A stretch of DNA of 64,000 nt, taken from Prosthecobacter gellanilyticus. GTDB lineage: Bacteria > Verrucomicrobiota > Verrucomicrobiia > Verrucomicrobiales > Verrucomicrobiaceae. Numbering within the stretch: the first letter of the stretch is position 1; each line of letters begins with the position of its first letter. A program made the position numbers and the translations under genes. Under the pieces are notes generated by a model. That model saw nothing but the letters and a program-made list of their open reading frames with translations. It was not told where the DNA came from and did no database searches. Where the stretch lies: the NCBI RefSeq assembly GCF_007992435.1, contig NZ_BKAG01000029.1, positions 1-64,000 on the forward strand. Direction: 5' to 3'. This document shows, piece after piece, positions 1 through 64,000 of the stretch.

Positions 1-53
1 ACAAGAGAGGGGTTTTTTATGTACAGCCACCAGCGCTGAAGCTCAAAGAGCAC

Positions 54-128
54 GACCCCTTCGTCTAGCGGTTAGGACACATCCCTTTCACGGATGCGAC
101 ACGAGTTCGATTCTCGTAGGGGTCGCCA
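54..128 (+). tRNA. tRNA-Glu (anticodon TTC)
   Basis: The acceptor arms GACCCCT (54-60) and AGGGGTC (118-124) pair perfectly. The anticodon loop reads CTTTCAC with TTC in the middle, which decodes glutamate. The T-arm carries the usual GTTCGATTC, and the 3' CCA (126-128) is encoded after discriminator G125. The cloverleaf is complete at 75 nt. It is convergent with the glycosyltransferase gene, whose stop lies only 5 nt downstream. Confidence 0.97.
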
Positions 129-133
129 AATCA

Positions 134-1366
134 TCAGGCCATGGCCGCCACAAGGCCGCTGATATACTGCGCGCCATCCTGCTCGGCATGGATCACTTTC
201 AAAGCCTGGCATCGTGCCTTCAGGGCATCATCTGCCAGCGCCTGGAGCAGCACCGCTTCAATGTCCGCATGGCTGCGCGCACGCAAGGCCAGGCCATGCT
301 CAACAAGACGCGTCGCATAATCAAACTGATCGTAATCCAGCGGCATCACGACTGCCGGTATCCCATGCCTCAGGCAGTGATTTAATATGCCCGTGCCTGC
401 GTGATGAATGACGAGGTCATACTTCGCCACATGCCTGACATAAGAGACCAGGTGATACTCGTGAAAATTCTCCGTGCCCGGCAGCAACTTCGCCTTCCGG
501 CTGCCATGCGTGAAATGAAACATGATCTCCGGATGCCGGGAAGCGATCTCCCGCATCGTCTGGGCCATCCCAGCTTTTGCATGAGGAAGATGAGTGCCTA
601 GCGTGATCAGAATTTGAGGACGGCCATCCGTGGCAAACACAGGATCATGCACATCGTCTGGAGGTGTGTAGAGCACAGGCCCCGTAAATTCAAAATGCTG
701 CGGATAAGTGCGTGGAAACTCAATCTCTGGAATCCCAAGACCAAACGTGCGGTGTGGTGAATACACCGCCTCAGATCCATCGCTGCGGTAGATCGCAGGA
801 AAGCCAATGGCCTGCAGTTCACGCCGGAAAAGCAGATGCATGCTTCTTTTGAAGACGCGTGTGGCCTTTCGCATCAGGGCATGTTTCAGCTCCTGCAGTG
901 ATGTCTCGGCCGGTGCAAGCCCGCCAAAGTAAGATGGCGGTCCATCCACTGTCTCAAAAACGCAGGGAGATGGCACCGTGGTCCACCATTCGATCCCCAT
1001 CTCTCCCGCCACAATGCCGGCCACCGGCACTGTGAAATCCGCGATGATCAGATCAGGCTTCTCCTGGCAAAAAAGTGCTTCCAGCTCCGCCTTCAGATCA
1101 CCGAGCAAGGCGATGTTGGCCTTGAGCTGACGATACAGCAGCAGTGGATTGCTCTTCACATCCTTCCCGGGCTCCGCGATCGCCCACACGGACTGCTCAT
1201 GCTGCGGCAGGATGGGGTGAAAAGGCAGCTGGCATGCCCTCGCTGCGCCTGGAGTGCTCAGCACCCTGACATCAGCGATCTCGCGCAGCGCCTCACCGAT
1301 CCCCAGCAGCGGATGCAGGTGCCCGCTGAAAGGTGGCGCGATGAGGAAGATCTTTCGACGGCTCAT
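134..1366 (-). CDS. UGT/MGT-type glycosyltransferase
   Basis: This 410-residue protein looks like a GT1-family enzyme that moves a nucleotide-activated sugar onto a small lipophilic acceptor. The N-terminus has the acceptor-domain signature (FLIAPPFSGHLHPLLG). The C-terminal half has the donor-site motif HHAGTG near residues 322-327, followed by MPLDYDQFDYA, where D/Q residues contact the sugar. The start at 1366 makes an ATGA overlap with the upstream ORF; an in-frame start at 1444 would overlap it by more than 80 bases and is less likely. It is the last gene of the seven-gene minus-strand cluster, so it may glycosylate the cluster's product. The natural acceptor cannot be read from sequence. 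Confidence 0.85.
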   Translation of the reverse strand: MSRRKIFLIAPPFSGHLHPLLGIGEALREIADVRVLSTPGAARACQLPFHPILPQHEQSVWAIAEPGKDVKSNPLLLYRQLKANIALLGDLKAELEALFCQEKPDLIIADFTVPVAGIVAGEMGIEWWTTVPSPCVFETVDGPPSYFGGLAPAETSLQELKHALMRKATRVFKRSMHLLFRRELQAIGFPAIYRSDGSEAVYSPHRTFGLGIPEIEFPRTYPQHFEFTGPVLYTPPDDVHDPVFATDGRPQILITLGTHLPHAKAGMAQTMREIASRHPEIMFHFTHGSRKAKLLPGTENFHEYHLVSYVRHVAKYDLVIHHAGTGILNHCLRHGIPAVVMPLDYDQFDYATRLVEHGLALRARSHADIEAVLLQALADDALKARCQALKVIHAEQDGAQYISGLVAAMA

Positions 1367-1920
1367 GAATGCAGAATCCGTTGATAATACTCGTTCAGCA
1401 ATCGCCGGGTCTCCGGCGCCTCCAGATAGCCCATGTGCGGGCATGGATAGCGATGATCCGCCCTGGGATGGTAGAATCGCGAGAGCCAGTCATGCCTGCC
1501 TTGCACGAGCAGATGAGATGCAGCCTTCGGCAATCGGCGTGAAACCGGCCCATAGGCGAAAATGTGAATCTTGCCGCGTAGTTCGTTAGGTAGCTCCAGG
1601 TTGTTGAAAAGTTCCAGACCACAGCTTCCCGCGAGCAGCAGCACGGCGTCATACGGCGTGAGGAGTTGAGTCACCGCCTCGCGGTGCTGCTCCGCAAAGA
1701 CCGCCTTTCGTGAGCGGAGATAGTGCCGCACATTGTTCACGCTCGCGGAGAGCAGCCGAAACGGCTCGGGAAAAGGAAAAGTCTCATGCCAGGGAAAGTT
1801 GTGCGGCAGCCAGCACTCGGGCGGGATCTCCGACCTGCGCTGAAAGTCCACCTGCTCCCGCGAGAGCCCGGTGCATCCAGGCACGCTATGCCCGGTGATG
1901 AATCCCGCGATGAAGTTCAT
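1363..1920 (-). CDS. conserved-looking protein of unknown function in the ketosynthase cluster
   Basis: I do not recognise this 185-residue protein. It has no signal peptide or membrane segment. It is rich in aromatic residues, His and Pro, and has a hydrophobic strand followed by a serine (VLLLAGSCGLELF), with later GRHDW and a C-terminal HMGYL. The strand-serine pattern and the later D and H vaguely recall an alpha/beta hydrolase core, but the classic GxSxG elbow is not present. It overlaps both neighbours by four bases (ATGA), so it is almost certainly translated with the flanking glycosyltransferases and belongs to the same pathway. Confidence 0.7.
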   Translation of the reverse strand: MNFIAGFITGHSVPGCTGLSREQVDFQRRSEIPPECWLPHNFPWHETFPFPEPFRLLSASVNNVRHYLRSRKAVFAEQHREAVTQLLTPYDAVLLLAGSCGLELFNNLELPNELRGKIHIFAYGPVSRRLPKAASHLLVQGRHDWLSRFYHPRADHRYPCPHMGYLEAPETRRLLNEYYQRILHS

Positions 1921-3167
1921 ACAGCGGAGAAGCCATGCGTGTCCCGCACCTTGTAGAGCCGGGTCCTCCAGCGAATGGTGCGGATGGCCAGGGCATGAAC
2001 GAGATGGACTGGCTGGATGAGCTCTGAGAGCACTGAGACCACGGGCCTGATGAGCGGCATGCCAAAGAACTTCTTCTGCATCTCTCGAGTGACGATTTCT
2101 CGCATCCCCAAAACCAGGAGGAGCACAGTGGCCGTGCGGTCATGTGTGAAGAAATAGGCCAGGAGGACGGTGAGGACGGGAAACAGGAGAAGCATCAGGA
2201 ACAGGTGCAGTCTCATGGTGAGCAGTGTGACCAGCACCGCTAGAAACCGTACGCCGAACTCTCCGCCGGCCACCCCGAGCATCACGGTGCTCGTCAGCAA
2301 AATGGGCGGCAGCCCGTGAAGCAGGAAGATGATTGCCTGCGTCGAGATCGACTGCCGCTTGATCAGCAGCAAAGTGAAAACATACCAGCGATGCATCATC
2401 TGGAAGTAGTGGCTCAGATCACGCACTCCCGTGCGCACGTGCAGAGGTGCCTGCGACTGGTGAATGCTGCCTCCGAGCTTCAGCACGAGCGTGGCAAGAG
2501 CGAGATCATCCGTCAGTTCATGAAGGATCGGCTTGAAGTGCTCGATGCGCTCCAGCTCCTCCGTCCGCATGACATAGCCCATGCCATTCAGGGTGAATGG
2601 CGGCAGCAGTCGCGAGGTGCCCAGGTAGGTGAAGACAGAATTGTTGTTCACGAACTGCGCGAGCAAGCCTGAAGACACATCGCCACTGTCTTGATAGCAG
2701 GGCAGGCCAGTTGCCACGGTGCAGCTCTTCGCAGCTTCGACCAGCGCTGCCGCACTGGAAGTTGGGAGAGTGGTGTCATCATCGATCACCGCAAAATAGG
2801 GCGTCTTCACCAGCCTCGTCGCAATCTCCAGCTTCCACAGTTTCGGGTTCGTCGCGTCTGGGCACGGAGGACATAGCTCAACCCTTAAATGTGCGTGCTT
2901 CACACTCTGCGCGATGCGCCGCGCCTCGTCATCGCTTTCATCAATGAGCCAGATGAAGTGCTGATCGGGAAAGGTGGTTAGATTGGCCTCCAGCCGTGAC
3001 TGCAGCAGCGGATCACCACTGAGGATCGCCTGCGCGATGGTCAACGTCTCTGGCGGCAAGGGCTGCGTGGGCAGCGGTGGCAGGCTCTCTGCATAGGAAA
3101 GCGCAAGCCAGCGCCTCAACAACAACGACACGGCGTAGATCGAGATGAGAGTGACGAAAAGACTCAT
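1917..3167 (-). CDS. membrane GT2 glycosyltransferase (ceramide-glucosyltransferase/HpnI-like)
   Basis: This 416-residue integral-membrane family 2 glycosyltransferase has an N-terminal hydrophobic anchor (about residues 1-17). It carries the metal/nucleotide motif IDDDT (about 128-132), the catalytic-region TDD (219-221) and an HRW motif (259-261) in the place of Q/RxxRW. Several membrane spans follow to about residue 370. GT21-like enzymes with this layout glycosylate membrane lipids on the cytoplasmic face, so the acceptor is probably lipidic (inference). It overlaps both neighbouring genes by four bases and is the second glycosyltransferase of the cluster. Confidence 0.82.
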   Translation of the reverse strand: MSLFVTLISIYAVSLLLRRWLALSYAESLPPLPTQPLPPETLTIAQAILSGDPLLQSRLEANLTTFPDQHFIWLIDESDDEARRIAQSVKHAHLRVELCPPCPDATNPKLWKLEIATRLVKTPYFAVIDDDTTLPTSSAAALVEAAKSCTVATGLPCYQDSGDVSSGLLAQFVNNNSVFTYLGTSRLLPPFTLNGMGYVMRTEELERIEHFKPILHELTDDLALATLVLKLGGSIHQSQAPLHVRTGVRDLSHYFQMMHRWYVFTLLLIKRQSISTQAIIFLLHGLPPILLTSTVMLGVAGGEFGVRFLAVLVTLLTMRLHLFLMLLLFPVLTVLLAYFFTHDRTATVLLLVLGMREIVTREMQKKFFGMPLIRPVVSVLSELIQPVHLVHALAIRTIRWRTRLYKVRDTHGFSAV

Positions 3168-4132
3168 GCGGCGAGAAGCGGTTTTTGCCAGTCGATGAAG
3201 CTGCGCAGGCCATCCTCGATGCTGACGGACGGCGGGCCAAGCACACCCAGGCTTTTGCGGACATCGAAGGTCTTGCTGTAACCCAGCACCCCCACACCGA
3301 AGCGCGTGATCGGCGGCTCCTTCCAGGGGATGAGCAGCTTGAAGACGTTTTCGATGATCGTTCCGATGAGCATGGCCTTGTCTCTCGGAATGCTGCGCCT
3401 GGTCTCGGGTAATCCCAGCTCGGCAAAGATGCGTCGCAGGAAGGCCTGAAGCTCCACAGGATCATCGTTCGTTAGGTTGAAGCTGCCAGTGACGCTGGTG
3501 TCCAGTGCGGCGCGCAGCATGTAGTCGCATAGGGAGTCGATGTGAATCAAATCACCGATGGCTGGCGGCTCTCCAGGCCGGCTGATGAAGGCCATCTTGC
3601 CCTGCTGCGCCGCCTTTAGAATGCGTGGAAACAAGACCGTGTCTCCGGCCCCAAACACGGCCCTGGGCCGCAGCACGCAGCTTGAGGCGGAAAACTGGCG
3701 CACAAGTTCCTCGCCTTCATATTTGGTTCGGGCGTAGTGGTTGACGAAGTCGGGACCGATCGGGCTCTCTTCCGTCATGCCGAGCTGGTCAGCCTCCCGG
3801 TAAAAGACGGAGCTGGAGGAGATGTAGACCAGCCGCGGCACCTTCCGCGCTTCGCAGAAGTGGATGACGTTTTGAGTGACCTCCACATTCTGCTTCCTGA
3901 ACTCCTTCAAGCTCCCCCAGGGAGATGAGCGTGCCGCCGCATGGATGACCACGTCCGGCTGCCAGTCGAGCTTCAAGGGGTGGGTGAGATCCGCGCGAAT
4001 GTAGTTCGGCAGATCCGTGGCCCTGCGGCCGATGCCACGAATCTCCAGGTCCTCACGCGCAGCAAAGCGCCGGCAGAAAGAGCTGCCGACAAAGCCCGAG
4101 GCACCGGTGATAAGGATTCGCGTGGGATTCAT
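3164..4132 (-). CDS. NAD(P)-dependent sugar-epimerase/3beta-HSD-family reductase (OleD-like)
   Basis: This 322-residue extended short-chain dehydrogenase has the Rossmann motif GASGFVG at residues 10-16, a Ser cluster at about 105-108, and the catalytic YARTK (Tyr133, Lys137). In ole-type clusters a relative of this family reduces the beta-keto acid made by the OleA ketosynthase. Here it also sits in an operon with a FabH/OleA-like ketosynthase and an adenylating enzyme, which makes a keto-reductase role plausible. Sugar epimerase activity remains the main alternative. It overlaps the upstream and downstream genes by four bases (ATGA) each. Confidence 0.82.
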   Translation of the reverse strand: MNPTRILITGASGFVGSSFCRRFAAREDLEIRGIGRRATDLPNYIRADLTHPLKLDWQPDVVIHAAARSSPWGSLKEFRKQNVEVTQNVIHFCEARKVPRLVYISSSSVFYREADQLGMTEESPIGPDFVNHYARTKYEGEELVRQFSASSCVLRPRAVFGAGDTVLFPRILKAAQQGKMAFISRPGEPPAIGDLIHIDSLCDYMLRAALDTSVTGSFNLTNDDPVELQAFLRRIFAELGLPETRRSIPRDKAMLIGTIIENVFKLLIPWKEPPITRFGVGVLGYSKTFDVRKSLGVLGPPSVSIEDGLRSFIDWQKPLLAA

Positions 4133-5445
4133 GACAGGGGAGTGATGCAGCGGAGACGCTTTTGCTTCTCCTCGGGCGGCTGATCCGTCCAGGGTAAAAA
4201 GCGCAGGATCGGTGGAGACAGTTTCAACCCATGAATGATTCGAGTGAGAGCATCACGAACCGCCGTCTCGATCACAGGTGTGGAGTCACGCAGATGAATA
4301 CGCCACTCCTCGCCATGTTGCTCGATGCGGTAAAGATCCAGGGCCTGCGGAATACTGTAGAGCGCTTGCCTCAGGACATCCGGGAACACTGGCTGTGGCT
4401 TGCCCGCGGCATCACGGCACCACAGCACCTCCTCGGCACGGCCTTCGATGCTGTCCAGGCTCGTCGTCGTGCTGCCACAAGGGCAGGGACCTTTGGCTGG
4501 ACGAAGGATGTCGGTCAGACGATGCCGCACAAACCACTGCGTGCGCCGTGAGAAGTCCGTGATGACAGGCTCGAAGCGGTCACGCCTCTCATCCAGCCAC
4601 TGCTTCTCGATGTGCAGATCATCTTCATTCAGATGGATTCGTCCATGACGGCAGGTGGCCCCCAGGAAGCCCTCGGTTGCTTGATAGATCTGCTCCACCG
4701 GTAGATGAAAAGCTTCCTCAATCAGTGATCGATCTCGTGAGTCGAGCACCTCCGCCACGGAGATGATTTGCTGAAGATCTGAAAAGGCTGCCGAGTGACT
4801 CTGACTCTGCCTCGCGATCTCCGCCAGCACCGTCGCTGGAGCCACCAGGATGTGCGGCTGCTGTTTCGTTAGTTCGTCCAGCAGTGAAGCGAAGGGCCGT
4901 GTGAGGTCGTAATAACTGAACTGCACACGACGACTGCGCAAGGTCGTGTAGAGATTGCTGTTCGCCCTCAAGAAGAACGCGATGCGAAGCGCTGCACGAA
5001 ATGGATTCGCCAGCTGCTGCAGTGAGCGTGTGGAAAGCATCCGCGCCAGCATCTGTCCGGCCCAGCGGCAGCGGTCCTCGGGTCCGACGAGAAACACATG
5101 TCTGGCTCCTGAGGTTCCTGATGACAAACCGATAGTTATACCTTTGGGGAGCTGCGGTTTGAAGTCGCGCTCCTTTTCGGCACGCAGAGCCACCGAAGTT
5201 GCCTCTTCGAGAGTGATGCCATGCCGGTTCAATGGAGCGAAGTGGGAGAGGTAGTCCCGCTTCGACACGATGGGAAAGGCTTCCAACTCTGGCTTCAGTC
5301 CCTGGTAGTGCCGACACTCGCGCACAGTCTCTTCAAGAAAGCGCCGCAGCTTAAGATGCGGACACCGCGAAGGCAGCCAGCGGGTGCGAACGAAGTGCCA
5401 GAGGATGTGGAGCGGCTCAATCACGATGGATGTGTCGTGTGCCAC
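4129..5445 (-). CDS. F390-synthetase-related adenylate-forming enzyme
   Basis: This 438-residue protein belongs to the PaaK/CapK/F390-synthetase branch of adenylate-forming enzymes. The phosphate loop SSGTSG is at 108-113, the aromatic-TEG motif reads YQATEG at 254-259, RLTD is at 309-312 and the ribose-binding aspartate lies there. A CPCG motif at 321-324 is typical of the metal-binding loop in CapK/PaaK relatives. Activation of a carboxylic acid as an acyl-AMP is expected; the substrate is unknown. The GTG start overlaps the upstream MBL gene by 29 bases, and no nearer in-frame ATG retains the conserved N-terminus. Confidence 0.8.
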   Translation of the reverse strand: MAHDTSIVIEPLHILWHFVRTRWLPSRCPHLKLRRFLEETVRECRHYQGLKPELEAFPIVSKRDYLSHFAPLNRHGITLEEATSVALRAEKERDFKPQLPKGITIGLSSGTSGARHVFLVGPEDRCRWAGQMLARMLSTRSLQQLANPFRAALRIAFFLRANSNLYTTLRSRRVQFSYYDLTRPFASLLDELTKQQPHILVAPATVLAEIARQSQSHSAAFSDLQQIISVAEVLDSRDRSLIEEAFHLPVEQIYQATEGFLGATCRHGRIHLNEDDLHIEKQWLDERRDRFEPVITDFSRRTQWFVRHRLTDILRPAKGPCPCGSTTTSLDSIEGRAEEVLWCRDAAGKPQPVFPDVLRQALYSIPQALDLYRIEQHGEEWRIHLRDSTPVIETAVRDALTRIIHGLKLSPPILRFLPWTDQPPEEKQKRLRCITPLS

Positions 5446-6283
5446 CCCGTTGCTTCCAGAGAGTTGAGCAGTGGGACGGAATGATGATGGGCGCTGCCGC
5501 CGAAAGATGAAGCTGCCGCAGCTTCGCGAAGGTGTCGTTATAGCTCTTCGTGTCGTGAAACAGATTGTAGGCCAGGCGTGAGGGCGGGCGGTCTTCGTTC
5601 AGTCCCTCGATCTTCCAGCAGGCATCTCCGACGAGGAAGATAGGCGCGCTTTCACCCTCCACGGCAAACATCAAGCCGAGTTGTGAGGCGGTGTGCCCTG
5701 GAAGATCAATGCCAAGCATGCTGACATCACCGAGCAGATCATGCGCAGCGCTGAAGGGTTGCCAGTCCTGCGAAAGCCTAACCGAAGGTGTGTTTTCAGC
5801 CAGGGTTATGCGCTGGTCCATGTCAGCCGGAAGCAGGTCACGCAGATAAGCCCGGCGCAGACGTCCGATGCGGCCTTTGCTCTCCACAAGACGCCGCTCT
5901 GCCGAGGTGGCGATGAATCGCGCTTTCGGAAAGTCTCGCAGGCCAGCCACATGATCCGCATGGAAGTGGGAGATGAAGATCGTCTCGATGTCCGAAGGCG
6001 AGAGACGACGCGCTTCGAGCTGGTTCAGCAGTTCATCCTCCGGCGGCAGCTGCACCGGCGTGACCATGCGATACAGGCACTCTGGAAAGCTCCGCGTGGC
6101 TTCATGGAAGTGCCGTGAGTAGCCCGTGTCATACAGCATCAGCCCATGCTGCGGATGCTCGATGAGCCCCACCAGGGCAGGGAAGTCGATCGCCCGTCGG
6201 CTGCCCCCGCGCAGCGCGGCGCATTCCGGATGCTGGCAATGGCCCACCTTCAGCAGATCAAATTTCAGGCGCGTGGTGAGCAT
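5417..6283 (-). CDS. metallo-beta-lactamase-fold hydrolase
   Basis: This 288-residue protein has the family metal site HFHADH at about 106-111, an upstream strand LMLYDTGYS, and a later GHTASQLG and GDACWK, which supply the remaining ligands of the lactonase/glyoxalase-like branch. Such enzymes hydrolyse lactones, thioesters or phosphoesters. In this cluster a thioesterase or lactonase role is a guess. ATG at 6283 is preferred, leaving 13 bases after the ketosynthase gene. A GTG at 6319 would extend it by 12 residues and overlap that gene by 23 bases. Confidence 0.82.
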   Translation of the reverse strand: MLTTRLKFDLLKVGHCQHPECAALRGGSRRAIDFPALVGLIEHPQHGLMLYDTGYSRHFHEATRSFPECLYRMVTPVQLPPEDELLNQLEARRLSPSDIETIFISHFHADHVAGLRDFPKARFIATSAERRLVESKGRIGRLRRAYLRDLLPADMDQRITLAENTPSVRLSQDWQPFSAAHDLLGDVSMLGIDLPGHTASQLGLMFAVEGESAPIFLVGDACWKIEGLNEDRPPSRLAYNLFHDTKSYNDTFAKLRQLHLSAAAPIIIPSHCSTLWKQRGGTRHIHRD

Positions 6284-6296
6284 GTTTAGTGGTGGA

Positions 6297-7340
6297 TTAA
6301 TACTCGAAGACAATGCCACCCACGCTCACTCCAGCCCCTGAGCCCAGCAGCAGCGCCTTTTGACCACGCTGCAAACCATGGCGCTGAATGGCGAAGTGCA
6401 GTGCTGTGGGCAGCGAAGCGCCGACCTGATTCCCGAACTCACCAAACACATCCACCATGCGGCCATCATCAAAGCCCAGCATCTTCGCCACATGGTCCAG
6501 GGCCTGCCGGCTGGCCTGATGCGGGATGAGCAGGCTGATGTCTTTTTTATCGACTCCGGCCTCGGCTAACAAATCATCCACAAACGCAGGGAGATGTCTC
6601 CCCACGAGAGCGAAGAGCTGCTTGCCCTTCATTTCAAAGAGAGCCTCAGAATGCTCTGGAAAACCTCGGCGATGCCAGCGTGAGCCACCGGAACGGATCT
6701 GACATAGATCCGCGCCCTCAGGCAAGGTGATGCTGCGACTTGCCAGGATGCGTGCTGAGCTACCTATTGGCGTGCGCCGCAGCACCGCTGCTGCCGCACC
6801 ATCGCCAAAGATGCCGTTATCGCGCAGACTGCGGTGATCCGTGGTGAAGGTGGAGATGTCCGCGGAAGCGATCAGCACGGTTTCAAACCGCCCCGCCTCC
6901 AGAGCAAAGCTGGTTAGGTCCACGGCCTGCAGGAAGGACAGGCAGCTGGCGCCTACATCTAGGGTGGTGATGCGCTTCGGGTGCTCTCCCAGCTCCGCAT
7001 GCAGCATGGCGGCATTGTAGGGCAGGGCTTGGTCCATCGTGGCAGAGGCGCAGACAAGGCAGTCCACCTCTTCCCAGCGCACCCCAGCCGTTTTCAAAGC
7101 CGCATGGCAGGCCTGGGCCGCCAGTTGGGAGGCCGTCTCACCGACTGTGACATGGCGCTGGCGGATGCCGGTCACGCGTTCGGATTCGCCAGGAGGCAGG
7201 CCTAGCTGCTCGTCCAGGGCCGCTGCCGTCAGCACTTTTCCGGGCACGGCCACCCCTGTGCCAAGGATCGAAATCGAGCGGGAGAGGGCGGCTGGCATGT
7301 CGGATGCAGGAGAAACTGGCCCATCTGCGGAGATAGACAT
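6297..7340 (-). CDS. beta-ketoacyl-ACP synthase III-like ketosynthase (FabH/OleA-like)
   Basis: This 347-residue thiolase-fold condensing enzyme keeps the full Cys-His-Asn triad: Cys133 in DVGASCLSF, His274 in IPHQAS and Asn304 in GEFGNQVGAS. The C-terminal glycine loop (LLGSGAGVSVGG) is also present. It is the first gene of the minus-strand cluster and probably makes the first carbon-carbon bond, from acyl-CoA/ACP units (inference). It is not next to housekeeping fab genes, which argues for secondary metabolism. The start at 7340 has a purine-rich GGAGGAG about 13 bases upstream; an ATG at 7298 is an alternative. Confidence 0.87.
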   Translation of the reverse strand: MSISADGPVSPASDMPAALSRSISILGTGVAVPGKVLTAAALDEQLGLPPGESERVTGIRQRHVTVGETASQLAAQACHAALKTAGVRWEEVDCLVCASATMDQALPYNAAMLHAELGEHPKRITTLDVGASCLSFLQAVDLTSFALEAGRFETVLIASADISTFTTDHRSLRDNGIFGDGAAAAVLRRTPIGSSARILASRSITLPEGADLCQIRSGGSRWHRRGFPEHSEALFEMKGKQLFALVGRHLPAFVDDLLAEAGVDKKDISLLIPHQASRQALDHVAKMLGFDDGRMVDVFGEFGNQVGASLPTALHFAIQRHGLQRGQKALLLGSGAGVSVGGIVFEY

Positions 7341-7413
7341 CTGCAAATTCGCTCTCCTCCGCCTAAAGTAGGATGAAGACCGTCGCGGAGAGCTCCTGGC
7401 CGGGGGATTTGAA

Positions 7414-7429
7414 GTTCCTTGCAAAGAAC
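7414..7429. promoter_or_regulatory. 16-bp imperfect palindrome between divergent operons
   Basis: GTTCCTTGCAAAGAAC matches its own reverse complement at 14 of 16 positions. It sits in the 197-bp region between the divergent ketosynthase and moxR operons. A second similar half-site, GGAAAGAACCC, follows about 20 bases later. This looks like a dimeric regulator's operator, but no regulator is encoded nearby and no clear -35/-10 pair was identified. Confidence 0.3.
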
Positions 7430-7537
7430 CCCGTGATCTCTGGAAAGAACCCTGCTTAACTGGCCGTGTTCACGCGTTCCTTTTTTGCTCGCTGGACCCC
7501 ATTCCGCGTTCTCTTTTCGTCCGCTCCCCCTTTTCCC

Positions 7538-8539
<1,002 letters not shown>

Positions 8540-8573
8540 AGTGATAGATTTTTATGCAAACCAACACCTTCTC

Positions 8574-8783
8574 ATGAGTGCCATCACCATTGATTCTGCG
8601 GAGCTTCAGTCGCTCATCCGCTCGGCCGTGAATGAGGCTTTTCAGGCGCATCTGGACGAGTTGCAAAGCGACTGGGATGATGAAACAACGGACGGTGCCC
8701 TGGCACGCGCGATGGATGAAGTCCGCTATTCTCCCCGGATGTCCTCGGAGGAGTTCCTCAAACGTCTGAATTCTGCTTCGTGA
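8574..8783 (+). CDS. putative type II antitoxin
   Basis: This 69-residue, acidic, helical protein ends in GTGA, which overlaps the start of a RelE/ParE-like toxin gene. Small size, acidity and order (antitoxin first) fit a type II toxin-antitoxin pair. I cannot assign it confidently to a DNA-binding antitoxin family; the N-terminal part (ITIDSAELQSLIRSAVNEAF) could be a short ribbon-helix-like segment. It lies 34 bases after moxR. A GTG at 8541 would extend it by 11 residues. Confidence 0.65.
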   Translation: MSAITIDSAELQSLIRSAVNEAFQAHLDELQSDWDDETTDGALARAMDEVRYSPRMSSEEFLKRLNSAS

Positions 8784-9046
8784 AGCTCGAACTCACCGAG
8801 GCGTTTCTCAAGGATGTGAAATCTACGCGTGATGCGGAGCTTGAGCATCGTGTGCGCAAAATGATCCTCAAAATCGAACAGGCGTCTTCTCTCTCCAGCC
8901 TTCCCCAGGTCAAGGCGATGAGCGGGCACCCTGGCTATTACAGGCTGCGTTTAGGCAACTACCGTGCTGGCTTTGAGGTTGAGAACGACACCCTCGTCTT
9001 TCTCCGCTGCCTGCATCGCCGGGACATCTACCGTTACTTTCCCTGA
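8780..9046 (+). CDS. RelE/ParE-family toxin
   Basis: This 88-residue protein has the RelE/ParE fold pattern: an N-terminal strand, a helical pair, then GYYRLRLGNYRAGFEV, LVFLRCLHRRDIYRYF at the C-terminus. That last stretch is the hallmark of this ribonuclease/gyrase-poison superfamily. The GTG start overlaps the antitoxin stop (GTGA). Its own stop overlaps the next ATG by one base (TGATG), so the DUF58 gene is translationally coupled to the toxin. In the related families the toxin is neutralised by the upstream antitoxin. Confidence 0.8.
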   Translation: MKLELTEAFLKDVKSTRDAELEHRVRKMILKIEQASSLSSLPQVKAMSGHPGYYRLRLGNYRAGFEVENDTLVFLRCLHRRDIYRYFP

Positions 9047-9939
9047 TGGCCGCCCTCTCTGACATCCTCCACGCTGAAGACATCACAAGTCTGCAACACT
9101 TGCAGCTCTTTGCTCGCACAGTGGTGGAAGGTTTCACGACGGGGCACCATGCCTCGCCGCACAAGGGTTTTAGTGTCGAGTTCCGCCAGCATCGCCCCTA
9201 TGTGCATGGGGATGACATCCGTCGTCTCGACTGGAAGATCTTTGGCCGTGCGGACCGCTTCTACATCCGCGAGTATGATGAGGAGACGAACCTGCGCGCC
9301 ACGCTGGTCCTCGATGCCAGCGGCAGCATGGCCTATCGCGGCACCAAGGGCGTGCTGAAGTATGACTATGCGCGAAAGCTCGCAGCAGCCATGGCCTACC
9401 TGCTCATGAGCCAGCAGGATGCCGTGGGCCTGATCACCTTTGACACCAAGATCCGCGAGTTCATTCCCAACCGCACCAAGATCACCCATCTCCATCACCT
9501 GCTGGAGACCATGATCAAGACAACACCGGGCAAGGAAACCACCCTGGCTCCCGTGCTCGAATCCCTCGCACAGCGTCTGAAGCGTCGCGGCCTTGTCATC
9601 ATCATCAGCGATTTTTTTGATGATCCGGCCGCCATCCTGAAATCCATCGGCGTGTTGCGCAAGCAGGGGCATGAGATCATCGCCATCCAGCTTTGGGATC
9701 GTGATGAGCTGGAGTTCCCCTTTGGGCAGTGGTCACGCTTTGAGAACTTGGAAAAGGATGATGACTTCCTCCTCCTGGATCCCGCCACCGTCCGTCAGCG
9801 CTATCTGGAAGTACGCAATGCCTTCCAGGATCAATTGAAGGAGGGCTTTCGCAAACACCAGGTCGACTTCCTGCCTCTGCCGACTGACGAACCCCACTCC
9901 GCCGCGCTGAGGAGCTATCTGGCGTTGAGAATGAGATGA
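9046..9939 (+). CDS. DUF58 / vWA-like domain protein
   Basis: This 297-residue protein has the DUF58 opening (FVE-like FRQHRPYVHGDDIRRLDWK), the region around residues 45-63 that defines the family, and a vWA metal-site motif DASGSM at 90-95. DUF58 proteins are encoded next to MoxR ATPases and are thought to be their client or adaptor. The ATG overlaps the toxin stop by one base. The next gene overlaps its stop by four bases. Confidence 0.9.
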   Translation: MAALSDILHAEDITSLQHLQLFARTVVEGFTTGHHASPHKGFSVEFRQHRPYVHGDDIRRLDWKIFGRADRFYIREYDEETNLRATLVLDASGSMAYRGTKGVLKYDYARKLAAAMAYLLMSQQDAVGLITFDTKIREFIPNRTKITHLHHLLETMIKTTPGKETTLAPVLESLAQRLKRRGLVIIISDFFDDPAAILKSIGVLRKQGHEIIAIQLWDRDELEFPFGQWSRFENLEKDDDFLLLDPATVRQRYLEVRNAFQDQLKEGFRKHQVDFLPLPTDEPHSAALRSYLALRMR

Positions 9940-10478
9940 TGAAAAAGATCATCCTCCAGACTCTTCAGGCCACTGCATGGACATTGCAGGCAGCTTTTCT
10001 TGTTTTTAGTGCTGGCTTTTGCGTTTGGGCTGCCTGGCATAACCTCAATGATCAGCGCTTTGTGAGTCCGACGGAAGTGCTGTATCCACTCATGTATTTC
10101 ATGTTTGGCTACAGTCTCCTGGATGGCTGGCGTCTGAAATCTGTTGCATCATCACCTCCCGAATGGAGGCTGGCGCTCCCTAAATTCCCCGCTGGCTTTC
10201 GTCTCGTCGAACTGTGTGTGTTGGCTGGCCGGATCACATGGCTTCTCGCCCTTCCATATTCTTCCCTGATACTGGTCATCGCGAACAACATCGGTCGAGG
10301 TGGCTTTGTTGATTTGAAGGTCGTGGTTGGCTGGCTGCTGATGGTTGCCGTCTTTGCAGGCGGTTATTGGGTGAGCGGAAGACTCGCTCCTCGTCTCGTG
10401 ACGTTTCTTGCCTCCCTATGGAGAGTCAGACCCTCGCGCACCTTTGAACTTTTAACCCCTCTCCCCGCACTCCGTTGA
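9936..10478 (+). CDS. small multi-span membrane protein, unknown function
   Basis: This 180-residue protein has about four hydrophobic segments (roughly 12-32, 45-60, 92-112 and 126-150). No catalytic motif was recognised. It overlaps the DUF58 gene by four bases (ATGA) and the following BatA-like gene by four bases (TTGA), so it belongs to the MoxR operon. It may be a membrane scaffold for this system, but no family could be named. Confidence 0.7.
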   Translation: MMKKIILQTLQATAWTLQAAFLVFSAGFCVWAAWHNLNDQRFVSPTEVLYPLMYFMFGYSLLDGWRLKSVASSPPEWRLALPKFPAGFRLVELCVLAGRITWLLALPYSSLILVIANNIGRGGFVDLKVVVGWLLMVAVFAGGYWVSGRLAPRLVTFLASLWRVRPSRTFELLTPLPALR

Positions 10479-12601
10479 CCTTCCTCAACGCCATTCTCCT
10501 CGCGGGCGCTGCGGCCTTCCTCATCCCGCTCCTGATTCACCTGCTGAACAAGCGCAAGGTGAACATCGTGCATTGGGGAGCCATGCATCTGCTGCAGGAG
10601 GTGATGAAACAGCGAAAACGGAAGTGGAAGATTGAGCAGTGGCTGCTTCTCGCGGTGCGCATCGCCATTCCCATCATCCTCGCGCTTTGCCTCGCGCAGC
10701 CCGTGCTGACGGCATTACGCGCTTTTGGTTTGGGCAAAACCTCGCTCGTCATGCTGCTGGATGACTCTTTCTCCATGCGTGCGCCTTCGGCCGGTGGATC
10801 GCCAGCGGACCGGGCTCGGCAGGACATGACACGGATGCTGGAGTCACAGCCGAAGGGCAGTGATGTGCAGGTCGTGCTGGCAGGCGGGAATGCGCACAAG
10901 CTCCTGGATCAATCGACCACGGCCCTTGATTTGCTGCCGAAGCAGCTCGCCGATGTGCCGACCCAGTCCGGCCCGGTGAAGGTGAATGATGCGCTGCAGG
11001 CAGCCGCGGCTTCGCTTTCCAAAGCCACCAGCGGCGCCCGTGAACTCGCCATTGTGTCAGACTTCCAGGCCAGTGACTGGCAGAGCGTGGCGGACGGTGC
11101 GCCGCTACCGGCTTTGGAGGCGCTCCTCAAGCAGGAGCCGAAACCTCAGGTGACCTTTTATCGCCTCGCCAGTGATCTTTCGGAGAACCTCAGCATCGCC
11201 AGCGCAGATCTCTCCGCGCTGGTGGTGGCAGAGCAGCAGCCCGTGGGCCTGCGAGTGCGCATCCAGAACCATGGCAAACGTCCCTGGCAGGATGTGGCAG
11301 TGCATCTCGAGGCGGACGGTGCCCGTCTGCGCACCTCGCGTGTCAGTTTGCCGTCAGAGGGGGAGGCCATCATCGCCTTCACGCATGCCTTTGATAAAGT
11401 GGGGGATCACTCCCTGGCCGTCCGGATTGAGGGAGACAGCTTCCCGGATGACAATGCCTTCTATTCCATCGTCCAGGTGCGTAACCAATTGAATGTTCTG
11501 CTCGTGGATGGTGACCCGAGTGATGAGCCTCTCGGCGGCGCTGCAGACTTCCTGGAGCTGGCGCTCACACCCTATCAATCCGCCAGCGCCACGCTCAAAG
11601 ACCTCATCCGCACCACGAAGGTGGACTCACGTCGTCTGCGGGATGAGGACATGAAGGGCAAGGAAGTCATCATCCTGGCTGATCTGGAGCGCTTCCGCGG
11701 CAACCTGCAGAACCTCGAGAAATTCGTGAAGGCAGGCGGCGGGCTCATCGTCTTCGCCGGACCACATGCGGACATCAACTGGTATGGCCGCGACTTCTTC
11801 CGCAAGGGCGAAGGTCTCTTTCCTGTCGGCATCAAAGGGCTGCAACATGCCACCAGTGCAGCTCCCGCGCGCATCCTCCAGCAGCGCCTCACGCATCCGG
11901 CCACGATCTACTTCAACGATGCGCGCGGCGGCCGCCTGCAGGACGCGGAGTTCCAGACGTGGTGGGAGTTTGAGGCCAGCCCGAATGCCAAGCCCATCAT
12001 GCAGCTTGATCGCGGCACGCCGCTGTTCATCGAGAAGGCAAACGAGCGCGGTCGCGTGATCGCTGCCGCAACCTCGGCGGATGCGGAGTGGTCGAACCTG
12101 CCTTTGCAGCCCTTCTTCGTGCCGCTCATGCAGCGCCTCGTCACCTATCTGGCCACGCAGAGCACCATCAGCGCCTGGGACCAGGTCGGCGCGCCGCTGC
12201 GCGTGGTGATGGGCAAGGAGCGCGTAGGCGTGGAGTACACCCTGCGTGACCCGACGGGGCAGGTGGAGACGATCAAAGTGAAGGCGGATGGTGACAAGTC
12301 ACTGCTTGAGTCCAAGCCCATCGCCGCACCAGGCATCTACAAGCTCACGCAGGGCACCGAGACGCGCCTGCTCGCTTACAATCTTGATCCCACCGAGTCG
12401 AACCTCGCTCCGCTCGCCGCGGACAAGGTTCAGGAACTCGCCAAACGGCACGATGCCTCCTTTGTCGATAGCTTTGACTCATGGCAAAAGGTCGACCGCA
12501 CCCGCCGCCATGGCAGCGAGCTCTGGCAGCCCTTCCTGATGGGCCTGCTGGCACTGTTGTTCCTTGAGGTGCTGCTTGAGCAGCGCATCGCCAGGGGATG
12601 A
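10475..12601 (+). CDS. BatA-like vWA membrane protein
   Basis: This 708-residue protein begins with the BatA N-terminal hallmark (a membrane segment followed by PLLIHLLNKRKVNIVHWGA). A second span lies near residues 57-75, followed by a vWA metal site DDSFSM at 96-101. The middle has a class-I-amidotransferase-like fold region (VIILADLERF, GGGLIVFAG), and there is a C-terminal hydrophobic anchor. Most of the chain is predicted periplasmic. The start is TTG at 10475, overlapping the previous stop. Such proteins partner MoxR/DUF58 in stress and envelope-related operons. Confidence 0.82.
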   Translation: MTFLNAILLAGAAAFLIPLLIHLLNKRKVNIVHWGAMHLLQEVMKQRKRKWKIEQWLLLAVRIAIPIILALCLAQPVLTALRAFGLGKTSLVMLLDDSFSMRAPSAGGSPADRARQDMTRMLESQPKGSDVQVVLAGGNAHKLLDQSTTALDLLPKQLADVPTQSGPVKVNDALQAAAASLSKATSGARELAIVSDFQASDWQSVADGAPLPALEALLKQEPKPQVTFYRLASDLSENLSIASADLSALVVAEQQPVGLRVRIQNHGKRPWQDVAVHLEADGARLRTSRVSLPSEGEAIIAFTHAFDKVGDHSLAVRIEGDSFPDDNAFYSIVQVRNQLNVLLVDGDPSDEPLGGAADFLELALTPYQSASATLKDLIRTTKVDSRRLRDEDMKGKEVIILADLERFRGNLQNLEKFVKAGGGLIVFAGPHADINWYGRDFFRKGEGLFPVGIKGLQHATSAAPARILQQRLTHPATIYFNDARGGRLQDAEFQTWWEFEASPNAKPIMQLDRGTPLFIEKANERGRVIAAATSADAEWSNLPLQPFFVPLMQRLVTYLATQSTISAWDQVGAPLRVVMGKERVGVEYTLRDPTGQVETIKVKADGDKSLLESKPIAAPGIYKLTQGTETRLLAYNLDPTESNLAPLAADKVQELAKRHDASFVDSFDSWQKVDRTRRHGSELWQPFLMGLLALLFLEVLLEQRIARG

Positions 12602-12661
12602 TTTTTTGAAGTAACCTTTGTTAGTCTCTCGCCCCAATTTTCCCTCCCTTCGATTTCCTGA

Positions 12662-15028
12662 ATGAACCCCACCACCGAAACCACCCTCCGCTTCGCCGGT
12701 GACTACTCAGTCATCACGGTGTGGGCGCTGGCGTTCGGATTGTCGGCATTGATGTGGTTGCTTTATCGCCGTGAGCTGAAGTTCCAGACGGGACGTTTCG
12801 CCTGGGTTCCGGCAGCATGTCGCACGCTTGCGGTGTTTATCCTCGTCCTGGCACTCTCAGGCCCCGTCTTGCGTCGGGAGACCACCCAGCGTCAGCTCGG
12901 GCGCGTGGTGCTGGCGGTGGATACCTCCGCCAGCATGAAGCTGGAGGATGACGTAGACCGAACTTTCCAGTTCGGTCCGGGTGAGGATGGAGAAGCCACC
13001 AGGAAAACGAACTCGGAAGTTCATTCTGCAGATTCGCGGCTCACGCGGGCTGAAAAGATCCTCCTCGGTGGCAACACACCGCTTTTGAAGAAGCTCACGG
13101 AAACTCAGGATGTGGAGCTGGTGCTCCTGCGCGGCCAGCAGACACAGCGCGCATGGTGGTATCGCCAGCAGGGGAAGGACACCTCGGGGGAGATGCCGCA
13201 GGCCTTCCAAACCCAGGCGGATGCTCCGATCACCAATCTCGACAGCGTCTTGCGTGATGCGCTCGGGCCCGCGACACCGGGCACGGCGCTCGTGGTGCTC
13301 ACAGACGGCCAGCACAATGGCCCGGGCTCGCCTGAAGAGTTTGCCGCCACGATGAAGCAGGCGAACACGCCCATCTTCACGGTCGGATTCGGCACAGAGG
13401 TCCCGCCGCCGGACGTCAGTGTTTTGAATGTGATCACCGCCGAGTCCGTGTTCTCCGAGGAGGTCCTCCAAGGCCGCATCGTGGTTCAGGATTCGCTGCC
13501 CAATGGTACTCCCGCCCAGGTTCGTGTCAGCAGTGGTGGGAAGTTGCTTTGGGAGCTGAGCTTTAATGGCGAAGGCAAAGGCGAGCGCCGCTTTGACTTC
13601 ATGTTCCCGGTGAAAAACCTGCCTGCGCCGCCGCCCACGGAACGCGACAAAACGCTGCGCCTGCTCAATGTGCAGGTGGCCGTGCAGGGAGATCGCGCGA
13701 ACATTGAGCGGACCCGCGCCAACAACAGCCGTGAGGTCGCGCTGCATCTGCTCACGAAGAAGCGCAAGGCTCTGATCCTCGATGGCCGTCCGCGCTGGGA
13801 GACACGCTACATCCATAACCACTTTGACCGTGATGAGCGCTGGGAGGCGAAGCTCGTCTTCGACGACTATTCGGACAAGCCGGAGGATGGCGCCATCCAG
13901 AAAAACTTCCCCAAGACCCGCGAGGAACTGCTCAGCTATGACCTTGTCTTGTTAGGTGATGTTTCCTCCGCCCGCTTCTCTCCAGCTCAGTTGGACTGGC
14001 TGGTGGAGTTCGTGGAAAAGCGCGGCGGTGGCTTGGTTCTGATCGATGGCGTGCGCGGTTCTCTCAAAGATTGGGCCAAGGGCAAGTCATCCACGCTCAT
14101 TCCGGTGAGCTGGTCGCCTAACAATGCCAAAGCGAAGGGCTACAACTGGCAGCTTGCTTCTGAAGGCGAGCGCCAGACAGCCCTGCGTCTGAGTGACAGC
14201 CCAAGCGCCAATGCCTCCCTCTGGCCAACCATGCCCGAGATGCTCTGGGCTGCGCAGGTGAAGGAGCTTCCAGGTTCGCAGATCCTGGCCGAGCTGAAAG
14301 CGACAGGGAGTGATGTCCGCACTCCTGCGATGATCTTCCGTCAAGTCGGTGCCGGGGCTGTGCTCTATCTCGCTTCCGATGATCTCTGGCGCTGGCGCTA
14401 TCAGGTGGCGGATCTCTATCATCAGCGTCTCTGGATGCAGATCGCCGCATGGATCGCCGCGCCACCCTTCCAGGCGGAGGACAAGACTCTCTCCATCGGT
14501 ACAGATCGCCTCCGCTACACTCCTGGAGAGCAGAGCGAACTGCGCGTCCGCGTTCGCAATGCCAAGGGCGATCCTGTGAGTGATGCCGAGCCGCGTGCCT
14601 TTGTGCTGCTGGATGGCAAGGAAGTGGCCAGCCTCCAGCTTGAGCCGGACCCCACGCACTTCGGTGTCTATCGTGCCCAGACACCGCCTCTGAAGGCCGG
14701 TGCCTATGAGATCGCCGTGGCTGAGAGCGCCTCCGCCCCTCAGAGTGACCTGCGGCTGACGCTTCGGGTGGCTGATGCCGGCAATCCGGAGTGGGCCACC
14801 CTCACAATGAACCGCCCGCTGCTTGAATCCATGGCCAATGCCAGCGGCGGCCGTTTTCTGCGTGAAGAGCAGGCTGCCACGGAGCTTCCTAACTTGCTTC
14901 AATCGATTGATCGCAAGCAGGTTACGGTGAAGGAAACCATTTTGTGGTCGAGCTGGTGGTGGTTTGGCGCCGTGATTCTGCTGCTGACCATTGAGTGGCT
15001 GATGCGCAAAGGATTGCGCTTGGTGTGA
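12662..15028 (+). CDS. vWA/amidotransferase-like membrane protein
   Basis: This 788-residue protein has two N-terminal membrane spans (about 17-35 and 50-68), a vWA metal site DTSAS at 87-91, an amidotransferase-like segment (YDLVLLGDVSS, KRGGGLVLIDG) in the middle, and a C-terminal span just before RKGLRLV. It resembles the preceding 708-residue protein in architecture and is probably its partner, 60 bases downstream in the MoxR operon. It lacks the catalytic Cys expected of an active amidotransferase in the visible motif, so a structural role is likely. Confidence 0.8.
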   Translation: MNPTTETTLRFAGDYSVITVWALAFGLSALMWLLYRRELKFQTGRFAWVPAACRTLAVFILVLALSGPVLRRETTQRQLGRVVLAVDTSASMKLEDDVDRTFQFGPGEDGEATRKTNSEVHSADSRLTRAEKILLGGNTPLLKKLTETQDVELVLLRGQQTQRAWWYRQQGKDTSGEMPQAFQTQADAPITNLDSVLRDALGPATPGTALVVLTDGQHNGPGSPEEFAATMKQANTPIFTVGFGTEVPPPDVSVLNVITAESVFSEEVLQGRIVVQDSLPNGTPAQVRVSSGGKLLWELSFNGEGKGERRFDFMFPVKNLPAPPPTERDKTLRLLNVQVAVQGDRANIERTRANNSREVALHLLTKKRKALILDGRPRWETRYIHNHFDRDERWEAKLVFDDYSDKPEDGAIQKNFPKTREELLSYDLVLLGDVSSARFSPAQLDWLVEFVEKRGGGLVLIDGVRGSLKDWAKGKSSTLIPVSWSPNNAKAKGYNWQLASEGERQTALRLSDSPSANASLWPTMPEMLWAAQVKELPGSQILAELKATGSDVRTPAMIFRQVGAGAVLYLASDDLWRWRYQVADLYHQRLWMQIAAWIAAPPFQAEDKTLSIGTDRLRYTPGEQSELRVRVRNAKGDPVSDAEPRAFVLLDGKEVASLQLEPDPTHFGVYRAQTPPLKAGAYEIAVAESASAPQSDLRLTLRVADAGNPEWATLTMNRPLLESMANASGGRFLREEQAATELPNLLQSIDRKQVTVKETILWSSWWWFGAVILLLTIEWLMRKGLRLV

Positions 15029-15183
15029 ATAAAGTACTCAAAAGTGACGAAGAAAGAGCACTTCGCTGAAAGATTTGTTTCGGACGTGCTTATTAATCGT
15101 CCCCCCAATTCCTTGACTGACCGCTGCTTGCAACCTCCCGAGCGCAGAGGGTCGGTACCGTTTCTCCTACCCCTTCTTACACC

Positions 15184-16875
15184 ATGCTTTGCTCCCGTAC
15201 TACCCGCTCAGTTCTGCCCTTGGCTGCTCTGAGTGTGTTGCTGGTCGGATGCAGCCAGGGCTTCTACAAGAAATGGGCGGACAAGCAGGTGTTTGGCATC
15301 CTGAGCAAGAAATCCCAGCTGGTGGCTGGAGCTGATGATGATGTCCTCCAGAGCATCACCCCTCCTGGGCCGGCGAAGCTGGATGTCTTGATCAAGCAGT
15401 CTGAAACCGCCGACTTCCTGGGTGAGCGTGCCTTCGTTGAAAAAGGTGCCCGTGTGGTGAGCCTGCCGGGTGCGCTGGAGTTCGCCGTGCATCGCAACCG
15501 CGTGTATCTCGGCCGCAAGGAGCGTGTCTATCTCAGCGCGCTGGCTCTCACGGAAACCCGCCAGCAGTACGGCCCGATCGCCGATGGCAATGGAGGTTCC
15601 GTTTACCGCGAAACGCAGGTGCATAACCGCGTGAACGAGTTTGTCCGCACATCCACCTTGGATTCGGATGGCGGTCTGGGAGTGGATTACCTGATGAAGA
15701 CGGGAGCCCGTCTGGCGCTGGATCTCACCACGGACTTCACCCGCTTCTTCACCGGCGGCGTGCGCCATGTCAGCGACTCCCGCGCTGCTGCGTCCATCAC
15801 GCAGCCATTGCTTCGCGGGGCAGGGGTTCTAGTCGCTGCCGAGCCGCTGCGTCAGGATGAGCGTAACGTGCTCTATGAGATCCGCGACTTCACCCAGTAT
15901 CGGAAGACCTTCGCGGTGGACATCACGCGCCAGTACCTGCGCGCCATCCAGGCCCGTGAGCAGACCCGCAACCGGTTCATCGCTTACAAGGCATCACTCG
16001 GCTCCCTGGAGCGTGATCGCGCTCTGGCAGAGGCCAACCTTCGTTCCCAGTCCCAGCTCAAGCAGATCGAGCAGGGAAGCATCACCTATGAGCGGAACTG
16101 GATTTCCGCCATCCGGACCTATGAAGAGGCGCTGGATGATCTGAAGATCTCCCTCGGCCTGCCAGTGACGGAAAAGATCGTCCTGGATAATGACGAGCTG
16201 AAACACCTGAGCGTCATCGACCCTGAAGGCAATCTGGACCAGCTCATGGACGTGGCCCTGATCACCCGTCTGGACCTCTTCAATCAGCGTGACCGTGTGT
16301 ATGACACCGAACGCCGGGTCAAGATCGCCCACCAGAGCACGCTCCCCACGGTGAATGCCCTCGCCGGTTATGACATCCGCACTCCCACGGGAGGCAGCAC
16401 CACGGGCTTCGGCCTCAATCACCGCCAGCGTCAGGCCTTCGGTGGCGTGGATATCGACCTCAACCTGAACACCTTGCCAGAGCGCAATGACCTCCGCGCC
16501 GCGCAGATCTCAGAGCAGGCCACCCGCCGTGCCCTGGACCTCGCTGAGGAAGAGTTGCGCAGCACCATCCGCAGTGACTGGCGTGCCCTGCTGGTGGCCC
16601 GCCGTCAGTATGATCTGGCCGTCAAGGGCCTGGAACTGTCCCAGAAGCGACTGGAGATCGAGGAAGCGCTCATGGCCGAAGGGCAGGGCACCGCTCGTGA
16701 CATCGTGGAATCTCAGGACCGTTTGATCGTCGCCCGCGACCTTGTCATTTCCACCCTGATTGACCACAACCTCGCCCGTCTCCAGCTTTGGACGGACATG
16801 GGGGTGCTGTTCATCCGGAAAGATGCCCGCTGGGTAGACGTTTTAAAACAAGAAAAGCCACAAGGAAACTCATGA
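15184..16875 (+). CDS. TolC-family outer-membrane efflux lipoprotein
   Basis: This 563-residue protein has a lipoprotein signal peptide with lipobox LLVGC (Cys23). The rest is mostly long amphipathic helices with the repeated periodicity of outer-membrane efflux proteins, such as LDLAEEELRSTIRSDWRALL near the C-terminal half. TolC-like trimers form the outer channel of tripartite pumps. Its stop overlaps the adaptor start by four bases (ATGA), so pump assembly genes are coupled. Confidence 0.86.
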   Translation: MLCSRTTRSVLPLAALSVLLVGCSQGFYKKWADKQVFGILSKKSQLVAGADDDVLQSITPPGPAKLDVLIKQSETADFLGERAFVEKGARVVSLPGALEFAVHRNRVYLGRKERVYLSALALTETRQQYGPIADGNGGSVYRETQVHNRVNEFVRTSTLDSDGGLGVDYLMKTGARLALDLTTDFTRFFTGGVRHVSDSRAAASITQPLLRGAGVLVAAEPLRQDERNVLYEIRDFTQYRKTFAVDITRQYLRAIQAREQTRNRFIAYKASLGSLERDRALAEANLRSQSQLKQIEQGSITYERNWISAIRTYEEALDDLKISLGLPVTEKIVLDNDELKHLSVIDPEGNLDQLMDVALITRLDLFNQRDRVYDTERRVKIAHQSTLPTVNALAGYDIRTPTGGSTTGFGLNHRQRQAFGGVDIDLNLNTLPERNDLRAAQISEQATRRALDLAEEELRSTIRSDWRALLVARRQYDLAVKGLELSQKRLEIEEALMAEGQGTARDIVESQDRLIVARDLVISTLIDHNLARLQLWTDMGVLFIRKDARWVDVLKQEKPQGNS

Positions 16876-18725
16876 AGAAGAAGGCAAACTGGAAAACATG
16901 GACTTTGGGCGGCACTGCTTTCATTGGCATTGCGGCTTGGCTGCTCCTGGCTCCGGGGGGCGAAGAAGTCACCACCGTGCCGACATTCTCAGCCACCCGC
17001 GGCCCTCTTCAGGTAGCCGTGCTTCAGGGCGGCGAAATCCGCGCCCTGCAGAACTACGAGGTCAAATCCGAGATCGAAACACCCACGAAGATCCTCAGCA
17101 TCATCCCTGAAGGTTACCTCGTGAACGAGGAAGACATCAAGGACGGCAAGGTGCTCGTGGAACTCGACAGCACGGACATCAAGACCCGCATCCAGAATCA
17201 CGAGATCGAGTTCCAGACCACGGTCTCGAATTACATCGACGCCGACGAAGGCCGCGAGATCCAGAAGAGCGAGAACCAGAGCCTGGTCCGCGACATGAAG
17301 GAGAACAGCACCTTTGCGCTCATGGACTTTGAGAAGTACCTGGGCCGTGATCTCACGACGAAGCTCCTTGAGGATGCTGGCCTGCCGAGCTCCGTCGAGT
17401 CGCTCGACAAGTATGCCGTCATGCTGGACAACCAGGCGAACACTCCGGTGGACCCCGCCGTGGCCAAGTCCACCGCTCCGGCCGGCGGCAAAGCCAAGCC
17501 TGGAACTCCTGCTCCCGCGAAAAAGCTTACGGCCAGACCTCTGCAGACCCGTGTGGACTTCTCCCCCTTCCTCGAAGGTGCGGCTGGCGGTGACGGTGAG
17601 GCCCAACAAAAATTGCGTCAGCTTGAGGATGAGCTTCTCCTGCGCAAGTCCGAGCTCGCCGTGGCCAAGCAGAAGGTGGAGTCCTCTGAGCGCCTCGCAG
17701 CCCGCAGCTTTATCTCCAAGACCCAGCTCGAAAACGATCAAGTCACGCATGAGAAGGTCACTCTCGCCGGCAAGACCGCCACCACCGAGCTCGACCTCTT
17801 CAAGAAATACGAGTTTTCCAAGCAGTGCGCCCTGTTGCTCTCCGCCTATCGCGAAAGCCTGACCAAGCTGGAGCGCACCGTCCGTGCGAACCGTTCCAAG
17901 ATGGCCCAGGCTGAGACACGCTTCCAGACCTCGAAGCGCCGCTATGACATGGAGCTGGCCCAGCGTGAAGACCTGGAGCATCAGCTCAAGGCCTGCACCA
18001 TCAAGGCCACCCAGCCCGGTCTGGTGGCCTACGGTGACCTGGATGCCGGTGCCTCCTACAACTACAGCAACAGCATCGAGGAAGGTGCCACCATTCGTCT
18101 GCGCCAGACCATCCTCACCATCCCGGACATGAGCCAGATGGGCGTCAGCGTGAAGGTGCATGAGTCCCAGATGAAGAAGGTGAAGATCGGCCAGAGCGTC
18201 CTCATCCGTGTGGATGCCGAGCCCGGCAAGATCCTCGAAGGCCGTGTGGCTGAGCTGGCTCTCATGCCAGATTCCTCCAGCAGCCGCTTCACGCCGAACT
18301 TGAAGGTCTATCCCGCCAGCGTCCACATCAACGGAGCCTATCCCTGGCTTCGCCCCGGCATGAATGCCAAGGTCGAGATCGTGGTGGATCAGCTGACGGA
18401 CGTTGTCTTCGTCCCGGTGCAGTCCGTCGAGGTCGAGCAGGACCAGCACTTCTGCTACATCCGCAGTGGCTCCAAGCTGGAGCGCCGCTCCATCAAGACC
18501 GGTGTCTTCAATGACGAGTTCATCGAGGTGCGTGACGGTGTGAATGCCGGTGAAGAGGTGGCTCTTTCCCTGCCGAAGAAAGCCGCGACGGATGAAGCCC
18601 GTCCTGGCAACCATGGTGCTCCTGCGGGGGATCCTGAGCAGCCCACCGAGCCGAAGGGCAAGGGTAAAGGCAAAGCCAAGGCGGTGGCAGCGGTCGCCCC
18701 AGCACCCACCACGGCGGCTCGCTGA
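16872..18725 (+). CDS. HlyD/MacA-type periplasmic adaptor
   Basis: This 617-residue membrane-fusion protein has an N-terminal membrane anchor (about 8-28), a lipoyl/barrel half-motif early in the chain, long coiled-coil hairpin helices (roughly 215-370), and a C-terminal beta domain (VPVQSVEVEQDQHFCYI). A Pro/Ala/Lys-rich insertion interrupts the hairpin near residues 193-217, and a Lys/Gly/Ala/Pro tail ends the protein. Both are unusual for the family. ATG at 16872 gives the expected anchor, while an upstream ORF start at 16788 would lie inside tolC. Confidence 0.86.
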   Translation: MKKKANWKTWTLGGTAFIGIAAWLLLAPGGEEVTTVPTFSATRGPLQVAVLQGGEIRALQNYEVKSEIETPTKILSIIPEGYLVNEEDIKDGKVLVELDSTDIKTRIQNHEIEFQTTVSNYIDADEGREIQKSENQSLVRDMKENSTFALMDFEKYLGRDLTTKLLEDAGLPSSVESLDKYAVMLDNQANTPVDPAVAKSTAPAGGKAKPGTPAPAKKLTARPLQTRVDFSPFLEGAAGGDGEAQQKLRQLEDELLLRKSELAVAKQKVESSERLAARSFISKTQLENDQVTHEKVTLAGKTATTELDLFKKYEFSKQCALLLSAYRESLTKLERTVRANRSKMAQAETRFQTSKRRYDMELAQREDLEHQLKACTIKATQPGLVAYGDLDAGASYNYSNSIEEGATIRLRQTILTIPDMSQMGVSVKVHESQMKKVKIGQSVLIRVDAEPGKILEGRVAELALMPDSSSSRFTPNLKVYPASVHINGAYPWLRPGMNAKVEIVVDQLTDVVFVPVQSVEVEQDQHFCYIRSGSKLERRSIKTGVFNDEFIEVRDGVNAGEEVALSLPKKAATDEARPGNHGAPAGDPEQPTEPKGKGKGKAKAVAAVAPAPTTAAR

Positions 18726-18772
18726 TCTCACGCTCCGTCAATTTTCTTCAGCCCATCGTTCCTGGATCATCC

Positions 18773-19483
18773 ATGCCTGAGCCCATCATCAGCCTGCGGG
18801 ACATCAAGAAGTCCTACCAGATGGGGGACATCACCAGTCATGTGCTCCAGGGCATCTCCTTTGACATTTTTCCAGGGGAGTATGTCTGCATCATGGGCCC
18901 TTCTGGTTGCGGCAAGTCCACGCTGCTGAACCTCCTGGGCTGCCTCGATCAGCCGACCTCGGGTGACTATTTCCTCGGTGGCCAGAACGTCGCCACCCTG
19001 GAGGACGATGACCTCTCCGCGGCGCGTAATCGCAACCTCGGCTTCATCTTCCAGAGTTACAACCTCATCCAGCAGCTCACCGTCCTCGAAAACATCGCCG
19101 TGCCCATGTACTACGGTGGCGCGGAGGATGCCAAGATGCGTGAGGTGGCTGAAAAGCTGGCAGGTCAGGTCGGTCTCAGCCATCGCCTGGGGCATAAACC
19201 CACCGAACTCTCCGGCGGCCAGCAGCAGCGCGTGGCCATTGCCCGGGCACTCTCCAACAACCCCCTCGTCATCCTCGCGGATGAGGCCACGGGGAATCTG
19301 GACAGCAAGTCCGGCCAGGAGATCCTGGCCATGTTTGACGATCTCAATGCCCAGGGGCGCACCCTGGTCTTCGTGACCCATGACGAGCGCATGGTGGAGC
19401 GCTGCACCCGCATCATCCGTTTGAAAGATGGTTATCTGGACCGGGACGAGCCTGGCGCCCGGGCCAGGAAGCTGGCGGCCTGA
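18773..19483 (+). CDS. MacB/LolD-type ABC transporter ATP-binding protein
   Basis: This 236-residue ATPase has Walker A GPSGCGKST (about 42-50), the signature LSGGQQQRVAIARAL (about 144-158) and Walker B LVILADEATGNLD. The D-loop and a switch His (FVTHDE) follow. Sequence style is that of MacB/LolD ATPases, which power mechanotransmission through an FtsX-like permease. It follows the TolC and HlyD genes by 47 bases, but no permease gene is adjacent, so this pump must recruit a permease encoded elsewhere. Confidence 0.9.
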   Translation: MPEPIISLRDIKKSYQMGDITSHVLQGISFDIFPGEYVCIMGPSGCGKSTLLNLLGCLDQPTSGDYFLGGQNVATLEDDDLSAARNRNLGFIFQSYNLIQQLTVLENIAVPMYYGGAEDAKMREVAEKLAGQVGLSHRLGHKPTELSGGQQQRVAIARALSNNPLVILADEATGNLDSKSGQEILAMFDDLNAQGRTLVFVTHDERMVERCTRIIRLKDGYLDRDEPGARARKLAA

Positions 19484-19485
19484 GA

Positions 19486-19607
19486 AAAGTACTCATGCGC
19501 TTCAGCGCGTGAGAACCTGTGAAACCCAGGGATAGCCGAGTCCTTGAGAAGTGCGGAAGTCCGTCCGTGGATCGGCCCAAGTGCGGGCTAAAGCCCATCA
19601 CTACTTT
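19486..19607 (+). repeat. stop-codon-associated repeat, copy 1
   Basis: This 122-bp element begins AAAGTACTCATGCGCTTCAG and ends in GGGCTAAAGCCC-type sequence followed by CACTACTTT. The left palindrome is built around GCGCTTCAGCGC and the right around GGGCTaaAGCCC. The middle contains GGAAGTCCGTCCGTGGATC, shared with copies 2, 3 and 6. It begins two bases after the ATPase stop codon. The remaining 110 bases to the next gene hold nothing else recognisable. Confidence 0.85.
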
Positions 19608-19717
19608 TGGGCTCCACACGGCCACGGAGCTCCTCTTCTTTCAGAGAAAATCCATTTTCCACTTCCCCAGGGGCTGAATCCGCGCATTCTCCGCGCCGCT
19701 CACTGCGTTGAGCACTC

Positions 19718-20296
19718 ATGGAAGCCGTCAACATTCAGTTCGCCCCCGAGACTGGCACCGAGGAACAGTGGAACGAGGCCTATGCGCGCCTCGCTGACTA
19801 CTTTCGTTCCTACCAGCTCCACAATCGCATTCGCCGTACCCAGTTGATTCTGGAGACCCTCCGTCGTGCCGCCACGGCCCACCAGAAGGATCCCTCCCGG
19901 ACCCCAACGACGCATAGCATCGAGCAGGCGCGTCTGATGCTGCGCGAGTGGCTGGCGGCGATCTACAGCGACATGAACCTGAACGAGTCCCAGCTTGAGG
20001 CCACCGGCCGTCTGGGCTTCCACCTCAGCGGCGGTCCCGCCCGCTGGCCAAACTTCTTTTTGGACAAGGACAATCTGCCTGACGCCATGCGGGAGGCCAT
20101 GCGCGCCGCCGTCCGGACCTCCGGCCCCGGCATGAGCGTCAGCAAGATGACCCCGCGTAACATGGACCTGGGCATTGTCTCGGACGTGGCGGAAGACACC
20201 TTTGATCGTCTCGGCCGCCATCCGATTCTGCGTTACTCCATCCTCCTTGGCATCGTTGGTGGTGTGCTGGGTTACCTCTACCATCTTCTCGCATGA
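19718..20296 (+). CDS. small single-span membrane protein upstream of opgH
   Basis: This 192-residue protein is mostly soluble and helical, with a C-terminal membrane span (about 173-191, ILRYSILLGIVGGVLGYLYH). The ATGA at 20293 overlaps the opgH start. I do not recognise a family. Coupling with opgH suggests it assists the glucosyltransferase, perhaps by anchoring or partnering it, but the usual periplasmic partner OpgG is not encoded in the window. Confidence 0.65.
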   Translation: MEAVNIQFAPETGTEEQWNEAYARLADYFRSYQLHNRIRRTQLILETLRRAATAHQKDPSRTPTTHSIEQARLMLREWLAAIYSDMNLNESQLEATGRLGFHLSGGPARWPNFFLDKDNLPDAMREAMRAAVRTSGPGMSVSKMTPRNMDLGIVSDVAEDTFDRLGRHPILRYSILLGIVGGVLGYLYHLLA

Positions 20297-22443
20297 GCGT
20301 CGTCGGAGCACAGACTGCCAATATCAATCTCAATGCCGGGATGCCGCCGAAGCGCATCGCGCGCATGCGCCGCGCCACCTTCTTCTCGTTTGTGGGACTG
20401 GGCACCATCGTGGGCACCTGGCTCATGTACACCTACCTGGCAGAGCAGGGGATGAGAAAGGCGGAGTGGCTGCTTCTGGCCACTTTTCTGCCGCTTTACT
20501 ACCAGCTCAATGTCGGCTTCTGGACGGCCATGTTTGGCATGTGGCTGATGAACCGGCCCAAGCCGGATCCGTTGAACCTATGGCGCACTTTGAAGCCGGA
20601 GGATCATGAGTCGGAGATCACCGCCAGCACGGCCATCATCATGCCCGTGTTCAATGAGGACGTGACGCGTGTCTTTGAAGGTTTGCGCGCCATCTACCTC
20701 TCCCTGGAGCAGACCGGCCACTCGAAGAACTTTGACATCTTCATCCTCAGTGACTCGAACCAGACGAGCCAGTGGATCGAGGAGGAAACCGCCTGGCTGG
20801 AGCTCTGCCGCCAGCTCAATGCCTTCGGTCGTATCTTCTACCGCAAGCGCCGCAAGCCCATCAACCGCAAGAGCGGCAACGTCTCCGACTTCTGCCGCCG
20901 CTGGGGCAAGCGCTATCGCTACATGATCGTGCTGGATGCGGACAGCCTCATGTCCGGCAGTCTGCTCACCAGCATGACGCGCATCATGGAGAAGAATCCA
21001 GGCATCGGCATCCTGCAGACCTTTCCGAAACAGATCGGCGCGGAAACTCTGCTCGGCCGCGTCATGCAGTTTGCCCAGAGCCTCTACGGCCTGCCCTTCA
21101 TGGACGGCCTGGACTACTGGCAGTGCGGCGAGGCCAATTTCTGGGGCCACAACGCCATCATCCGTCTGGAGCCCTTCATCAAATACTGCGCGCTTCCCGC
21201 GCTGCCGGGCAAGGAACCCTTCGGCGGCCATATTTTGAGTCATGACTTCGTGGAGGCCGCTCTCATGCGCAAAGCTGGTTATGCCGTGCGCCTGCTGCCG
21301 ACGAACCGCGGCAGCTATGAGGAAGGCCCGCCCACCTTGGTGGACATGCTGAAGCGCGACCGCCGCTGGTGCCAGGGGAACATGCAGCACTTCTGGCTGC
21401 TGTTTGCCAAGGGCTGGCACTTCATGAGCCGGATCAATTTCGCTCACGGCATCCTTAGTTATGCCAGCAGCCTGCTCTGGCTGCTCTTCCTGGTCTTCTC
21501 CACCTTCCTGGCGGCCACCCCGGTGGCTCACATCGATCCGCAGGCCGTGCTGGCCATGCAGATCCTGCTCGGAGTCACCGTCATGCTGATCTTCCTGCCG
21601 AAGTTCGCCATCCTGCTGGATGAGATGATCACCGGGCGCATGCACAAGACGCTCAAAGGCCGAATGCTGACCTACATGAGCAGCATGGCGGACACCGTGG
21701 TCTTCACGCTCATGGCTCCCGTGCTCATGATCTTCCACTCCCAGTTCGTGGTCTACACCGTGCTGGGCAAAGGCGTGCGCTGGGTCACCCAGCGTCGTAA
21801 AGTTGATGGGGGTGTGGACTGGGCCGAGGTGTTCTTCAATCTCTGGCCCATCACGGCCATCGGCGTGGTCTGGGGTGTCATCGCCTGGATGGTTTCGCAC
21901 GGATTCCTGCTCTGGATCAGTCCCATCGTCGGTGCCTTGCTCATCTCCATTCCCGTGGGCATTCTCGTTTCGGGCAGGAGCTCCGGCCTGCGCTTCGGCC
22001 TCTTCCTCACCCCTGAGGAAACCGATCCCCCGACGGTGTTGTCCACGATGAATAGCAACCTCACCGAGATCAAAGGCCGCATCCATCTGCCGCCTGAGCT
22101 CGAGAAGTTCCACGGCCTGCTCCAGGTCTGTCTGGACCCGTATGTGAACGGCCTCCACGTCAGCCTCCTGCGCCGCCGCAAGAGCATCGACGTGTCACGC
22201 GCCTATCTCGACCAGATCGCCGACCGCCTCATCAAGCAGGGGCCGTCCTCCTTGAGCCCGCAAGAGATGAAGGCCATGATTCACGACACCGAGACCATGA
22301 CGGATGTGCACTACCGCATCTGGTCCGCGCGTGACTCTGACCTCGCCCCCTTCTGGGCCACGGCCATCCGCCAGTACAACCTCGCCGCCAGCAGTCCCTT
22401 CACGCATACCCTGGCGCAGCAGACTGAGCCGGTGCTGGCTTGA
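20293..22443 (+). CDS. opgH: glucan biosynthesis glucosyltransferase H (OpgH-like)
   Basis: This 716-residue membrane GT2 enzyme resembles OpgH/MdoH, which builds beta-1,2-linked osmoregulated periplasmic glucans from UDP-glucose and exports the chain. Two N-terminal spans precede the catalytic domain. Key sites are MPVFNED, LSDSN, DADS (215-218), the acceptor region FWGHNAIIR, SHDFVEAALMR and RRWCQGN (about 357-363). Further spans occur after about 380. Length is slightly shorter than E. coli OpgH (847), mainly lacking its long N-terminal segment. No OpgG is adjacent. Confidence 0.88.
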   Translation: MSVVGAQTANINLNAGMPPKRIARMRRATFFSFVGLGTIVGTWLMYTYLAEQGMRKAEWLLLATFLPLYYQLNVGFWTAMFGMWLMNRPKPDPLNLWRTLKPEDHESEITASTAIIMPVFNEDVTRVFEGLRAIYLSLEQTGHSKNFDIFILSDSNQTSQWIEEETAWLELCRQLNAFGRIFYRKRRKPINRKSGNVSDFCRRWGKRYRYMIVLDADSLMSGSLLTSMTRIMEKNPGIGILQTFPKQIGAETLLGRVMQFAQSLYGLPFMDGLDYWQCGEANFWGHNAIIRLEPFIKYCALPALPGKEPFGGHILSHDFVEAALMRKAGYAVRLLPTNRGSYEEGPPTLVDMLKRDRRWCQGNMQHFWLLFAKGWHFMSRINFAHGILSYASSLLWLLFLVFSTFLAATPVAHIDPQAVLAMQILLGVTVMLIFLPKFAILLDEMITGRMHKTLKGRMLTYMSSMADTVVFTLMAPVLMIFHSQFVVYTVLGKGVRWVTQRRKVDGGVDWAEVFFNLWPITAIGVVWGVIAWMVSHGFLLWISPIVGALLISIPVGILVSGRSSGLRFGLFLTPEETDPPTVLSTMNSNLTEIKGRIHLPPELEKFHGLLQVCLDPYVNGLHVSLLRRRKSIDVSRAYLDQIADRLIKQGPSSLSPQEMKAMIHDTETMTDVHYRIWSARDSDLAPFWATAIRQYNLAASSPFTHTLAQQTEPVLA

Positions 22444-22448
22444 GGAAG

Positions 22449-22570
22449 AAAGTACTCATGCGCTTCAGCGCGTGAGTACCTGGCACATCGAGGAACGTCA
22501 GAGTTCTCAAGCAGCTCGGAAGTCGATGGGTGGATCAGCACGGGTGCGGGCTAAAGCCCTGCACTACTTT
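22449..22570 (+). repeat. stop-codon-associated repeat, copy 2
   Basis: This 122-bp copy begins AAAGTACTCATGCGCTTCAG, five bases after the opgH stop. The left palindrome is perfect apart from a wobble: GTACTCATGCGCT is mirrored by AGCGCGTGAGTAC. The right end is GGGCTAAAGCCC followed by TGCACTACTTT. The middle holds GGAAGTCGATGGGTGGATC. Confidence 0.88.
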
Positions 22571-22574
22571 GGAC

Positions 22575-22678
22575 AATGTACTCATGCGCTTCAGCGCGTG
22601 AGTGCCGTTCCGTGTTGTCGGTAATGCAGAAGTCCATCCGTGGAGCAGTCCAGTGCGGGCTGAATCCTGCACGACTTT
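22575..22678 (+). repeat. stop-codon-associated repeat, copy 3 (degenerate)
   Basis: A 104-bp degenerate copy lies immediately after copy 2. It begins AATGTACTCATGCGCTTCAG. The right end, GTGCGGGCTGAATCCTGCAC then GACTTT, has lost part of the hairpin and terminus. The middle has GAAGTCCATCCGTGGAGC. It ends four bases before the rodA stop codon (read on the other strand), so the two copies separate convergent opgH and rodA. Confidence 0.78.
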
Positions 22679-22682
22679 GCGA

Positions 22683-23906
22683 CTACTCCTCCTCTTCTTC
22701 ATCAAACTCCAGCTCGCGAACGCCGCCGCTGGTGGCCTTCTTCTTCACGGGGGAGATGTTCCGGTGCACCCACACACTCTGCATCATGCCCATCAGGAAC
22801 AGCGTCACGATCATGAACGTGCCCCCGTAACTGATGAACGGCATCGGCAGACCGATCACCGGCAGCATGCAAAGATTCATGCCCGCGTTTTGGAAGGTGT
22901 GGGCGAAGAACATGGCTGTCACTCCGACGACGAGAAGCCTCCCGACCTGGTCGCGGGCACAGAAGGCCACAAACACTCCTTGAATCAGCAGGAGCGCGAT
23001 TCCTGACAGCACGAGCACCGCTCCACGGAAGCCAAATTCCTCGCAGATGACGCCGAAAATGAAGTCACTGTGTGCTTCGCCTTCGGGGAAGAACATGCGG
23101 TGGATCGTTCGCTGCTCCGGCACCTTGGCAGAAAGCGGCCCCTTGCCTTCAAATCCTGCTGAAGCTACTGCGGTCTGGACATAATTTGGCACCCAGCCGT
23201 CACCCCTTGTGTCCACCTTCTCCATTTGATTGGTGAGCAGATACCATGAGGTGTCGATACGAGCCTGCTGGTAAGGCTTCAGCACAAAGAAATAGATGAC
23301 GGGGATCAAGCACAGTGTCCCCAGGATGAGGGAGATGATGTAGCGGAAAGGGATGCTGCCCACCAGCAGCATGGCGATGAAGACCGGACCCCAGACAAGG
23401 CCGGAACCAAGGTCTTCCTTGATCACCATGCCGGCTGGAATCGCCGCTGCGAGACCGCCCACGATGATGCGTAGCCAGGGACGACGGAACACCGGCCAGA
23501 TGCGAGGCAGTTCACCGAAGATCACCGCCAGCATCACAATGCCTGCCATGATGGCAATCTGCGAGGGCTGCATGCGAAGTCCGGCGATCTCGACCCACGC
23601 CTTGTTACCCTTTACCTCCACACCGAAGATTTCCAAATACACCAGGCTTGCTATGCCTCCCAGATACAGAGGAATGCAGGCCCAGCGGACCCATTTATAA
23701 TCTAGCAGAGCGGCGATGAAGAGAAATGGAACGCCCAGGCCCACCCAGGTGATCTGATCTTTCCACTTCATGTCCAGATTCAGAGGCGAATCGATTCGAA
23801 ACGACGACGCATTGAAGATCGCATACACGCCGAAGGTCAGCAGACCCACCATGGTGAGCATGAGGATCCAGTTGATGCCGAGGAACTTCTTGAACAGCGG
23901 GGTCAT
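22683..23906 (-). CDS. rodA: RodA/FtsW/SpoVE-family peptidoglycan polymerase (RodA-like)
   Basis: This 407-residue protein has about ten membrane spans with the SEDS-family pattern, including EDLGSGLVWGP near 195, HSDFIFGVICEEFGF near 275 and ISYGGTFM near 370. It would polymerise glycan strands during elongation with a class B PBP, which is not adjacent. The C-terminus is an unusual acidic tail (FDEEEEE). ATG at 23906 gives a complete first span. Its stop lies next to repeat copy 3. Confidence 0.87.
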   Translation of the reverse strand: MTPLFKKFLGINWILMLTMVGLLTFGVYAIFNASSFRIDSPLNLDMKWKDQITWVGLGVPFLFIAALLDYKWVRWACIPLYLGGIASLVYLEIFGVEVKGNKAWVEIAGLRMQPSQIAIMAGIVMLAVIFGELPRIWPVFRRPWLRIIVGGLAAAIPAGMVIKEDLGSGLVWGPVFIAMLLVGSIPFRYIISLILGTLCLIPVIYFFVLKPYQQARIDTSWYLLTNQMEKVDTRGDGWVPNYVQTAVASAGFEGKGPLSAKVPEQRTIHRMFFPEGEAHSDFIFGVICEEFGFRGAVLVLSGIALLLIQGVFVAFCARDQVGRLLVVGVTAMFFAHTFQNAGMNLCMLPVIGLPMPFISYGGTFMIVTLFLMGMMQSVWVHRNISPVKKKATSGGVRELEFDEEEEE

Positions 23907-23932
23907 GAAACAGGAAAAAGAAAAGGGAAGGG

Positions 23933-24715
23933 CTAGCCAAGCTCAGGAATGGAGGCCAGCAGCTTCCGAGTGTAGTCGTGCTGCGGACGTTCGCAGACAT
24001 CATCGGCACTTCCGTGTTCAACGATGATGCCACGATTCATGACAATGATATCATCACTCATGTGCCGCACCACTGCCAAGTCATGGGCGATGAAAAGATA
24101 AGTCAGAGCAAACTCCGTCTGCAGATCTTTCAGCAGGTTCAGGATGGAGGCCTGCACGCTCACGTCCAGGGCACTCACCGGCTCATCGCAGATCAGAAAG
24201 GTCGGCTGCACCGCCAAGGCACGGGCGATGCCGATGCGCTGTCTCTGACCACCACTGAACTCATGGGGGTAACGGGCCAGGGAATCCTCCGGCAGACCCA
24301 CACGCTTCAGAAGTGCCGCAGAGGCAGCGCGACGCTGCGCACGGCCACGATCCTTGAAATGAATCTCCTGCGGCTCGCCCAGGATGGATTCGATGGTCAT
24401 GCGCGGGTTCAGGGAGCCGATGGGGTCCTGAAACACCATCTGCATCTCCTTGCGTAGCGGGCGGAAAGCCGCCTCAGACATCGCCAGGATGTCCTGGCCC
24501 TGGTAGAGTGCCTTGCCTCCGGTCGGCAGGATCAGTTTCAGTAGTGCCCGGGAGACCGTGGACTTGCCACTGCCGCTCTCCCCCACCAGACCCAGGGTTT
24601 TCCCCGGCTGGATCTCGAAGCTCACCCCGTCCACCGCCTTCACGACATCACGCTTTCCCAGCCCCGAACGGATCGGGAAGTGGACCTGGAGATTTTCGAC
24701 ACGCAGCAGAGACAT
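23933..24715 (-). CDS. OppF/DppF-type ABC transporter ATP-binding protein, orphan
   Basis: This 260-residue ATPase has Walker [10 protein letters not shown] (about 41-49), the signature [15 protein letters not shown] and Walker [13 protein letters not shown]. The opening resembles OppF/DppF subunits of peptide importers. The canonical subunits are about 330 residues with a C-terminal oligopeptide region; this copy ends shortly after the switch region. No permease, binding protein or OppD-like ATPase is adjacent, so it is an orphan. It starts 27 bases upstream of rodA's 5' side. The ATG at 24715 is chosen because family similarity begins there. Confidence 0.8.
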
Positions 24716-24827
24716 GGAAGCCGATTCTACGCGACGAACTCCGACTGTCACGCAGGCTCTTGGAGGTCTTTTTGGGGAGCGATGCTCGCTGAAGAGCGAT
24801 AACCGCGAAACCTTGGCCGCTTGAGCG

Positions 24828-26837
24828 TCAAGGGTTCTGAAAAATGTTCACCGCCCCTGAAAGAGTTCGGTATTGAGGAGCTGGCAATGGATTGTTGCTG
24901 GGCACTTCCGTGAGGAAAAAACCAGCACCATAGTTCATGCCTGGAATGATCATGCCACGGAAGGACACCATGCGTTTTGCTCCTCCGAGACCGACACCGG
25001 CGGAGGCTGGGTCAAATTCGAACTTTCCGGTGAAAAAGCCAGTGGGACCATAAATGTCGATCTTCAGCTTGGAGAGATTAGGCTTCGGTATGATCGCAGT
25101 GCTGGCTGCGGTCAGCGTGAGTGGCTGGTTCAGAAAGGGTTTCATGTCCAGATTGGCCTCAAAGCGGGCGTTTAGATTTCCGACGGGTGTGTCAGTGAGC
25201 AAAAGTTGTCCGGGGCGAAGAGCCCGTCTCTTGTAAAAGTAAGCGGTGGAAATTGCTTTGAAGCCCTCCGGGAACACTCGCGATTGAGGATTGGGCAAGC
25301 GGAACCAGACAAAGGCGGAATATCCCGATGGCGTGCCCAAGCCAAGGAGGGTACTCATGCTTGCAGAAGCGTGGTAGAAGCATGGCAGGCCGAAGGCTGG
25401 ACTATACTTATGACCGGGCTTAACAAGCTCGGTTCCTATCGTGAAGCCAGTGCCATCAGGGAGCGTGCCGAAAAAGTTGGCAGAGTGGGTGTTGGCCGAG
25501 ATATGCTTTGTCCCGAAGCCCTGCCCCTTGTCGGGCGAGCCACCGCTTTGAAAGTCGAAAAAGCCCGAATGATCTCCCACATGCAGTTTCTGTTCCGCAC
25601 GTGAGAGGGATTTGACCGGCCAGAGCACGCCGCCAGATGTTGGCACGGCTCCTCCCTCATCGGTGATCGTTGCGCGGATAAATCCGTCCTCATCCTTGCT
25701 CAGGCTGAGCGATGCACCTGTCACGAGGCCGGGAATTTGAACGGGTGCTACGATGCCATCTTCGTCAGGACGGAAAGTGCCGCTGAAGCGGAGGGTACCC
25801 TTTTTGCTGCGCAGCTGTCCGCTGTATCTGCCCGAGGCCAAAACTTGGACCTTCAGGTAGCCACAGGGGAAATCGGACTCCTGATAGATGAAGTCGCCAG
25901 GACCGGTCGCAAACAAGCCAGAGTAGGTTCCTGGCTCCGGATAGGGGCCGCCGGGTTGATCTTCGGCGAACTGAATGACGGTGGTCTTTGAGCTGCTTCC
26001 CAGCGCATTTTGAGCTGTCCATGTGACTTGATATGTCCCCGGCCTGAAATCGTCGACCATCCAGAATCCTTGCTCATCCAGAGACGTGCCTGGAGGCAGG
26101 CCGGTGGCCCGAAATGTGACCGGTGGATCGCTCCTGCCTGCCGCGACGACGACTCCTCCGTAGCCTGTGGAGGGCGTATACATGCCTGAAGGCGCGGACA
26201 CTATTTCTGGAGGGAGGTGGTCCTCAAGGTCGTAGTGGGCGATTTCAATGCTGGCACTCCCCACGGTTAATGTTGCCGTCAGCGGGGGGAACGGATTCAT
26301 GCCAGAGGGCACTAAATAGGCCGAATCGAAAAACCAGGCCGGCGACAGCAGAACGAGTGTCCGATGGAATCTGCCAGCGTATAAGGCGGGGTCATCATAC
26401 ACACTCCATGAAACAGATCCCTTTCCCCAAAAACGTGTCGGCAGTTCCAGTGGGGCTGAAGAGCGCAGTGGGATGACTTTGTTGATCCGCTCATACACGG
26501 TGACCTGGAAGTCGCGCGTGAAGACAACGCCGCTTTGATTGACCACCTTCAGTTGATAAGTGCCGGCATCGGCGGGTCTGGCGCTGGCAACAGAGAGGGA
26601 CGCTGCTTTTTGCGCTGCTAATGCCCGTCCGTTCAAGCTCCATCGGAAGGTGGTGACGTCTGCGCTGATGCTGGGTGACAATGAAAAGCCTAAACCTGCC
26701 TCGACAGCCACAGGAGCGAGATCAGAGATAGGATGGGTGACATCCGGGGCAGCCGCCAGCAAGGTGCGGATGCACGCGATCAGGCAAAGGCTGTGGAGGA
26801 TGACGGCAAGCGCTCTCTGGCGGAAAGAAGATGTCAT
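24828..26837 (-). CDS. secreted Ig-like-domain protein of unknown function
   Basis: This 669-residue protein has an N-terminal signal peptide (about residues 1-29, ending ...RTLLAAAP). Residues about 35-115 form an Ig-like domain with the typical core (FRWSLNGRAL ... ADAGTYQLKVVNQSG). The remainder is rich in Gly, Pro and aromatic residues and includes a segment near 225-295 that resembles a second Ig-like domain (PPVTFRATGLPPGTSLD ... GTYQVTW). No catalytic motif was found. It is likely an extracellular or outer-membrane-associated protein. It is transcribed convergently with nothing and lies alone. Confidence 0.7.
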   Translation of the reverse strand: MTSSFRQRALAVILHSLCLIACIRTLLAAAPDVTHPISDLAPVAVEAGLGFSLSPSISADVTTFRWSLNGRALAAQKAASLSVASARPADAGTYQLKVVNQSGVVFTRDFQVTVYERINKVIPLRSSAPLELPTRFWGKGSVSWSVYDDPALYAGRFHRTLVLLSPAWFFDSAYLVPSGMNPFPPLTATLTVGSASIEIAHYDLEDHLPPEIVSAPSGMYTPSTGYGGVVVAAGRSDPPVTFRATGLPPGTSLDEQGFWMVDDFRPGTYQVTWTAQNALGSSSKTTVIQFAEDQPGGPYPEPGTYSGLFATGPGDFIYQESDFPCGYLKVQVLASGRYSGQLRSKKGTLRFSGTFRPDEDGIVAPVQIPGLVTGASLSLSKDEDGFIRATITDEGGAVPTSGGVLWPVKSLSRAEQKLHVGDHSGFFDFQSGGSPDKGQGFGTKHISANTHSANFFGTLPDGTGFTIGTELVKPGHKYSPAFGLPCFYHASASMSTLLGLGTPSGYSAFVWFRLPNPQSRVFPEGFKAISTAYFYKRRALRPGQLLLTDTPVGNLNARFEANLDMKPFLNQPLTLTAASTAIIPKPNLSKLKIDIYGPTGFFTGKFEFDPASAGVGLGGAKRMVSFRGMIIPGMNYGAGFFLTEVPSNNPLPAPQYRTLSGAVNIFQNP

Positions 26838-26928
26838 GAGGGGAGGAGTGACTGCCCTTGTCCAGGGCGCCCGTCAATGGGTTGCTTGTTCCCGACATGA
26901 GATCGCCGTAGGCAAGTCACACCGGTCC

Positions 26929-26958
26929 TTGACCGCACGGCATTCCTGCCACTATTAT
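26929..26958 (+). promoter_or_regulatory. predicted sigma-70-type promoter of the leuA leader
   Basis: TTGACC (26929-26934) and TATTAT (26953-26958) are separated by 18 bases, close to the sigma-70 consensus. The expected start of transcription is about 26965-26967, which coincides with the A of the leader ORF's ATG (26967). That predicts a leaderless transcript. Only inspection supports this; no start-site data are available. Confidence 0.65.
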
Positions 26959-26966
26959 TGGTCTCC

Positions 26967-27026
26967 ATGACCGCGCCCGCCAAGGCTCTGCTCCTCCTTC
27001 TTTCCCTGCGACTCACGCAAGGGTAG
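26967..27026 (+). CDS. leucine-rich leader peptide upstream of leuA
   Basis: A 19-codon ORF reads M-T-A-P-A-K-A-L-L-L-L-L-S-L-R-L-T-Q-G and stops at TAG. Seven of 19 residues are leucine, five of them consecutive (CTG CTC CTC CTT CTT). It lies 126 bases before leuA on the same strand, directly downstream of the predicted promoter. Ribosome stalling at the leucine run under low charged tRNA-Leu would couple leucine supply to leuA expression, as in classical attenuation. There is no Shine-Dalgarno sequence, consistent with translation from a leaderless mRNA. Confidence 0.7.
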   Translation: MTAPAKALLLLLSLRLTQG

Positions 27027-27053
27027 GCGGCCCGCGTTTCCTCGTCATGCCCT

Positions 27054-27115
27054 TGCTGTCACGTCACAGCATTCCTCCACCAAGGATCAGGAAAAGAATC
27101 TCTTCCTGGAATCCT
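27054..27115 (+). promoter_or_regulatory. candidate attenuator structures between leader and leuA
   Basis: Two stems can form after the leader ORF. One is TGCTGT (27054-27059) with ACAGCA (27066-27071), loop CACGTC. The other is AGGAT-CAGGAA (27083-27093) with TTCCTG-GA-ATCCT (27103-27115), an 11-bp stem with a two-base bulge. The sequence after the second stem is T-rich but lacks a clean T-run, so it may block the leuA ribosome site rather than terminate. The leuA ATG is 38 bases downstream of it. Confidence 0.45.
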
Positions 27116-27152
27116 GTCATCTTGTTAATCCTGTCTAAAGAATCTCCGAATC

Positions 27153-28817
27153 ATGTTAACGTCCCCTGCCACCAAGTACCAGCGCTTTGACCCCGTCAAA
27201 CTGCCGAACCGCCGCTGGCCCTCCCAAACCATCGAGAAAGCACCTATCTGGTGCTCAGTCGATCTGCGCGATGGCAACCAGGCCCTCGCCGTGCCGATGA
27301 ATGTGTCCCAGAAGCTCGACATGTTTGATGCGCTGGTGAAGTGCGGCTTCAAAGAGATCGAAGTCGGTTTCCCCTCCGCCTCAAACACCGAGTTCAGCTT
27401 CAACCGCCGCCTCATCGAGGAAAAGCGCATCCCGGATGACGTCACCATCCAGGTGCTGGTGCAGGCCCGTGAGGACTTGATTGAAAAGACCGTGCAGAGC
27501 CTGATCGGCGCCAAGCAGGTGGTCATCCACATGTACAACTCCACCTCGCCGGCGCAGCGCAAGTATGTGTTCGGCAAGTCCAAGGAGGAAATCATCGCCG
27601 TGGCCAAGAATGGCGCGAAACTGATTAAGGACCGCCTGCATCGCCTGACGGAAAGCGGCACCAAAGTGACCCTGCAATACTCCCCCGAAAGCTTCAGTGC
27701 CACCGAGGTCGAGTTTGCCAAGGAGATCAGCGAGGCCGTGATGGAAGTCTGGCAGCCCACGCCGGAGAACAAGATGATCCTGAACCTGCCGGACACCGTG
27801 GAGGTCTGCATGCCGAACGTCTATGCCGACCAGATTGAGTGGATCTGCACGAACATCAAAAATCGCGAAAGCCTCATCATCAGCCTGCACACGCACAATG
27901 ACCGTGGCACCGGCACCGCTGCCACAGAGCTCGGCTTGCTGGCAGGCGCGGATCGCGTGGAAGGCACACTGTTTGGCAATGGCGAGCGCACGGGTAATCT
28001 GGACATCGTCCAGGTGGCCATGAACCTCTACATGCACGGCACCGATCCGAAGCTGGACTTCAGCAACATGAACGGCCTGATCGAGATGTATGAGCGCACC
28101 ACTGGCATGACCGTGCCACCGCGCCATCCTTACTCCGGCGAGCTGGTCTTCACCGCCTTCAGCGGCAGCCATCAGGATGCCATCAAGAAAGGCCTGAATG
28201 GTTACGATGATCACAAGACCATCTGGGACGTGCCCTATCTCACCATCGATCCGCATGACATCGGCCGCGAGTATCACGAGGTCATCCGCGTGAACAGCCA
28301 GAGCGGCAAGGGCGGCGTCGCCTACCTGCTGGAGAGCGAGTTCGGCATCGAACTGCCGAAGGACATGCAGCGTGAGTTTGGCCCCATCGCCAACGACATT
28401 GTGGACTCTCTGGGTCGTGAAGTCAGCGGTGCGGAGTTGAAGCAGATGTTCTGGAAAGAATACATCGAGCGCGAAACACCCTTCTCCCTGCATCACTTCC
28501 ACGCCGATGGCGTGGACGGCGTCTTCACCTGCCGCTGCAGCATGGTCAAAGACGACCGCGAGATCGGCATCACTGGCGAAGGCAACGGCCCCATCGCCGC
28601 CTTTGTGGATGCCCTCATCAAAGATGCTGGCGCACCGAAGTTCGAGGTCGTCTCCTACCGCGAGCAAAGCCTCAGCAGCGGCACCGGTGCCAGCGCCCTG
28701 GCCTACATCCAGATCAAAACCGGCAACGGTAAGCTGGTCTGGGGAGCCGGTGTCGACACCAACATCGAGCTCGCCTCCATCAAGGCAGTCGTCAGCGCGG
28801 TGAACCGCACAAAGTAG
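27153..28817 (+). CDS. leuA: 2-isopropylmalate synthase (long, LeuA2-type)
   Basis: This 554-residue enzyme condenses acetyl-CoA with 2-oxoisovalerate, the first committed step of leucine synthesis. It has DLRDGNQAL (about 37-45) and HTHNDRG (about 248-254), both of which supply metal and substrate ligands, and the C-terminal leucine-sensing domain (SGTGASALAYIQI). Length and N-terminus (RYQRFDPVKLPNR-like) match the long form. A leader ORF and promoter lie upstream. The last codons AAG TAG fall inside repeat copy 4. The other leu genes are not adjacent. Confidence 0.93.
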   Translation: MLTSPATKYQRFDPVKLPNRRWPSQTIEKAPIWCSVDLRDGNQALAVPMNVSQKLDMFDALVKCGFKEIEVGFPSASNTEFSFNRRLIEEKRIPDDVTIQVLVQAREDLIEKTVQSLIGAKQVVIHMYNSTSPAQRKYVFGKSKEEIIAVAKNGAKLIKDRLHRLTESGTKVTLQYSPESFSATEVEFAKEISEAVMEVWQPTPENKMILNLPDTVEVCMPNVYADQIEWICTNIKNRESLIISLHTHNDRGTGTAATELGLLAGADRVEGTLFGNGERTGNLDIVQVAMNLYMHGTDPKLDFSNMNGLIEMYERTTGMTVPPRHPYSGELVFTAFSGSHQDAIKKGLNGYDDHKTIWDVPYLTIDPHDIGREYHEVIRVNSQSGKGGVAYLLESEFGIELPKDMQREFGPIANDIVDSLGREVSGAELKQMFWKEYIERETPFSLHHFHADGVDGVFTCRCSMVKDDREIGITGEGNGPIAAFVDALIKDAGAPKFEVVSYREQSLSSGTGASALAYIQIKTGNGKLVWGAGVDTNIELASIKAVVSAVNRTK

Positions 28818-28919
28818 TCATGCGCTTTAGCGCGTGAACACCCGTCATACCGTGAGATGAGGTTCTGGGAAAAGAATCACGTCTCACGGCGGGTGCGGGC
28901 TGAAGCCCAGCACTACTTT
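28811..28919 (+). repeat. stop-codon-associated repeat, copy 4
   Basis: This 109-bp copy starts AAAGTAGTCATGCGCTTTAG and ends with GGGCTGAAGCCC followed by AGCACTACTTT. The left terminus AAAGTAG supplies the last leuA sense codon and its stop (AAG TAG). The left palindrome carries TTTAG instead of TTCAG, as in copy 7, and both arms vary consistently, which suggests the hairpin is preserved. Confidence 0.85.
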
Positions 28920-28951
28920 GCCGTGAACCGGCCTTGGTTATCGTTCTTACC

Positions 28952-29042
28952 CTCTTGCGTTATTCTTTTCTCTCGCGGTGTACCTCTTTGAGCCTGCGCA
29001 GGCCCAAACTTTGCACCGCAAGAGGAAGGAGGAACGCAAGAG
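28952..29042. repeat. 91-bp nested inverted repeat
   Basis: Outer arms CTCTTGCGTT (28952-28961) and AACGCAAGAG (29033-29042) are perfectly complementary. Inner arms CTCTCGCGGTG (28970-28980) and CACCGCAAGAG (29014-29024) pair with one mismatch. At the centre, GCCTGCGCAGGC (28992-29003) is a perfect palindrome flanked by TTTG and CAAA. Together they could form a long hairpin or cruciform upstream of the Gfo/Idh/MocA gene. The rest of the 323-bp gap between leuA and that gene holds repeat copy 4 and nothing else recognised. Confidence 0.6.
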
Positions 29043-29140
29043 ATGGGACGCTTTTCTGGTAAACGCTCTTCTAGAAGGAGGGCGGAGGCGGGATACTTTC
29101 CCTTTGCCACCGGCCCTGCCGTGTCTAAACAAGGCAGGAC

Positions 29141-30100
29141 ATGTCTACCCCTAAATCACCCTTCCGCATCGGCGTGGCCGGTGTTGGTGCCATTGGCAAG
29201 AACCACGCCCGCATCATGGCGGAGATCGCGGCGAAGAGTGATGGCGCGGTGGTCTTTGGAGCCGTCTATGACGCAGACCCGGGCCGCGCGGCGGAGTTTG
29301 CGGCGCAATACGGCACCTATGCGGCGAGTGATCTGGCAGATTTTGCCTCCCGTGTGGATGCGGCCACTATCGCTGTGCCGACTATCTATCATCGTCCTAC
29401 GGCCGAACCATTGATGCAGCGCGGTATTCATGTGCTGGTGGAGAAACCCATTTCGGAGAGCTACTCGGAAGCGCAGGCCATGATTGCCTTGGCGCAAGAG
29501 AAAAATGTCATCCTTCAGGTGGGGCATATCGAGCGCTTCAATCCCGTGCTGCGTCAGCTTGAGGAGCGCATGAACCAGCCTCGCTTCATTGAGGCTCATC
29601 GTCTTTCCCCCTTCCCGAACCGCAGCATGGACATCGGGGTCGTCCTGGATGTGATGATCCATGACATCGAGATCGTGCTGCACCTGGTGAAGTCACCGCT
29701 CGTGCAGATCGATGCCGTGGGCATCAACGTGCTGACCAAGCGCGAGGACATTGCGAATGCGCGCCTGAAGTTCGCCAACGGCTGCATCGCCAACATCACT
29801 GCCAGCCGCATCAGTCCGGAGAAGATGCGCAAGATCCGCGTGTTCCAGCAGGACAGTTATCTCAGTCTCGACTACCAGGAGCAGAGCGGATGGATCTACC
29901 GCAAAGACGGCATGCAGATCATCCGCGAAGCCGTGGAAGTGGAAAAAGACGAGCCGCTGAAGCTCGAGATCGCCGCCTTCGTCGAATGCGCCCGCCTGGG
30001 CAAAGGCCCCGTCGTCAGCGGTCAGGAAGGTGCAGAGGCCGTACGCATCGCGTTGGAGATCACCGACCAGATCGAAAAGAACGCGGCCCTGGCGGGATAA
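29141..30100 (+). CDS. Gfo/Idh/MocA-family NAD-dependent oxidoreductase
   Basis: This 319-residue sugar/inositol-type dehydrogenase has the Rossmann motif GVAGVGAIGKNHA (11-23), the catalytic-lysine motif VEKPIS (about 101-106) and a conserved DIMIHDIEI-like segment (here VMIHDIEIVLHL) with the catalytic His. Members interconvert keto and hydroxy groups on sugars, often UDP-sugars. The actual substrate is not evident. It stands alone on the plus strand between leuA and convergent ribF. Confidence 0.87.
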   Translation: MSTPKSPFRIGVAGVGAIGKNHARIMAEIAAKSDGAVVFGAVYDADPGRAAEFAAQYGTYAASDLADFASRVDAATIAVPTIYHRPTAEPLMQRGIHVLVEKPISESYSEAQAMIALAQEKNVILQVGHIERFNPVLRQLEERMNQPRFIEAHRLSPFPNRSMDIGVVLDVMIHDIEIVLHLVKSPLVQIDAVGINVLTKREDIANARLKFANGCIANITASRISPEKMRKIRVFQQDSYLSLDYQEQSGWIYRKDGMQIIREAVEVEKDEPLKLEIAAFVECARLGKGPVVSGQEGAEAVRIALEITDQIEKNAALAG

Positions 30101-30118
30101 GGCTTCCGCAGTCGCGAT

Positions 30119-30270
30119 AGCGTCCCGGAGTGCGGTGGCAGAGATGCACGGGCCGCCGTGCATCGTCGACACCGCTCTCGTGCGCACTTGGCGCTGCCTA
30201 ACAACGAAGACGTTCGCTGCGCACACAGCGGTGTCGCGCTTGAGCGCTTCCCACCGCATTCCACGACGCT
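30119..30270. repeat. 152-bp element with 20-bp inverted ends (MITE-like)
   Basis: AGCGTCCCGGAGTGCGGTGG (30119-30138) and CCACCGCATTCCACGACGCT (30251-30270) are inverted copies matching at 17 of 20 positions. Inside are a perfect 9-bp hairpin, GATGCACGG/CCGTGCATC with loop GCCG (30143-30164), and a pair ACACCGCT/AGCGGTGT. The element fills almost all of the gap between the Gfo/Idh/MocA gene and ribF. No ORF or transposase is inside. No second copy was found in the window. Confidence 0.55.
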
Positions 30271-30284
30271 GCCGCGCCTTCGCA

Positions 30285-31205
30285 TCACATGCTCCGTGCC
30301 AGCGTCACATCCGCTTCGATCTGCTTTTTCAGCTCCTCGATGCTCCCAAACTTCTGTTCGGGGCGGATGAAGTCACCGAGCTTCACTTCGAGGTTTTGGC
30401 CATACAGATCTCCGCTCCAGTCGAAGACATGCACTTCGAGCGATGGCGATGTTTCTCCCGTTTCCACCGTGGGTCTCACGCCGAGGTTGGCGATGCCGGA
30501 ATACTCCTGCCCATTGATCTCAGTCTTCACGGCATAGACACCGAAAGGCGGCAGTAGATCCACCTCAGGTGCCACATTCGCAGTTGGGAAGCCCAGCTGG
30601 TTCGCGAGCTGACGGCCGCGCACGACTTCTCCATACAGCGCATAGTCTCGGCCTAACAAACGACCCGCTTTAACGAGGTCACCGCTGGACACCGCGTCAC
30701 GGATCAAGGTGCTGCTGACCACCACACCATCCACGCGGATCGGAGGGACTCCATAGACGGCGAAGTCCTCACGCTCGCCATGCTCCATGAGCAGGTGAAT
30801 GTTGCCGCTGCGGCCTTTGCCAAACGTCCAGCCATACCCCACGGAAATGCAGCCCAGTGGACGGCAGTCGCGCACAAGGGTATCGATAAACAGGGAAGCT
30901 GGCGTGGCGGCCGTGGCTTCATCAAAGGGGCAAAGTAAGGTGGTGGAGATGCCCATGCGTTCCAGCAGCACCTGCCGGTAGGCCGCGCCGCAAAGTCGCC
31001 TCGGCTCGGAGCCCGGACGCAGCACGGACAGCGGATGCGGATCAAAGCTCATGACCACGGCCGTGCCGTGATGTTGCGCGGCATGCTCCTGCGCAGCGCG
31101 GATGACCTCCTGATGCCCCACGTGCAGCCCGTCAAATACGCCGATGGCGAGTGCCACGGGGCCTGGAACGGAAGCGAGTTGGTCGAGCGAACGGAGGACT
31201 GTCAT
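30285..31205 (-). CDS. ribF: bifunctional riboflavin kinase / FAD synthetase
   Basis: This 306-residue enzyme makes FMN from riboflavin and then FAD. The N-terminal adenylyltransferase has GVFDGLHVGH (22-31) and SSTLIRDAVSSGD (near 164). The C-terminal kinase has GRQLANQLGFPTANV (near 197-211) and GVYAVKTEI. Length is typical of RibF. It is on the minus strand, convergent with the Gfo/Idh/MocA gene, and repeat copy 5 lies upstream. No FMN-type riboswitch was recognised. Confidence 0.93.
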   Translation of the reverse strand: MTVLRSLDQLASVPGPVALAIGVFDGLHVGHQEVIRAAQEHAAQHHGTAVVMSFDPHPLSVLRPGSEPRRLCGAAYRQVLLERMGISTTLLCPFDEATAATPASLFIDTLVRDCRPLGCISVGYGWTFGKGRSGNIHLLMEHGEREDFAVYGVPPIRVDGVVVSSTLIRDAVSSGDLVKAGRLLGRDYALYGEVVRGRQLANQLGFPTANVAPEVDLLPPFGVYAVKTEINGQEYSGIANLGVRPTVETGETSPSLEVHVFDWSGDLYGQNLEVKLGDFIRPEQKFGSIEELKKQIEADVTLARSM

Positions 31206-31256
31206 GCTGACGGGGATTTACCCGTGCATCACACGACGTGCAACGCACGGCTGACC

Positions 31257-31374
31257 AAAGTACTCATGCGCTTCAGCGCGTGAGAGCACGTCACGGGGCA
31301 AGATGGAGCATTTCGGAAAGGCCGAATCGCACGGAAGATCAAGGTGGGTGCGGGCTAAAGCCCTGCACTACTTT
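31257..31374 (+). repeat. stop-codon-associated repeat, copy 5
   Basis: This 118-bp copy starts AAAGTACTCATGCGCTTCAG and ends with GGGCTAAAGCCC then TGCACTACTTT. Its middle differs from copies 1, 2, 3 and 6. The right end lies five bases from the araC-like stop codon (minus strand). It separates that gene from ribF. Confidence 0.85.
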
Positions 31375-31379
31375 GCCAA

Positions 31380-32246
31380 TCACCGCCCGCCACCCAGCAC
31401 CCGCATTTGCGCACGGTACTCACGCGGCGTGCTGCCCACCACTTCACGGAAGCGGCGGTTGAAGTTCGCGAGGTTCCGGTAACCGCAATCCAGCGCGATG
31501 TCGGTGATGTTCTGCTGATCTTCTGCGATCATTCGGCAGGCACGGCCGATGCGCACTTCGTTGATGTATTCGGGCACGGTCTTGCCGGTGCGGGAACGGA
31601 AGAATCGGCTGAAGGCGCCTTCGCTGAGATGCGCGAGCTTGGCGAGCTGCTTGCGGTCGATGTCCTCGGTGAGGTTTTGATGAATATGATCCACCACGCG
31701 CTGCATGCGGTCCTGGTCACCGGAATGCAGAGCAGGTTCATAGCTGGCACTGGCGAGCGTGTTGAGATCCTTGGAACGGGCGAGCGTATCGAGGATGCCG
31801 AGCATCTCAACGACACGAGTGAGGCCGGTGGCATCGGCCATGCGGCGCATGCGCGCCGTGATGTCGGCACGGGTGGCTCCCTTCACTTCAAGACCACGTG
31901 CCGAGCGGCGCAGCAGGCTCTTCACGTTTTCCATCTCTGGCAGGTTCATGAAGTCAGAGCCGAGGAAGGAATCCGTGAAGCGCACGATGATGGCATCCAC
32001 TGAAGCACCGGCGACTTCGTCCTGGTGCCAGACGTGAGGCAGGTTGGATCCCAGCACCACGAGGTCACCATCACGCAGTGGCGAGATGTTGTCTCCGACG
32101 ACGCGATGTCCGCGGCTGCGGATGGCGAGCGTGATCTGATACTCGGGGTGAAAGTGCCAGCGTGTGCCGTAGTCAGGGCCATGCACGACTTCGCAGTGGA
32201 ACGACTCCCAGTCGCGGCGCGGGACTTTTTCAAAGACAGGCTTCAT
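31380..32246 (-). CDS. AraC-family transcription regulator with cupin sensor
   Basis: This 288-residue protein has an N-terminal cupin-like domain (about 10-90, with HFHPEYQIT and GDLVVLGSNLPHVWH) and a C-terminal AraC/XylS double helix-turn-helix (about 185-285), including LSEGAFSRFFRSRTGK and IALDCGYRNLANFNRRFR. Such proteins usually sense a small molecule and control nearby catabolic or sugar genes. No obvious target operon is adjacent. The 222 bases upstream include repeat copy 6 and a small inverted GCAAA/TTTGC motif. Confidence 0.88.
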   Translation of the reverse strand: MKPVFEKVPRRDWESFHCEVVHGPDYGTRWHFHPEYQITLAIRSRGHRVVGDNISPLRDGDLVVLGSNLPHVWHQDEVAGASVDAIIVRFTDSFLGSDFMNLPEMENVKSLLRRSARGLEVKGATRADITARMRRMADATGLTRVVEMLGILDTLARSKDLNTLASASYEPALHSGDQDRMQRVVDHIHQNLTEDIDRKQLAKLAHLSEGAFSRFFRSRTGKTVPEYINEVRIGRACRMIAEDQQNITDIALDCGYRNLANFNRRFREVVGSTPREYRAQMRVLGGGR

Positions 32247-32352
32247 GGTGGTGGCGCTATTAACTGCGATCCAGCCTCCGAACTCAAAGCAAAATGCTCA
32301 CTTTGCGCTCTTTAGATGGAATGAGGGCGGGATAGGGCAGGGCGGCAGCCCC

Positions 32353-32475
32353 AAAGTACTCATGCGCTTCAGCGCGTGAGAGCCCCGCAAGCCCAGGAAT
32401 GGCCGAGTTCTTGGGGGAGTGTAGAAGTCGGTCTGTGGATCCTGGTGAGTGCGGGCTGAAGCCCTGCATTACTTT
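32353..32475 (+). repeat. stop-codon-associated repeat, copy 6
   Basis: This 123-bp copy starts AAAGTACTCATGCGCTTCAG and ends with GGGCTGAAGCCC then TGCATTACTTT. The middle has GAAGTCGGTCTGTGGATC. On the minus strand the right terminus reads AAAGTAAT, and it supplies the last codon and the stop (AAG TAA) of the acyl-AMP ligase gene. Confidence 0.87.
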
Positions 32476-33671
32476 TCTTGGGCCACCCAGCGCCGTGGAA
32501 CCTCCCATGGAGCCAGGGCTGCGCAGGCCCGGGCCTTAAAATCGTGAGTCAGTTCTGACTTCGGCACCCCGATCGTGCATTCCACGTCTTGTACACGTTC
32601 AGGATCACGGCTTGGTGTGCCGCTGATGGTCACTGGAGAGATGCCTGTGGCCTCGCGGATCTTCGCGGCGATCTCACCCGGGCTCAGCTTGCGGCTGGCC
32701 ACATTGATGCCTGCCCCGACACAGCGATCCAGGACCAAACGGCCATCACTGACCTCGATCACATCCCAGGTCAGATGCTCAGGTGTGGAAAAGACCTCGC
32801 CAGAAAGCTCTTCATCATAGCCCATGCCTACCGCATCACTGATCACTCGCAGGCGGCCTTCCATGTCTGTGTGCGCCTTGATGTCCGGCAGCAGATCGCC
32901 CAGATCCTGGGGGGAAGTGCGGAGATCCAGCGATCCGTCGTAGCTGATGGCGCCACATTCGCTGGTCCCATAGAGATTGTGCAGCTTCAGGCCAAAGACT
33001 TCCTTCACGCGGCTTTCCAGCTCCAGTGAGAGCGATGAACCTGCGGAGACCGCCAGGGATACGTGGTTGAGCTCCAGCCCTGAGATAAGCCAGGCCTTCC
33101 ACATGGCCGGCACGCCGGGCAGGAAGACCCGCTCATGCTGGGCCAGGGCCTCGATCATGCCCGTGGGGAAGGGGGTGGGCAGCCAATGGGTCGGCACGCC
33201 ATGAAGCAGGGTCTGCAAAACGGTGGTCGTGAGCCCGAAGGAATGTGCCACGCTGAGAGGAGCCAGCGCCACATCGTGATCACCCAGGCCCAGCGCTGCA
33301 TGCAGGCGGTGCACGTCAGCGGCGATCTGGTCAAAGCTGAAGAATTGGCAGCGCCGCACCCCTGAGCTTCCCACGGTCTGCTTGATGAGGGCGGCTTTCT
33401 CCTCTGGCACGGAGTGCGGCACCCGGCGCTGGCGGTCCTTTTCCACCACCTGCACGGGCTTGTCGGTCAGGAAGCCCGCCAGCAGGGCCAGCATCACGTC
33501 CAGGCCATCTCCCTGGGCCAGGTGGTATTCGCCGAGCTTGGGGCAGAGCAGGGGAGGCTGAGCACGCGCCCGGTCCTCCAGCTCGCGAAAGGTGAGCGCG
33601 CCCTCAGGATGCCAGAGGGCGGTTTCACCGCCTTTCTGGCTCAGGATTTGTTTCCAGCGTTCACCAAACAT
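32469..33671 (-). CDS. acyl-AMP ligase, possibly C-terminally truncated
   Basis: This 400-residue protein belongs to the ANL superfamily. It has a phosphate-loop-like QTVGSSGV, a YGTSECGAI motif and a later D-containing GYDEELSG. The C-terminal A10 motif, in which a Gly-Lys pair donates the catalytic lysine, is absent: the chain ends right after VPRRWVAQEK, where that motif would begin. The last Lys and the stop are supplied by repeat copy 6. Loss of the lysine would hamper acyl-adenylate formation. The ATG at 33671 starts the family similarity. It is divergent from the ketosynthase gene. Confidence 0.7.
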   Translation of the reverse strand: MFGERWKQILSQKGGETALWHPEGALTFRELEDRARAQPPLLCPKLGEYHLAQGDGLDVMLALLAGFLTDKPVQVVEKDRQRRVPHSVPEEKAALIKQTVGSSGVRRCQFFSFDQIAADVHRLHAALGLGDHDVALAPLSVAHSFGLTTTVLQTLLHGVPTHWLPTPFPTGMIEALAQHERVFLPGVPAMWKAWLISGLELNHVSLAVSAGSSLSLELESRVKEVFGLKLHNLYGTSECGAISYDGSLDLRTSPQDLGDLLPDIKAHTDMEGRLRVISDAVGMGYDEELSGEVFSTPEHLTWDVIEVSDGRLVLDRCVGAGINVASRKLSPGEIAAKIREATGISPVTISGTPSRDPERVQDVECTIGVPKSELTHDFKARACAALAPWEVPRRWVAQEK

Positions 33672-33715
33672 TTGACACTCAGGGCCTCGCGTCCTTAAAC
33701 CGAAGGAGCAGGGAA

Positions 33716-36094
33716 GTGATAGTGGCAAGTCTGGTGCATGGCTTCAAGCGCTGGAATCCATTCTGCTTTCGTGGTCGTTCTCTTTTTTTCGTTTTGATCG
33801 TGTCGGCATCTTCTCCTCAACGCATCCTGGTCACTGGCGCGGGCATCATCTCGCCGCTCGGGCTGGACTGGCGGGAGAACGAGGCCTCGTTTCGCGCTAA
33901 CCGGATGAACTTCACTCCGGTGACCGCCTTTGATGTCAGCCAGCGCATCGCGAAGACGGCCGCGCAGGTCACTCTGCCGGACGAGCGCTTGTTTTTAAAG
34001 ATGCCACGCCGCCGTGATCACCTCATTGATCGTGGCACGAAGATGCTTCTGCTAGCCATTCGAGAGGCTCTGGCCATGGCGAAGCTGCCGGGACTGCAGG
34101 GCATTGATGCGATCATCATCGGCACCTCAGCGGGCGCGATGAGTGTGGGGCAGGACTACTTCCGCACGGCCATCAGCAGCTCCAGCCGCGTGCCGGGACA
34201 GCTCTCACGCGTGGAGTATTACCAGCCGCAAAAGCAGGTCGCCGCGATCGCGGCCGAGTATGACTGGCACGGTCCCATCATCATCGTCTCCAATGCCTGT
34301 GCCAGTGGGGCGAATGCCATCGGCGATGCCATGGCGATGATCCAGACAGGCAAGGCTCGTCGCGTGCTTGCGGGTGGCTATGATGCGCTGGCCGAACTGG
34401 TGTTTGCAGGTTTTGATACCCTGCGCGCCCTGGCCCCCAGCGGCATCCCGCGGCCATTTGATGCTGCGCGCGATGGTCTCGCTCTCGGTGAAGGCGCGGC
34501 CGTGATGCTGCTGGAGAGTGAAGCGGCCGCTGCCGAGCGTGGTGCCGAGGCTCTCTGTGAAGCTGCAGGTTATGCCACGGCCACGGATCTGCACCACCTG
34601 ACCCAGCCAGACCCGGAGGGCAAAGCCGCCATCCGCACCATGGCTGGCGCTTGTGCCATGGCAAAAGTGAATGCCTCACAGATCGACTACATCAACTCTC
34701 ACGGCACCGGCACGCCATACAATGATGTCGCCGAGGCCAGTGCTATTCAGACCTGGGCTGGCAGTGATGCCGCACGCATCGCGCTGAGTTCCACGAAGTC
34801 CGCCATGGGCCACTTGTTAGGCGGGGCAGGTTCGGTGGAGGCTGTGATCTGTCTCATGGCCATGCGTGGCCAGTGGCTGCCTGCCAGCCTGAATGTGCGT
34901 GAAGCCGATTCTGCGGTGTGTTTCGACCTCGTGCGCGAGTGGCGTGAAGCTCGCGTGAAGGTGGCGTTGACCAACAGCTTTGGTTTCGGCGGCACGAATG
35001 CCACGCTGGTGCTCAAGGAACTGTCTGAGGCACCCGCATCGCCATCTCCGAAGCATCCCGCGACGGAAGCGCCTTCACTGCTCATTCTCGGCACGGGCGC
35101 TGTGTCTCCAGCAGGCTGGGGCACGGCAGCGCTTGTGAATGCGGTGACGGAAAAAACGGAACTGCCAGCCACCGACGATCCTCGCACTGTGGGCTCCAGA
35201 GACTGGGAGTGTCTCTCCCTCAGCGTCCCAGCGGCACCACCCGAGGCGCTCCCCAAATTTGCGCGCCTGCGTCGTGCCAGCCCTGTGACGAAGTTCGCCA
35301 TGGCTGCTGCTCTGGAGGCTCTGGAAAAAGCAGGCTTCCCGAATGGCCAGGGCGTCGGACGGCTGGGCATCATCCAGTGCATGTTCAATGGCTGCGTGCA
35401 GTTCAGCGGCCGCTTCTATCATGAGGTCATTGAGACTCCGGCGCTCGCCAGTCCGCTGATCTTCCCGGAGACTGTCTACAATGCACCCGCATCACACGTG
35501 GCGGCCTTCCTCGGCGTGGATGGTCCTGTGACCACATTGGTGGGTGAATCCAGCGCCATCATTGAAGGTGTCTTCATGGCGCATACTTGGTTAGTCCAAG
35601 GGCTGGTCGATCGCGTGCTCGTCATCGGTTCGGAGGAGGGAGACTGGGTCGCTTCTGAAGCGGTGAGCTATTATCACCCGGATTTGAAGGCTTCCGAAGG
35701 TGCCGGTGCCTTGCTGCTGTCCCTCGGAGATGTGGGGTTAAAACTCACCCCGACGCCTGCTCGTGCTTTCTTGAGTGAGGCTGAGCGTGCTGCAGGTTTG
35801 CGGGACATCGTTCAAAACTTGGCCATGCAGACGGAGGGGCAGTTCGTTCGCGTGAGCGGGCTGTCGGGCGTGAATATTCTCGATGAGTCGGAGAGTGCAG
35901 CCTGGAGCACTGCTTGTGAACCTGTGGTGACGACCATCCATCCGCGCTCCGTTCTCGGAGAAAGCATGGGCGCCGGTAGTGCCATCCAGCTCGCCCTCGC
36001 AGCAGAAGTCGCCCGCCAAGAAGACTGTTCCGTGCAGGTCATTCTGCCAGGCAGCCTCTGCGCGGCTTATGGAAGTGTGATTTCACCCGCCTAA
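33716..36094 (+). CDS. fused ketosynthase and chain-length-factor-like protein
   Basis: This 792-residue protein has two ketosynthase halves. The N-terminal half (about 35-430) has an intact Cys-His-His set: Cys195 in SNACASG, His329 in SHGTGTP and His366 in MGHLLG. The C-terminal half (about 445-792) keeps the fold but has Glu611 in VGESSA where the nucleophilic Cys would be, as in the non-catalytic chain-length factors of type II systems. GTG at 33716 is preceded by AAGGAG eight bases upstream; a later GTG at 33800 would trim 28 residues. The stop overlaps repeat copy 7. Confidence 0.78.
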   Translation: MIVASLVHGFKRWNPFCFRGRSLFFVLIVSASSPQRILVTGAGIISPLGLDWRENEASFRANRMNFTPVTAFDVSQRIAKTAAQVTLPDERLFLKMPRRRDHLIDRGTKMLLLAIREALAMAKLPGLQGIDAIIIGTSAGAMSVGQDYFRTAISSSSRVPGQLSRVEYYQPQKQVAAIAAEYDWHGPIIIVSNACASGANAIGDAMAMIQTGKARRVLAGGYDALAELVFAGFDTLRALAPSGIPRPFDAARDGLALGEGAAVMLLESEAAAAERGAEALCEAAGYATATDLHHLTQPDPEGKAAIRTMAGACAMAKVNASQIDYINSHGTGTPYNDVAEASAIQTWAGSDAARIALSSTKSAMGHLLGGAGSVEAVICLMAMRGQWLPASLNVREADSAVCFDLVREWREARVKVALTNSFGFGGTNATLVLKELSEAPASPSPKHPATEAPSLLILGTGAVSPAGWGTAALVNAVTEKTELPATDDPRTVGSRDWECLSLSVPAAPPEALPKFARLRRASPVTKFAMAAALEALEKAGFPNGQGVGRLGIIQCMFNGCVQFSGRFYHEVIETPALASPLIFPETVYNAPASHVAAFLGVDGPVTTLVGESSAIIEGVFMAHTWLVQGLVDRVLVIGSEEGDWVASEAVSYYHPDLKASEGAGALLLSLGDVGLKLTPTPARAFLSEAERAAGLRDIVQNLAMQTEGQFVRVSGLSGVNILDESESAAWSTACEPVVTTIHPRSVLGESMGAGSAIQLALAAEVARQEDCSVQVILPGSLCAAYGSVISPA

Positions 36095-36218
36095 AGTAGT
36101 GCTGGGCTTCAGCCCGCACCGATCTCGAACAACACGCTGGACCTGGATTGTCCGAAGACATGGATCCCGATCTCATGGCCTGACTGAGCTCTCACGCGCT
36201 AAAGCGCATGAGTACTTT
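36093..36218 (-). repeat. stop-codon-associated repeat, copy 7 (inverted)
   Basis: This 126-bp copy is inverted: it begins AAAGTAGTGCTGGGCTTCAG and ends with AGCGCATGAGTACTTT. Its end overlaps the TAA stop of the ketosynthase gene (36092-36094). The hairpin carries the CTAAAG/CTTTAG variant seen in copy 4. Confidence 0.84.
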
Positions 36219-36280
36219 GGCGGCTGGCGCAAGTCTGACTCGCTGGCGGCGTTAAATGCGTTCTCATTTCGTCACCGACC

Positions 36281-36883
36281 ATGAAACGCATCGCCATCGC
36301 CTCTCTCCTTCTCGCCACCACCTCTCTGCATGCCGATGACTGGCAGCCAGAAGCAGGTTTCAAAAGCCTCTTCAATGGCAAGGATCTCACCGGCTGGTGC
36401 TTCCGCGCCAAGACAGACCGCAAAGATCCGAAGATTGGCGAGGTGACGGAGAAGTTCGATGGCAAGACCACCTCCAGCGACAACTACTACAGCGCGAAGG
36501 ACGGTGTCTTCTCCGTGAACTTCCCCACGGAGATGGACAAGCTCACGGGCCAGATTTACACCGTCGAGGAGTTTCCAAAGAACTTCATTCTGAAGCTTGA
36601 GTTCCGCGCCAGCGTGAACGCGGACAGCGGCATCTTCATCCGCAAGCCACAGCTTCAGTGCCGTGACTACCTCGTGGCCGGTCCTTATAAAGAACTGAAG
36701 CAGTACAAGCCCCAGGAGTGGAACCAGGTGGAGGTCGTGGTGAAGGACGGCGTGGCCCGCTGCACCTGCAATGGCGAGGTCCTGGAAGCCGAGTTCAAGC
36801 TGCCCGAAACCGGCCCCATCGGCCTCGAAGGTGACCGCGGCCTCATGGAATACCGCCACATCCAGTTGAAGGCGGTGGAGTAA
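36281..36883 (+). CDS. DUF1080 (3-keto-disaccharide hydrolase-like) secreted protein
   Basis: This 200-residue protein has a signal peptide (about 1-18, ending LHA) and a LamG-like fold typical of DUF1080, with the opening GFKSLFNGKDLTGWCFRAK and a later SGIFIRKPQ and VKDGVARCTCNGE. The family includes 3-keto-glycoside hydrolases of planctomycetes, verrucomicrobia and Bacteroidota. A catalytic role is not provable here. It lies 62 bases after repeat copy 7 and is convergent with the LPS-kinase-like gene. Confidence 0.83.
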   Translation: MKRIAIASLLLATTSLHADDWQPEAGFKSLFNGKDLTGWCFRAKTDRKDPKIGEVTEKFDGKTTSSDNYYSAKDGVFSVNFPTEMDKLTGQIYTVEEFPKNFILKLEFRASVNADSGIFIRKPQLQCRDYLVAGPYKELKQYKPQEWNQVEVVVKDGVARCTCNGEVLEAEFKLPETGPIGLEGDRGLMEYRHIQLKAVE

Positions 36884-36889
36884 ATCTGG

Positions 36890-37702
36890 TTAGGCCTTTT
36901 TAGCCCTGGGAACGAACAGCTCGCGGCGGGCGGCGGCGAAGGCGCGCCGGTTGCCGCGGGGTTGTTCGCGCAGGTAGAAACGCCAGAAGGTGGAGAGCAC
37001 GCCGGCGGCTGGCTTGACACCGCAGCGCCGGAAGTTGCCGTAGAGGGAGCGCAGGTCGCGAATCACACGCTCAGGCTTTGAGGCGAGCTGCACGCGGATG
37101 CCTTCCATGTCGATGAACCAGAACTTGCCTTGTTCATCTTCGAGCAGGTTCTCGCAGCGCAGGTCACGATGGCGCAGGCCGCCCCCGTGCAGCCGTCCGA
37201 TCATGGTGCCGACAGTCCTGGCATGCTCCAGATCACCACCCGTGGAAAAAAAGGTGCGGTAAGTCTTTGCCCCCGGCACGCGCTGCATCACAAGGTAGCA
37301 GTGCTGGATCAGTCCGCGTCTCGGCGCCACTCCGGAGGCAATGGCGGCAGCCACAGGCAGCCCCAGATCCTCCAGCAGGCGGGCTTTGCGGAAGGCGAAG
37401 GTGGCCTTGGACGGCCGGATGAGATCCAGCAGCGCATCAGTCGGCTGGCGCACGTTGTAGCGCTTCACCACCAGACGGTCGTGGTAAACGAAATCCGACT
37501 TGCCGCCGAAGAGCCCGCGCTGCCGGCTGATGATGTTCTTTTCCGGCTCCTTCAGGATGCTCTCCAGCTCAGGATAATCTACCGCCTTCGGGTGCATGCG
37601 CCAGTTGATAGGCCCGACCTGCAGCCAGTGCGCAGGCACACCTGCTCCGGTGCATAGGCGCCAGCAGATGGTTGCGATCCTGGAGAAACCTGGGGAGGGC
37701 AT
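36890..37702 (-). CDS. lipopolysaccharide-core kinase-like protein (InaA/KdkA family)
   Basis: This 270-residue protein kinase-fold enzyme keeps the ATP-anchor Lys (VVKRYN), the catalytic loop HRDLRCENLL (about 177-186) and FIDMEG, where the metal-binding Asp sits. It resembles LPS core kinases that phosphorylate heptose or Kdo. There is no membrane span. A later ATG (residue 36) is an alternative start. Only six bases separate it from the convergent DUF1080 gene. Confidence 0.75.
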   Translation of the reverse strand: MPSPGFSRIATICWRLCTGAGVPAHWLQVGPINWRMHPKAVDYPELESILKEPEKNIISRQRGLFGGKSDFVYHDRLVVKRYNVRQPTDALLDLIRPSKATFAFRKARLLEDLGLPVAAAIASGVAPRRGLIQHCYLVMQRVPGAKTYRTFFSTGGDLEHARTVGTMIGRLHGGGLRHRDLRCENLLEDEQGKFWFIDMEGIRVQLASKPERVIRDLRSLYGNFRRCGVKPAAGVLSTFWRFYLREQPRGNRRAFAAARRELFVPRAKKA

Positions 37703-37931
37703 GGGTGGAAAGCCTTCGAAATAGGTGAGGCCAAAGGTTCAAACAACTATTTCTTCACAGGACCGTCACAAGTCCGCCTTTCATCCCGGACACGTCAGGG
37801 GGCAGAGTTGTGTGAAATCAAAAAAATAGGCTTGCCTGCCAAACCGGCGGTCTGCTAAAAAGTATGACAATTCCGCGTTCCCCCCAGCGGATGGTCAGGC
37901 TGAAGTTCAACCTTCCACCCTCCCCATCGAC

Positions 37932-38249
37932 ATGCTGACACCCACTGACATCACTGAATATGGAGAACGCCACGTAGAGAAATGGCTGACAGGTCAAGGC
38001 TACCGCTGCTTCCACAACACCCAGCGGCACGGCACCAAGGACCTTGAGGCCCGTGGCGGCGAGAACAACATGCTGATTCACGTGCTCGCAGGACTGGCAT
38101 CGCACTCATTGCCAAACCTCTCCCAAACGGAGCACGACAGCGTCTGTTCACGCGCCATCATGCTGGGCTTTGATGCCTGGCTGGCAGAGGTGCAGATGGA
38201 TCGCCATGGCGACCAGGTGGGCGACATCCAGTGGAAGCAACTCACCTGA
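37932..38249 (+). CDS. small hypothetical protein, possibly endonuclease-like
   Basis: This 105-residue protein is unassigned. The N-terminal half has TEYGERHVEKWLTGQGYRCF, then TKDLEARGG and IHVLAG; this faintly recalls the E-...-D-...-ExK layout of PD-(D/E)xK nucleases, but the final K is missing, so activity is doubtful. It lies alone in a 685-bp gap between the LPS-kinase-like gene and the Ser/Thr kinase. The 229 bases upstream contain no convincing promoter, and a strong hairpin terminator follows at 38296-38334. Confidence 0.45.
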   Translation: MLTPTDITEYGERHVEKWLTGQGYRCFHNTQRHGTKDLEARGGENNMLIHVLAGLASHSLPNLSQTEHDSVCSRAIMLGFDAWLAEVQMDRHGDQVGDIQWKQLT

Positions 38250-38295
38250 GCTTGCCTGCGGCACCACGCTGCACTTGTGCCGCCGGGCCAGCTAA

Positions 38296-38334
38296 GCAGC
38301 CATCTCGCAGTGCGAGATGGCTGACTGCTTTTTA
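38296..38334 (+). terminator. rho-independent terminator
   Basis: The arms AGCCATCTCGCA (38298-38309) and TGCGAGATGGCT (38311-38322) are perfectly complementary, extended by a C-G pair outside. A run of five T (38329-38333) follows after ACTGC. It would terminate transcription of the 105-residue ORF. Confidence 0.75.
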
Positions 38335-38387
38335 CATCAAACCAAGAGGGGAAAGATAGCTGACAGGGGGGGCGGTTGTTCGCTCCC

Positions 38388-40805
38388 TCACTGCGCCACC
38401 TTCAGCCAGCGCTGGCGGAAAGCACGGTTCTCTTCCATAAGCTGGGCGGCCACCGTGGCGGAGAGATTTGTCAACCCGGCCACGCGGGCAAATGCGGCGA
38501 TCTCCTCCTGGCGCAGGTAATACTCCGTGCTGTCCGTGGTCTGCGCGGCGAAGTACTGCGCGGCATCCAGCAGCGTCTGGGCAGACACATCTGCCAGCGG
38601 GAGTGTGAGCTCGCCCCGGCTCAGGGAGATGGTGACGGTGTCGAGCGTGCCAGCCGTGAGCTTGCCCTCGATGCTGCCGCCTCCACGGCGATGCAGAGGC
38701 CCCGAGTATCCGCCGCGGGTTTCCAGGTCCGTGAAAAGCCGTGTGAGGAAGTTGCCAGCCTGGGCATGCAGATAGCGCTGTCCATCCAGGGCGGACTGAA
38801 CTTCGGGACATTCGAAGCGCATGTCACGCAGCATGGTCGTGACACGCTTGTAGTTATACCCTTCGATCAATGTCGGGATGGTGGCCAGGATCTCATGCCA
38901 CTGCCCCAGCTCACGCTCACGGAGCACGCGGTCCGTGGCGATCTGCCGGTCCTCCTGCTCCAGTTTCAACCGGGACAGCTCGCTCTTGATCGGAGCTTCC
39001 CATCCTTCGATCAGAGCTTTCAGGCTGGGCACTTTCTCAAGCTGTTTGCGCTGGGTGCGCAGGGTCTCCAGCACCTTGCGGCAGTCATCAATGGTCTTCG
39101 GCAGCGCTGGTTCGACCAGGGCCACGGCGAGCGCCATGTCCGCCTCATGCTGGGCCACGAGCTGTGCATAGGGCGGGATCCAGTTCAGGGTCACCAGAGC
39201 CGTGTCAGCGCTCTTTTGGAGATCACCGAGATGAGATTTGAAGTGACTCAACAGACGGGCGCCGAGGCGGGCATCACCGAAATGCCACTCCGCCAGACCA
39301 TGAATGAGATAGCCCAGGATGGCTTCGTTCTCCGTGGAGTAGTCCAGTTCGTCAAGGTCGATGCCCGGGGGCATGTTCTTGGTGAAGCGCTCGCCCAGAG
39401 TGCGGAAAAACCCGACGAGGTTTTCACTCACCAGCATGCTGCTGCCGCTGCCCGTGTTCTGGCTGAGCGCGGTCAGATGCTTGGCGGCATCAGGCTTCCT
39501 GTCGCGCATGATGTCACAGATCGCGGCGTTCACATGAGCCCAGTTCAGCGTTGGCTGGCGCAGGTCGTCACGGATCAGGCGCTCGAACTGATGGCGCGCT
39601 TCTTCATACTGGCGTTTTTCCAGCATCAGACTGCGCGCGGCGATGAACCTCTCCGCCACGGTGCGTTTGTCATCCGCCGGCACCACCACACCATCACCCG
39701 CGAGTTCCTGGCTGCTGGTGTCCAGCCTCTGGGTGACGGATGCTGCCTTGCGCTGACCTGCGAACTGCACGGTCCAGCCCACCAGGAAGGCCACCAGCAT
39801 GGCTGCGGCGGCAGTCATGGCCCAGCGCATGCGCCGGCTGGTTAGGCGCCAGCGGGTGACGTAGCCTTGGTTCAGCAGACCTTCCGCGAGACGCAGCTCG
39901 TCCACGGTCTCATCATAGTTCGCGCAGCGTTCCTGGGGGCGGAAAGCCAGCATGCGGTTGATCGCATGAATGGTTCGCGGGGCGAAGCGCATGCCGCTGT
40001 CTTCCAGTGCTACACGGCGGCATTTGATCATGCGCAGTTGCTCGATGCTGTCCGTGTCCGCCTTGTGCGGGGGCTTGCCGGTCAGGGCATGATAAAGGGA
40101 GGCACCGAGGCTGAAAATATCGCTCCGATAGTCTTCGCGGTTATCCAGCACCTTCTCCGGAGCCACATAGTAGGGCGTGGCCCAGATCTCGCCAGAGTTG
40201 TCTCCGCCTCGGTCGACGAAGAGCGCCAGGCCAAAGTCCACCACCTTGGCGGTGCCGGTTTCGGTGAAAAGGATGTTCGCTGGCTTCACATCGCGGTGAA
40301 TCAGGCCCATCTGCTGGGCGGCGCGCAGGCCCTCAGCCACCTCCAGGCCGATGCGCAGGGCCTCGGTCTCCTTGATGCGGCCATCCCGGCGGATGCGCTG
40401 CTCCAGGTTCCCGCCGTCCACCAGCTCCATGGCGATGTAGAAGTAACCCTGGTCATAGCCCACAGAGTAGAGCTTGATGACGTTCGGGTGGTTCACATTG
40501 GCCGTGATCAGGGCCTCCTGGCGGAACTGCTCGATGCGGGTGGCATCGCGGCTGTAGCGCTGGTTCAGGATCTTCAGCGCCACGCGCCTGCCCAGGGTCT
40601 CGTCTTCAGCCTCGAACACCCGGCTCATGCCACCCTCGCCGATCTGGCGGATGATCATGAAGTGGTCGAACTTCCGCCGCACGCGCACCATCTGCCCGCA
40701 AAAGGGGCATTTCAGCTTGGTGAAGGGGTCCAGGGAGGTCACATCGATCTGGTTTTGGCAGACCGGACAGGTGCTCAAGTAGGACTGTTCAGGGACGGGA
40801 TACAC
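38388..40805 (-). CDS. Ser/Thr protein kinase with zinc ribbon and membrane anchor
   Basis: This 805-residue protein has an N-terminal zinc ribbon (Cys13, 16, 33 and 36), a Hanks-type kinase domain (about 47-300) with GEGGMS (56-61), ATP-anchoring Lys78, HRDVKPAN (170-177) and DFG (190-192), a membrane span near 325-349, and a long extracytoplasmic helical region to the C-terminus. The kinase domain looks catalytically complete. Zinc ribbons before such a kinase are common in Verrucomicrobiota and Planctomycetes. The 190 bases upstream hold nothing recognised; the partner substrate is unknown. Confidence 0.87.
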   Translation of the reverse strand: MYPVPEQSYLSTCPVCQNQIDVTSLDPFTKLKCPFCGQMVRVRRKFDHFMIIRQIGEGGMSRVFEAEDETLGRRVALKILNQRYSRDATRIEQFRQEALITANVNHPNVIKLYSVGYDQGYFYIAMELVDGGNLEQRIRRDGRIKETEALRIGLEVAEGLRAAQQMGLIHRDVKPANILFTETGTAKVVDFGLALFVDRGGDNSGEIWATPYYVAPEKVLDNREDYRSDIFSLGASLYHALTGKPPHKADTDSIEQLRMIKCRRVALEDSGMRFAPRTIHAINRMLAFRPQERCANYDETVDELRLAEGLLNQGYVTRWRLTSRRMRWAMTAAAAMLVAFLVGWTVQFAGQRKAASVTQRLDTSSQELAGDGVVVPADDKRTVAERFIAARSLMLEKRQYEEARHQFERLIRDDLRQPTLNWAHVNAAICDIMRDRKPDAAKHLTALSQNTGSGSSMLVSENLVGFFRTLGERFTKNMPPGIDLDELDYSTENEAILGYLIHGLAEWHFGDARLGARLLSHFKSHLGDLQKSADTALVTLNWIPPYAQLVAQHEADMALAVALVEPALPKTIDDCRKVLETLRTQRKQLEKVPSLKALIEGWEAPIKSELSRLKLEQEDRQIATDRVLRERELGQWHEILATIPTLIEGYNYKRVTTMLRDMRFECPEVQSALDGQRYLHAQAGNFLTRLFTDLETRGGYSGPLHRRGGGSIEGKLTAGTLDTVTISLSRGELTLPLADVSAQTLLDAAQYFAAQTTDSTEYYLRQEEIAAFARVAGLTNLSATVAAQLMEENRAFRQRWLKVAQ

Positions 40806-40995
40806 TCGGGAAGGGTAAAAAAGAGAGGATGTCTGGAGTTTCTAGAGGAAGGAACGGGCCAAGGTGAAGAGGAAAAAAGCGTTGATTTTGGAGTCAGGTG
40901 TGGGCTTTTGACTCATCTGTGGCGTTTTTGTTCACGCTTGTCGTATGCCAGAAATTACAGATTGCTAAATTAATTCGAAAATCGACTTTCAAACT

Positions 40996-41907
40996 GTGGA
41001 ATGGACCCTCTCTGATGCCGCCGAAGCCGGCTCCCGACTCGACAAACACCTTGCTGGCCGCTTTTCCGACCTCTCCCGGGCTCGGGTGCAGGACCTGATC
41101 AAGGACGGCCATGTGAGCCTGAACGGCCGCCCAGCGAAGGCCAGCGCCACCCTAAAGCTGGGGGACCAGCTCACCATGACCATCCCCGAGGCTGTTCCCG
41201 TGGAGGTGGTGGCCCAGGACATTCCCCTGGACGTGCTTTTTGAGGATAGTGACATCCTGGTGCTGAACAAGGCCCCCGGCTTGGTCGTCCACCCCGCCGC
41301 TGGAAACCCGGATGGCACCCTGGTAAATGCCCTCCTCCATCATTGTGACGACCTCAGCGGCATCGGCGGGGAGATGCGCCCCGGGATTGTGCACCGTCTC
41401 GACAAGGATACCTCTGGCTGCATGGTCGTGGCGAAGAACGACATCGCCCACCGTCGCCTCACTGAGGCCTTCGCGGAGCGTCGCTTGAGCAAAATCTACC
41501 TCGCCGCCATCAACGGCCTGCCGAAAGAGCAGGGGGGGCGCGTGCAAAACATGATCGGCCGTCACCCCGTGGACCGCAAACGCATGGCCATCCTCTATGA
41601 CGGGGCAGGGAAGGAGGCTGTGACCGAATGGGAGCAAGTCGCCACTTATAAAGGCAGCGCCCTCATCCGCTGCAAGCTCCTCACCGGCCGCACTCATCAG
41701 ATCCGCGTGCACATGCGGGAGAGCCTCGGCCACCCCATCCTCGGGGACCCGATCTATGGTAATCCCAAGCGCCAGATCGTCCCCGTGACCCGCCTCATGC
41801 TCCACGCCTGGAAGCTCAGCTTTCATCACCCGATCCATGATCAGCCCATGAATTTCGAGGCCCAGGTGCCGGAGGAGTTCAAGCCGTGGGTGGCAGGGAT
41901 GCAGTAA
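40996..41907 (+). CDS. rluD: RluD/RluA-family pseudouridine synthase
   Basis: This 303-residue enzyme isomerises uridines in 23S rRNA. It has an N-terminal S4-like RNA-binding domain (about 12-60) and the catalytic motif HRLDKDTSG (133-141), with Asp136 as the catalytic residue. The downstream TGRTHQIRVHM is a second family signature. GTG at 40996 begins the S4-like domain in frame. It is divergent from the Ser/Thr kinase gene. Confidence 0.9.
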   Translation: MEWTLSDAAEAGSRLDKHLAGRFSDLSRARVQDLIKDGHVSLNGRPAKASATLKLGDQLTMTIPEAVPVEVVAQDIPLDVLFEDSDILVLNKAPGLVVHPAAGNPDGTLVNALLHHCDDLSGIGGEMRPGIVHRLDKDTSGCMVVAKNDIAHRRLTEAFAERRLSKIYLAAINGLPKEQGGRVQNMIGRHPVDRKRMAILYDGAGKEAVTEWEQVATYKGSALIRCKLLTGRTHQIRVHMRESLGHPILGDPIYGNPKRQIVPVTRLMLHAWKLSFHHPIHDQPMNFEAQVPEEFKPWVAGMQ

Positions 41908-42036
41908 AGAAAGAGGCCGGTGACGATACCTTGACTTGCACAGGCCGTTTGCTTGCGGCTTCCCTGCTTCATATCGGCTCAGGTGTTCTTTCCCGCTTGA
42001 AGCGGCACCCTCGTCACGTTTAAGACCAGATCCCCC

Positions 42037-43017
42037 ATGTTTTTTGTCGCCCAGCCAGAGCCCAGCCGTCTTGGAGATGTCTTGATGGCATTCCTCAGCA
42101 TCGTTTTTGAAGGTGCCCCTTACATCCTCGTGGGCACCGTCCTTTCGGGCCTGATCGCCGCCTTTTTAGACTCGCGGTTGCTGGACAAGGTGCTGCCGAA
42201 AAACGGCGTGCTCTCCACTCTCGTGGCCGGGGTGCTGGGGCTGGTGTTTCCGGTCTGTGAGTGTGCTGTGGTGCCGGTGATCAAGCGTCTGGTGCAGAAG
42301 GGCCTGCCGGTCTCCTGTGCGGTGACCTACATGCTGGCTGCGCCGATCATGAACCCGATCGTGGCCATCAGCACGCTCACGGCGTTCAAGGAGTTCCAGA
42401 AGGTCACAGGCTGGGAAACTCTGGGAAATGCCACCATGACCATCTCCCGCCTTTCGCTGGGTTATGCTGTGGCGGTGATCGTGGGCCTCATCGTGCTTCG
42501 CTTCCGGCCTGATCAGATCTTGAAACCCAAGGTGGTGGAAGGCATCGCCAAGGCGAATCCGGATGCCGGGCATGCGCACGCTCCAGCCTCCAGCTTCAAT
42601 GCCAAGCTGGTGCATGCCATGCGCGCTGCCATGGGAGATTTCCTGGACACGACGATGTACTTCACCATCGGCGTCATCATCACCTCGGTCTTCAACACCC
42701 AGGTCGACCAGTCCATCCTGAACACCGTCGCTTCGAACGAATGGCTGGCTTTGCCGTCTATCATGGGGCTGGCCGTCGTATTGTCCCTGTGCAGCACCTC
42801 GGATGCCTTCATCGCCGCGCCCATGGCAGTCTTCTCCATGGCGGCGAAACTGGCCTTCCTGGTCTTCGGCCCGATGATGGATATCAAGCTGCTGTTTATG
42901 TATTCGGGCGTGTTCAAGCGCCGCGTTGTTCTCGCTCTCCTGATCGGTCTGTTCTTCCTCATCGGCGTTCTCTCCGAGCCGTGGATGATGATGATCCAAA
43001 AGCTGGCTGCCAAGTAA
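42037..43017 (+). CDS. DUF318/UPF0718-family permease (metal efflux-type)
   Basis: This 326-residue protein has about eight membrane spans. It keeps the family motif VFPVCECAVVPVIKRL with its Cys pair (about 69-84) and the following AAPIMNPIV. The family is proposed to export metal ions and usually travels with a DUF1980 protein, which follows 69 bases downstream. Divalent metal export is therefore a reasonable inference; the actual substrate was not determined. No Zur- or metal-box was recognised upstream. Confidence 0.83.
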   Translation: MFFVAQPEPSRLGDVLMAFLSIVFEGAPYILVGTVLSGLIAAFLDSRLLDKVLPKNGVLSTLVAGVLGLVFPVCECAVVPVIKRLVQKGLPVSCAVTYMLAAPIMNPIVAISTLTAFKEFQKVTGWETLGNATMTISRLSLGYAVAVIVGLIVLRFRPDQILKPKVVEGIAKANPDAGHAHAPASSFNAKLVHAMRAAMGDFLDTTMYFTIGVIITSVFNTQVDQSILNTVASNEWLALPSIMGLAVVLSLCSTSDAFIAAPMAVFSMAAKLAFLVFGPMMDIKLLFMYSGVFKRRVVLALLIGLFFLIGVLSEPWMMMIQKLAAK

Positions 43018-43086
43018 GTCCCCGCCCGCTGCTCCCGGTTCACCGTTTTCTTCCTCTTTGCTCTAAGCCCTCAGCTCTTCGCTTCT

Positions 43087-44364
43087 ATGTCCGGAACTCG
43101 CACCACCATCCACTTCATCGGCGTCCTGATCATGCTGATCTGGAGCGCCGTGCTCCTCTATTTCCACATCAGCGGCCGTGTGAACGCCTATCTGCCGCCG
43201 GACGGCATTTTCCGCCAGATGGTGCTCATCGCCGGCATTGGCATGGGCGTAGTGGGGCTCTTCAATCTCTTCACCACCCAGGCAGATGACGGCGGTTGTT
43301 CCAGCCATGATTGTGATCACGATCATGGTCACGGGCATGATGATCATCACCACCACGACCATGGGCACAGTCATAAAGAGGGCTGCTGCGGCCATGATCA
43401 CAATCACGATCATGGGCATGCAAAGGGGCACGTGCACACGAAGGATTGCGGACATGATCATGGTCACGACCATGACCACTCGCACAAGGATTGCGGCCAC
43501 GATCACGGTCATAAGCACGATCATGAAGGCTGCTGCGACCACGATCACGACCATGGTCACGCACACTCTCATCAGCACGCACATTCTCATGACCATGGTC
43601 ACGGCATCCTTGAGGAAAGCGCCTGGCCGGGACGCATTGCCGCCATCTTGATGCTTATCGCTCCGCTGACCTGGGCCGCCTTTAAAAGCCCGGATCGCTA
43701 TAGCGGCAACGCGGTGGTGAACAAGGGGCTCTACAACCCCAATTACGAAGACAAGACCAACGCGGAGAAGTTTGCCCTGCGTCCTGTGGACAAATCGGCG
43801 CCTGCGGCTGCCACTGCCGCCGTGAAGACGGAGCGTGCTGCGCCGAACCCAACTCCGATGCCGGACTCGGCACCGCCTCCACCGGCCCAGTTCAAGGATG
43901 CGGACAAGGTCGCCAAGGCTGCGCCTGCACCTCCAGACAAGGCACAGAGCTTCGGTAGCTTCACCCTGGAAGACTTGAAGAAGCAGGTGCCGCAAAACAA
44001 GAATGGCGACTTCGTTCTCGAAGTGCCTGAGATCTACTACACCGGCGGCGATCTGGAAGTGCAGAAGGTCATCACCGGCCAGTCGGTGGAAACCACGGCC
44101 CAGGTGCTGCCTGAGAAGGTGAATAATGCGGATGGCCATCGCCTCCGCATCTTCCGCCTCATGGTGCAGTGCTGTGCTGCGGATGCGCGTCCTTATTCCA
44201 TCCCCGTCGACTTCGGCAAGAAGGCTCCTGAGTTCAAGGAGATGAGCTGGGTGAAGGTGGTCGGCAAGATGTCCTACAAGAAAGAGGGCGACCAGGTCGT
44301 GCCGATTATTGAAGCCACCAGCATCGAAGAAACACCCGCTCCGGCGGATGCGATGATCTATTGA
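43087..44364 (+). CDS. TIGR03943/DUF1980-family putative permease subunit with His-rich insert
   Basis: This 425-residue protein has two N-terminal membrane spans (about 8-28 and 40-58), a His/Asp/Gly/Cys-rich segment spanning about residues 72-175, a further span near 180-200, and a C-terminal soluble domain (about 300-425). The His-rich segment is built from HD, HG, HS and CC/CG units and looks like a metal-binding reservoir. It is coupled to the upstream permease. The DNA of the insert (about 43300-43608) is low-complexity and prone to length change. Confidence 0.83.
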
Positions 44365-44629
44365 TTCATCACGAGGGCATGTTCTTGGTTTCCTGAAAGG
44401 AGCCAGGAGGCTCCGAGTGTCTGGCAACGAAGAACCATGAACAACGAACCGTGAACGGTTCGGTTCGAGGTGAATTCTTTGTCACACTTTGCGACATGGT
44501 GGTCGTGGGTGACGCTACAGGCCTGTAAAATCAAGGCTTCCAGCGTCATGACATGATTTGTGACGGCCGCGTCACTGTCGGAATCGTTGCTTGGGATTCG
44601 AGTCTGGCAGCGCTTTGGGCGCGGCGTTC
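44365..44629. other. intergenic region with two small hairpins
   Basis: Downstream of the DUF1980 gene, GGAGCC-AGGA-GGCTCC (44399-44414) and GAACCG-TGAA-CGGTTC (44446-44461) form perfect 6-bp stems. Neither has a T-run. A direct role is not obvious; they may slow decay of the permease mRNA. The remainder before the TPR gene shows nothing recognised. Confidence 0.35.
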
Positions 44630-45502
44630 ATGCGACGTCTCGCGTTCATTCTCACCCTCATGCTGCCGCTTTCCCAGGCCTCAGGCCATGGGGCTTATCA
44701 TGATGAGTTGCTGCGCATCGGTCATGAGCTGGAAACGAAACCGGAAGACAGTTCGCTATACCGCCAGCGGGCTGTGTTGCACATGGGGCACGAAGACTGG
44801 CAGGCAGCGTTGGTGGATCTGGAGCGGGTAGATCGTCTGCAACCTGACGCATCTGACACGAATGGTTTGCGCGGTCAGGCGCTGAATCTCGCCAAGCAGT
44901 GGGCGGCAGCACAGGCTGTGCTCTCGCAGCATCTCACCCTTCATCCGGATGATGGTGATGCCTTGTTTCAACGCGGACGTGCGCGCCGGCATCTCGATGA
45001 CAAGCAAGCGGCAGTCACTGACTACCGTGCAGCCTTTGAAAAGGAAGGGGCCCGACAGACCGAGCAGGTGAGCGAGATCGCCGAGGTCATCGCAGAGCAG
45101 GATGGTGCAGATGAGGCCGCGTTTTTCCTGGAGCAAGTGTTGGTCAAGGCAGGCAATGAGCCGGGTCTGCTCCAGCAGGTGATCGATCTGTATCTCCGCA
45201 GTGGTCAGGTCGAGCCTGCCTTGCGTCACCTTGAATCACTTCAGCGTGTGATGCCGAGGCCTGAGCCCATCATGGCGCGGCGCGCTCAGATTCTATCAGA
45301 GGCAGGGCGTCAGGCTGAGGCCAGGGAGGCTTGGACGTCTTTGCGAACTCATCTGCTGGCACTGCCCAATCTCGACCGAGGCACCGCGGCCATGAGCCAG
45401 CTCCTCCAGCAGGCAGATCAGGCCCTGGGCGTGACCACCCTCGCGCCGGTCAGCGCGCCTCCTGCCGCACCTGCACCCTCTCCCTCACTCCCGAAACCAT
45501 GA
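44630..45502 (+). CDS. TPR-containing secreted protein
   Basis: This 290-residue protein has a signal peptide (about 1-18, ending SQASG) and tetratricopeptide-like helical repeats (about 25-230), with the typical A/Y/L positions such as LYRQRAVLHMGHEDWQAALVDLERVDRLQPD. A Pro/Ala-rich tail ends it. ATG at 44630 gives the signal peptide. Its stop overlaps the start of the giant phosphoesterase by four bases, so both are coupled and probably act at the same place. Confidence 0.8.
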   Translation: MRRLAFILTLMLPLSQASGHGAYHDELLRIGHELETKPEDSSLYRQRAVLHMGHEDWQAALVDLERVDRLQPDASDTNGLRGQALNLAKQWAAAQAVLSQHLTLHPDDGDALFQRGRARRHLDDKQAAVTDYRAAFEKEGARQTEQVSEIAEVIAEQDGADEAAFFLEQVLVKAGNEPGLLQQVIDLYLRSGQVEPALRHLESLQRVMPRPEPIMARRAQILSEAGRQAEAREAWTSLRTHLLALPNLDRGTAAMSQLLQQADQALGVTTLAPVSAPPAAPAPSPSLPKP

Positions 45503-48500
45503 AGCTCCCATCCTTCTTCACTGCCTCGTTACTCTTATGCCTGCCGACGCTCACCCTTGCCCAAACGACTGAGTTTGGAACACTGAGCGTGGTGCAGAAC
45601 GATGGGGGTGATGCCACCACTTCCGTGACGGTGACGAAGCTGGCCGGGAGTTCACCGAACTTCGCCGTGCGCAGTGGCAGCACGAAGGGCGACTTTAACA
45701 TCACTCTGGGATACACGAACGACTACAACACGGGTGTGCTCATCAGCTCCGTGGCGCAGAACGGACGCAACAACAATGCCACGGGGGACACGATCGGCCA
45801 GTTTTACGCAACCAGTGCCGTTCAACTCGACAGCACCACGACGCCTAACCGGTTTTATATTCCGGTGACCAATTGCTCCAGCGCTGCTGAGGAGGTGAAC
45901 ATCAACGTCGCCGCGGCGCATTTCCCCTACACGCAATGGATGGGGGGACTGGGACGTAACAGCGCGGCGACGAACGGTGGTGTCACGAACACCTTCATCG
46001 GTTCGGCAGGCATCACACTGGGCACGCAGTTCACCACGACGGGCAGTGGTTCGTGGGGGCTGAATCTCACGTCCGTCAATGCCGCTTACACCGCGCAAAA
46101 CGGCATTCTGCTTGTCAGTCACGTGAAGGATGAGGACAACTTCGCGCTCTCCAAGGCCAACGCTGATGGCAGCTTCACCCTGTATGTGCGTGACAACTAC
46201 GCGGACGGCAGCACTCTGGAGCAGGACCCGATCGCCTTCGTGTATCTGCCTGCGGCGGATGTGGGCACGAAACGTCTGAAGGCACTGGGCCGTGTGAACA
46301 GCAATGCCACCACGGATGTCAGCGGCGGTACCTTCACAGTGACTAAAGGCAGCACAGGGCAGTGGCACCTGAGCATTCCTGGCCAGAGTAATGCCACTGG
46401 CACTCTCATCATCAGTCATGAGGGCGGCGGCACGAACAACTCCGACAACATCATCTCTTATCAATGGGACGCGGGGAACTCGCGCTGGACCATTGAGAGC
46501 CGTGACATCCCGACCTCAGGGCTGGCCGCTTTGCAGGACGGTTCCGCTGGCACGGATGACATGTTCAGCTTCGCCTTCTTTGAGGCTCCTGGCGCGCCTG
46601 TGGTGTCCATCACCAGCCCAACCAACAATGCCACCATCTACACCGGCACGGCCTTCACGGTGGATGCCACAGCCACAGATGCGGACGGCACGATCACACA
46701 AGTGGAGTTCCTTCGGAATGGCGCCGTCATCGGCACGGACACCACAGCTCCATTCAGCGTCGCTGAAACTGCTCCCTCCGTCGGCGCTTATGCCTACACC
46801 GCTCGTGCCACAGACAACAGCGGCATCAGCACCACCAGCGCCGCTGTGAACGTCACGGTCACCTTGGATCCAGGCAACATCCCGTCTAACACCGCGCTCT
46901 ACTTTGACGGCGTGAATGACTATGTGACCATGGGCACGGCCCTCGAGCTCGGTGTGGGCGGGCCTCCTTCCAATGGGATGACGCTGGAGTGCTGGTTTCG
47001 CAAGGAAGGCGCGGGTGTGACCTCATCCTCTGGCAATGGCGGCGTGACGGCCGTGCCTCTGTTTGGCAAAGGTCGCGGTGAGGCGGAGAACAGCAATGTG
47101 GACTGCGACTACTTCTTTGGTATCACCACCGCTGGCATCCTGGTGGCTGACTTTGAAACCTATCCGGCCACAGGTTTGACCGCCGGTCAGAACTACCCCA
47201 TCACCGCCACGAACACACCGATCACCAATGGCGTGTGGAACCATGTCGCGGTGACCTATGATGGTCCGACAGCGACTTGGAAGATGTATCTCAATGGAGT
47301 CCAGGTCGGCTCCGCCACTGCGGCCGCAGGCGCCCTGCCTCGCTACGATAGCATCCAGCATTTCGGTATCGGTGCCGCCATGACTTCCACCGGCGCGCGT
47401 GAAGGTGCTTTCGCGGGCACGATTGATGAAGTGCGTGTCTGGAACTATGCACGCAGTGGTGAGGAAGTCGCCGCGACCAAACATCTGGCCATTGCCACCG
47501 CTCCCGGCCTCGTCGGGCGTTTCGGTTTGAACGAAGGTACGGGCACGACCACAAGCAGCAGTGCCGGTGTGACCGTGGGTTCCCTGACCAATGGACCGCT
47601 GTGGACCGTGGGTGGGCCTCTGACAACGAATGAAGCTCCGACGGTGGCTCTCACGGCTCCTGCAAATGGCAGCAGCATCGCGGCTCCTGCTACAGTCACA
47701 ATGACGGCCAATGCCAGTGACACGGATGGCTCGATCACAAAGGTGGAGTTCTTCGTCAATGGCACGGAAGTCGGTGAGGACGACACCGCACCCTACAGTT
47801 TCCAAGTGACCGGTCTCGCCCAGGCGGACTACACGCTGACCGCGAAGGCCACGGATAACTTCGGTCTGAGTGTCACCAGCGCTGCTGTCACGCTGCATGT
47901 CACGCTGCATGTCACGCCGCCGCTCACCACACCTCCGACAGTCTCCATCACCGCGCCGGCAAACAACAGCACCTTCCTGGCTCCGGCGATGGTCAACATA
48001 ACCGCCGATGCCGGGGACAACGATGGCACCGTGACCAAGGTGGAGTTCTTTAATGGAGCCACCAAACTCGGCGAAGACACTTCAGCGCCCTATGCCTTTG
48101 CATGGGGTAACGTGCCGGTCGGGAACTACGCGCTTACGGCCAAGGCCACGGATGACATGACCGCCACCACGACATCCTCTGCCGTCGCTGTGCAGGTCGT
48201 GGTGAACCAGTCGCCATCCATCACGCTGACTTCACCAGCGGATGCTGCGACAGGCATTGGCGCTGGTGGCACGGTGACTCTAAATGCCTCCGTCTCGGAT
48301 CCTGAAGGCCAGCCGCTCACGGTGACCTTCTATGGCCGTGAGAAGTCTCCGGCTGCAGGTCCGGATTTCACGCTGATGACACTGCCTGACACGCAGTTCT
48401 ATTCTGAGAACCTCAACAATCGTCTTACTCAGTTCACCAGCCAGACGAACTGGATTGTCTCCAGCCGCGAAAGTCTGAACACAGCCTTCGTGGCGCACAT

Positions 48501-50997
48501 GGGTGACATGGTGAACACGGCCACCGTGGATCAGGAGTGGGTGAATGCCGATGGTGCGATGGACATCATTGAGAACCCGGTGACCACCATGCTCACCCAC
48601 GGCATTCCCTGGGGCGGTGCTCCCGGAAACCATGACGTGCAAAGCGGTGGCAACGTGAAGTGGAACCAATACTTTGGCACCTCACGCTGGAACGGCCGCC
48701 CCTATTTCCTGGGCAACTACGGCACGAACAACGACAACAACTATCAGTTCTTCAGCGCCAGCGGGCTTGATTTCATCGTCATCAATCTGGTCTACAATGC
48801 GAACACTGCCGGCACACAGGCGGTCATGGATTGGGCGGATGCCTTGTTGAAGGCTTATCCGAACCGTCGCGCCATCGTGACCAGCCACTGGCTCGTGAAT
48901 ACCGGCAATCCGGCCTCCTGGGGAGGTCATGGCCAGGCAGTGTATGACAACCTGAAGGACAACCCGAATCTGTTCATGATGCTGTGCGGCCATGTGCATG
49001 GCGAAGGCCAGCGCGCGGATACTTTTGAAGGCCGCACCGTCTACACCATCCTGCAGGATTATCAGGGACGTTCCGGTGCTCCCGGTGGCCTTGGCGGAGG
49101 TGATGCCTGGCTGCGCTACTACACTTTCTCGCCCGCGAACAACATGATCTATGCGAAGACCTATCGCACCACCGCGGACACTTATGAGACAGACACCGAC
49201 AGCCAGTTTACTCTGCCTTATGACATGAGTGATGCCAGCGGCCCCTGGGTGGCGCTGGGCACAGTGAGCGCCACGGGCGGTGCGGCCACGCTGAACTGGA
49301 CGGGTGTCCAAGGCTCAAGCGAGTACGAATGGTATGCTGCGGTGAGTGATGGGAGCAACGCCACAGGCAGCACTTCACGCATCTTCACCACGGCGGGGAA
49401 CACCGCGCCAAGCGTGAGTCTCACCTCGCCTGCGGAAGGCGCGAGCATCGCGCTTCCAGCGCCAATAAGCTTCGCTGCAAATGCGACGGATCCAGGCGGA
49501 AGCATCAGCAAGGTCGAGTTCTATGCAGGAGCCACAAAAGTGGGCGAAGACGACACTGCTCCCTATGCTTTTGGCTGGACCGCCGTCTCTGGCAGCTATG
49601 CGCTGACTGCAGTGGCGATCGACAACCAAGGCGCAAGCACGACCTCGGCAGTGGTGAATGTGACCGTCACCAATCCGTCGAACGTGCCACCGACTGTGAG
49701 CATCACCTCGCCTTCTCATGGATTCACGACCGAGGACACCAGCCTAACCATCAATGCCACGGCTGGCGATGTGGACGGCTTCGTGACCAAGGTGCAGTTC
49801 TATCGTGGTGTCACGCTGCTGGGGGAGGACACGACCGCACCTTATTCCTTCAATTGGACGAACCCGGCGGTGGGCTCTTATAGCCTGACCGCCGTGGCAG
49901 TGGACAACGACACAGCATCCACGACATCATCCGTGGTTAGCGTCACCTTCACACCTCCGGGCAACTTCACCGGTGCCTACTCGCAAGACTTCAATGCCAT
50001 GGGCTCTGCCGGCACAGCGCTTCCTGGAACCTGGAGCGTGAAGAATGCCGCGAGCACCACCAGCAACACCACCTGGGCTTCCAGCGTGTCCGCGAGTGAT
50101 GTGGCAGCCATGACCAACGTCACCGCTGCTCTGACTGTGATCACGGCGCCGGCAGCGAACAACCTCAATGGTTACAATGCCGCTGACCTGGTGCCAGACA
50201 CTGCGAATCGTGTGCTGGCCAGCGCACCCACCACCGTGGCTGGCATGGCCTTCCAGTTGCTGCTGACCAATGGCACGGGAGGTTCGATCGACGCCCTGAA
50301 GATCAGCTATGACACACTGCGCTACACGGTGGCTGGCGCTGCGAATGAGCTGCCGGGCTACTGGCTTTTCTACAGCCTGGACAACGGCACGACCTGGACG
50401 AATGCCAGTGCCTTCAATCCTACCATCACCACGGTCCCGAACACGGTGGGTACCACCGTCACGCCGCAAACCACGCTCGTGCTGAACGGCAACTGGAATG
50501 ACGGCGCGCCACTGCTGCTGCGCTGGGTGGATGACAATGCGAGCCAAAGCTCCCCGGACCAAGTCGTCGGCCTCGACAACGTCAGCATCGTGCGCACGTA
50601 CGCGGACACCGATGGTGACGGCATTCCGAATGCCTGGGAGGTCGCGAACGGCACGAATCCAAATGGTCATGATGCGGCTGGCAACGATGATTACGATGAG
50701 CATGATGCGTATACGGAGTTCCTCTTTGGCCTGAATCCGAATGCACCGGACCGCTATGAGTGGACCAGCACACCACAACCTGGAATAGGGCACGTCTCCG
50801 TGCAGTTCCCGACACTGCCCGGACGTTTGTACCGTATCCGCTGGAGTGATGACCTGAGCACCTGGCAGAATGCCACGGTCTGGATCGCGGGTGATGGAAC
50901 CACCAAGTCCTTCCTGGATGATGGCAGCGCCACGGGCACACCGCCTTCCGCAGACGGCACCCGGTTCTATAGAGTCGAGGTTGTGCCTAACTTTTAA
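45499..50997 (+). CDS. giant secreted metallophosphoesterase with LamG and Ig-like domains
   Basis: This 1832-residue protein has a signal peptide (about 1-20). Ig-like domains lie near residues 366-455, 712-800, 812-905, 1301-1390 and 1397-1485, a LamG domain near 465-682, and a calcineurin-like phosphoesterase near 955-1240, with LPDTQFY, GDMV, GNHD, SHW and GHVH. An EF-hand-like DTDGDGIPNAWE lies near 1703-1714. It is probably exported and calcium-binding. The start is ATG at 45499, overlapping the TPR stop. Confidence 0.84.
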   Translation: MKLPSFFTASLLLCLPTLTLAQTTEFGTLSVVQNDGGDATTSVTVTKLAGSSPNFAVRSGSTKGDFNITLGYTNDYNTGVLISSVAQNGRNNNATGDTIGQFYATSAVQLDSTTTPNRFYIPVTNCSSAAEEVNINVAAAHFPYTQWMGGLGRNSAATNGGVTNTFIGSAGITLGTQFTTTGSGSWGLNLTSVNAAYTAQNGILLVSHVKDEDNFALSKANADGSFTLYVRDNYADGSTLEQDPIAFVYLPAADVGTKRLKALGRVNSNATTDVSGGTFTVTKGSTGQWHLSIPGQSNATGTLIISHEGGGTNNSDNIISYQWDAGNSRWTIESRDIPTSGLAALQDGSAGTDDMFSFAFFEAPGAPVVSITSPTNNATIYTGTAFTVDATATDADGTITQVEFLRNGAVIGTDTTAPFSVAETAPSVGAYAYTARATDNSGISTTSAAVNVTVTLDPGNIPSNTALYFDGVNDYVTMGTALELGVGGPPSNGMTLECWFRKEGAGVTSSSGNGGVTAVPLFGKGRGEAENSNVDCDYFFGITTAGILVADFETYPATGLTAGQNYPITATNTPITNGVWNHVAVTYDGPTATWKMYLNGVQVGSATAAAGALPRYDSIQHFGIGAAMTSTGAREGAFAGTIDEVRVWNYARSGEEVAATKHLAIATAPGLVGRFGLNEGTGTTTSSSAGVTVGSLTNGPLWTVGGPLTTNEAPTVALTAPANGSSIAAPATVTMTANASDTDGSITKVEFFVNGTEVGEDDTAPYSFQVTGLAQADYTLTAKATDNFGLSVTSAAVTLHVTLHVTPPLTTPPTVSITAPANNSTFLAPAMVNITADAGDNDGTVTKVEFFNGATKLGEDTSAPYAFAWGNVPVGNYALTAKATDDMTATTTSSAVAVQVVVNQSPSITLTSPADAATGIGAGGTVTLNASVSDPEGQPLTVTFYGREKSPAAGPDFTLMTLPDTQFYSENLNNRLTQFTSQTNWIVSSRESLNTAFVAHMGDMVNTATVDQEWVNADGAMDIIENPVTTMLTHGIPWGGAPGNHDVQSGGNVKWNQYFGTSRWNGRPYFLGNYGTNNDNNYQFFSASGLDFIVINLVYNANTAGTQAVMDWADALLKAYPNRRAIVTSHWLVNTGNPASWGGHGQAVYDNLKDNPNLFMMLCGHVHGEGQRADTFEGRTVYTILQDYQGRSGAPGGLGGGDAWLRYYTFSPANNMIYAKTYRTTADTYETDTDSQFTLPYDMSDASGPWVALGTVSATGGAATLNWTGVQGSSEYEWYAAVSDGSNATGSTSRIFTTAGNTAPSVSLTSPAEGASIALPAPISFAANATDPGGSISKVEFYAGATKVGEDDTAPYAFGWTAVSGSYALTAVAIDNQGASTTSAVVNVTVTNPSNVPPTVSITSPSHGFTTEDTSLTINATAGDVDGFVTKVQFYRGVTLLGEDTTAPYSFNWTNPAVGSYSLTAVAVDNDTASTTSSVVSVTFTPPGNFTGAYSQDFNAMGSAGTALPGTWSVKNAASTTSNTTWASSVSASDVAAMTNVTAALTVITAPAANNLNGYNAADLVPDTANRVLASAPTTVAGMAFQLLLTNGTGGSIDALKISYDTLRYTVAGAANELPGYWLFYSLDNGTTWTNASAFNPTITTVPNTVGTTVTPQTTLVLNGNWNDGAPLLLRWVDDNASQSSPDQVVGLDNVSIVRTYADTDGDGIPNAWEVANGTNPNGHDAAGNDDYDEHDAYTEFLFGLNPNAPDRYEWTSTPQPGIGHVSVQFPTLPGRLYRIRWSDDLSTWQNATVWIAGDGTTKSFLDDGSATGTPPSADGTRFYRVEVVPNF

Positions 50998-51009
50998 TGA
51001 AATAAATGG

Positions 51010-51046
51010 ATCGGGCGGAGGTGAGATGGTCTCGCCTCCGCCCGAT
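51010..51046. terminator. strong bidirectional hairpin between convergent genes
   Basis: ATCGGGCGGAGGTGAG (51010-51025) pairs with CTCGCCTCCGCCCGAT (51031-51046) over 16 positions, including one wobble pair, with loop ATGGT. It lies between the stops of the giant phosphoesterase (50997) and cysS (51067). T-runs are weak, so rho-independent activity is plausible but not certain. Confidence 0.65.
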
Positions 51047-51066
51047 GTCGTTTGGCAGGTGCTCCC

Positions 51067-52479
51067 CTATTTGGGGATCACCGTATAACCTTCTTTGCTG
51101 TCCTTGATGATCCAGCCGAGGGCTTCGAGCTCCTTGCGCAGGGCATCCGAGGCAGCCCAGTCTTTGGATTGCTTGGCCTGCCAGCGTTTTTCAGCGAGCT
51201 CGGCGATGTCAGCGGGGACCTCGACCGACCCTTCCTCGATCAGCGGTGGCAGCTTCACACCGATGGCTTCGAGCATGAAATGCAGTCCGCGATGAGCTGC
51301 GATAGCTTCGTCGGCAGAGATGGTGGCGGGCTTGGTCTTGTTGATCGTGCCAAAGATGGCGCCGAGGGCACCGGGCACATTCAGATCGTGGTTCAGCGTC
51401 TCCCAGGCATCCGTGAAGGGGCCTGGAGCGAGATCTGCGCGGGCCGGGACTGCAGGGCAGCCGCGATCTTGAAGAGCCTTGTCAAACTTCGCCAGTTTCT
51501 GCAGCGCCTGACGAGCCGAATCCAGGGAGTGCACAGTGAAGCTTAGCGGTGCGCTGTAGTGGCCGCTGATGAGCACATAGCGAACTTCAGAAGGATGATA
51601 GCCGCGTTTCTGCAGATCCTCGATCGTGTAGAGGTTGCCGAGACTTTTGCTCATCTTGCCGCCGTCCACCATGAGATGGGTCACGTGGAACCAGTGATGA
51701 GCAAATTTGCCGTGCGTGGAGCAGCAGCTCTGTGCGATCTCATTTTCATGATGCGGGAAGATGAGGTCAATGCCCCCGCTGTGGACGTCAAACTCCTCGC
51801 CGAGATACTCCAGGGCCATGGCACTGCACTCAAGGTGCCAGCCGGGCCGGCCTTCGCCCCAGGGGCTGGGCCAGTAGTTCGGGCCATCCTCAGCGCGGCG
51901 TGCCTTCCAGAGCGCGAAGTCAGCCAGGGAGTCCTTCGTGTATTCGTCGCTGTCCATGGCACCTGCCGAGGTCGAGGCACCGAGCTTCAGTTCACGATCT
52001 TCCAGATGTGAAAGGCGGCCGTAGTCGGCATAGGAGGACACTTTGAAATACACGCTGCCATCTGGAGCCGCATAGGCATGACCGCGCTGGATCAGCGTCT
52101 CGATCATGCGGATCTGATGCGGGATGTGCTCCACGGCGCTCGGCTCCACATGCGGAGGCAGGAGATTCAAAGCAGCACAGTCCGCGTGGAATTTTTCAGT
52201 CCAGAAGCGGGTGAAGTCGGTCAGGGACTGGCCGGCCTTCTGGGAGTCGCGGATGGTTTTGTCATCCACATCGGTGAGGTTTCGCACATGCAGGGTGGGC
52301 AGGCCGCCCATCTCGAGGACTCGGCGGAACACGTCCTGCGCCACGAAGGTGCGGAAGTTGCCGATGTGGGCAGGACCATAGACCGTGGGGCCGCAGCAGT
52401 AAAAGCGCAGGGTTTTGCCGTCCAGGGGCTGGATCGGGTGGGACTCGCGGGTGAGGGTATCGTGCAGGGTCAGGGCCAT
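51067..52479 (-). CDS. cysS: cysteinyl-tRNA synthetase
   Basis: This 470-residue class I enzyme has the first metal-ligand Cys and HIGN motif ([13 protein letters not shown], about 27-39), and KMSKSLGN near 271-278. Length is normal for bacterial CysRS. ATG at 52479 is preferred over one at 52491, since the conserved LHDTL lies directly after it. It is divergent from the downstream DUF1080 gene. Confidence 0.93.
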
Positions 52480-52598
52480 GAAGGGGCGCACTCTGCCGGG
52501 GGATGAGCCATGAGCAAGCGCGGCCTGATGTCCCAGTCTCTCTCCAATCCGATAGACAAAACCTGGGTGGCGCGTTAGAACCGGCCCAATTACCGACC

Positions 52599-53318
52599 AT
52601 GAAACCCTTCCGCACCCTCGCTCTCCTCGCCGCCCTGACCCTGCCAGCCTTCGCCGCTGACGAAGTCACCATCTTCAACGGCACTGATCTCACCGGCTGG
52701 GAAGGGAACAAGGACCTGTGGAGCGTGCAGGATGGCACCATCACGGGCATCACCCCTCCAGACCCTGCCAATCCTGAAAAAGGCATCATCAAGCACAACA
52801 CCTTCCTCGTCTGGAAAGCTGGCAAGGTGAGTGATTTCGAACTGACCTTCCAGTACCGCATCGAGAAGGGAAACTCCGGCGTGCAGTATCGCAGCAAGGA
52901 ACTGGCCCCCGGCGAGTTCGGTCCCATCATCACCGGCTATCAGGCCGACTTTGAAGCTGGCGACAAATACAGCGGCATCCTCTACGAAGAGCGCGGCCGT
53001 GGCATCCTGGCCCTGCGCGGTGAGAAGACCACCATCAAGCCTGGTGCTGACGGCAAGAAGCCCGTCGTGGAGAAAGCCGGCACCACCGGTGACAGCGCCG
53101 CCATCCAGGCCAGCATCAAGAAGGAAGACTGGAACGAGTACAAGATCGTGGCCAAGGGCAACCACGTGCAGCATTTCATCAATGGCATGCAGACCATCGA
53201 CGTGACGGATGAAGACGCTGCCAATGCACCGAAGGAAGGTCTGCTGGCCCTCCAGATCCATCAGGGCCCGCCGATGAAAGTTCAGTTCAAAAATTTCAAG
53301 CTCGTCCCGCTGAAGTAA
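52599..53318 (+). CDS. DUF1080 secreted protein, second copy
   Basis: This 239-residue protein has a signal peptide (about 1-19, ending AFA) and the DUF1080 fold, opening FNGTDLTGWEGNKDLWSV, with KGNSGVQYRS in the middle. It is longer than the other DUF1080 protein at 36281 and is only distantly similar, so this is not a recent duplicate. Family members act on glycosides. The ORF could begin upstream at 52503, but the signal peptide starts at 52599. Confidence 0.85.
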   Translation: MKPFRTLALLAALTLPAFAADEVTIFNGTDLTGWEGNKDLWSVQDGTITGITPPDPANPEKGIIKHNTFLVWKAGKVSDFELTFQYRIEKGNSGVQYRSKELAPGEFGPIITGYQADFEAGDKYSGILYEERGRGILALRGEKTTIKPGADGKKPVVEKAGTTGDSAAIQASIKKEDWNEYKIVAKGNHVQHFINGMQTIDVTDEDAANAPKEGLLALQIHQGPPMKVQFKNFKLVPLK

Positions 53319-53376
53319 GATCTCTCTGACGAAAGCACCTCCGGCACGTTCTTTGCTGCTTCCATCCATGCCCCCA

Positions 53377-54102
53377 ATGCGTACTCGCTTCATGAAAAGT
53401 CTGCTGTCTGTCCTCCTGCTCTGGAGCGCCTCCGCCGCGCTCGCTGATACCACCGAGTACATTGTGTGCTCGGGCGGTCCGGCCCTGAGAAAGTGGGAGG
53501 ACCTGCGCCAGAGCTCCATGCAGCATGACCGCTGGTGGGGAAACTTTGTGCGCACGGCGCGCGTGCGCATGCAGGAACTCCAGAAGCAGCAGCCTCCGGG
53601 TACCATCATCACCTGGCTGGTCTACCGGGACGCTTATCTCCGCCGTGCCAGTGAGGATCATGATGCGCTCACCGCGCATTGCGAATCCGTGCGTGACACC
53701 TACAAAATCAACCTTGTATGGTTCCGCACGGGGGATGATGTGATCAATTACATCAACCAGGGCGGCGGCCAGGTTTCGCGCAGGAGTGCCAAGATCAGCG
53801 GCTTCGAATACTTCGGTCATTCAAACAAGTTCTGCTTCCTCTTTGACTACAGCAGCGATGTCTACGCCAGCTCCACAGCTTGGCTTCATGAGGCTGAGCT
53901 CTCCCGGATCAATCGTGGCGCCTTCACCCGCAACGCCTATTGCCAGAGCTGGGGCTGTCACACGGGAGAAAGCATGAGCAAGGCCTGGAAGAAGGCCACC
54001 GGGGTGCCCATGGTGGGGGCCGTCGGGAAGACAGACTACTCCTTCATGCACCTGCGAAACTGGTCCGTGGCGCTGGGAGACGGGGCACGCTGGACCCGAT
54101 AA
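53377..54102 (+). CDS. secreted protein with possible Cys/His catalytic pair
   Basis: This 241-residue protein has a signal peptide (about 6-23, ending SAALA). I do not recognise a named family. Two motifs stand out: GFEYFGHSNKFCFLFDY and CQSWGCHTGESMSKAWKK. The His followed by a strand and, about 50 residues later, a Cys-containing turn resemble the His/Cys arrangement of caspase- or CHAT-like peptidases. That is a resemblance only. ATG at 53377 is used; ATG at 53392 is an alternative. Confidence 0.6.
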   Translation: MRTRFMKSLLSVLLLWSASAALADTTEYIVCSGGPALRKWEDLRQSSMQHDRWWGNFVRTARVRMQELQKQQPPGTIITWLVYRDAYLRRASEDHDALTAHCESVRDTYKINLVWFRTGDDVINYINQGGGQVSRRSAKISGFEYFGHSNKFCFLFDYSSDVYASSTAWLHEAELSRINRGAFTRNAYCQSWGCHTGESMSKAWKKATGVPMVGAVGKTDYSFMHLRNWSVALGDGARWTR

Positions 54103-54172
54103 AATGCCAGTTTTGAGCCTTTAGGTTCGTTCCAGCGTCTCACCATTCTCTTCAAAGACGTACTCTCCTCCT

Positions 54173-55300
54173 ATGATCCGCCTGTCTTACGCTGCTTTCC
54201 TTGCCACCATGCTGGCACTCTGCGTGCCATCTTCCCAAGCCCAGAGCCAGGCTCCGAAGCGAGGTCCGGCCGCAGCTGATCTCGACACCTGGGCGGAGCG
54301 TGGTGACGCTGACGCTCAGTTCGAGCTCGGCCTCCGCTACCTCACCGGCGAGGGCATGAAGAAGGACGAGAAGGTCGGCAAGGAGTGGATGGAAAAAGCC
54401 GCGAACCAAAAGCATCTGCGTGCGCAGTTTGTCATGGGTTCTCTCTACGCGGATGGCGTGGGCGTGAAGAAGGACGAGGCCAAGGCAGTCGAGTGGTATC
54501 GTAAAGCCGCCGAGAACGGTTTCGCTCCAGCCCAGTTTGCCACGGCCATGGCGTATGATCTCGGGCAGGGCATCAAGCAGGATCCCGCAAAAGCCACGGA
54601 GTGGCTGGAGAAGGCTGCTGAGCAAAATCATCCTCAGGCCCAGACAGCTCTCGCCTCCAAGTATGAGCGCGGTGTCGGCACTCAGAAGAATGTCTCCAAG
54701 GCAGCTCTCTACTATCTCAAAGCGGCGCAGCAGGACTTCGTGCAGGCCATGAGCCGCCTGGCCAACCTCTACTACACGGGCAATGGCGTTCCTCTCGATT
54801 ACCGCCGGGCCGGTGCCTGGTATCAGCGTGCGGCGAAGAGTGAAGATCCCTGGGCGGCGAACAACCTCGCCTGGTTCCTGGCCACCTGCCCGGATGAGTC
54901 TCTGCAGAATGGTGAGCAGGCCGTGCTGCATGCCTCCCGTGCTCTGCGCATGATGGATGAGTCTGGCGAGGATCAGCGCTACGAGATGATCGACACCAAG
55001 GCTGCCTGTCTGGCCCGCAACGGCGAGTTCCTGGAGGCCATTCTCTGGCAGAAACGCTCGCTGGCCCTTCTGGCGGAAGACAAGGACATCACCGAAGATG
55101 AGCGCAAGCAGCTCAAGAACGAGTTTGATGGTCGTTTGAAGCTTTATCAACAGGAGAGCCCCTACAACGAGCCCGAGCCCAAGTCTGACGTGGAAGCCGC
55201 CCCTTTGCCGCAGGACACCATCCTTCAGGACGAAGGCATTCCCGGCAGTGACTCCAAGCCCAAGAAGAAAAAGGGCAGCGGCAAGGGCACCGTGGTTTGA
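54173..55300 (+). CDS. Sel1-like repeat protein
   Basis: This 375-residue protein has a signal peptide (about 1-23) and at least five Sel1-like repeats (about 40-225) with the typical A...G....G...A..W..KAA pattern, for example MGSLYADGVGVKKDEAKAVEWYRKAA. A helical region and a Lys-rich tail end it. Sel1 repeats mediate protein binding, often in the envelope. It lies 70 bases after the Cys/His protein. Confidence 0.86.
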   Translation: MIRLSYAAFLATMLALCVPSSQAQSQAPKRGPAAADLDTWAERGDADAQFELGLRYLTGEGMKKDEKVGKEWMEKAANQKHLRAQFVMGSLYADGVGVKKDEAKAVEWYRKAAENGFAPAQFATAMAYDLGQGIKQDPAKATEWLEKAAEQNHPQAQTALASKYERGVGTQKNVSKAALYYLKAAQQDFVQAMSRLANLYYTGNGVPLDYRRAGAWYQRAAKSEDPWAANNLAWFLATCPDESLQNGEQAVLHASRALRMMDESGEDQRYEMIDTKAACLARNGEFLEAILWQKRSLALLAEDKDITEDERKQLKNEFDGRLKLYQQESPYNEPEPKSDVEAAPLPQDTILQDEGIPGSDSKPKKKKGSGKGTVV

Positions 55301-55316
55301 GTTGAGACCCTGGTTT

Positions 55317-55355
55317 AAAAAAAAATGAGGCAGCGAGCGCACGGCCCGCTGCCTC
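55317..55355 (-). terminator. rho-independent terminator of the CehA-type gene
   Basis: Read on the minus strand, GAGGCAGCG (from 55355) pairs with CGCTGCCTC (to 55327), followed by a run of nine T (55325-55317). The stem is nine pairs, extended internally by a few more. It lies 23 bases beyond the stop of the hydrolase gene and also sits after the convergent Sel1 gene. Confidence 0.85.
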
Positions 55356-55377
55356 GGAATTGACTGGCCCTAGAGTT

Positions 55378-57876
55378 TTACTTCTTCTCTGAAAGCGCTC
55401 TGACCTTGTCAGGAGTCATGCCCATGGCAGGGAGGTCATAACCAAGAGTATCGCCATTCGGTTTGAAGCCGCTGCCATCCGCATCCACATAGATGGGGTT
55501 GTTGTAGGCGCAGGGGCGCATCTTGGCGTAGTCGCTGGTGCCGAAGCATGTTTTTGAGTCGCCGTCTTCATCAATGGCCACCACGATGAGGTGGGCATCA
55601 TGCTGGATCGGCACATGGATTGTCTGGTCAAACTTCACGACACCGTCCTGGAACATCTTGGGATGAGCGGCGCGTGTGAAGTTCAGCTTTTCATCAGCGC
55701 GGCTGTTTACCAGCACCTGCACGCGGTCGATGTCCATCCAGTCCGTGCACTGCACACGCACCTTGAGGTCGATGCCACCGAGGGCGCGGTCGTCATCACC
55801 GGCGATCTTGCCATTCTGCGTGGTGACTTCAAGGAAGGGGCCGGTGCTGAGAATGAGATTACCCTTCTTCACGCGCGGGCCAATCTCCGCCCAGTCGATC
55901 TTCGCCGGCTCATCGGTACTGCTGGGGATGTAGCCGCGCCAGCAGCCCACCCCATTGCCATAAACGCTATGCGCATCAGCCACGCCGACAGCGGTCACGC
56001 GCAGACCTTGGTTCAAAAGCTGGCGCCAGATGAATTCGCGCACGGGATTGGCCTTCATCGCGAGGCTGCCCTTTGGGCGGTTAAGCTTGAAGGGCGCATC
56101 TGCGAGGATGTCAGTGCCTGGACCGTTTTCTGTTTCGCTGCCATCGATCATGGCACCCACGCCGACAAAGCCGCCGTCCTCGATGCCATCCCCATCGCGG
56201 TCGATGAACATGTTGGAGAGATCAGGATGGTTGAACTGGATCCAGCGGTCTGCGCGCTCGCCCTGCCAGCGGCGGAGCGTGAGAGCCGTGATGCGCGGGT
56301 CATCATTCCAAACCGGTGCGCCGCCATCTTGAAGGAAGGGTTCAGGCTCGAACGGGAAGGCATTGAAATGCTGGCGGCTGCCGGTGAGCTCCATGCCTTT
56401 CACGGTCTTGATGTAGGGATCGAGACCGAGTGACTTGATGATCGGTTCCCAGTCATACAAACGGTTATGCTCAGAGGTGGGAGCGAACTCGATATGCTCC
56501 ACGGCGAGGTTGATCAGGCGCCCATCAGTATCGCAGACGTTGTCACCGCTCGGAGTGCTGTGGTTGTGGAAGTCACTGCTGATCCATCCTTTGGTGTCCA
56601 CAAGGCGCTTGAGGGTGCCTTTAAAAACATACTCCTGCTGATTCGCCAAGGTGACTTCCTGGGACAGATGACTGTACTCCGGACCACGAACCACGACGAC
56701 ACGGTATCTCCCCGCTGGAAGCTGCTGGGTGAAGTGCCCATTCTCGCTGTGATACTGGTCCACACAGCCGTGAGCGCGCCATTTGGGTCCCAGGTCCAGC
56801 TTGGCAGCTTTCTCATCCAACGGTTCAAAGTGTGCCTTACAGGGAAGGGGCTTGCCGTCCTCTCCCGTGATCTCAAAACGAATGCGTGAAGCTGGGTTGA
56901 GCACAAGTTTAGGAGCCGTGAAACCAGCCTCTGTCACGGTCAGCGGCAATGGTACGCTGCCACGGCCGAGATCCTCAACTGGCAGTTCAACAGGGCCAAG
57001 CGGCAGCTTGAGTGTGTAGAAGCCTTTGGTGTCGGTATAACCAGGGATGGTCTTTTCACCGTCCGGAACAAGGATGGTTGTCGTTGTCACCGGCTCGGTT
57101 TTACCATCGATGATCTGACCTCTGATCAAGCCGACCTTGGTGCCTTTGGCGGCACGAACCTCGCCCACTGCCTCGGCCGGAGAAATGCCGACGGCAAAGA
57201 AGCGCTCGATCACGACCTCCTGCTTTGGAGCCATCTCGATGGTCTCCTCCAGTTTCTCAATGCCGGTGAGCTTCAGGCCGCTGACGGCATAACCACATTT
57301 GTGGGCAGGATTGATCGCGTCCACCCAGAAGATGCCGTCAGAAGTCATGCCGGTGTTGTCAAAGCGGGTGAAGTCACTCTTCGTGTTCACCTTCTGTGGC
57401 TTGTCCGTTTCATTGCGCAGCGTGGTGGTGATGAAGATGCCCTGCACACCGTCTTTGACCCGGTACTCATGGCGCTTGAAGACACCTTCATTTTTTCCGG
57501 CTGTGGTCACAGACTCCACGATGGCTTCACTGGCATCCTTCGATGGCACGATTTTCACATACGACACCTCGCCATGACCACAGGGGCCGTAACAGACAAG
57601 CTGGTCGTTGTTGGCACCACGCAGAGTCAGATCATAGAGGCAGCCTGGTGACACGCCATCGGGTCCGTAGAAGGTGCTCATGTTTGCGCGGCGCAGTGGA
57701 GCGTTCTGGGAGACCAGTGCTTCGACCTTGTCACTGCGCAGCACGAAGTCGCCGCGGATGCCATCGGCTTCCTTGCCTTTGGGGAGTTCTGTTTCGCGGC
57801 CCAGGGAGGCCTCGAAGACTTCGGCACCCCATGCTGGCGCACAGGAAAGTAGAAGGAGAGGGAGGAGTGATTTCAT
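55378..57876 (-). CDS. CehA/McbA-type PHP-domain metallohydrolase
   Basis: This 832-residue protein has a signal peptide (about 1-16, ending AWG), a region of beta-rich and carboxypeptidase-like repeats before the core, and a PHP-type metal site beginning DFHNHSTPSG (about 432-441), followed by EFAPTSEHN and FNHPD. CehA relatives hydrolyse carbamates or phosphoesters. The true substrate is unknown. ATG at 57876 gives the signal peptide; a long upstream extension of the ORF lacks support. It is terminated at 55317-55355. Confidence 0.82.
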   Translation of the reverse strand: MKSLLPLLLLSCAPAWGAEVFEASLGRETELPKGKEADGIRGDFVLRSDKVEALVSQNAPLRRANMSTFYGPDGVSPGCLYDLTLRGANNDQLVCYGPCGHGEVSYVKIVPSKDASEAIVESVTTAGKNEGVFKRHEYRVKDGVQGIFITTTLRNETDKPQKVNTKSDFTRFDNTGMTSDGIFWVDAINPAHKCGYAVSGLKLTGIEKLEETIEMAPKQEVVIERFFAVGISPAEAVGEVRAAKGTKVGLIRGQIIDGKTEPVTTTTILVPDGEKTIPGYTDTKGFYTLKLPLGPVELPVEDLGRGSVPLPLTVTEAGFTAPKLVLNPASRIRFEITGEDGKPLPCKAHFEPLDEKAAKLDLGPKWRAHGCVDQYHSENGHFTQQLPAGRYRVVVVRGPEYSHLSQEVTLANQQEYVFKGTLKRLVDTKGWISSDFHNHSTPSGDNVCDTDGRLINLAVEHIEFAPTSEHNRLYDWEPIIKSLGLDPYIKTVKGMELTGSRQHFNAFPFEPEPFLQDGGAPVWNDDPRITALTLRRWQGERADRWIQFNHPDLSNMFIDRDGDGIEDGGFVGVGAMIDGSETENGPGTDILADAPFKLNRPKGSLAMKANPVREFIWRQLLNQGLRVTAVGVADAHSVYGNGVGCWRGYIPSSTDEPAKIDWAEIGPRVKKGNLILSTGPFLEVTTQNGKIAGDDDRALGGIDLKVRVQCTDWMDIDRVQVLVNSRADEKLNFTRAAHPKMFQDGVVKFDQTIHVPIQHDAHLIVVAIDEDGDSKTCFGTSDYAKMRPCAYNNPIYVDADGSGFKPNGDTLGYDLPAMGMTPDKVRALSEKK

Positions 57877-57986
57877 GGTGTGGAGTTGGGGGGAGTGTCT
57901 GAGACCGCTACGGGGTCGCACAGGGTGATTTTCCAAAGGATCACGAATGGATGACGATATCGTCACTCGCAGATCCATCGTGATGA

Positions 57987-58541
57987 TCAGCCCTCCAGGA
58001 ACACGCACATGACCTGGGCGGCTTTCTTATGAGGGTTGTGCAGCCGGTGCGGAGTGTCGGCATCGAAGTAGAGAGAGTCGCCCTCTTCGAGGCGGAAGGT
58101 TTCTTTGCCATATTCCAGCGTGACCTTGCCACCCAGCACGATGAGAAATTCCTCCCCCTCATGGGGTCGTGACACGCTGCGGCCTCCCCCCGCGGGGATA
58201 TCGAGGATGAAGGGACTCATGCGGCGGTTTGCACGCCCGGTGGTCAGAGTGTGGTAGATGATGTCCGAGTTCTGCGGATCACGCTGGATGGCCTTGCGAT
58301 CCTTCTTCTTGGTCAGCACGATCTGTGGCTTGGAGTCGAGTCCCTCTAGGAGAGTCGCCAGTGATACTCGCAGCGCCTCAGCCACGCGCGCCAGGGCTGG
58401 CAGGGAAGGGGTGATGCGGAAGTTCTCCACCTTGGATAACCAACTGCGTGTTTGCCCGGCGGCCACGGCCACCTCTTCCAGGCTCATGTCGAGATCAAGG
58501 CGGCGCTGTTTGATGCGTTGGGAGAGCTCGACAAGGTTCAT
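57987..58541 (-). CDS. XRE-family HTH regulator with cupin sensor
   Basis: This 184-residue protein has an N-terminal helix-turn-helix (about 5-60, with LEEVAVAAGQTRSWLSKVEN) and a C-terminal cupin (about 115-182, including PHEGEEFLIVLGG and GDSLYFDADTPHRLHN). The family often represses catabolic genes and releases DNA on binding a metabolite. It lies among phosphoesterase genes and close to the phosphonate operon, which makes that operon a candidate target. Confidence 0.86.
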   Translation of the reverse strand: MNLVELSQRIKQRRLDLDMSLEEVAVAAGQTRSWLSKVENFRITPSLPALARVAEALRVSLATLLEGLDSKPQIVLTKKKDRKAIQRDPQNSDIIYHTLTTGRANRRMSPFILDIPAGGGRSVSRPHEGEEFLIVLGGKVTLEYGKETFRLEEGDSLYFDADTPHRLHNPHKKAAQVMCVFLEG

Positions 58542-58609
58542 GCGGGAAAGGAGGTGGGTCAGAAGCTGATGTTTACGCCGGCTGGCTTGAGCGACGGGTG
58601 CCGCTCAGT

Positions 58610-59644
58610 TCAGTGATCGTCCACTTTCAAAGGCGCGCTTTCGAGTCCCCACTCAGCCTTGATCGGCACCTGGAGATAGTCCAGAACGGTGGGTGTCACA
58701 AGACTCTGGAAGACCCGGCCTTCACGTTCCTCAGCCGGCTTGAAACCCGGCCCTCTGAAGAAGCCAAAAATGCTGCGCTCCTCAGGCGACTGGCCTCCGT
58801 GACCTTTCTTGAGTCCGCCGTGGTCAGTGCTCACGATGATCAACCAGGATTCTTCCTTCGCCTGCGGACGCTTCTCGATCGCTGCGATGACCTCTCCCAT
58901 GTATTGGTCCAGCTTTTCCAACGTGCTCAGATACTGTGGAGTGTCCGCTGAGAAGCCGAACTGATGCCCGGCATGGTCCACATCCAGGAAGTGCAGGAAT
59001 AGCACATCAGGATTCTGCATCTGCAGGCAGCGGATGGCTTCCTGGGTCACCTTGGCATCATTCAGCTTCCGCTGCTTGCCGCTGTCGGTGACGATCTCGT
59101 GCGGCACGACGGTGACATCATTAGCCAGATGTTCACCACTGCCTGCTATGAGGATGGTGTTCACCTCGGGCCAGGTGTCTCCGACGATCGAGCCGAGCCA
59201 GGCCTGGGGCTTGGCATCACGGATGTAGCGAAAGAGATGTGGATGATCCTTGAAGTTGCCAGCTGAGAACTTCTCACCGTTTCCCAGCACGCTGTGCTTG
59301 CTGGCAAACACGCCCGTGAGCAGAGTGCTCCAACCCGGACCACTGATCGTCGGCTGGTTGAGCCTGCCGATCGGCTGCCCCCCGGCCTCCATGTTCCAGA
59401 AGGCATGTCCCTCAGACGAGATCCGGGCCAGTGTGGGTGCCTTGCCGCTCTGAATCACCTGCGCCATCACATCACGCCGGCAGCCATCGATGCCCATGAT
59501 CAGCACGCGCCGCCCTTGAAAGTCATTGGTCTTTCCCGGGCCCTCCGCATTTGCTTCCCCGATGCCGAAAGCGGCCAGGGTAAGGAGTGACAAGGCGTGG
59601 CAGAGAATGCGGTGCTTCGACAGTGGCAGGGGTGCGGTAGTCAT
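58610..59644 (-). CDS. secreted alkaline-phosphatase-superfamily phosphodiesterase
   Basis: This 344-residue protein has a signal peptide (about 17-33, ending EANA). All metal ligands of the type I phosphodiesterase/nucleotide pyrophosphatase branch are visible: IMGIDGC, the nucleophile Thr in the GWSTLLTG loop, DVDHAGHQFG, STDHGG and a final GHGG. Its substrate is unknown. It is divergent from phnA, another member of the same superfamily, with an 82-bp shared upstream region. Confidence 0.86.
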   Translation of the reverse strand: MTTAPLPLSKHRILCHALSLLTLAAFGIGEANAEGPGKTNDFQGRRVLIMGIDGCRRDVMAQVIQSGKAPTLARISSEGHAFWNMEAGGQPIGRLNQPTISGPGWSTLLTGVFASKHSVLGNGEKFSAGNFKDHPHLFRYIRDAKPQAWLGSIVGDTWPEVNTILIAGSGEHLANDVTVVPHEIVTDSGKQRKLNDAKVTQEAIRCLQMQNPDVLFLHFLDVDHAGHQFGFSADTPQYLSTLEKLDQYMGEVIAAIEKRPQAKEESWLIIVSTDHGGLKKGHGGQSPEERSIFGFFRGPGFKPAEEREGRVFQSLVTPTVLDYLQVPIKAEWGLESAPLKVDDH

Positions 59645-59681
59645 GGCGTGCGATGAAGGGGTGTTTCTTGATTGTCACAAA

Positions 59682-59700
59682 TGTTGACTTGCAGGCAACA
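59682..59700. promoter_or_regulatory. candidate operator between the phosphodiesterase gene and phnA
   Basis: TGTTG (59682-59686) and CAACA (59696-59700) form inverted arms; an inner CT/AG pair also matches, giving an approximately 19-bp dyad. It lies in the middle of the 82-bp divergent region, 26 bases before the phnA start. A TTGACT is also present there, but no -10 element at a proper distance was found. Confidence 0.35.
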
Positions 59701-59726
59701 TATTCTTTTGCCAAAAATGTGTCGCC

Positions 59727-60953
59727 ATGTTCACCGTCAATCATCGCACCTACAATCCGCCCGCCCAACCTGTCGTCGTCATCTGTCTGGATGGCTCGGC
59801 GGATGAATACCTCGACTGCGCCATCGCCCGTGGCCGCATGCCGAATCTCCTCAAGATGAGCCAGGATGGCTGGCGCGGCTTTGCTCGCGCTGCCATGCCG
59901 ACCTTCACCAACGTGAACAACAGCAGCATTGTCACCGGCGTGCCGCCTTCAGTTCACGGCATCGGCGGAAACTTCTTCTTCGACACCGCGAGTGGTGAGG
60001 AAGTGATGATGAACTCATCCAAGTTCCTGCGCGCTGAAACGATCTTCCCTCATGCCCAGCGCTCCGGGCGCAAGGTGGCGGTAGTCACCGCCAAAGAGAA
60101 GCTGCGTGACATCTTTGCCAGCGGCCTCATCAGTGAAGGTGGCATTGCTTTCTCATCCGAGAAAGCCAGGCATGCGGTGGTGGAGACACATGGCATTGGC
60201 GATGTCGAAGAACTTGTTGGGCCGACGCCTGAGATCTACAGTGGCGATGCAAGTCTCTATGTTTTGAAAGCCGGTGTGGCTCTGATGAAGGCGGGGCGTG
60301 CCGACTTCCTCTATTTGAGCACCACAGACTACATGCAGCACAAGCACGCTCCAGAGGAGGCCGAAGCGCTGGATTTCTATGCGGCGATTGATGCGGAGAT
60401 CGGTCGCTTGCTCGCACTTGGTGCCGTCATTGGCATCACGGCGGATCATGGCATGAATGCCAAGCAGCGTGCGGATGGAACGCCGAACGTGATTTATCTC
60501 GAGACTGAACTTGTGAGCACTTTTGGCGAAGGCTTTCGCGTCATCCTGCCCATCACCGACCCGTATGTGGCGCATCACGGTGCCTTGGGTTCCTTTGCCC
60601 AGGTGCATCTGCCTGCGGGCATGGATGCTGTGAAGGTTCGTGACTGGTTGCTCAAGCGCACAGGCATCACGGAGTGTCATGAGCGCGCCACGGCGGCTCT
60701 CTTGATGGAACTTCCGGAAGATCGCATGGGGGATCTGGTGGTCTCCAGTGCGCGCAATGTGGTGCTGGGCCGCACTCCGGCATACCATGATCTTGCCGCT
60801 CTTGCTGGGGCCTTGCGCAGTCACGGCGGCCGTTATGAGGAGATGGTTCCACTCGTCTTTAGCTCTCCTCTCAATGAAGCCTATGCGGTGCGTGCCTCGG
60901 GTGACGTGCGGAACTTCGACATCTTTGAGATCACCTGCAACGGCACTCGCTGA
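59727..60953 (+). CDS. phnA: phosphonoacetate hydrolase
   Basis: This 408-residue enzyme cleaves phosphonoacetate to acetate and phosphate. It has the superfamily's metal and nucleophile sites: VVVICLDGSADE, the nucleophile Thr in MPTFTNVNNSS, TTDYMQHKHAPEE, ITADHGMN and YVAHHG. Length and motifs are typical of PhnA. It is the first gene of the phosphonate operon, and an MFS gene follows after five bases. Confidence 0.93.
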   Translation: MFTVNHRTYNPPAQPVVVICLDGSADEYLDCAIARGRMPNLLKMSQDGWRGFARAAMPTFTNVNNSSIVTGVPPSVHGIGGNFFFDTASGEEVMMNSSKFLRAETIFPHAQRSGRKVAVVTAKEKLRDIFASGLISEGGIAFSSEKARHAVVETHGIGDVEELVGPTPEIYSGDASLYVLKAGVALMKAGRADFLYLSTTDYMQHKHAPEEAEALDFYAAIDAEIGRLLALGAVIGITADHGMNAKQRADGTPNVIYLETELVSTFGEGFRVILPITDPYVAHHGALGSFAQVHLPAGMDAVKVRDWLLKRTGITECHERATAALLMELPEDRMGDLVVSSARNVVLGRTPAYHDLAALAGALRSHGGRYEEMVPLVFSSPLNEAYAVRASGDVRNFDIFEITCNGTR

Positions 60954-60958
60954 CCTGC

Positions 60959-62236
60959 ATGCCCGACTCGCCACACAGCGATCCTGCTTTTCTCCGTACT
61001 CGTCGCACAGTGCTGGGGTCGGTGATGTTTTGCTATCTCTTCTACTACACCGGCAGGCAGACTTTTGGTTTTGCCATCCCGGGCATCGAGAAGGAGTTCG
61101 GCCTGGATAAGCAGACGGTGGGCTGGATCAGCACGGCGATGCTCTGGGCCTATGCCTGCGGACAAATGATCAATGGCAACCTCGGTGATAAATTTGGTGG
61201 TCGCCGCATGATGTGCCTTGGAGCTGTGGTTTCTTTTGTACTGAACTGGATCACCAGTTTTGGGGTCGGATTCAAATCACTTTTCACTGCCTGGGGTTTG
61301 AACGGTCTGGCTCAGAGCATGGGCTTTGCGCCTGGCAGCCGCCTGGTGTCGAACTGGTTCAGTGCGCGTGAGCGTGGTCGAGCCTTTGGCTTGTACATCC
61401 TGGCTGCCGGCCTGTCTTCGGTGCTGTCTTACATCACATCGCTGTTGGTGCTGGATGTGCTGCATCTGAACTGGCGCTGGATCTTCCGCCTCCCGGTGTT
61501 CTTGATGCTGCTCGGTGGATTGATTGTCTGGCAAGTGGCACGTGATCGACCCAGCGCGGCAGGCTTCGCGGATCTGAAAGACGAGAGCGATGACGGGAAG
61601 GAGACTGCGAATGCTGCGACCGAAACTGCGTGGCAGCGCTATGCGGTGGCCTTGCAGAATGGCCGGCTGTTGCTCGCTGGCCTTGCCATCGGTTTCCAGA
61701 ACACCGTGCGCTATGGGCTGCTCATCTGGGTGCCTGTATATTTCCTCGGCAAAGACTTCAAAGACGCCTCTCTTGGCAAGTGGATCAGCATTGCCCTGCC
61801 TGTGGGCATGGCGCTCGGCGCGGTCACAAGCGGTTGGATCTCGGACCGGTTCTGCAACTCGCGGCGGAGTGGTGTCATTGCTTCCTTCATGGTGCTGGCT
61901 GCCGTGGCTGCGATGGGAATGTATCTCCTGCCTCCGGGGCACTTGCTCGGCCTGCCGGTGTTGTTTCTGGCGGGCTTTTTCGCTTATGGCCCGCAGTCCG
62001 CTTTCTGGGCTTTTGCTCCGGATCTGCTCGGTCGTGCCAGAGCAGGGACCGCCGTCGGCGTGATGAACTTCTTCGCGTATGCGATGGCTGGCCTGGGCGA
62101 GCCGTTCATCGGCTGGATGATCCAGCACAATCCTTTTGCCGCTGCGCCTGCGGCTGAAAATGTGGCGCTCGTCTTTCCTGTGGTGGCTGTTGCCGCCCTT
62201 TGCAGTGCAGCTCTTGCCCTTTTGATCCGCCGATGA
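60959..62236 (+). CDS. MFS transporter, organophosphate/phosphonate type
   Basis: This 425-residue protein has about twelve membrane spans and resembles the OPA (GlpT/UhpT-like) branch of the MFS; GYITGRQ-like opening FYYTGRQTFGFAIPGIEKEFGL, GNLGDKFGGRR and the later RRS-containing turn fit the branch. It would import a phosphonate or organophosphate, here probably a 2-aminoethylphosphonate-like compound (inference). It overlaps the alcohol dehydrogenase start by four bases. Confidence 0.85.
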   Translation: MPDSPHSDPAFLRTRRTVLGSVMFCYLFYYTGRQTFGFAIPGIEKEFGLDKQTVGWISTAMLWAYACGQMINGNLGDKFGGRRMMCLGAVVSFVLNWITSFGVGFKSLFTAWGLNGLAQSMGFAPGSRLVSNWFSARERGRAFGLYILAAGLSSVLSYITSLLVLDVLHLNWRWIFRLPVFLMLLGGLIVWQVARDRPSAAGFADLKDESDDGKETANAATETAWQRYAVALQNGRLLLAGLAIGFQNTVRYGLLIWVPVYFLGKDFKDASLGKWISIALPVGMALGAVTSGWISDRFCNSRRSGVIASFMVLAAVAAMGMYLLPPGHLLGLPVLFLAGFFAYGPQSAFWAFAPDLLGRARAGTAVGVMNFFAYAMAGLGEPFIGWMIQHNPFAAAPAAENVALVFPVVAVAALCSAALALLIRR

Positions 62237-63258
62237 AATCCTCCGCACGCATCCAGCTTTTCCAGGGGCCCAGCATGCCCTTTGAGATGGCCTTCGCATC
62301 GCTGCCAGATGAATTGAGAGCGGGGGAGGTACTGGTGCAGATCTCACTCGCGACCATTTGCGGCTCTGACTTGCATACCACAGAGGGGCGACGTTCGGCC
62401 CCAGTGCCCTGTGTGCTCGGCCACGAGGCAGTGGGGCATGTGGTCAGCAGTTCACGCGAGGGTGTTGCTATCGGTCAGCGTGTGACTTGGACACTCGCAG
62501 ACTCCTGCGGTCACTGCGCCCCGTGCACCAGCTGGCATCTGCCCCAGAAGTGCGAGCATCTTTTCAAGTATGGCCATGCCGCACTGAGCGATGGCAGTGG
62601 ACTCAATGGTTGTTATGCCAGCCACATCGTGTTGCGCCCAGGAACCGAGATCATGACCGTGCCTGCGGCACTTCCGGATTGCATTGCTGCTCCCGCGAAC
62701 TGTGCACTCGCAACCATTGTGAATGCGCTCGAAACCTTGCCTGATCCCTACCATAGCGCACTAGTGCAGGGCGGGGGACTGCTTGGCATCTATGCCTGTG
62801 CCTGGCTGAAGCATCGTGGCGTACAGGAGGTCTACTGCACGGATCTCAGCCCTCAACGGCTTGCGCTGGTGGCGGAGTTTGGCGGCATTCCAGTGATGCC
62901 TGGGGAGAGGATGCCGCAGGTGGATCTGGTGCTTGAGGTCACGGGAAGCTCAGCCGTGATTCCTGATGGCGTGAAGGCCCTGCGCCCTGGTGGTCATTAT
63001 GTCTGGGCAGGCATGGTCCATCCGGAGACAAAACTCGATCTGACGGGTGAGGCTGTACTGCGCAAGTGCCTGACCTTGCGTGGCGTGCATAACTATGCCC
63101 CTGAGCATCTCAAGGCGGGGCTCGACTTCCTCGCGGCCAATCATACTCAACTCCCCTTTGAGAAGCTCACAAGCCCGGCCCTCTCCTTGGAGAAGCTCAA
63201 TGAAGGCTTCGAACTGACCCGCAGCCGCCAGTGGCAGCGTGTGGCCATCCAACCCTGA
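62233..63258 (+). CDS. phosphonate-catabolism-associated zinc-type alcohol dehydrogenase
   Basis: This 341-residue medium-chain dehydrogenase has the catalytic-zinc Cys in ATICGSDLHTTEG, the GHEAVGHV motif and four structural-zinc Cys in the loop CGHCAPCTSWHLPQKC; the nucleotide fold has QGGGLLGIYA. It matches the alcohol dehydrogenase family found with PhnW/PhnA/PhnY genes. ATG at 62233 overlaps the MFS stop (ATGA). Its exact substrate in the pathway is unknown. Confidence 0.86.
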   Translation: MKSSARIQLFQGPSMPFEMAFASLPDELRAGEVLVQISLATICGSDLHTTEGRRSAPVPCVLGHEAVGHVVSSSREGVAIGQRVTWTLADSCGHCAPCTSWHLPQKCEHLFKYGHAALSDGSGLNGCYASHIVLRPGTEIMTVPAALPDCIAAPANCALATIVNALETLPDPYHSALVQGGGLLGIYACAWLKHRGVQEVYCTDLSPQRLALVAEFGGIPVMPGERMPQVDLVLEVTGSSAVIPDGVKALRPGGHYVWAGMVHPETKLDLTGEAVLRKCLTLRGVHNYAPEHLKAGLDFLAANHTQLPFEKLTSPALSLEKLNEGFELTRSRQWQRVAIQP

Positions 63259-63270
63259 TCTCATCATCTC

Positions 63271-64000
63271 ATGCTTTCACTCCCTAGCTACATCGCCGGA
63301 AAAGCCGTCACTTCAGATTCATGGATCGAGGTGACAAATCCATGGAATAACGAGAAGGTAGGTCGTGTCGCCAGCATCAATCGTGATGCTTTAGAAACCG
63401 CCATACAGGCTCATCTGGCATCAGCCACACCGCTGACCCGTTATGAGCGCAGCCGCATTCTGAACAAGACACGCGATCTGCTGGATGCTCGACGAGAGGA
63501 GCTGGCTCAGCTCATCACCGCAGAAGCCGGGCTCTGCTTGCGCGAGACACGCTATGAGGTCGGTCGCGCCTGTGATGTCTTCGCCTTCGCTGCCATGGAG
63601 GCACTGCACGATGACGGCCAGACCTTCTCCTGTGATATCTCGCCCACCGGCAAGGCGAGGAAGATTTTCACCTTACGTGAGCCGCTTTCGCTGATCGCGG
63701 CCATTACTCCCTTCAATCATCCGCTGAATCAAGTGGCGCACAAACTGGCTCCAGCCATTGCTGCAGGTGCGCCGCTCATTCTGAAGCCATCAGAGAAGAC
63801 GCCTCTCACCGCGGTGCGGCTCACAGAGCTGCTTTATGAGGCAGGACTTCCGGGCCATATGCTGAGCTGCATTCATGGTGACCTGGATGAGATCACTCGT
63901 CCGCTTATTCGTGATGAACGTGTGAGCCTGGTGACCTTCACGGGCAGTGCGAAGGTGGGGAAGGAGATCGCTCATACGGCTGGCTACAAGAAGACCTGTT
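63271..64000 (+). CDS. phnY: phosphonoacetaldehyde dehydrogenase, partial
   Basis: At least 243 codons are present before the window ends. The sequence has the aldehyde-dehydrogenase Rossmann motifs (AITPFNHPLNQ, LILKPSEKTPLTA, VTFTGSAKVGK). Combined with phnA and the associated alcohol dehydrogenase, it fits PhnY, which oxidises phosphonoacetaldehyde to phosphonoacetate, the PhnA substrate. The catalytic Cys lies beyond the window. ATG at 63271 follows the dehydrogenase stop by 12 bases. Confidence 0.87.
   Translation, partial: MLSLPSYIAGKAVTSDSWIEVTNPWNNEKVGRVASINRDALETAIQAHLASATPLTRYERSRILNKTRDLLDARREELAQLITAEAGLCLRETRYEVGRACDVFAFAAMEALHDDGQTFSCDISPTGKARKIFTLREPLSLIAAITPFNHPLNQVAHKLAPAIAAGAPLILKPSEKTPLTAVRLTELLYEAGLPGHMLSCIHGDLDEITRPLIRDERVSLVTFTGSAKVGKEIAHTAGYKKTC

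Follow-up and report, generated by a model that had tools for sequence, protein, structure and literature searches.

The leuA gene of Prosthecobacter gellanilyticus is preceded by a short leucine-rich leader ORF, a near-invariant RNA core that begins at the stop codon of this ORF, and a covarying hairpin with a conserved loop. We propose that these elements probably constitute a leucine-responsive, ribosome-mediated attenuator of leuA that operates on a leaderless transcript; of this proposal, we infer the leaderless start site, the response to leucine and termination as the output.

Layout of the leuA leader

The window, that is, the whole stretch of DNA analyzed, comprises 64,000 nucleotides, and the locus is organized as follows.

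26929..26958, + strand: promoter, with a -35 element TTGACC (26929-26934), an 18-nt spacer and a -10 element TATTAT (26953-26958), called from the sequence match (score 10/12) and from relatives
26967..27026, + strand: leader ORF (leuL-like), 19 codons, MTAPAKALLLLLSLRLTQG, then UAG; without a Shine-Dalgarno sequence and predicted to be leaderless
26988..27002, + strand: five consecutive Leu codons, CTG CTC CTC CTT CTT, the presumed sensing codons
27004-27010 with 27016-27023, + strand: hairpin 1, CCCTGCG / CGC-A-AGGG, overlapping the last ORF codons and predicted in the ensemble
27009..27011, + strand: invariant CGA (36/36 loci) with one Leu codon on each side, the two Leu codons beyond the run of five
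27024..27050, + strand: near-invariant RNA core that starts with the stop codon, TAGGCGGCCCGYGTTTCCTCGTCATGC, recognized by comparison of relatives
27054..27071, + strand: hairpin 2, TGCTGT (CACGTC) ACAGCA, spaced from the stop codon as a terminator would be and supported by covariation
27153..28817, + strand: leuA, a 2-isopropylmalate synthase of the TIGR00970 type, without a Shine-Dalgarno sequence

The ATG at 26967 lies 8 nt past TATTAT, the UAG occupies 27024-27026, and seven of the 19 codons specify Leu, five of them consecutively. None of AGGA, GGAG or GAGG occurs just upstream of the leader ATG in the window. The initial annotation, made from the window sequence, had described this promoter and a Leu-rich ORF of this length before leuA with no Shine-Dalgarno sequence, and all three descriptions hold; the spacing of the -35 element is also kept in most relatives. 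Among the 1655 short ORFs of the window (10-35 codons, six frames), a single one contains LLLL, which must therefore be the leader ORF. In six window genes, CUU and CGA each belong to the less used codons of their amino acid (CTT, 18 of 211 Leu codons; CGA, 7 of 153 Arg codons).

Promoter-like matches over 20 kb were as frequent as in shuffles (5 versus 4.6), so the promoter call rests on its conservation rather than on the match itself. Likewise, the leader alone folds no better than its shuffles (z -0.24). Given ordinary folding energy and chance-level promoter matches, the whole case rests on comparison.

The window leuA product scores above the TIGR00970 cut-off, a type that we take to be the actinobacterial one as well. 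In five other genomes the leuA ortholog gives a two-piece match split near residue 351; each is one longer open frame of 663-728 aa, perhaps carrying an inserted domain. Separately, ATCTTGTTAATCCTGT, at window positions 27119-27134 between hairpin 2 and leuA, is a copy of a dispersed repeat with 49 genome copies at no more than one mismatch, versus none for the reversed pattern; several copies stand in divergent pairs.

Conservation of the leader ORF

From a LeuA search, we obtained upstream DNA for 28 loci of the genus and two of another family of the order, and each had a Leu-rich short ORF at the same place. Across 36 loci, the leader has 18 codons in 33 and 19 codons in three, with whole-codon differences only; it starts with ATG in 30 and GTG in six, and ends with UAG in every case. 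The initial annotation had staked its reading on the Leu run and the ORF recurring in relatives, and they do: Leu occupies 134 of 144 run codons (four run codons in each of 36 loci), and diversity within the run is 0.46 at third positions versus 0.13 at second positions. The L-R-L motif with its CGA codon is invariant (36/36). By sequence comparison, we thus show that the leader ORF is translated, that its leucines are constrained and that the promoter-to-start spacing is kept.

SD-like 4-mers occur within 20 nt upstream of the leader start in only two of the 36 loci. In most ATG loci, the start is preceded at a roughly constant distance by a -35 element reading TTGACC, TTGACT or TGGACA. The -10 element varies between loci from clear to weak. 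Promoter spacing and the rarity of Shine-Dalgarno sequences in relatives argue for a predicted leaderless start, and the window itself has the sequence features of a leaderless mRNA: its promoter ends 8 nt before the ATG, a Shine-Dalgarno sequence is lacking, and the spacing is kept in relatives. The initial annotation had remarked that the leader looks leaderless; the sequence supports this, but as a kind such a leader is not unprecedented, having been reported in Streptomyces (PMC8079986). In the six loci of the GTG-start group, AAAAAGTSCGTGC replaces TTGACC at its position, which suggests a different promoter class.

A conserved core and a covarying hairpin beyond the stop codon

Conservation does not end with the ORF. 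It runs past the stop codon, and the RNA core is more conserved than the ORF itself. Hairpin 2 begins 25-31 nt past the stop codon; its five core pairs are 100% paired in 28 loci, and three of them show double-sided changes among the types CG, UA and GC (UG also occurs). In total, 10 cells changed on both sides, a value reached by none of 500 shuffles, and the loop reads YAYGWC in nearly all loci. Hairpin 2 itself is shown by these compensatory changes in the comparison of loci. Between its end and leuA lie 55-107 nt of poorly conserved sequence.

In hairpin 1, 97% of cells are paired and nearly invariant in the 28 loci, with no covariation among them, and some of its pairs are lost in the few loci that have a CCTTCG form. 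The evidence for hairpin 1 is weaker owing to this near-invariance and these losses. The initial annotation had placed two stems before leuA. Conserved stems are indeed present, namely hairpin 1 inside the end of the ORF and hairpin 2, but the genus as a whole does not keep the further stem of 27088-27093 with 27103-27108. The near-invariant post-stop core together with the covarying hairpin and its conserved loop, absent from that annotation, is the strongest feature of the locus.

Three other candidate pairings were rejected. In the first, the leader AUGAC would pair with GUCAU, either in the core or at leuA; it fails in that GTG-start loci have GCCAT instead of GTCAT and no compensating change. 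The second, which joins the Leu run to a downstream CAGGAAAGAA, is possible in the window and in L019 and, by eye, absent in L007, L008, L014 and L015, and is thus not general. A loop-core pseudoknot (UCGU with the loop) is compatible only with CACGAC loops.

Predicted switching between alternative structures

When a ribosome was modeled on the Leu codons, the minimum-energy fold contained an antiterminator-like pairing, and GGCGGC has a second possible register.

27017..27060, + strand: antiterminator-like pairing of GCAAGGGTA (27017-27025) with TGCCCTTGC (27048-27056)
27026-27030 with 27042-27046, + strand: continuation of this pairing, GGCGG with TCGTC
27026-27031 with 27055-27060, + strand: second register, GGCGGC with the 5' arm of hairpin 2

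The helix between GGCGGC, whose first G is the G of UAG, and the hairpin 2 5' arm GCCGUC can form completely in 27 of 28 loci. Within the genus it shows one-sided changes only, exchanging G-C and G-U; in the sister-genus locus L103, GACGGC faces GCCGUC, and A-U replaces G-U.

We then modeled ribosome states by masking a ribosome footprint at the stop codon or on the Leu run. In the window, the modeled probability of hairpin 2 was 0.98 with the ribosome at the stop codon and 0.01-0.51, varying with the codon and the tail length, when it was placed on the Leu run; the best stalled-state fold pairs GCAAGGGUA with UGCCCUUGC and GGCGG with UCGUC. Over the 36 loci, the stop state exceeded the stall state by more than 0.1 in 5-17 loci and the reverse held in 2-5, according to model setting (for example, 17 versus 4), and in many loci the difference was absent. 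Since so many loci lack it and the loci are related to one another, the modeling supports a state-dependent hairpin 2 and does not prove it.

How leuA might be controlled

Under the attenuation that we favor, transcription would start at or a few nt from the leader AUG, and a ribosome would load on this 5' AUG, read the Leu run with its minority CUU codons and then the invariant minority CGA. With ample Leu-tRNA, the ribosome would reach UAG and cover GGCGGC, hairpin 2 would form, and transcription would be aborted before leuA. With scarce Leu-tRNA, it would stall on the Leu run and block hairpin 1; the segment GCAAGGGUAGGCGG after hairpin 1 could then pair with UCGUC..UGCCCUUGC, removing hairpin 2 and allowing RNA polymerase to reach leuA. 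Counting against such a scheme, leader-codon mutations at S. coelicolor leuA did not fit classical attenuation (as cited in PMC1262725).

As the initial annotation had noted, there is no clear T-run: the 8 bases after hairpin 2 contain 3 T in the window, where a scan found no terminator-like site between the leader ORF and leuA, and 0-6 T across loci. Lacking a conserved U-tract, hairpin 2 is no standard terminator, and an intrinsic terminator is ruled out as a conserved feature. U-tract terminators do occur in the family, as upstream of leuA in L105. From hairpin 2 to leuA, the sequence is rich in C and U and poor in G (C 31%, G 16%), a composition that is by itself weak evidence, and Rho RNA-binding domains are encoded twice in the genome (G000:C16:99305-99523 and G000:C33:62187-62399, in open frames of 516 and 663 aa). 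No SD-like 4-mer precedes leuA in any of the 36 loci. Our best guess is a Rho-assisted, non-canonical or U-poor termination. More specifically, and only tentatively, the leaderless Leu leader may gate a non-intrinsic termination (Rho-assisted or protein-dependent) through the post-stop core and the hexaloop hairpin, using neither a U-tract terminator nor sequestration of a Shine-Dalgarno sequence.

Phylogenetic distribution

An RNA model was built from the 28 same-genus loci and used for a genome search. The element was found in 44 of 48 same-genus genomes and in both genomes of the sister genus; of the four same-genus genomes without a match, two have poor coverage of leuA. A single copy is present in the window's genome, and every element locus examined with its flanks stands before leuA. 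Beyond the genus and its sister genus, the model gave no convincing match in 240 genomes of the order and 289 of the phylum, where the best of the weak matches had an E of about 1e-5. Rfam 15 had no family matching 26500-27500 at E values up to 5, and a phage collection gave no match.

At the peptide level, related leaders extend further. Those of other genera of the family end in ...LRL..LGLAA(H/R), for example MSLTVHSLNLLPGLLRLGLAAH* and MQGIRTELLLRLRLGLAAR*. A pattern of the LRLGLAA form, searched against 84,980 species genomes, identified five leuA leaders, all verrucomicrobial, and five further matches without leuA found just downstream. Matches in sister genera are labeled Verrucomicrobium sp. 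and Verrucomicrobiaceae, in line with the verrucomicrobial host that had been suspected at the outset. In the window's genus, GGG-UAG-GCG-GCC-CGC matches the GLAAR stretch, with the stop in place of a Leu codon; this genus has thus kept the nucleotides but not the peptide.

Some hairpins from other genera (four loci) share CACGA in the loop, and the leaders of three loci from another family of the order retain LRL and have different hairpins. One genus (L105, L106 and L115) is without the leader; there, leuA is preceded by a gene ending in KRFQFSKR and by a canonical U-tract terminator.

Alternative explanations

The initial annotation had suggested that the outcome may be translational. The position of the leader ribosome would then act on the accessibility of the leuA start and not on transcription, as proposed for the actinobacterial LEU element or reported for the mycobacterial polycysteine ORFs. 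The lack of a conserved U-tract would suit this outcome, as would the terminator-less leaderless leu leaders reported in Streptomyces (PMC8079986). However, leuA has no Shine-Dalgarno sequence to sequester in any of 36 loci, its predicted start accessibility is practically equal in the three ribosome states (0.61, 0.60 and 0.61), and hairpin 2 ends far upstream across the poorly conserved interval. The translational outcome is weakened by these results, and we regard it as unlikely. Rather improbable, too, is a protein- or ligand-binding RNA with the core and the hexaloop as putative binding site and the peptide as a secondary matter. This would explain why the core surpasses the ORF in conservation and extends past its stop, why the GLAAR-matching DNA is kept although UAG cuts the peptide, and why the loop of hairpin 2 is conserved; yet constraint on the Leu positions acts at the codon level, genera whose RNA differs still have Leu-rich leaders, and the pairing constraints of alternative structures may themselves account for the core.

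Sensing of the peptide instead of the codon supply, with the C-terminal residues (LRLTxG in this genus, LRL..LGLAA in others) arresting the ribosome as a nascent chain, appears very improbable. It could draw on the invariance of LRL and CGA in 36 loci and on the recurrence of G-[LV]-A-[AST] with varied codons in other genera, but the UAG deprives this genus of the LGLAA end, only LRL is widely shared, and Leu identity across the codon run fits codon sensing better. That the ORF is a functionless chance neighbor of leuA has next to no probability: the leader alone may fold no better than shuffles, but the frame, codons, start, stop and spacing conserved in 36 loci rule this out.

Comparison with known attenuators

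In the literature searched, neither an attenuator nor the mapping of leaderless start sites was described for Verrucomicrobiota. The enterobacterial leu attenuator has the arrangement leuL-leuABCD. The element described here resembles leuL in its Leu-run leader, a hairpin at the end of the ORF, alternative pairings and a 3' hairpin soon after the stop codon (25-31 nt in our case). It differs in that the leader has no Shine-Dalgarno sequence, no conserved U-tract follows the 3' hairpin, and leuBCD do not stand directly behind leuA.

In its proposed mode of action it is close to the actinobacterial LeuL/LEU arrangement, with which it shares a short Leu-run ORF before leuA, a leaderless mRNA (here predicted), the lack of a typical intrinsic terminator and, presumably on the actinobacterial side, a leuA of TIGR00970 type. 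In Streptomyces, a leaderless leucine leader of leuA without a terminator has been reported, and in S. lividans leaderless LeuL transcription was reported from RNA-seq (PMC8079986). For leuA of Actinobacteria, Seliverstov 2005 (PMC1262725) proposed the LEU element, which is defined by a base stem joining the Leu codons to the Shine-Dalgarno sequence of leuA and also has a conserved pseudoknot. As SD-like 4-mers are absent before leuA in 36/36 loci, this base stem has no counterpart here; the end of the peptide and the RNA core also differ, and the phylum is a distant one.

Mycobacterial leaderless polycysteine short ORFs, for which translation attenuation is reported (Canestrari 2020, as cited in PMC13236596), are similar, as described there, in combining a leaderless short ORF and a run of control codons before biosynthetic genes, but they use cysteine and have a different RNA. 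The M. tuberculosis ilvB1 attenuator (PMC13236596) likewise has branched-chain control codons and a choice of hairpin between a ribosome at the stop codon and a stalled one, but possesses a U-tract (Rho-independent) terminator. If our reading is true, leaderless, ribosome-sensing leucine control extends to Verrucomicrobiota, in a compact case, conserved over dozens of species, for asking, as for leuA in Actinobacteria, by what means a leader may control a downstream gene without a Shine-Dalgarno sequence or an intrinsic terminator. Its stop codon, lying inside a stretch that sister genera translate, separates RNA-level from peptide-level conservation.
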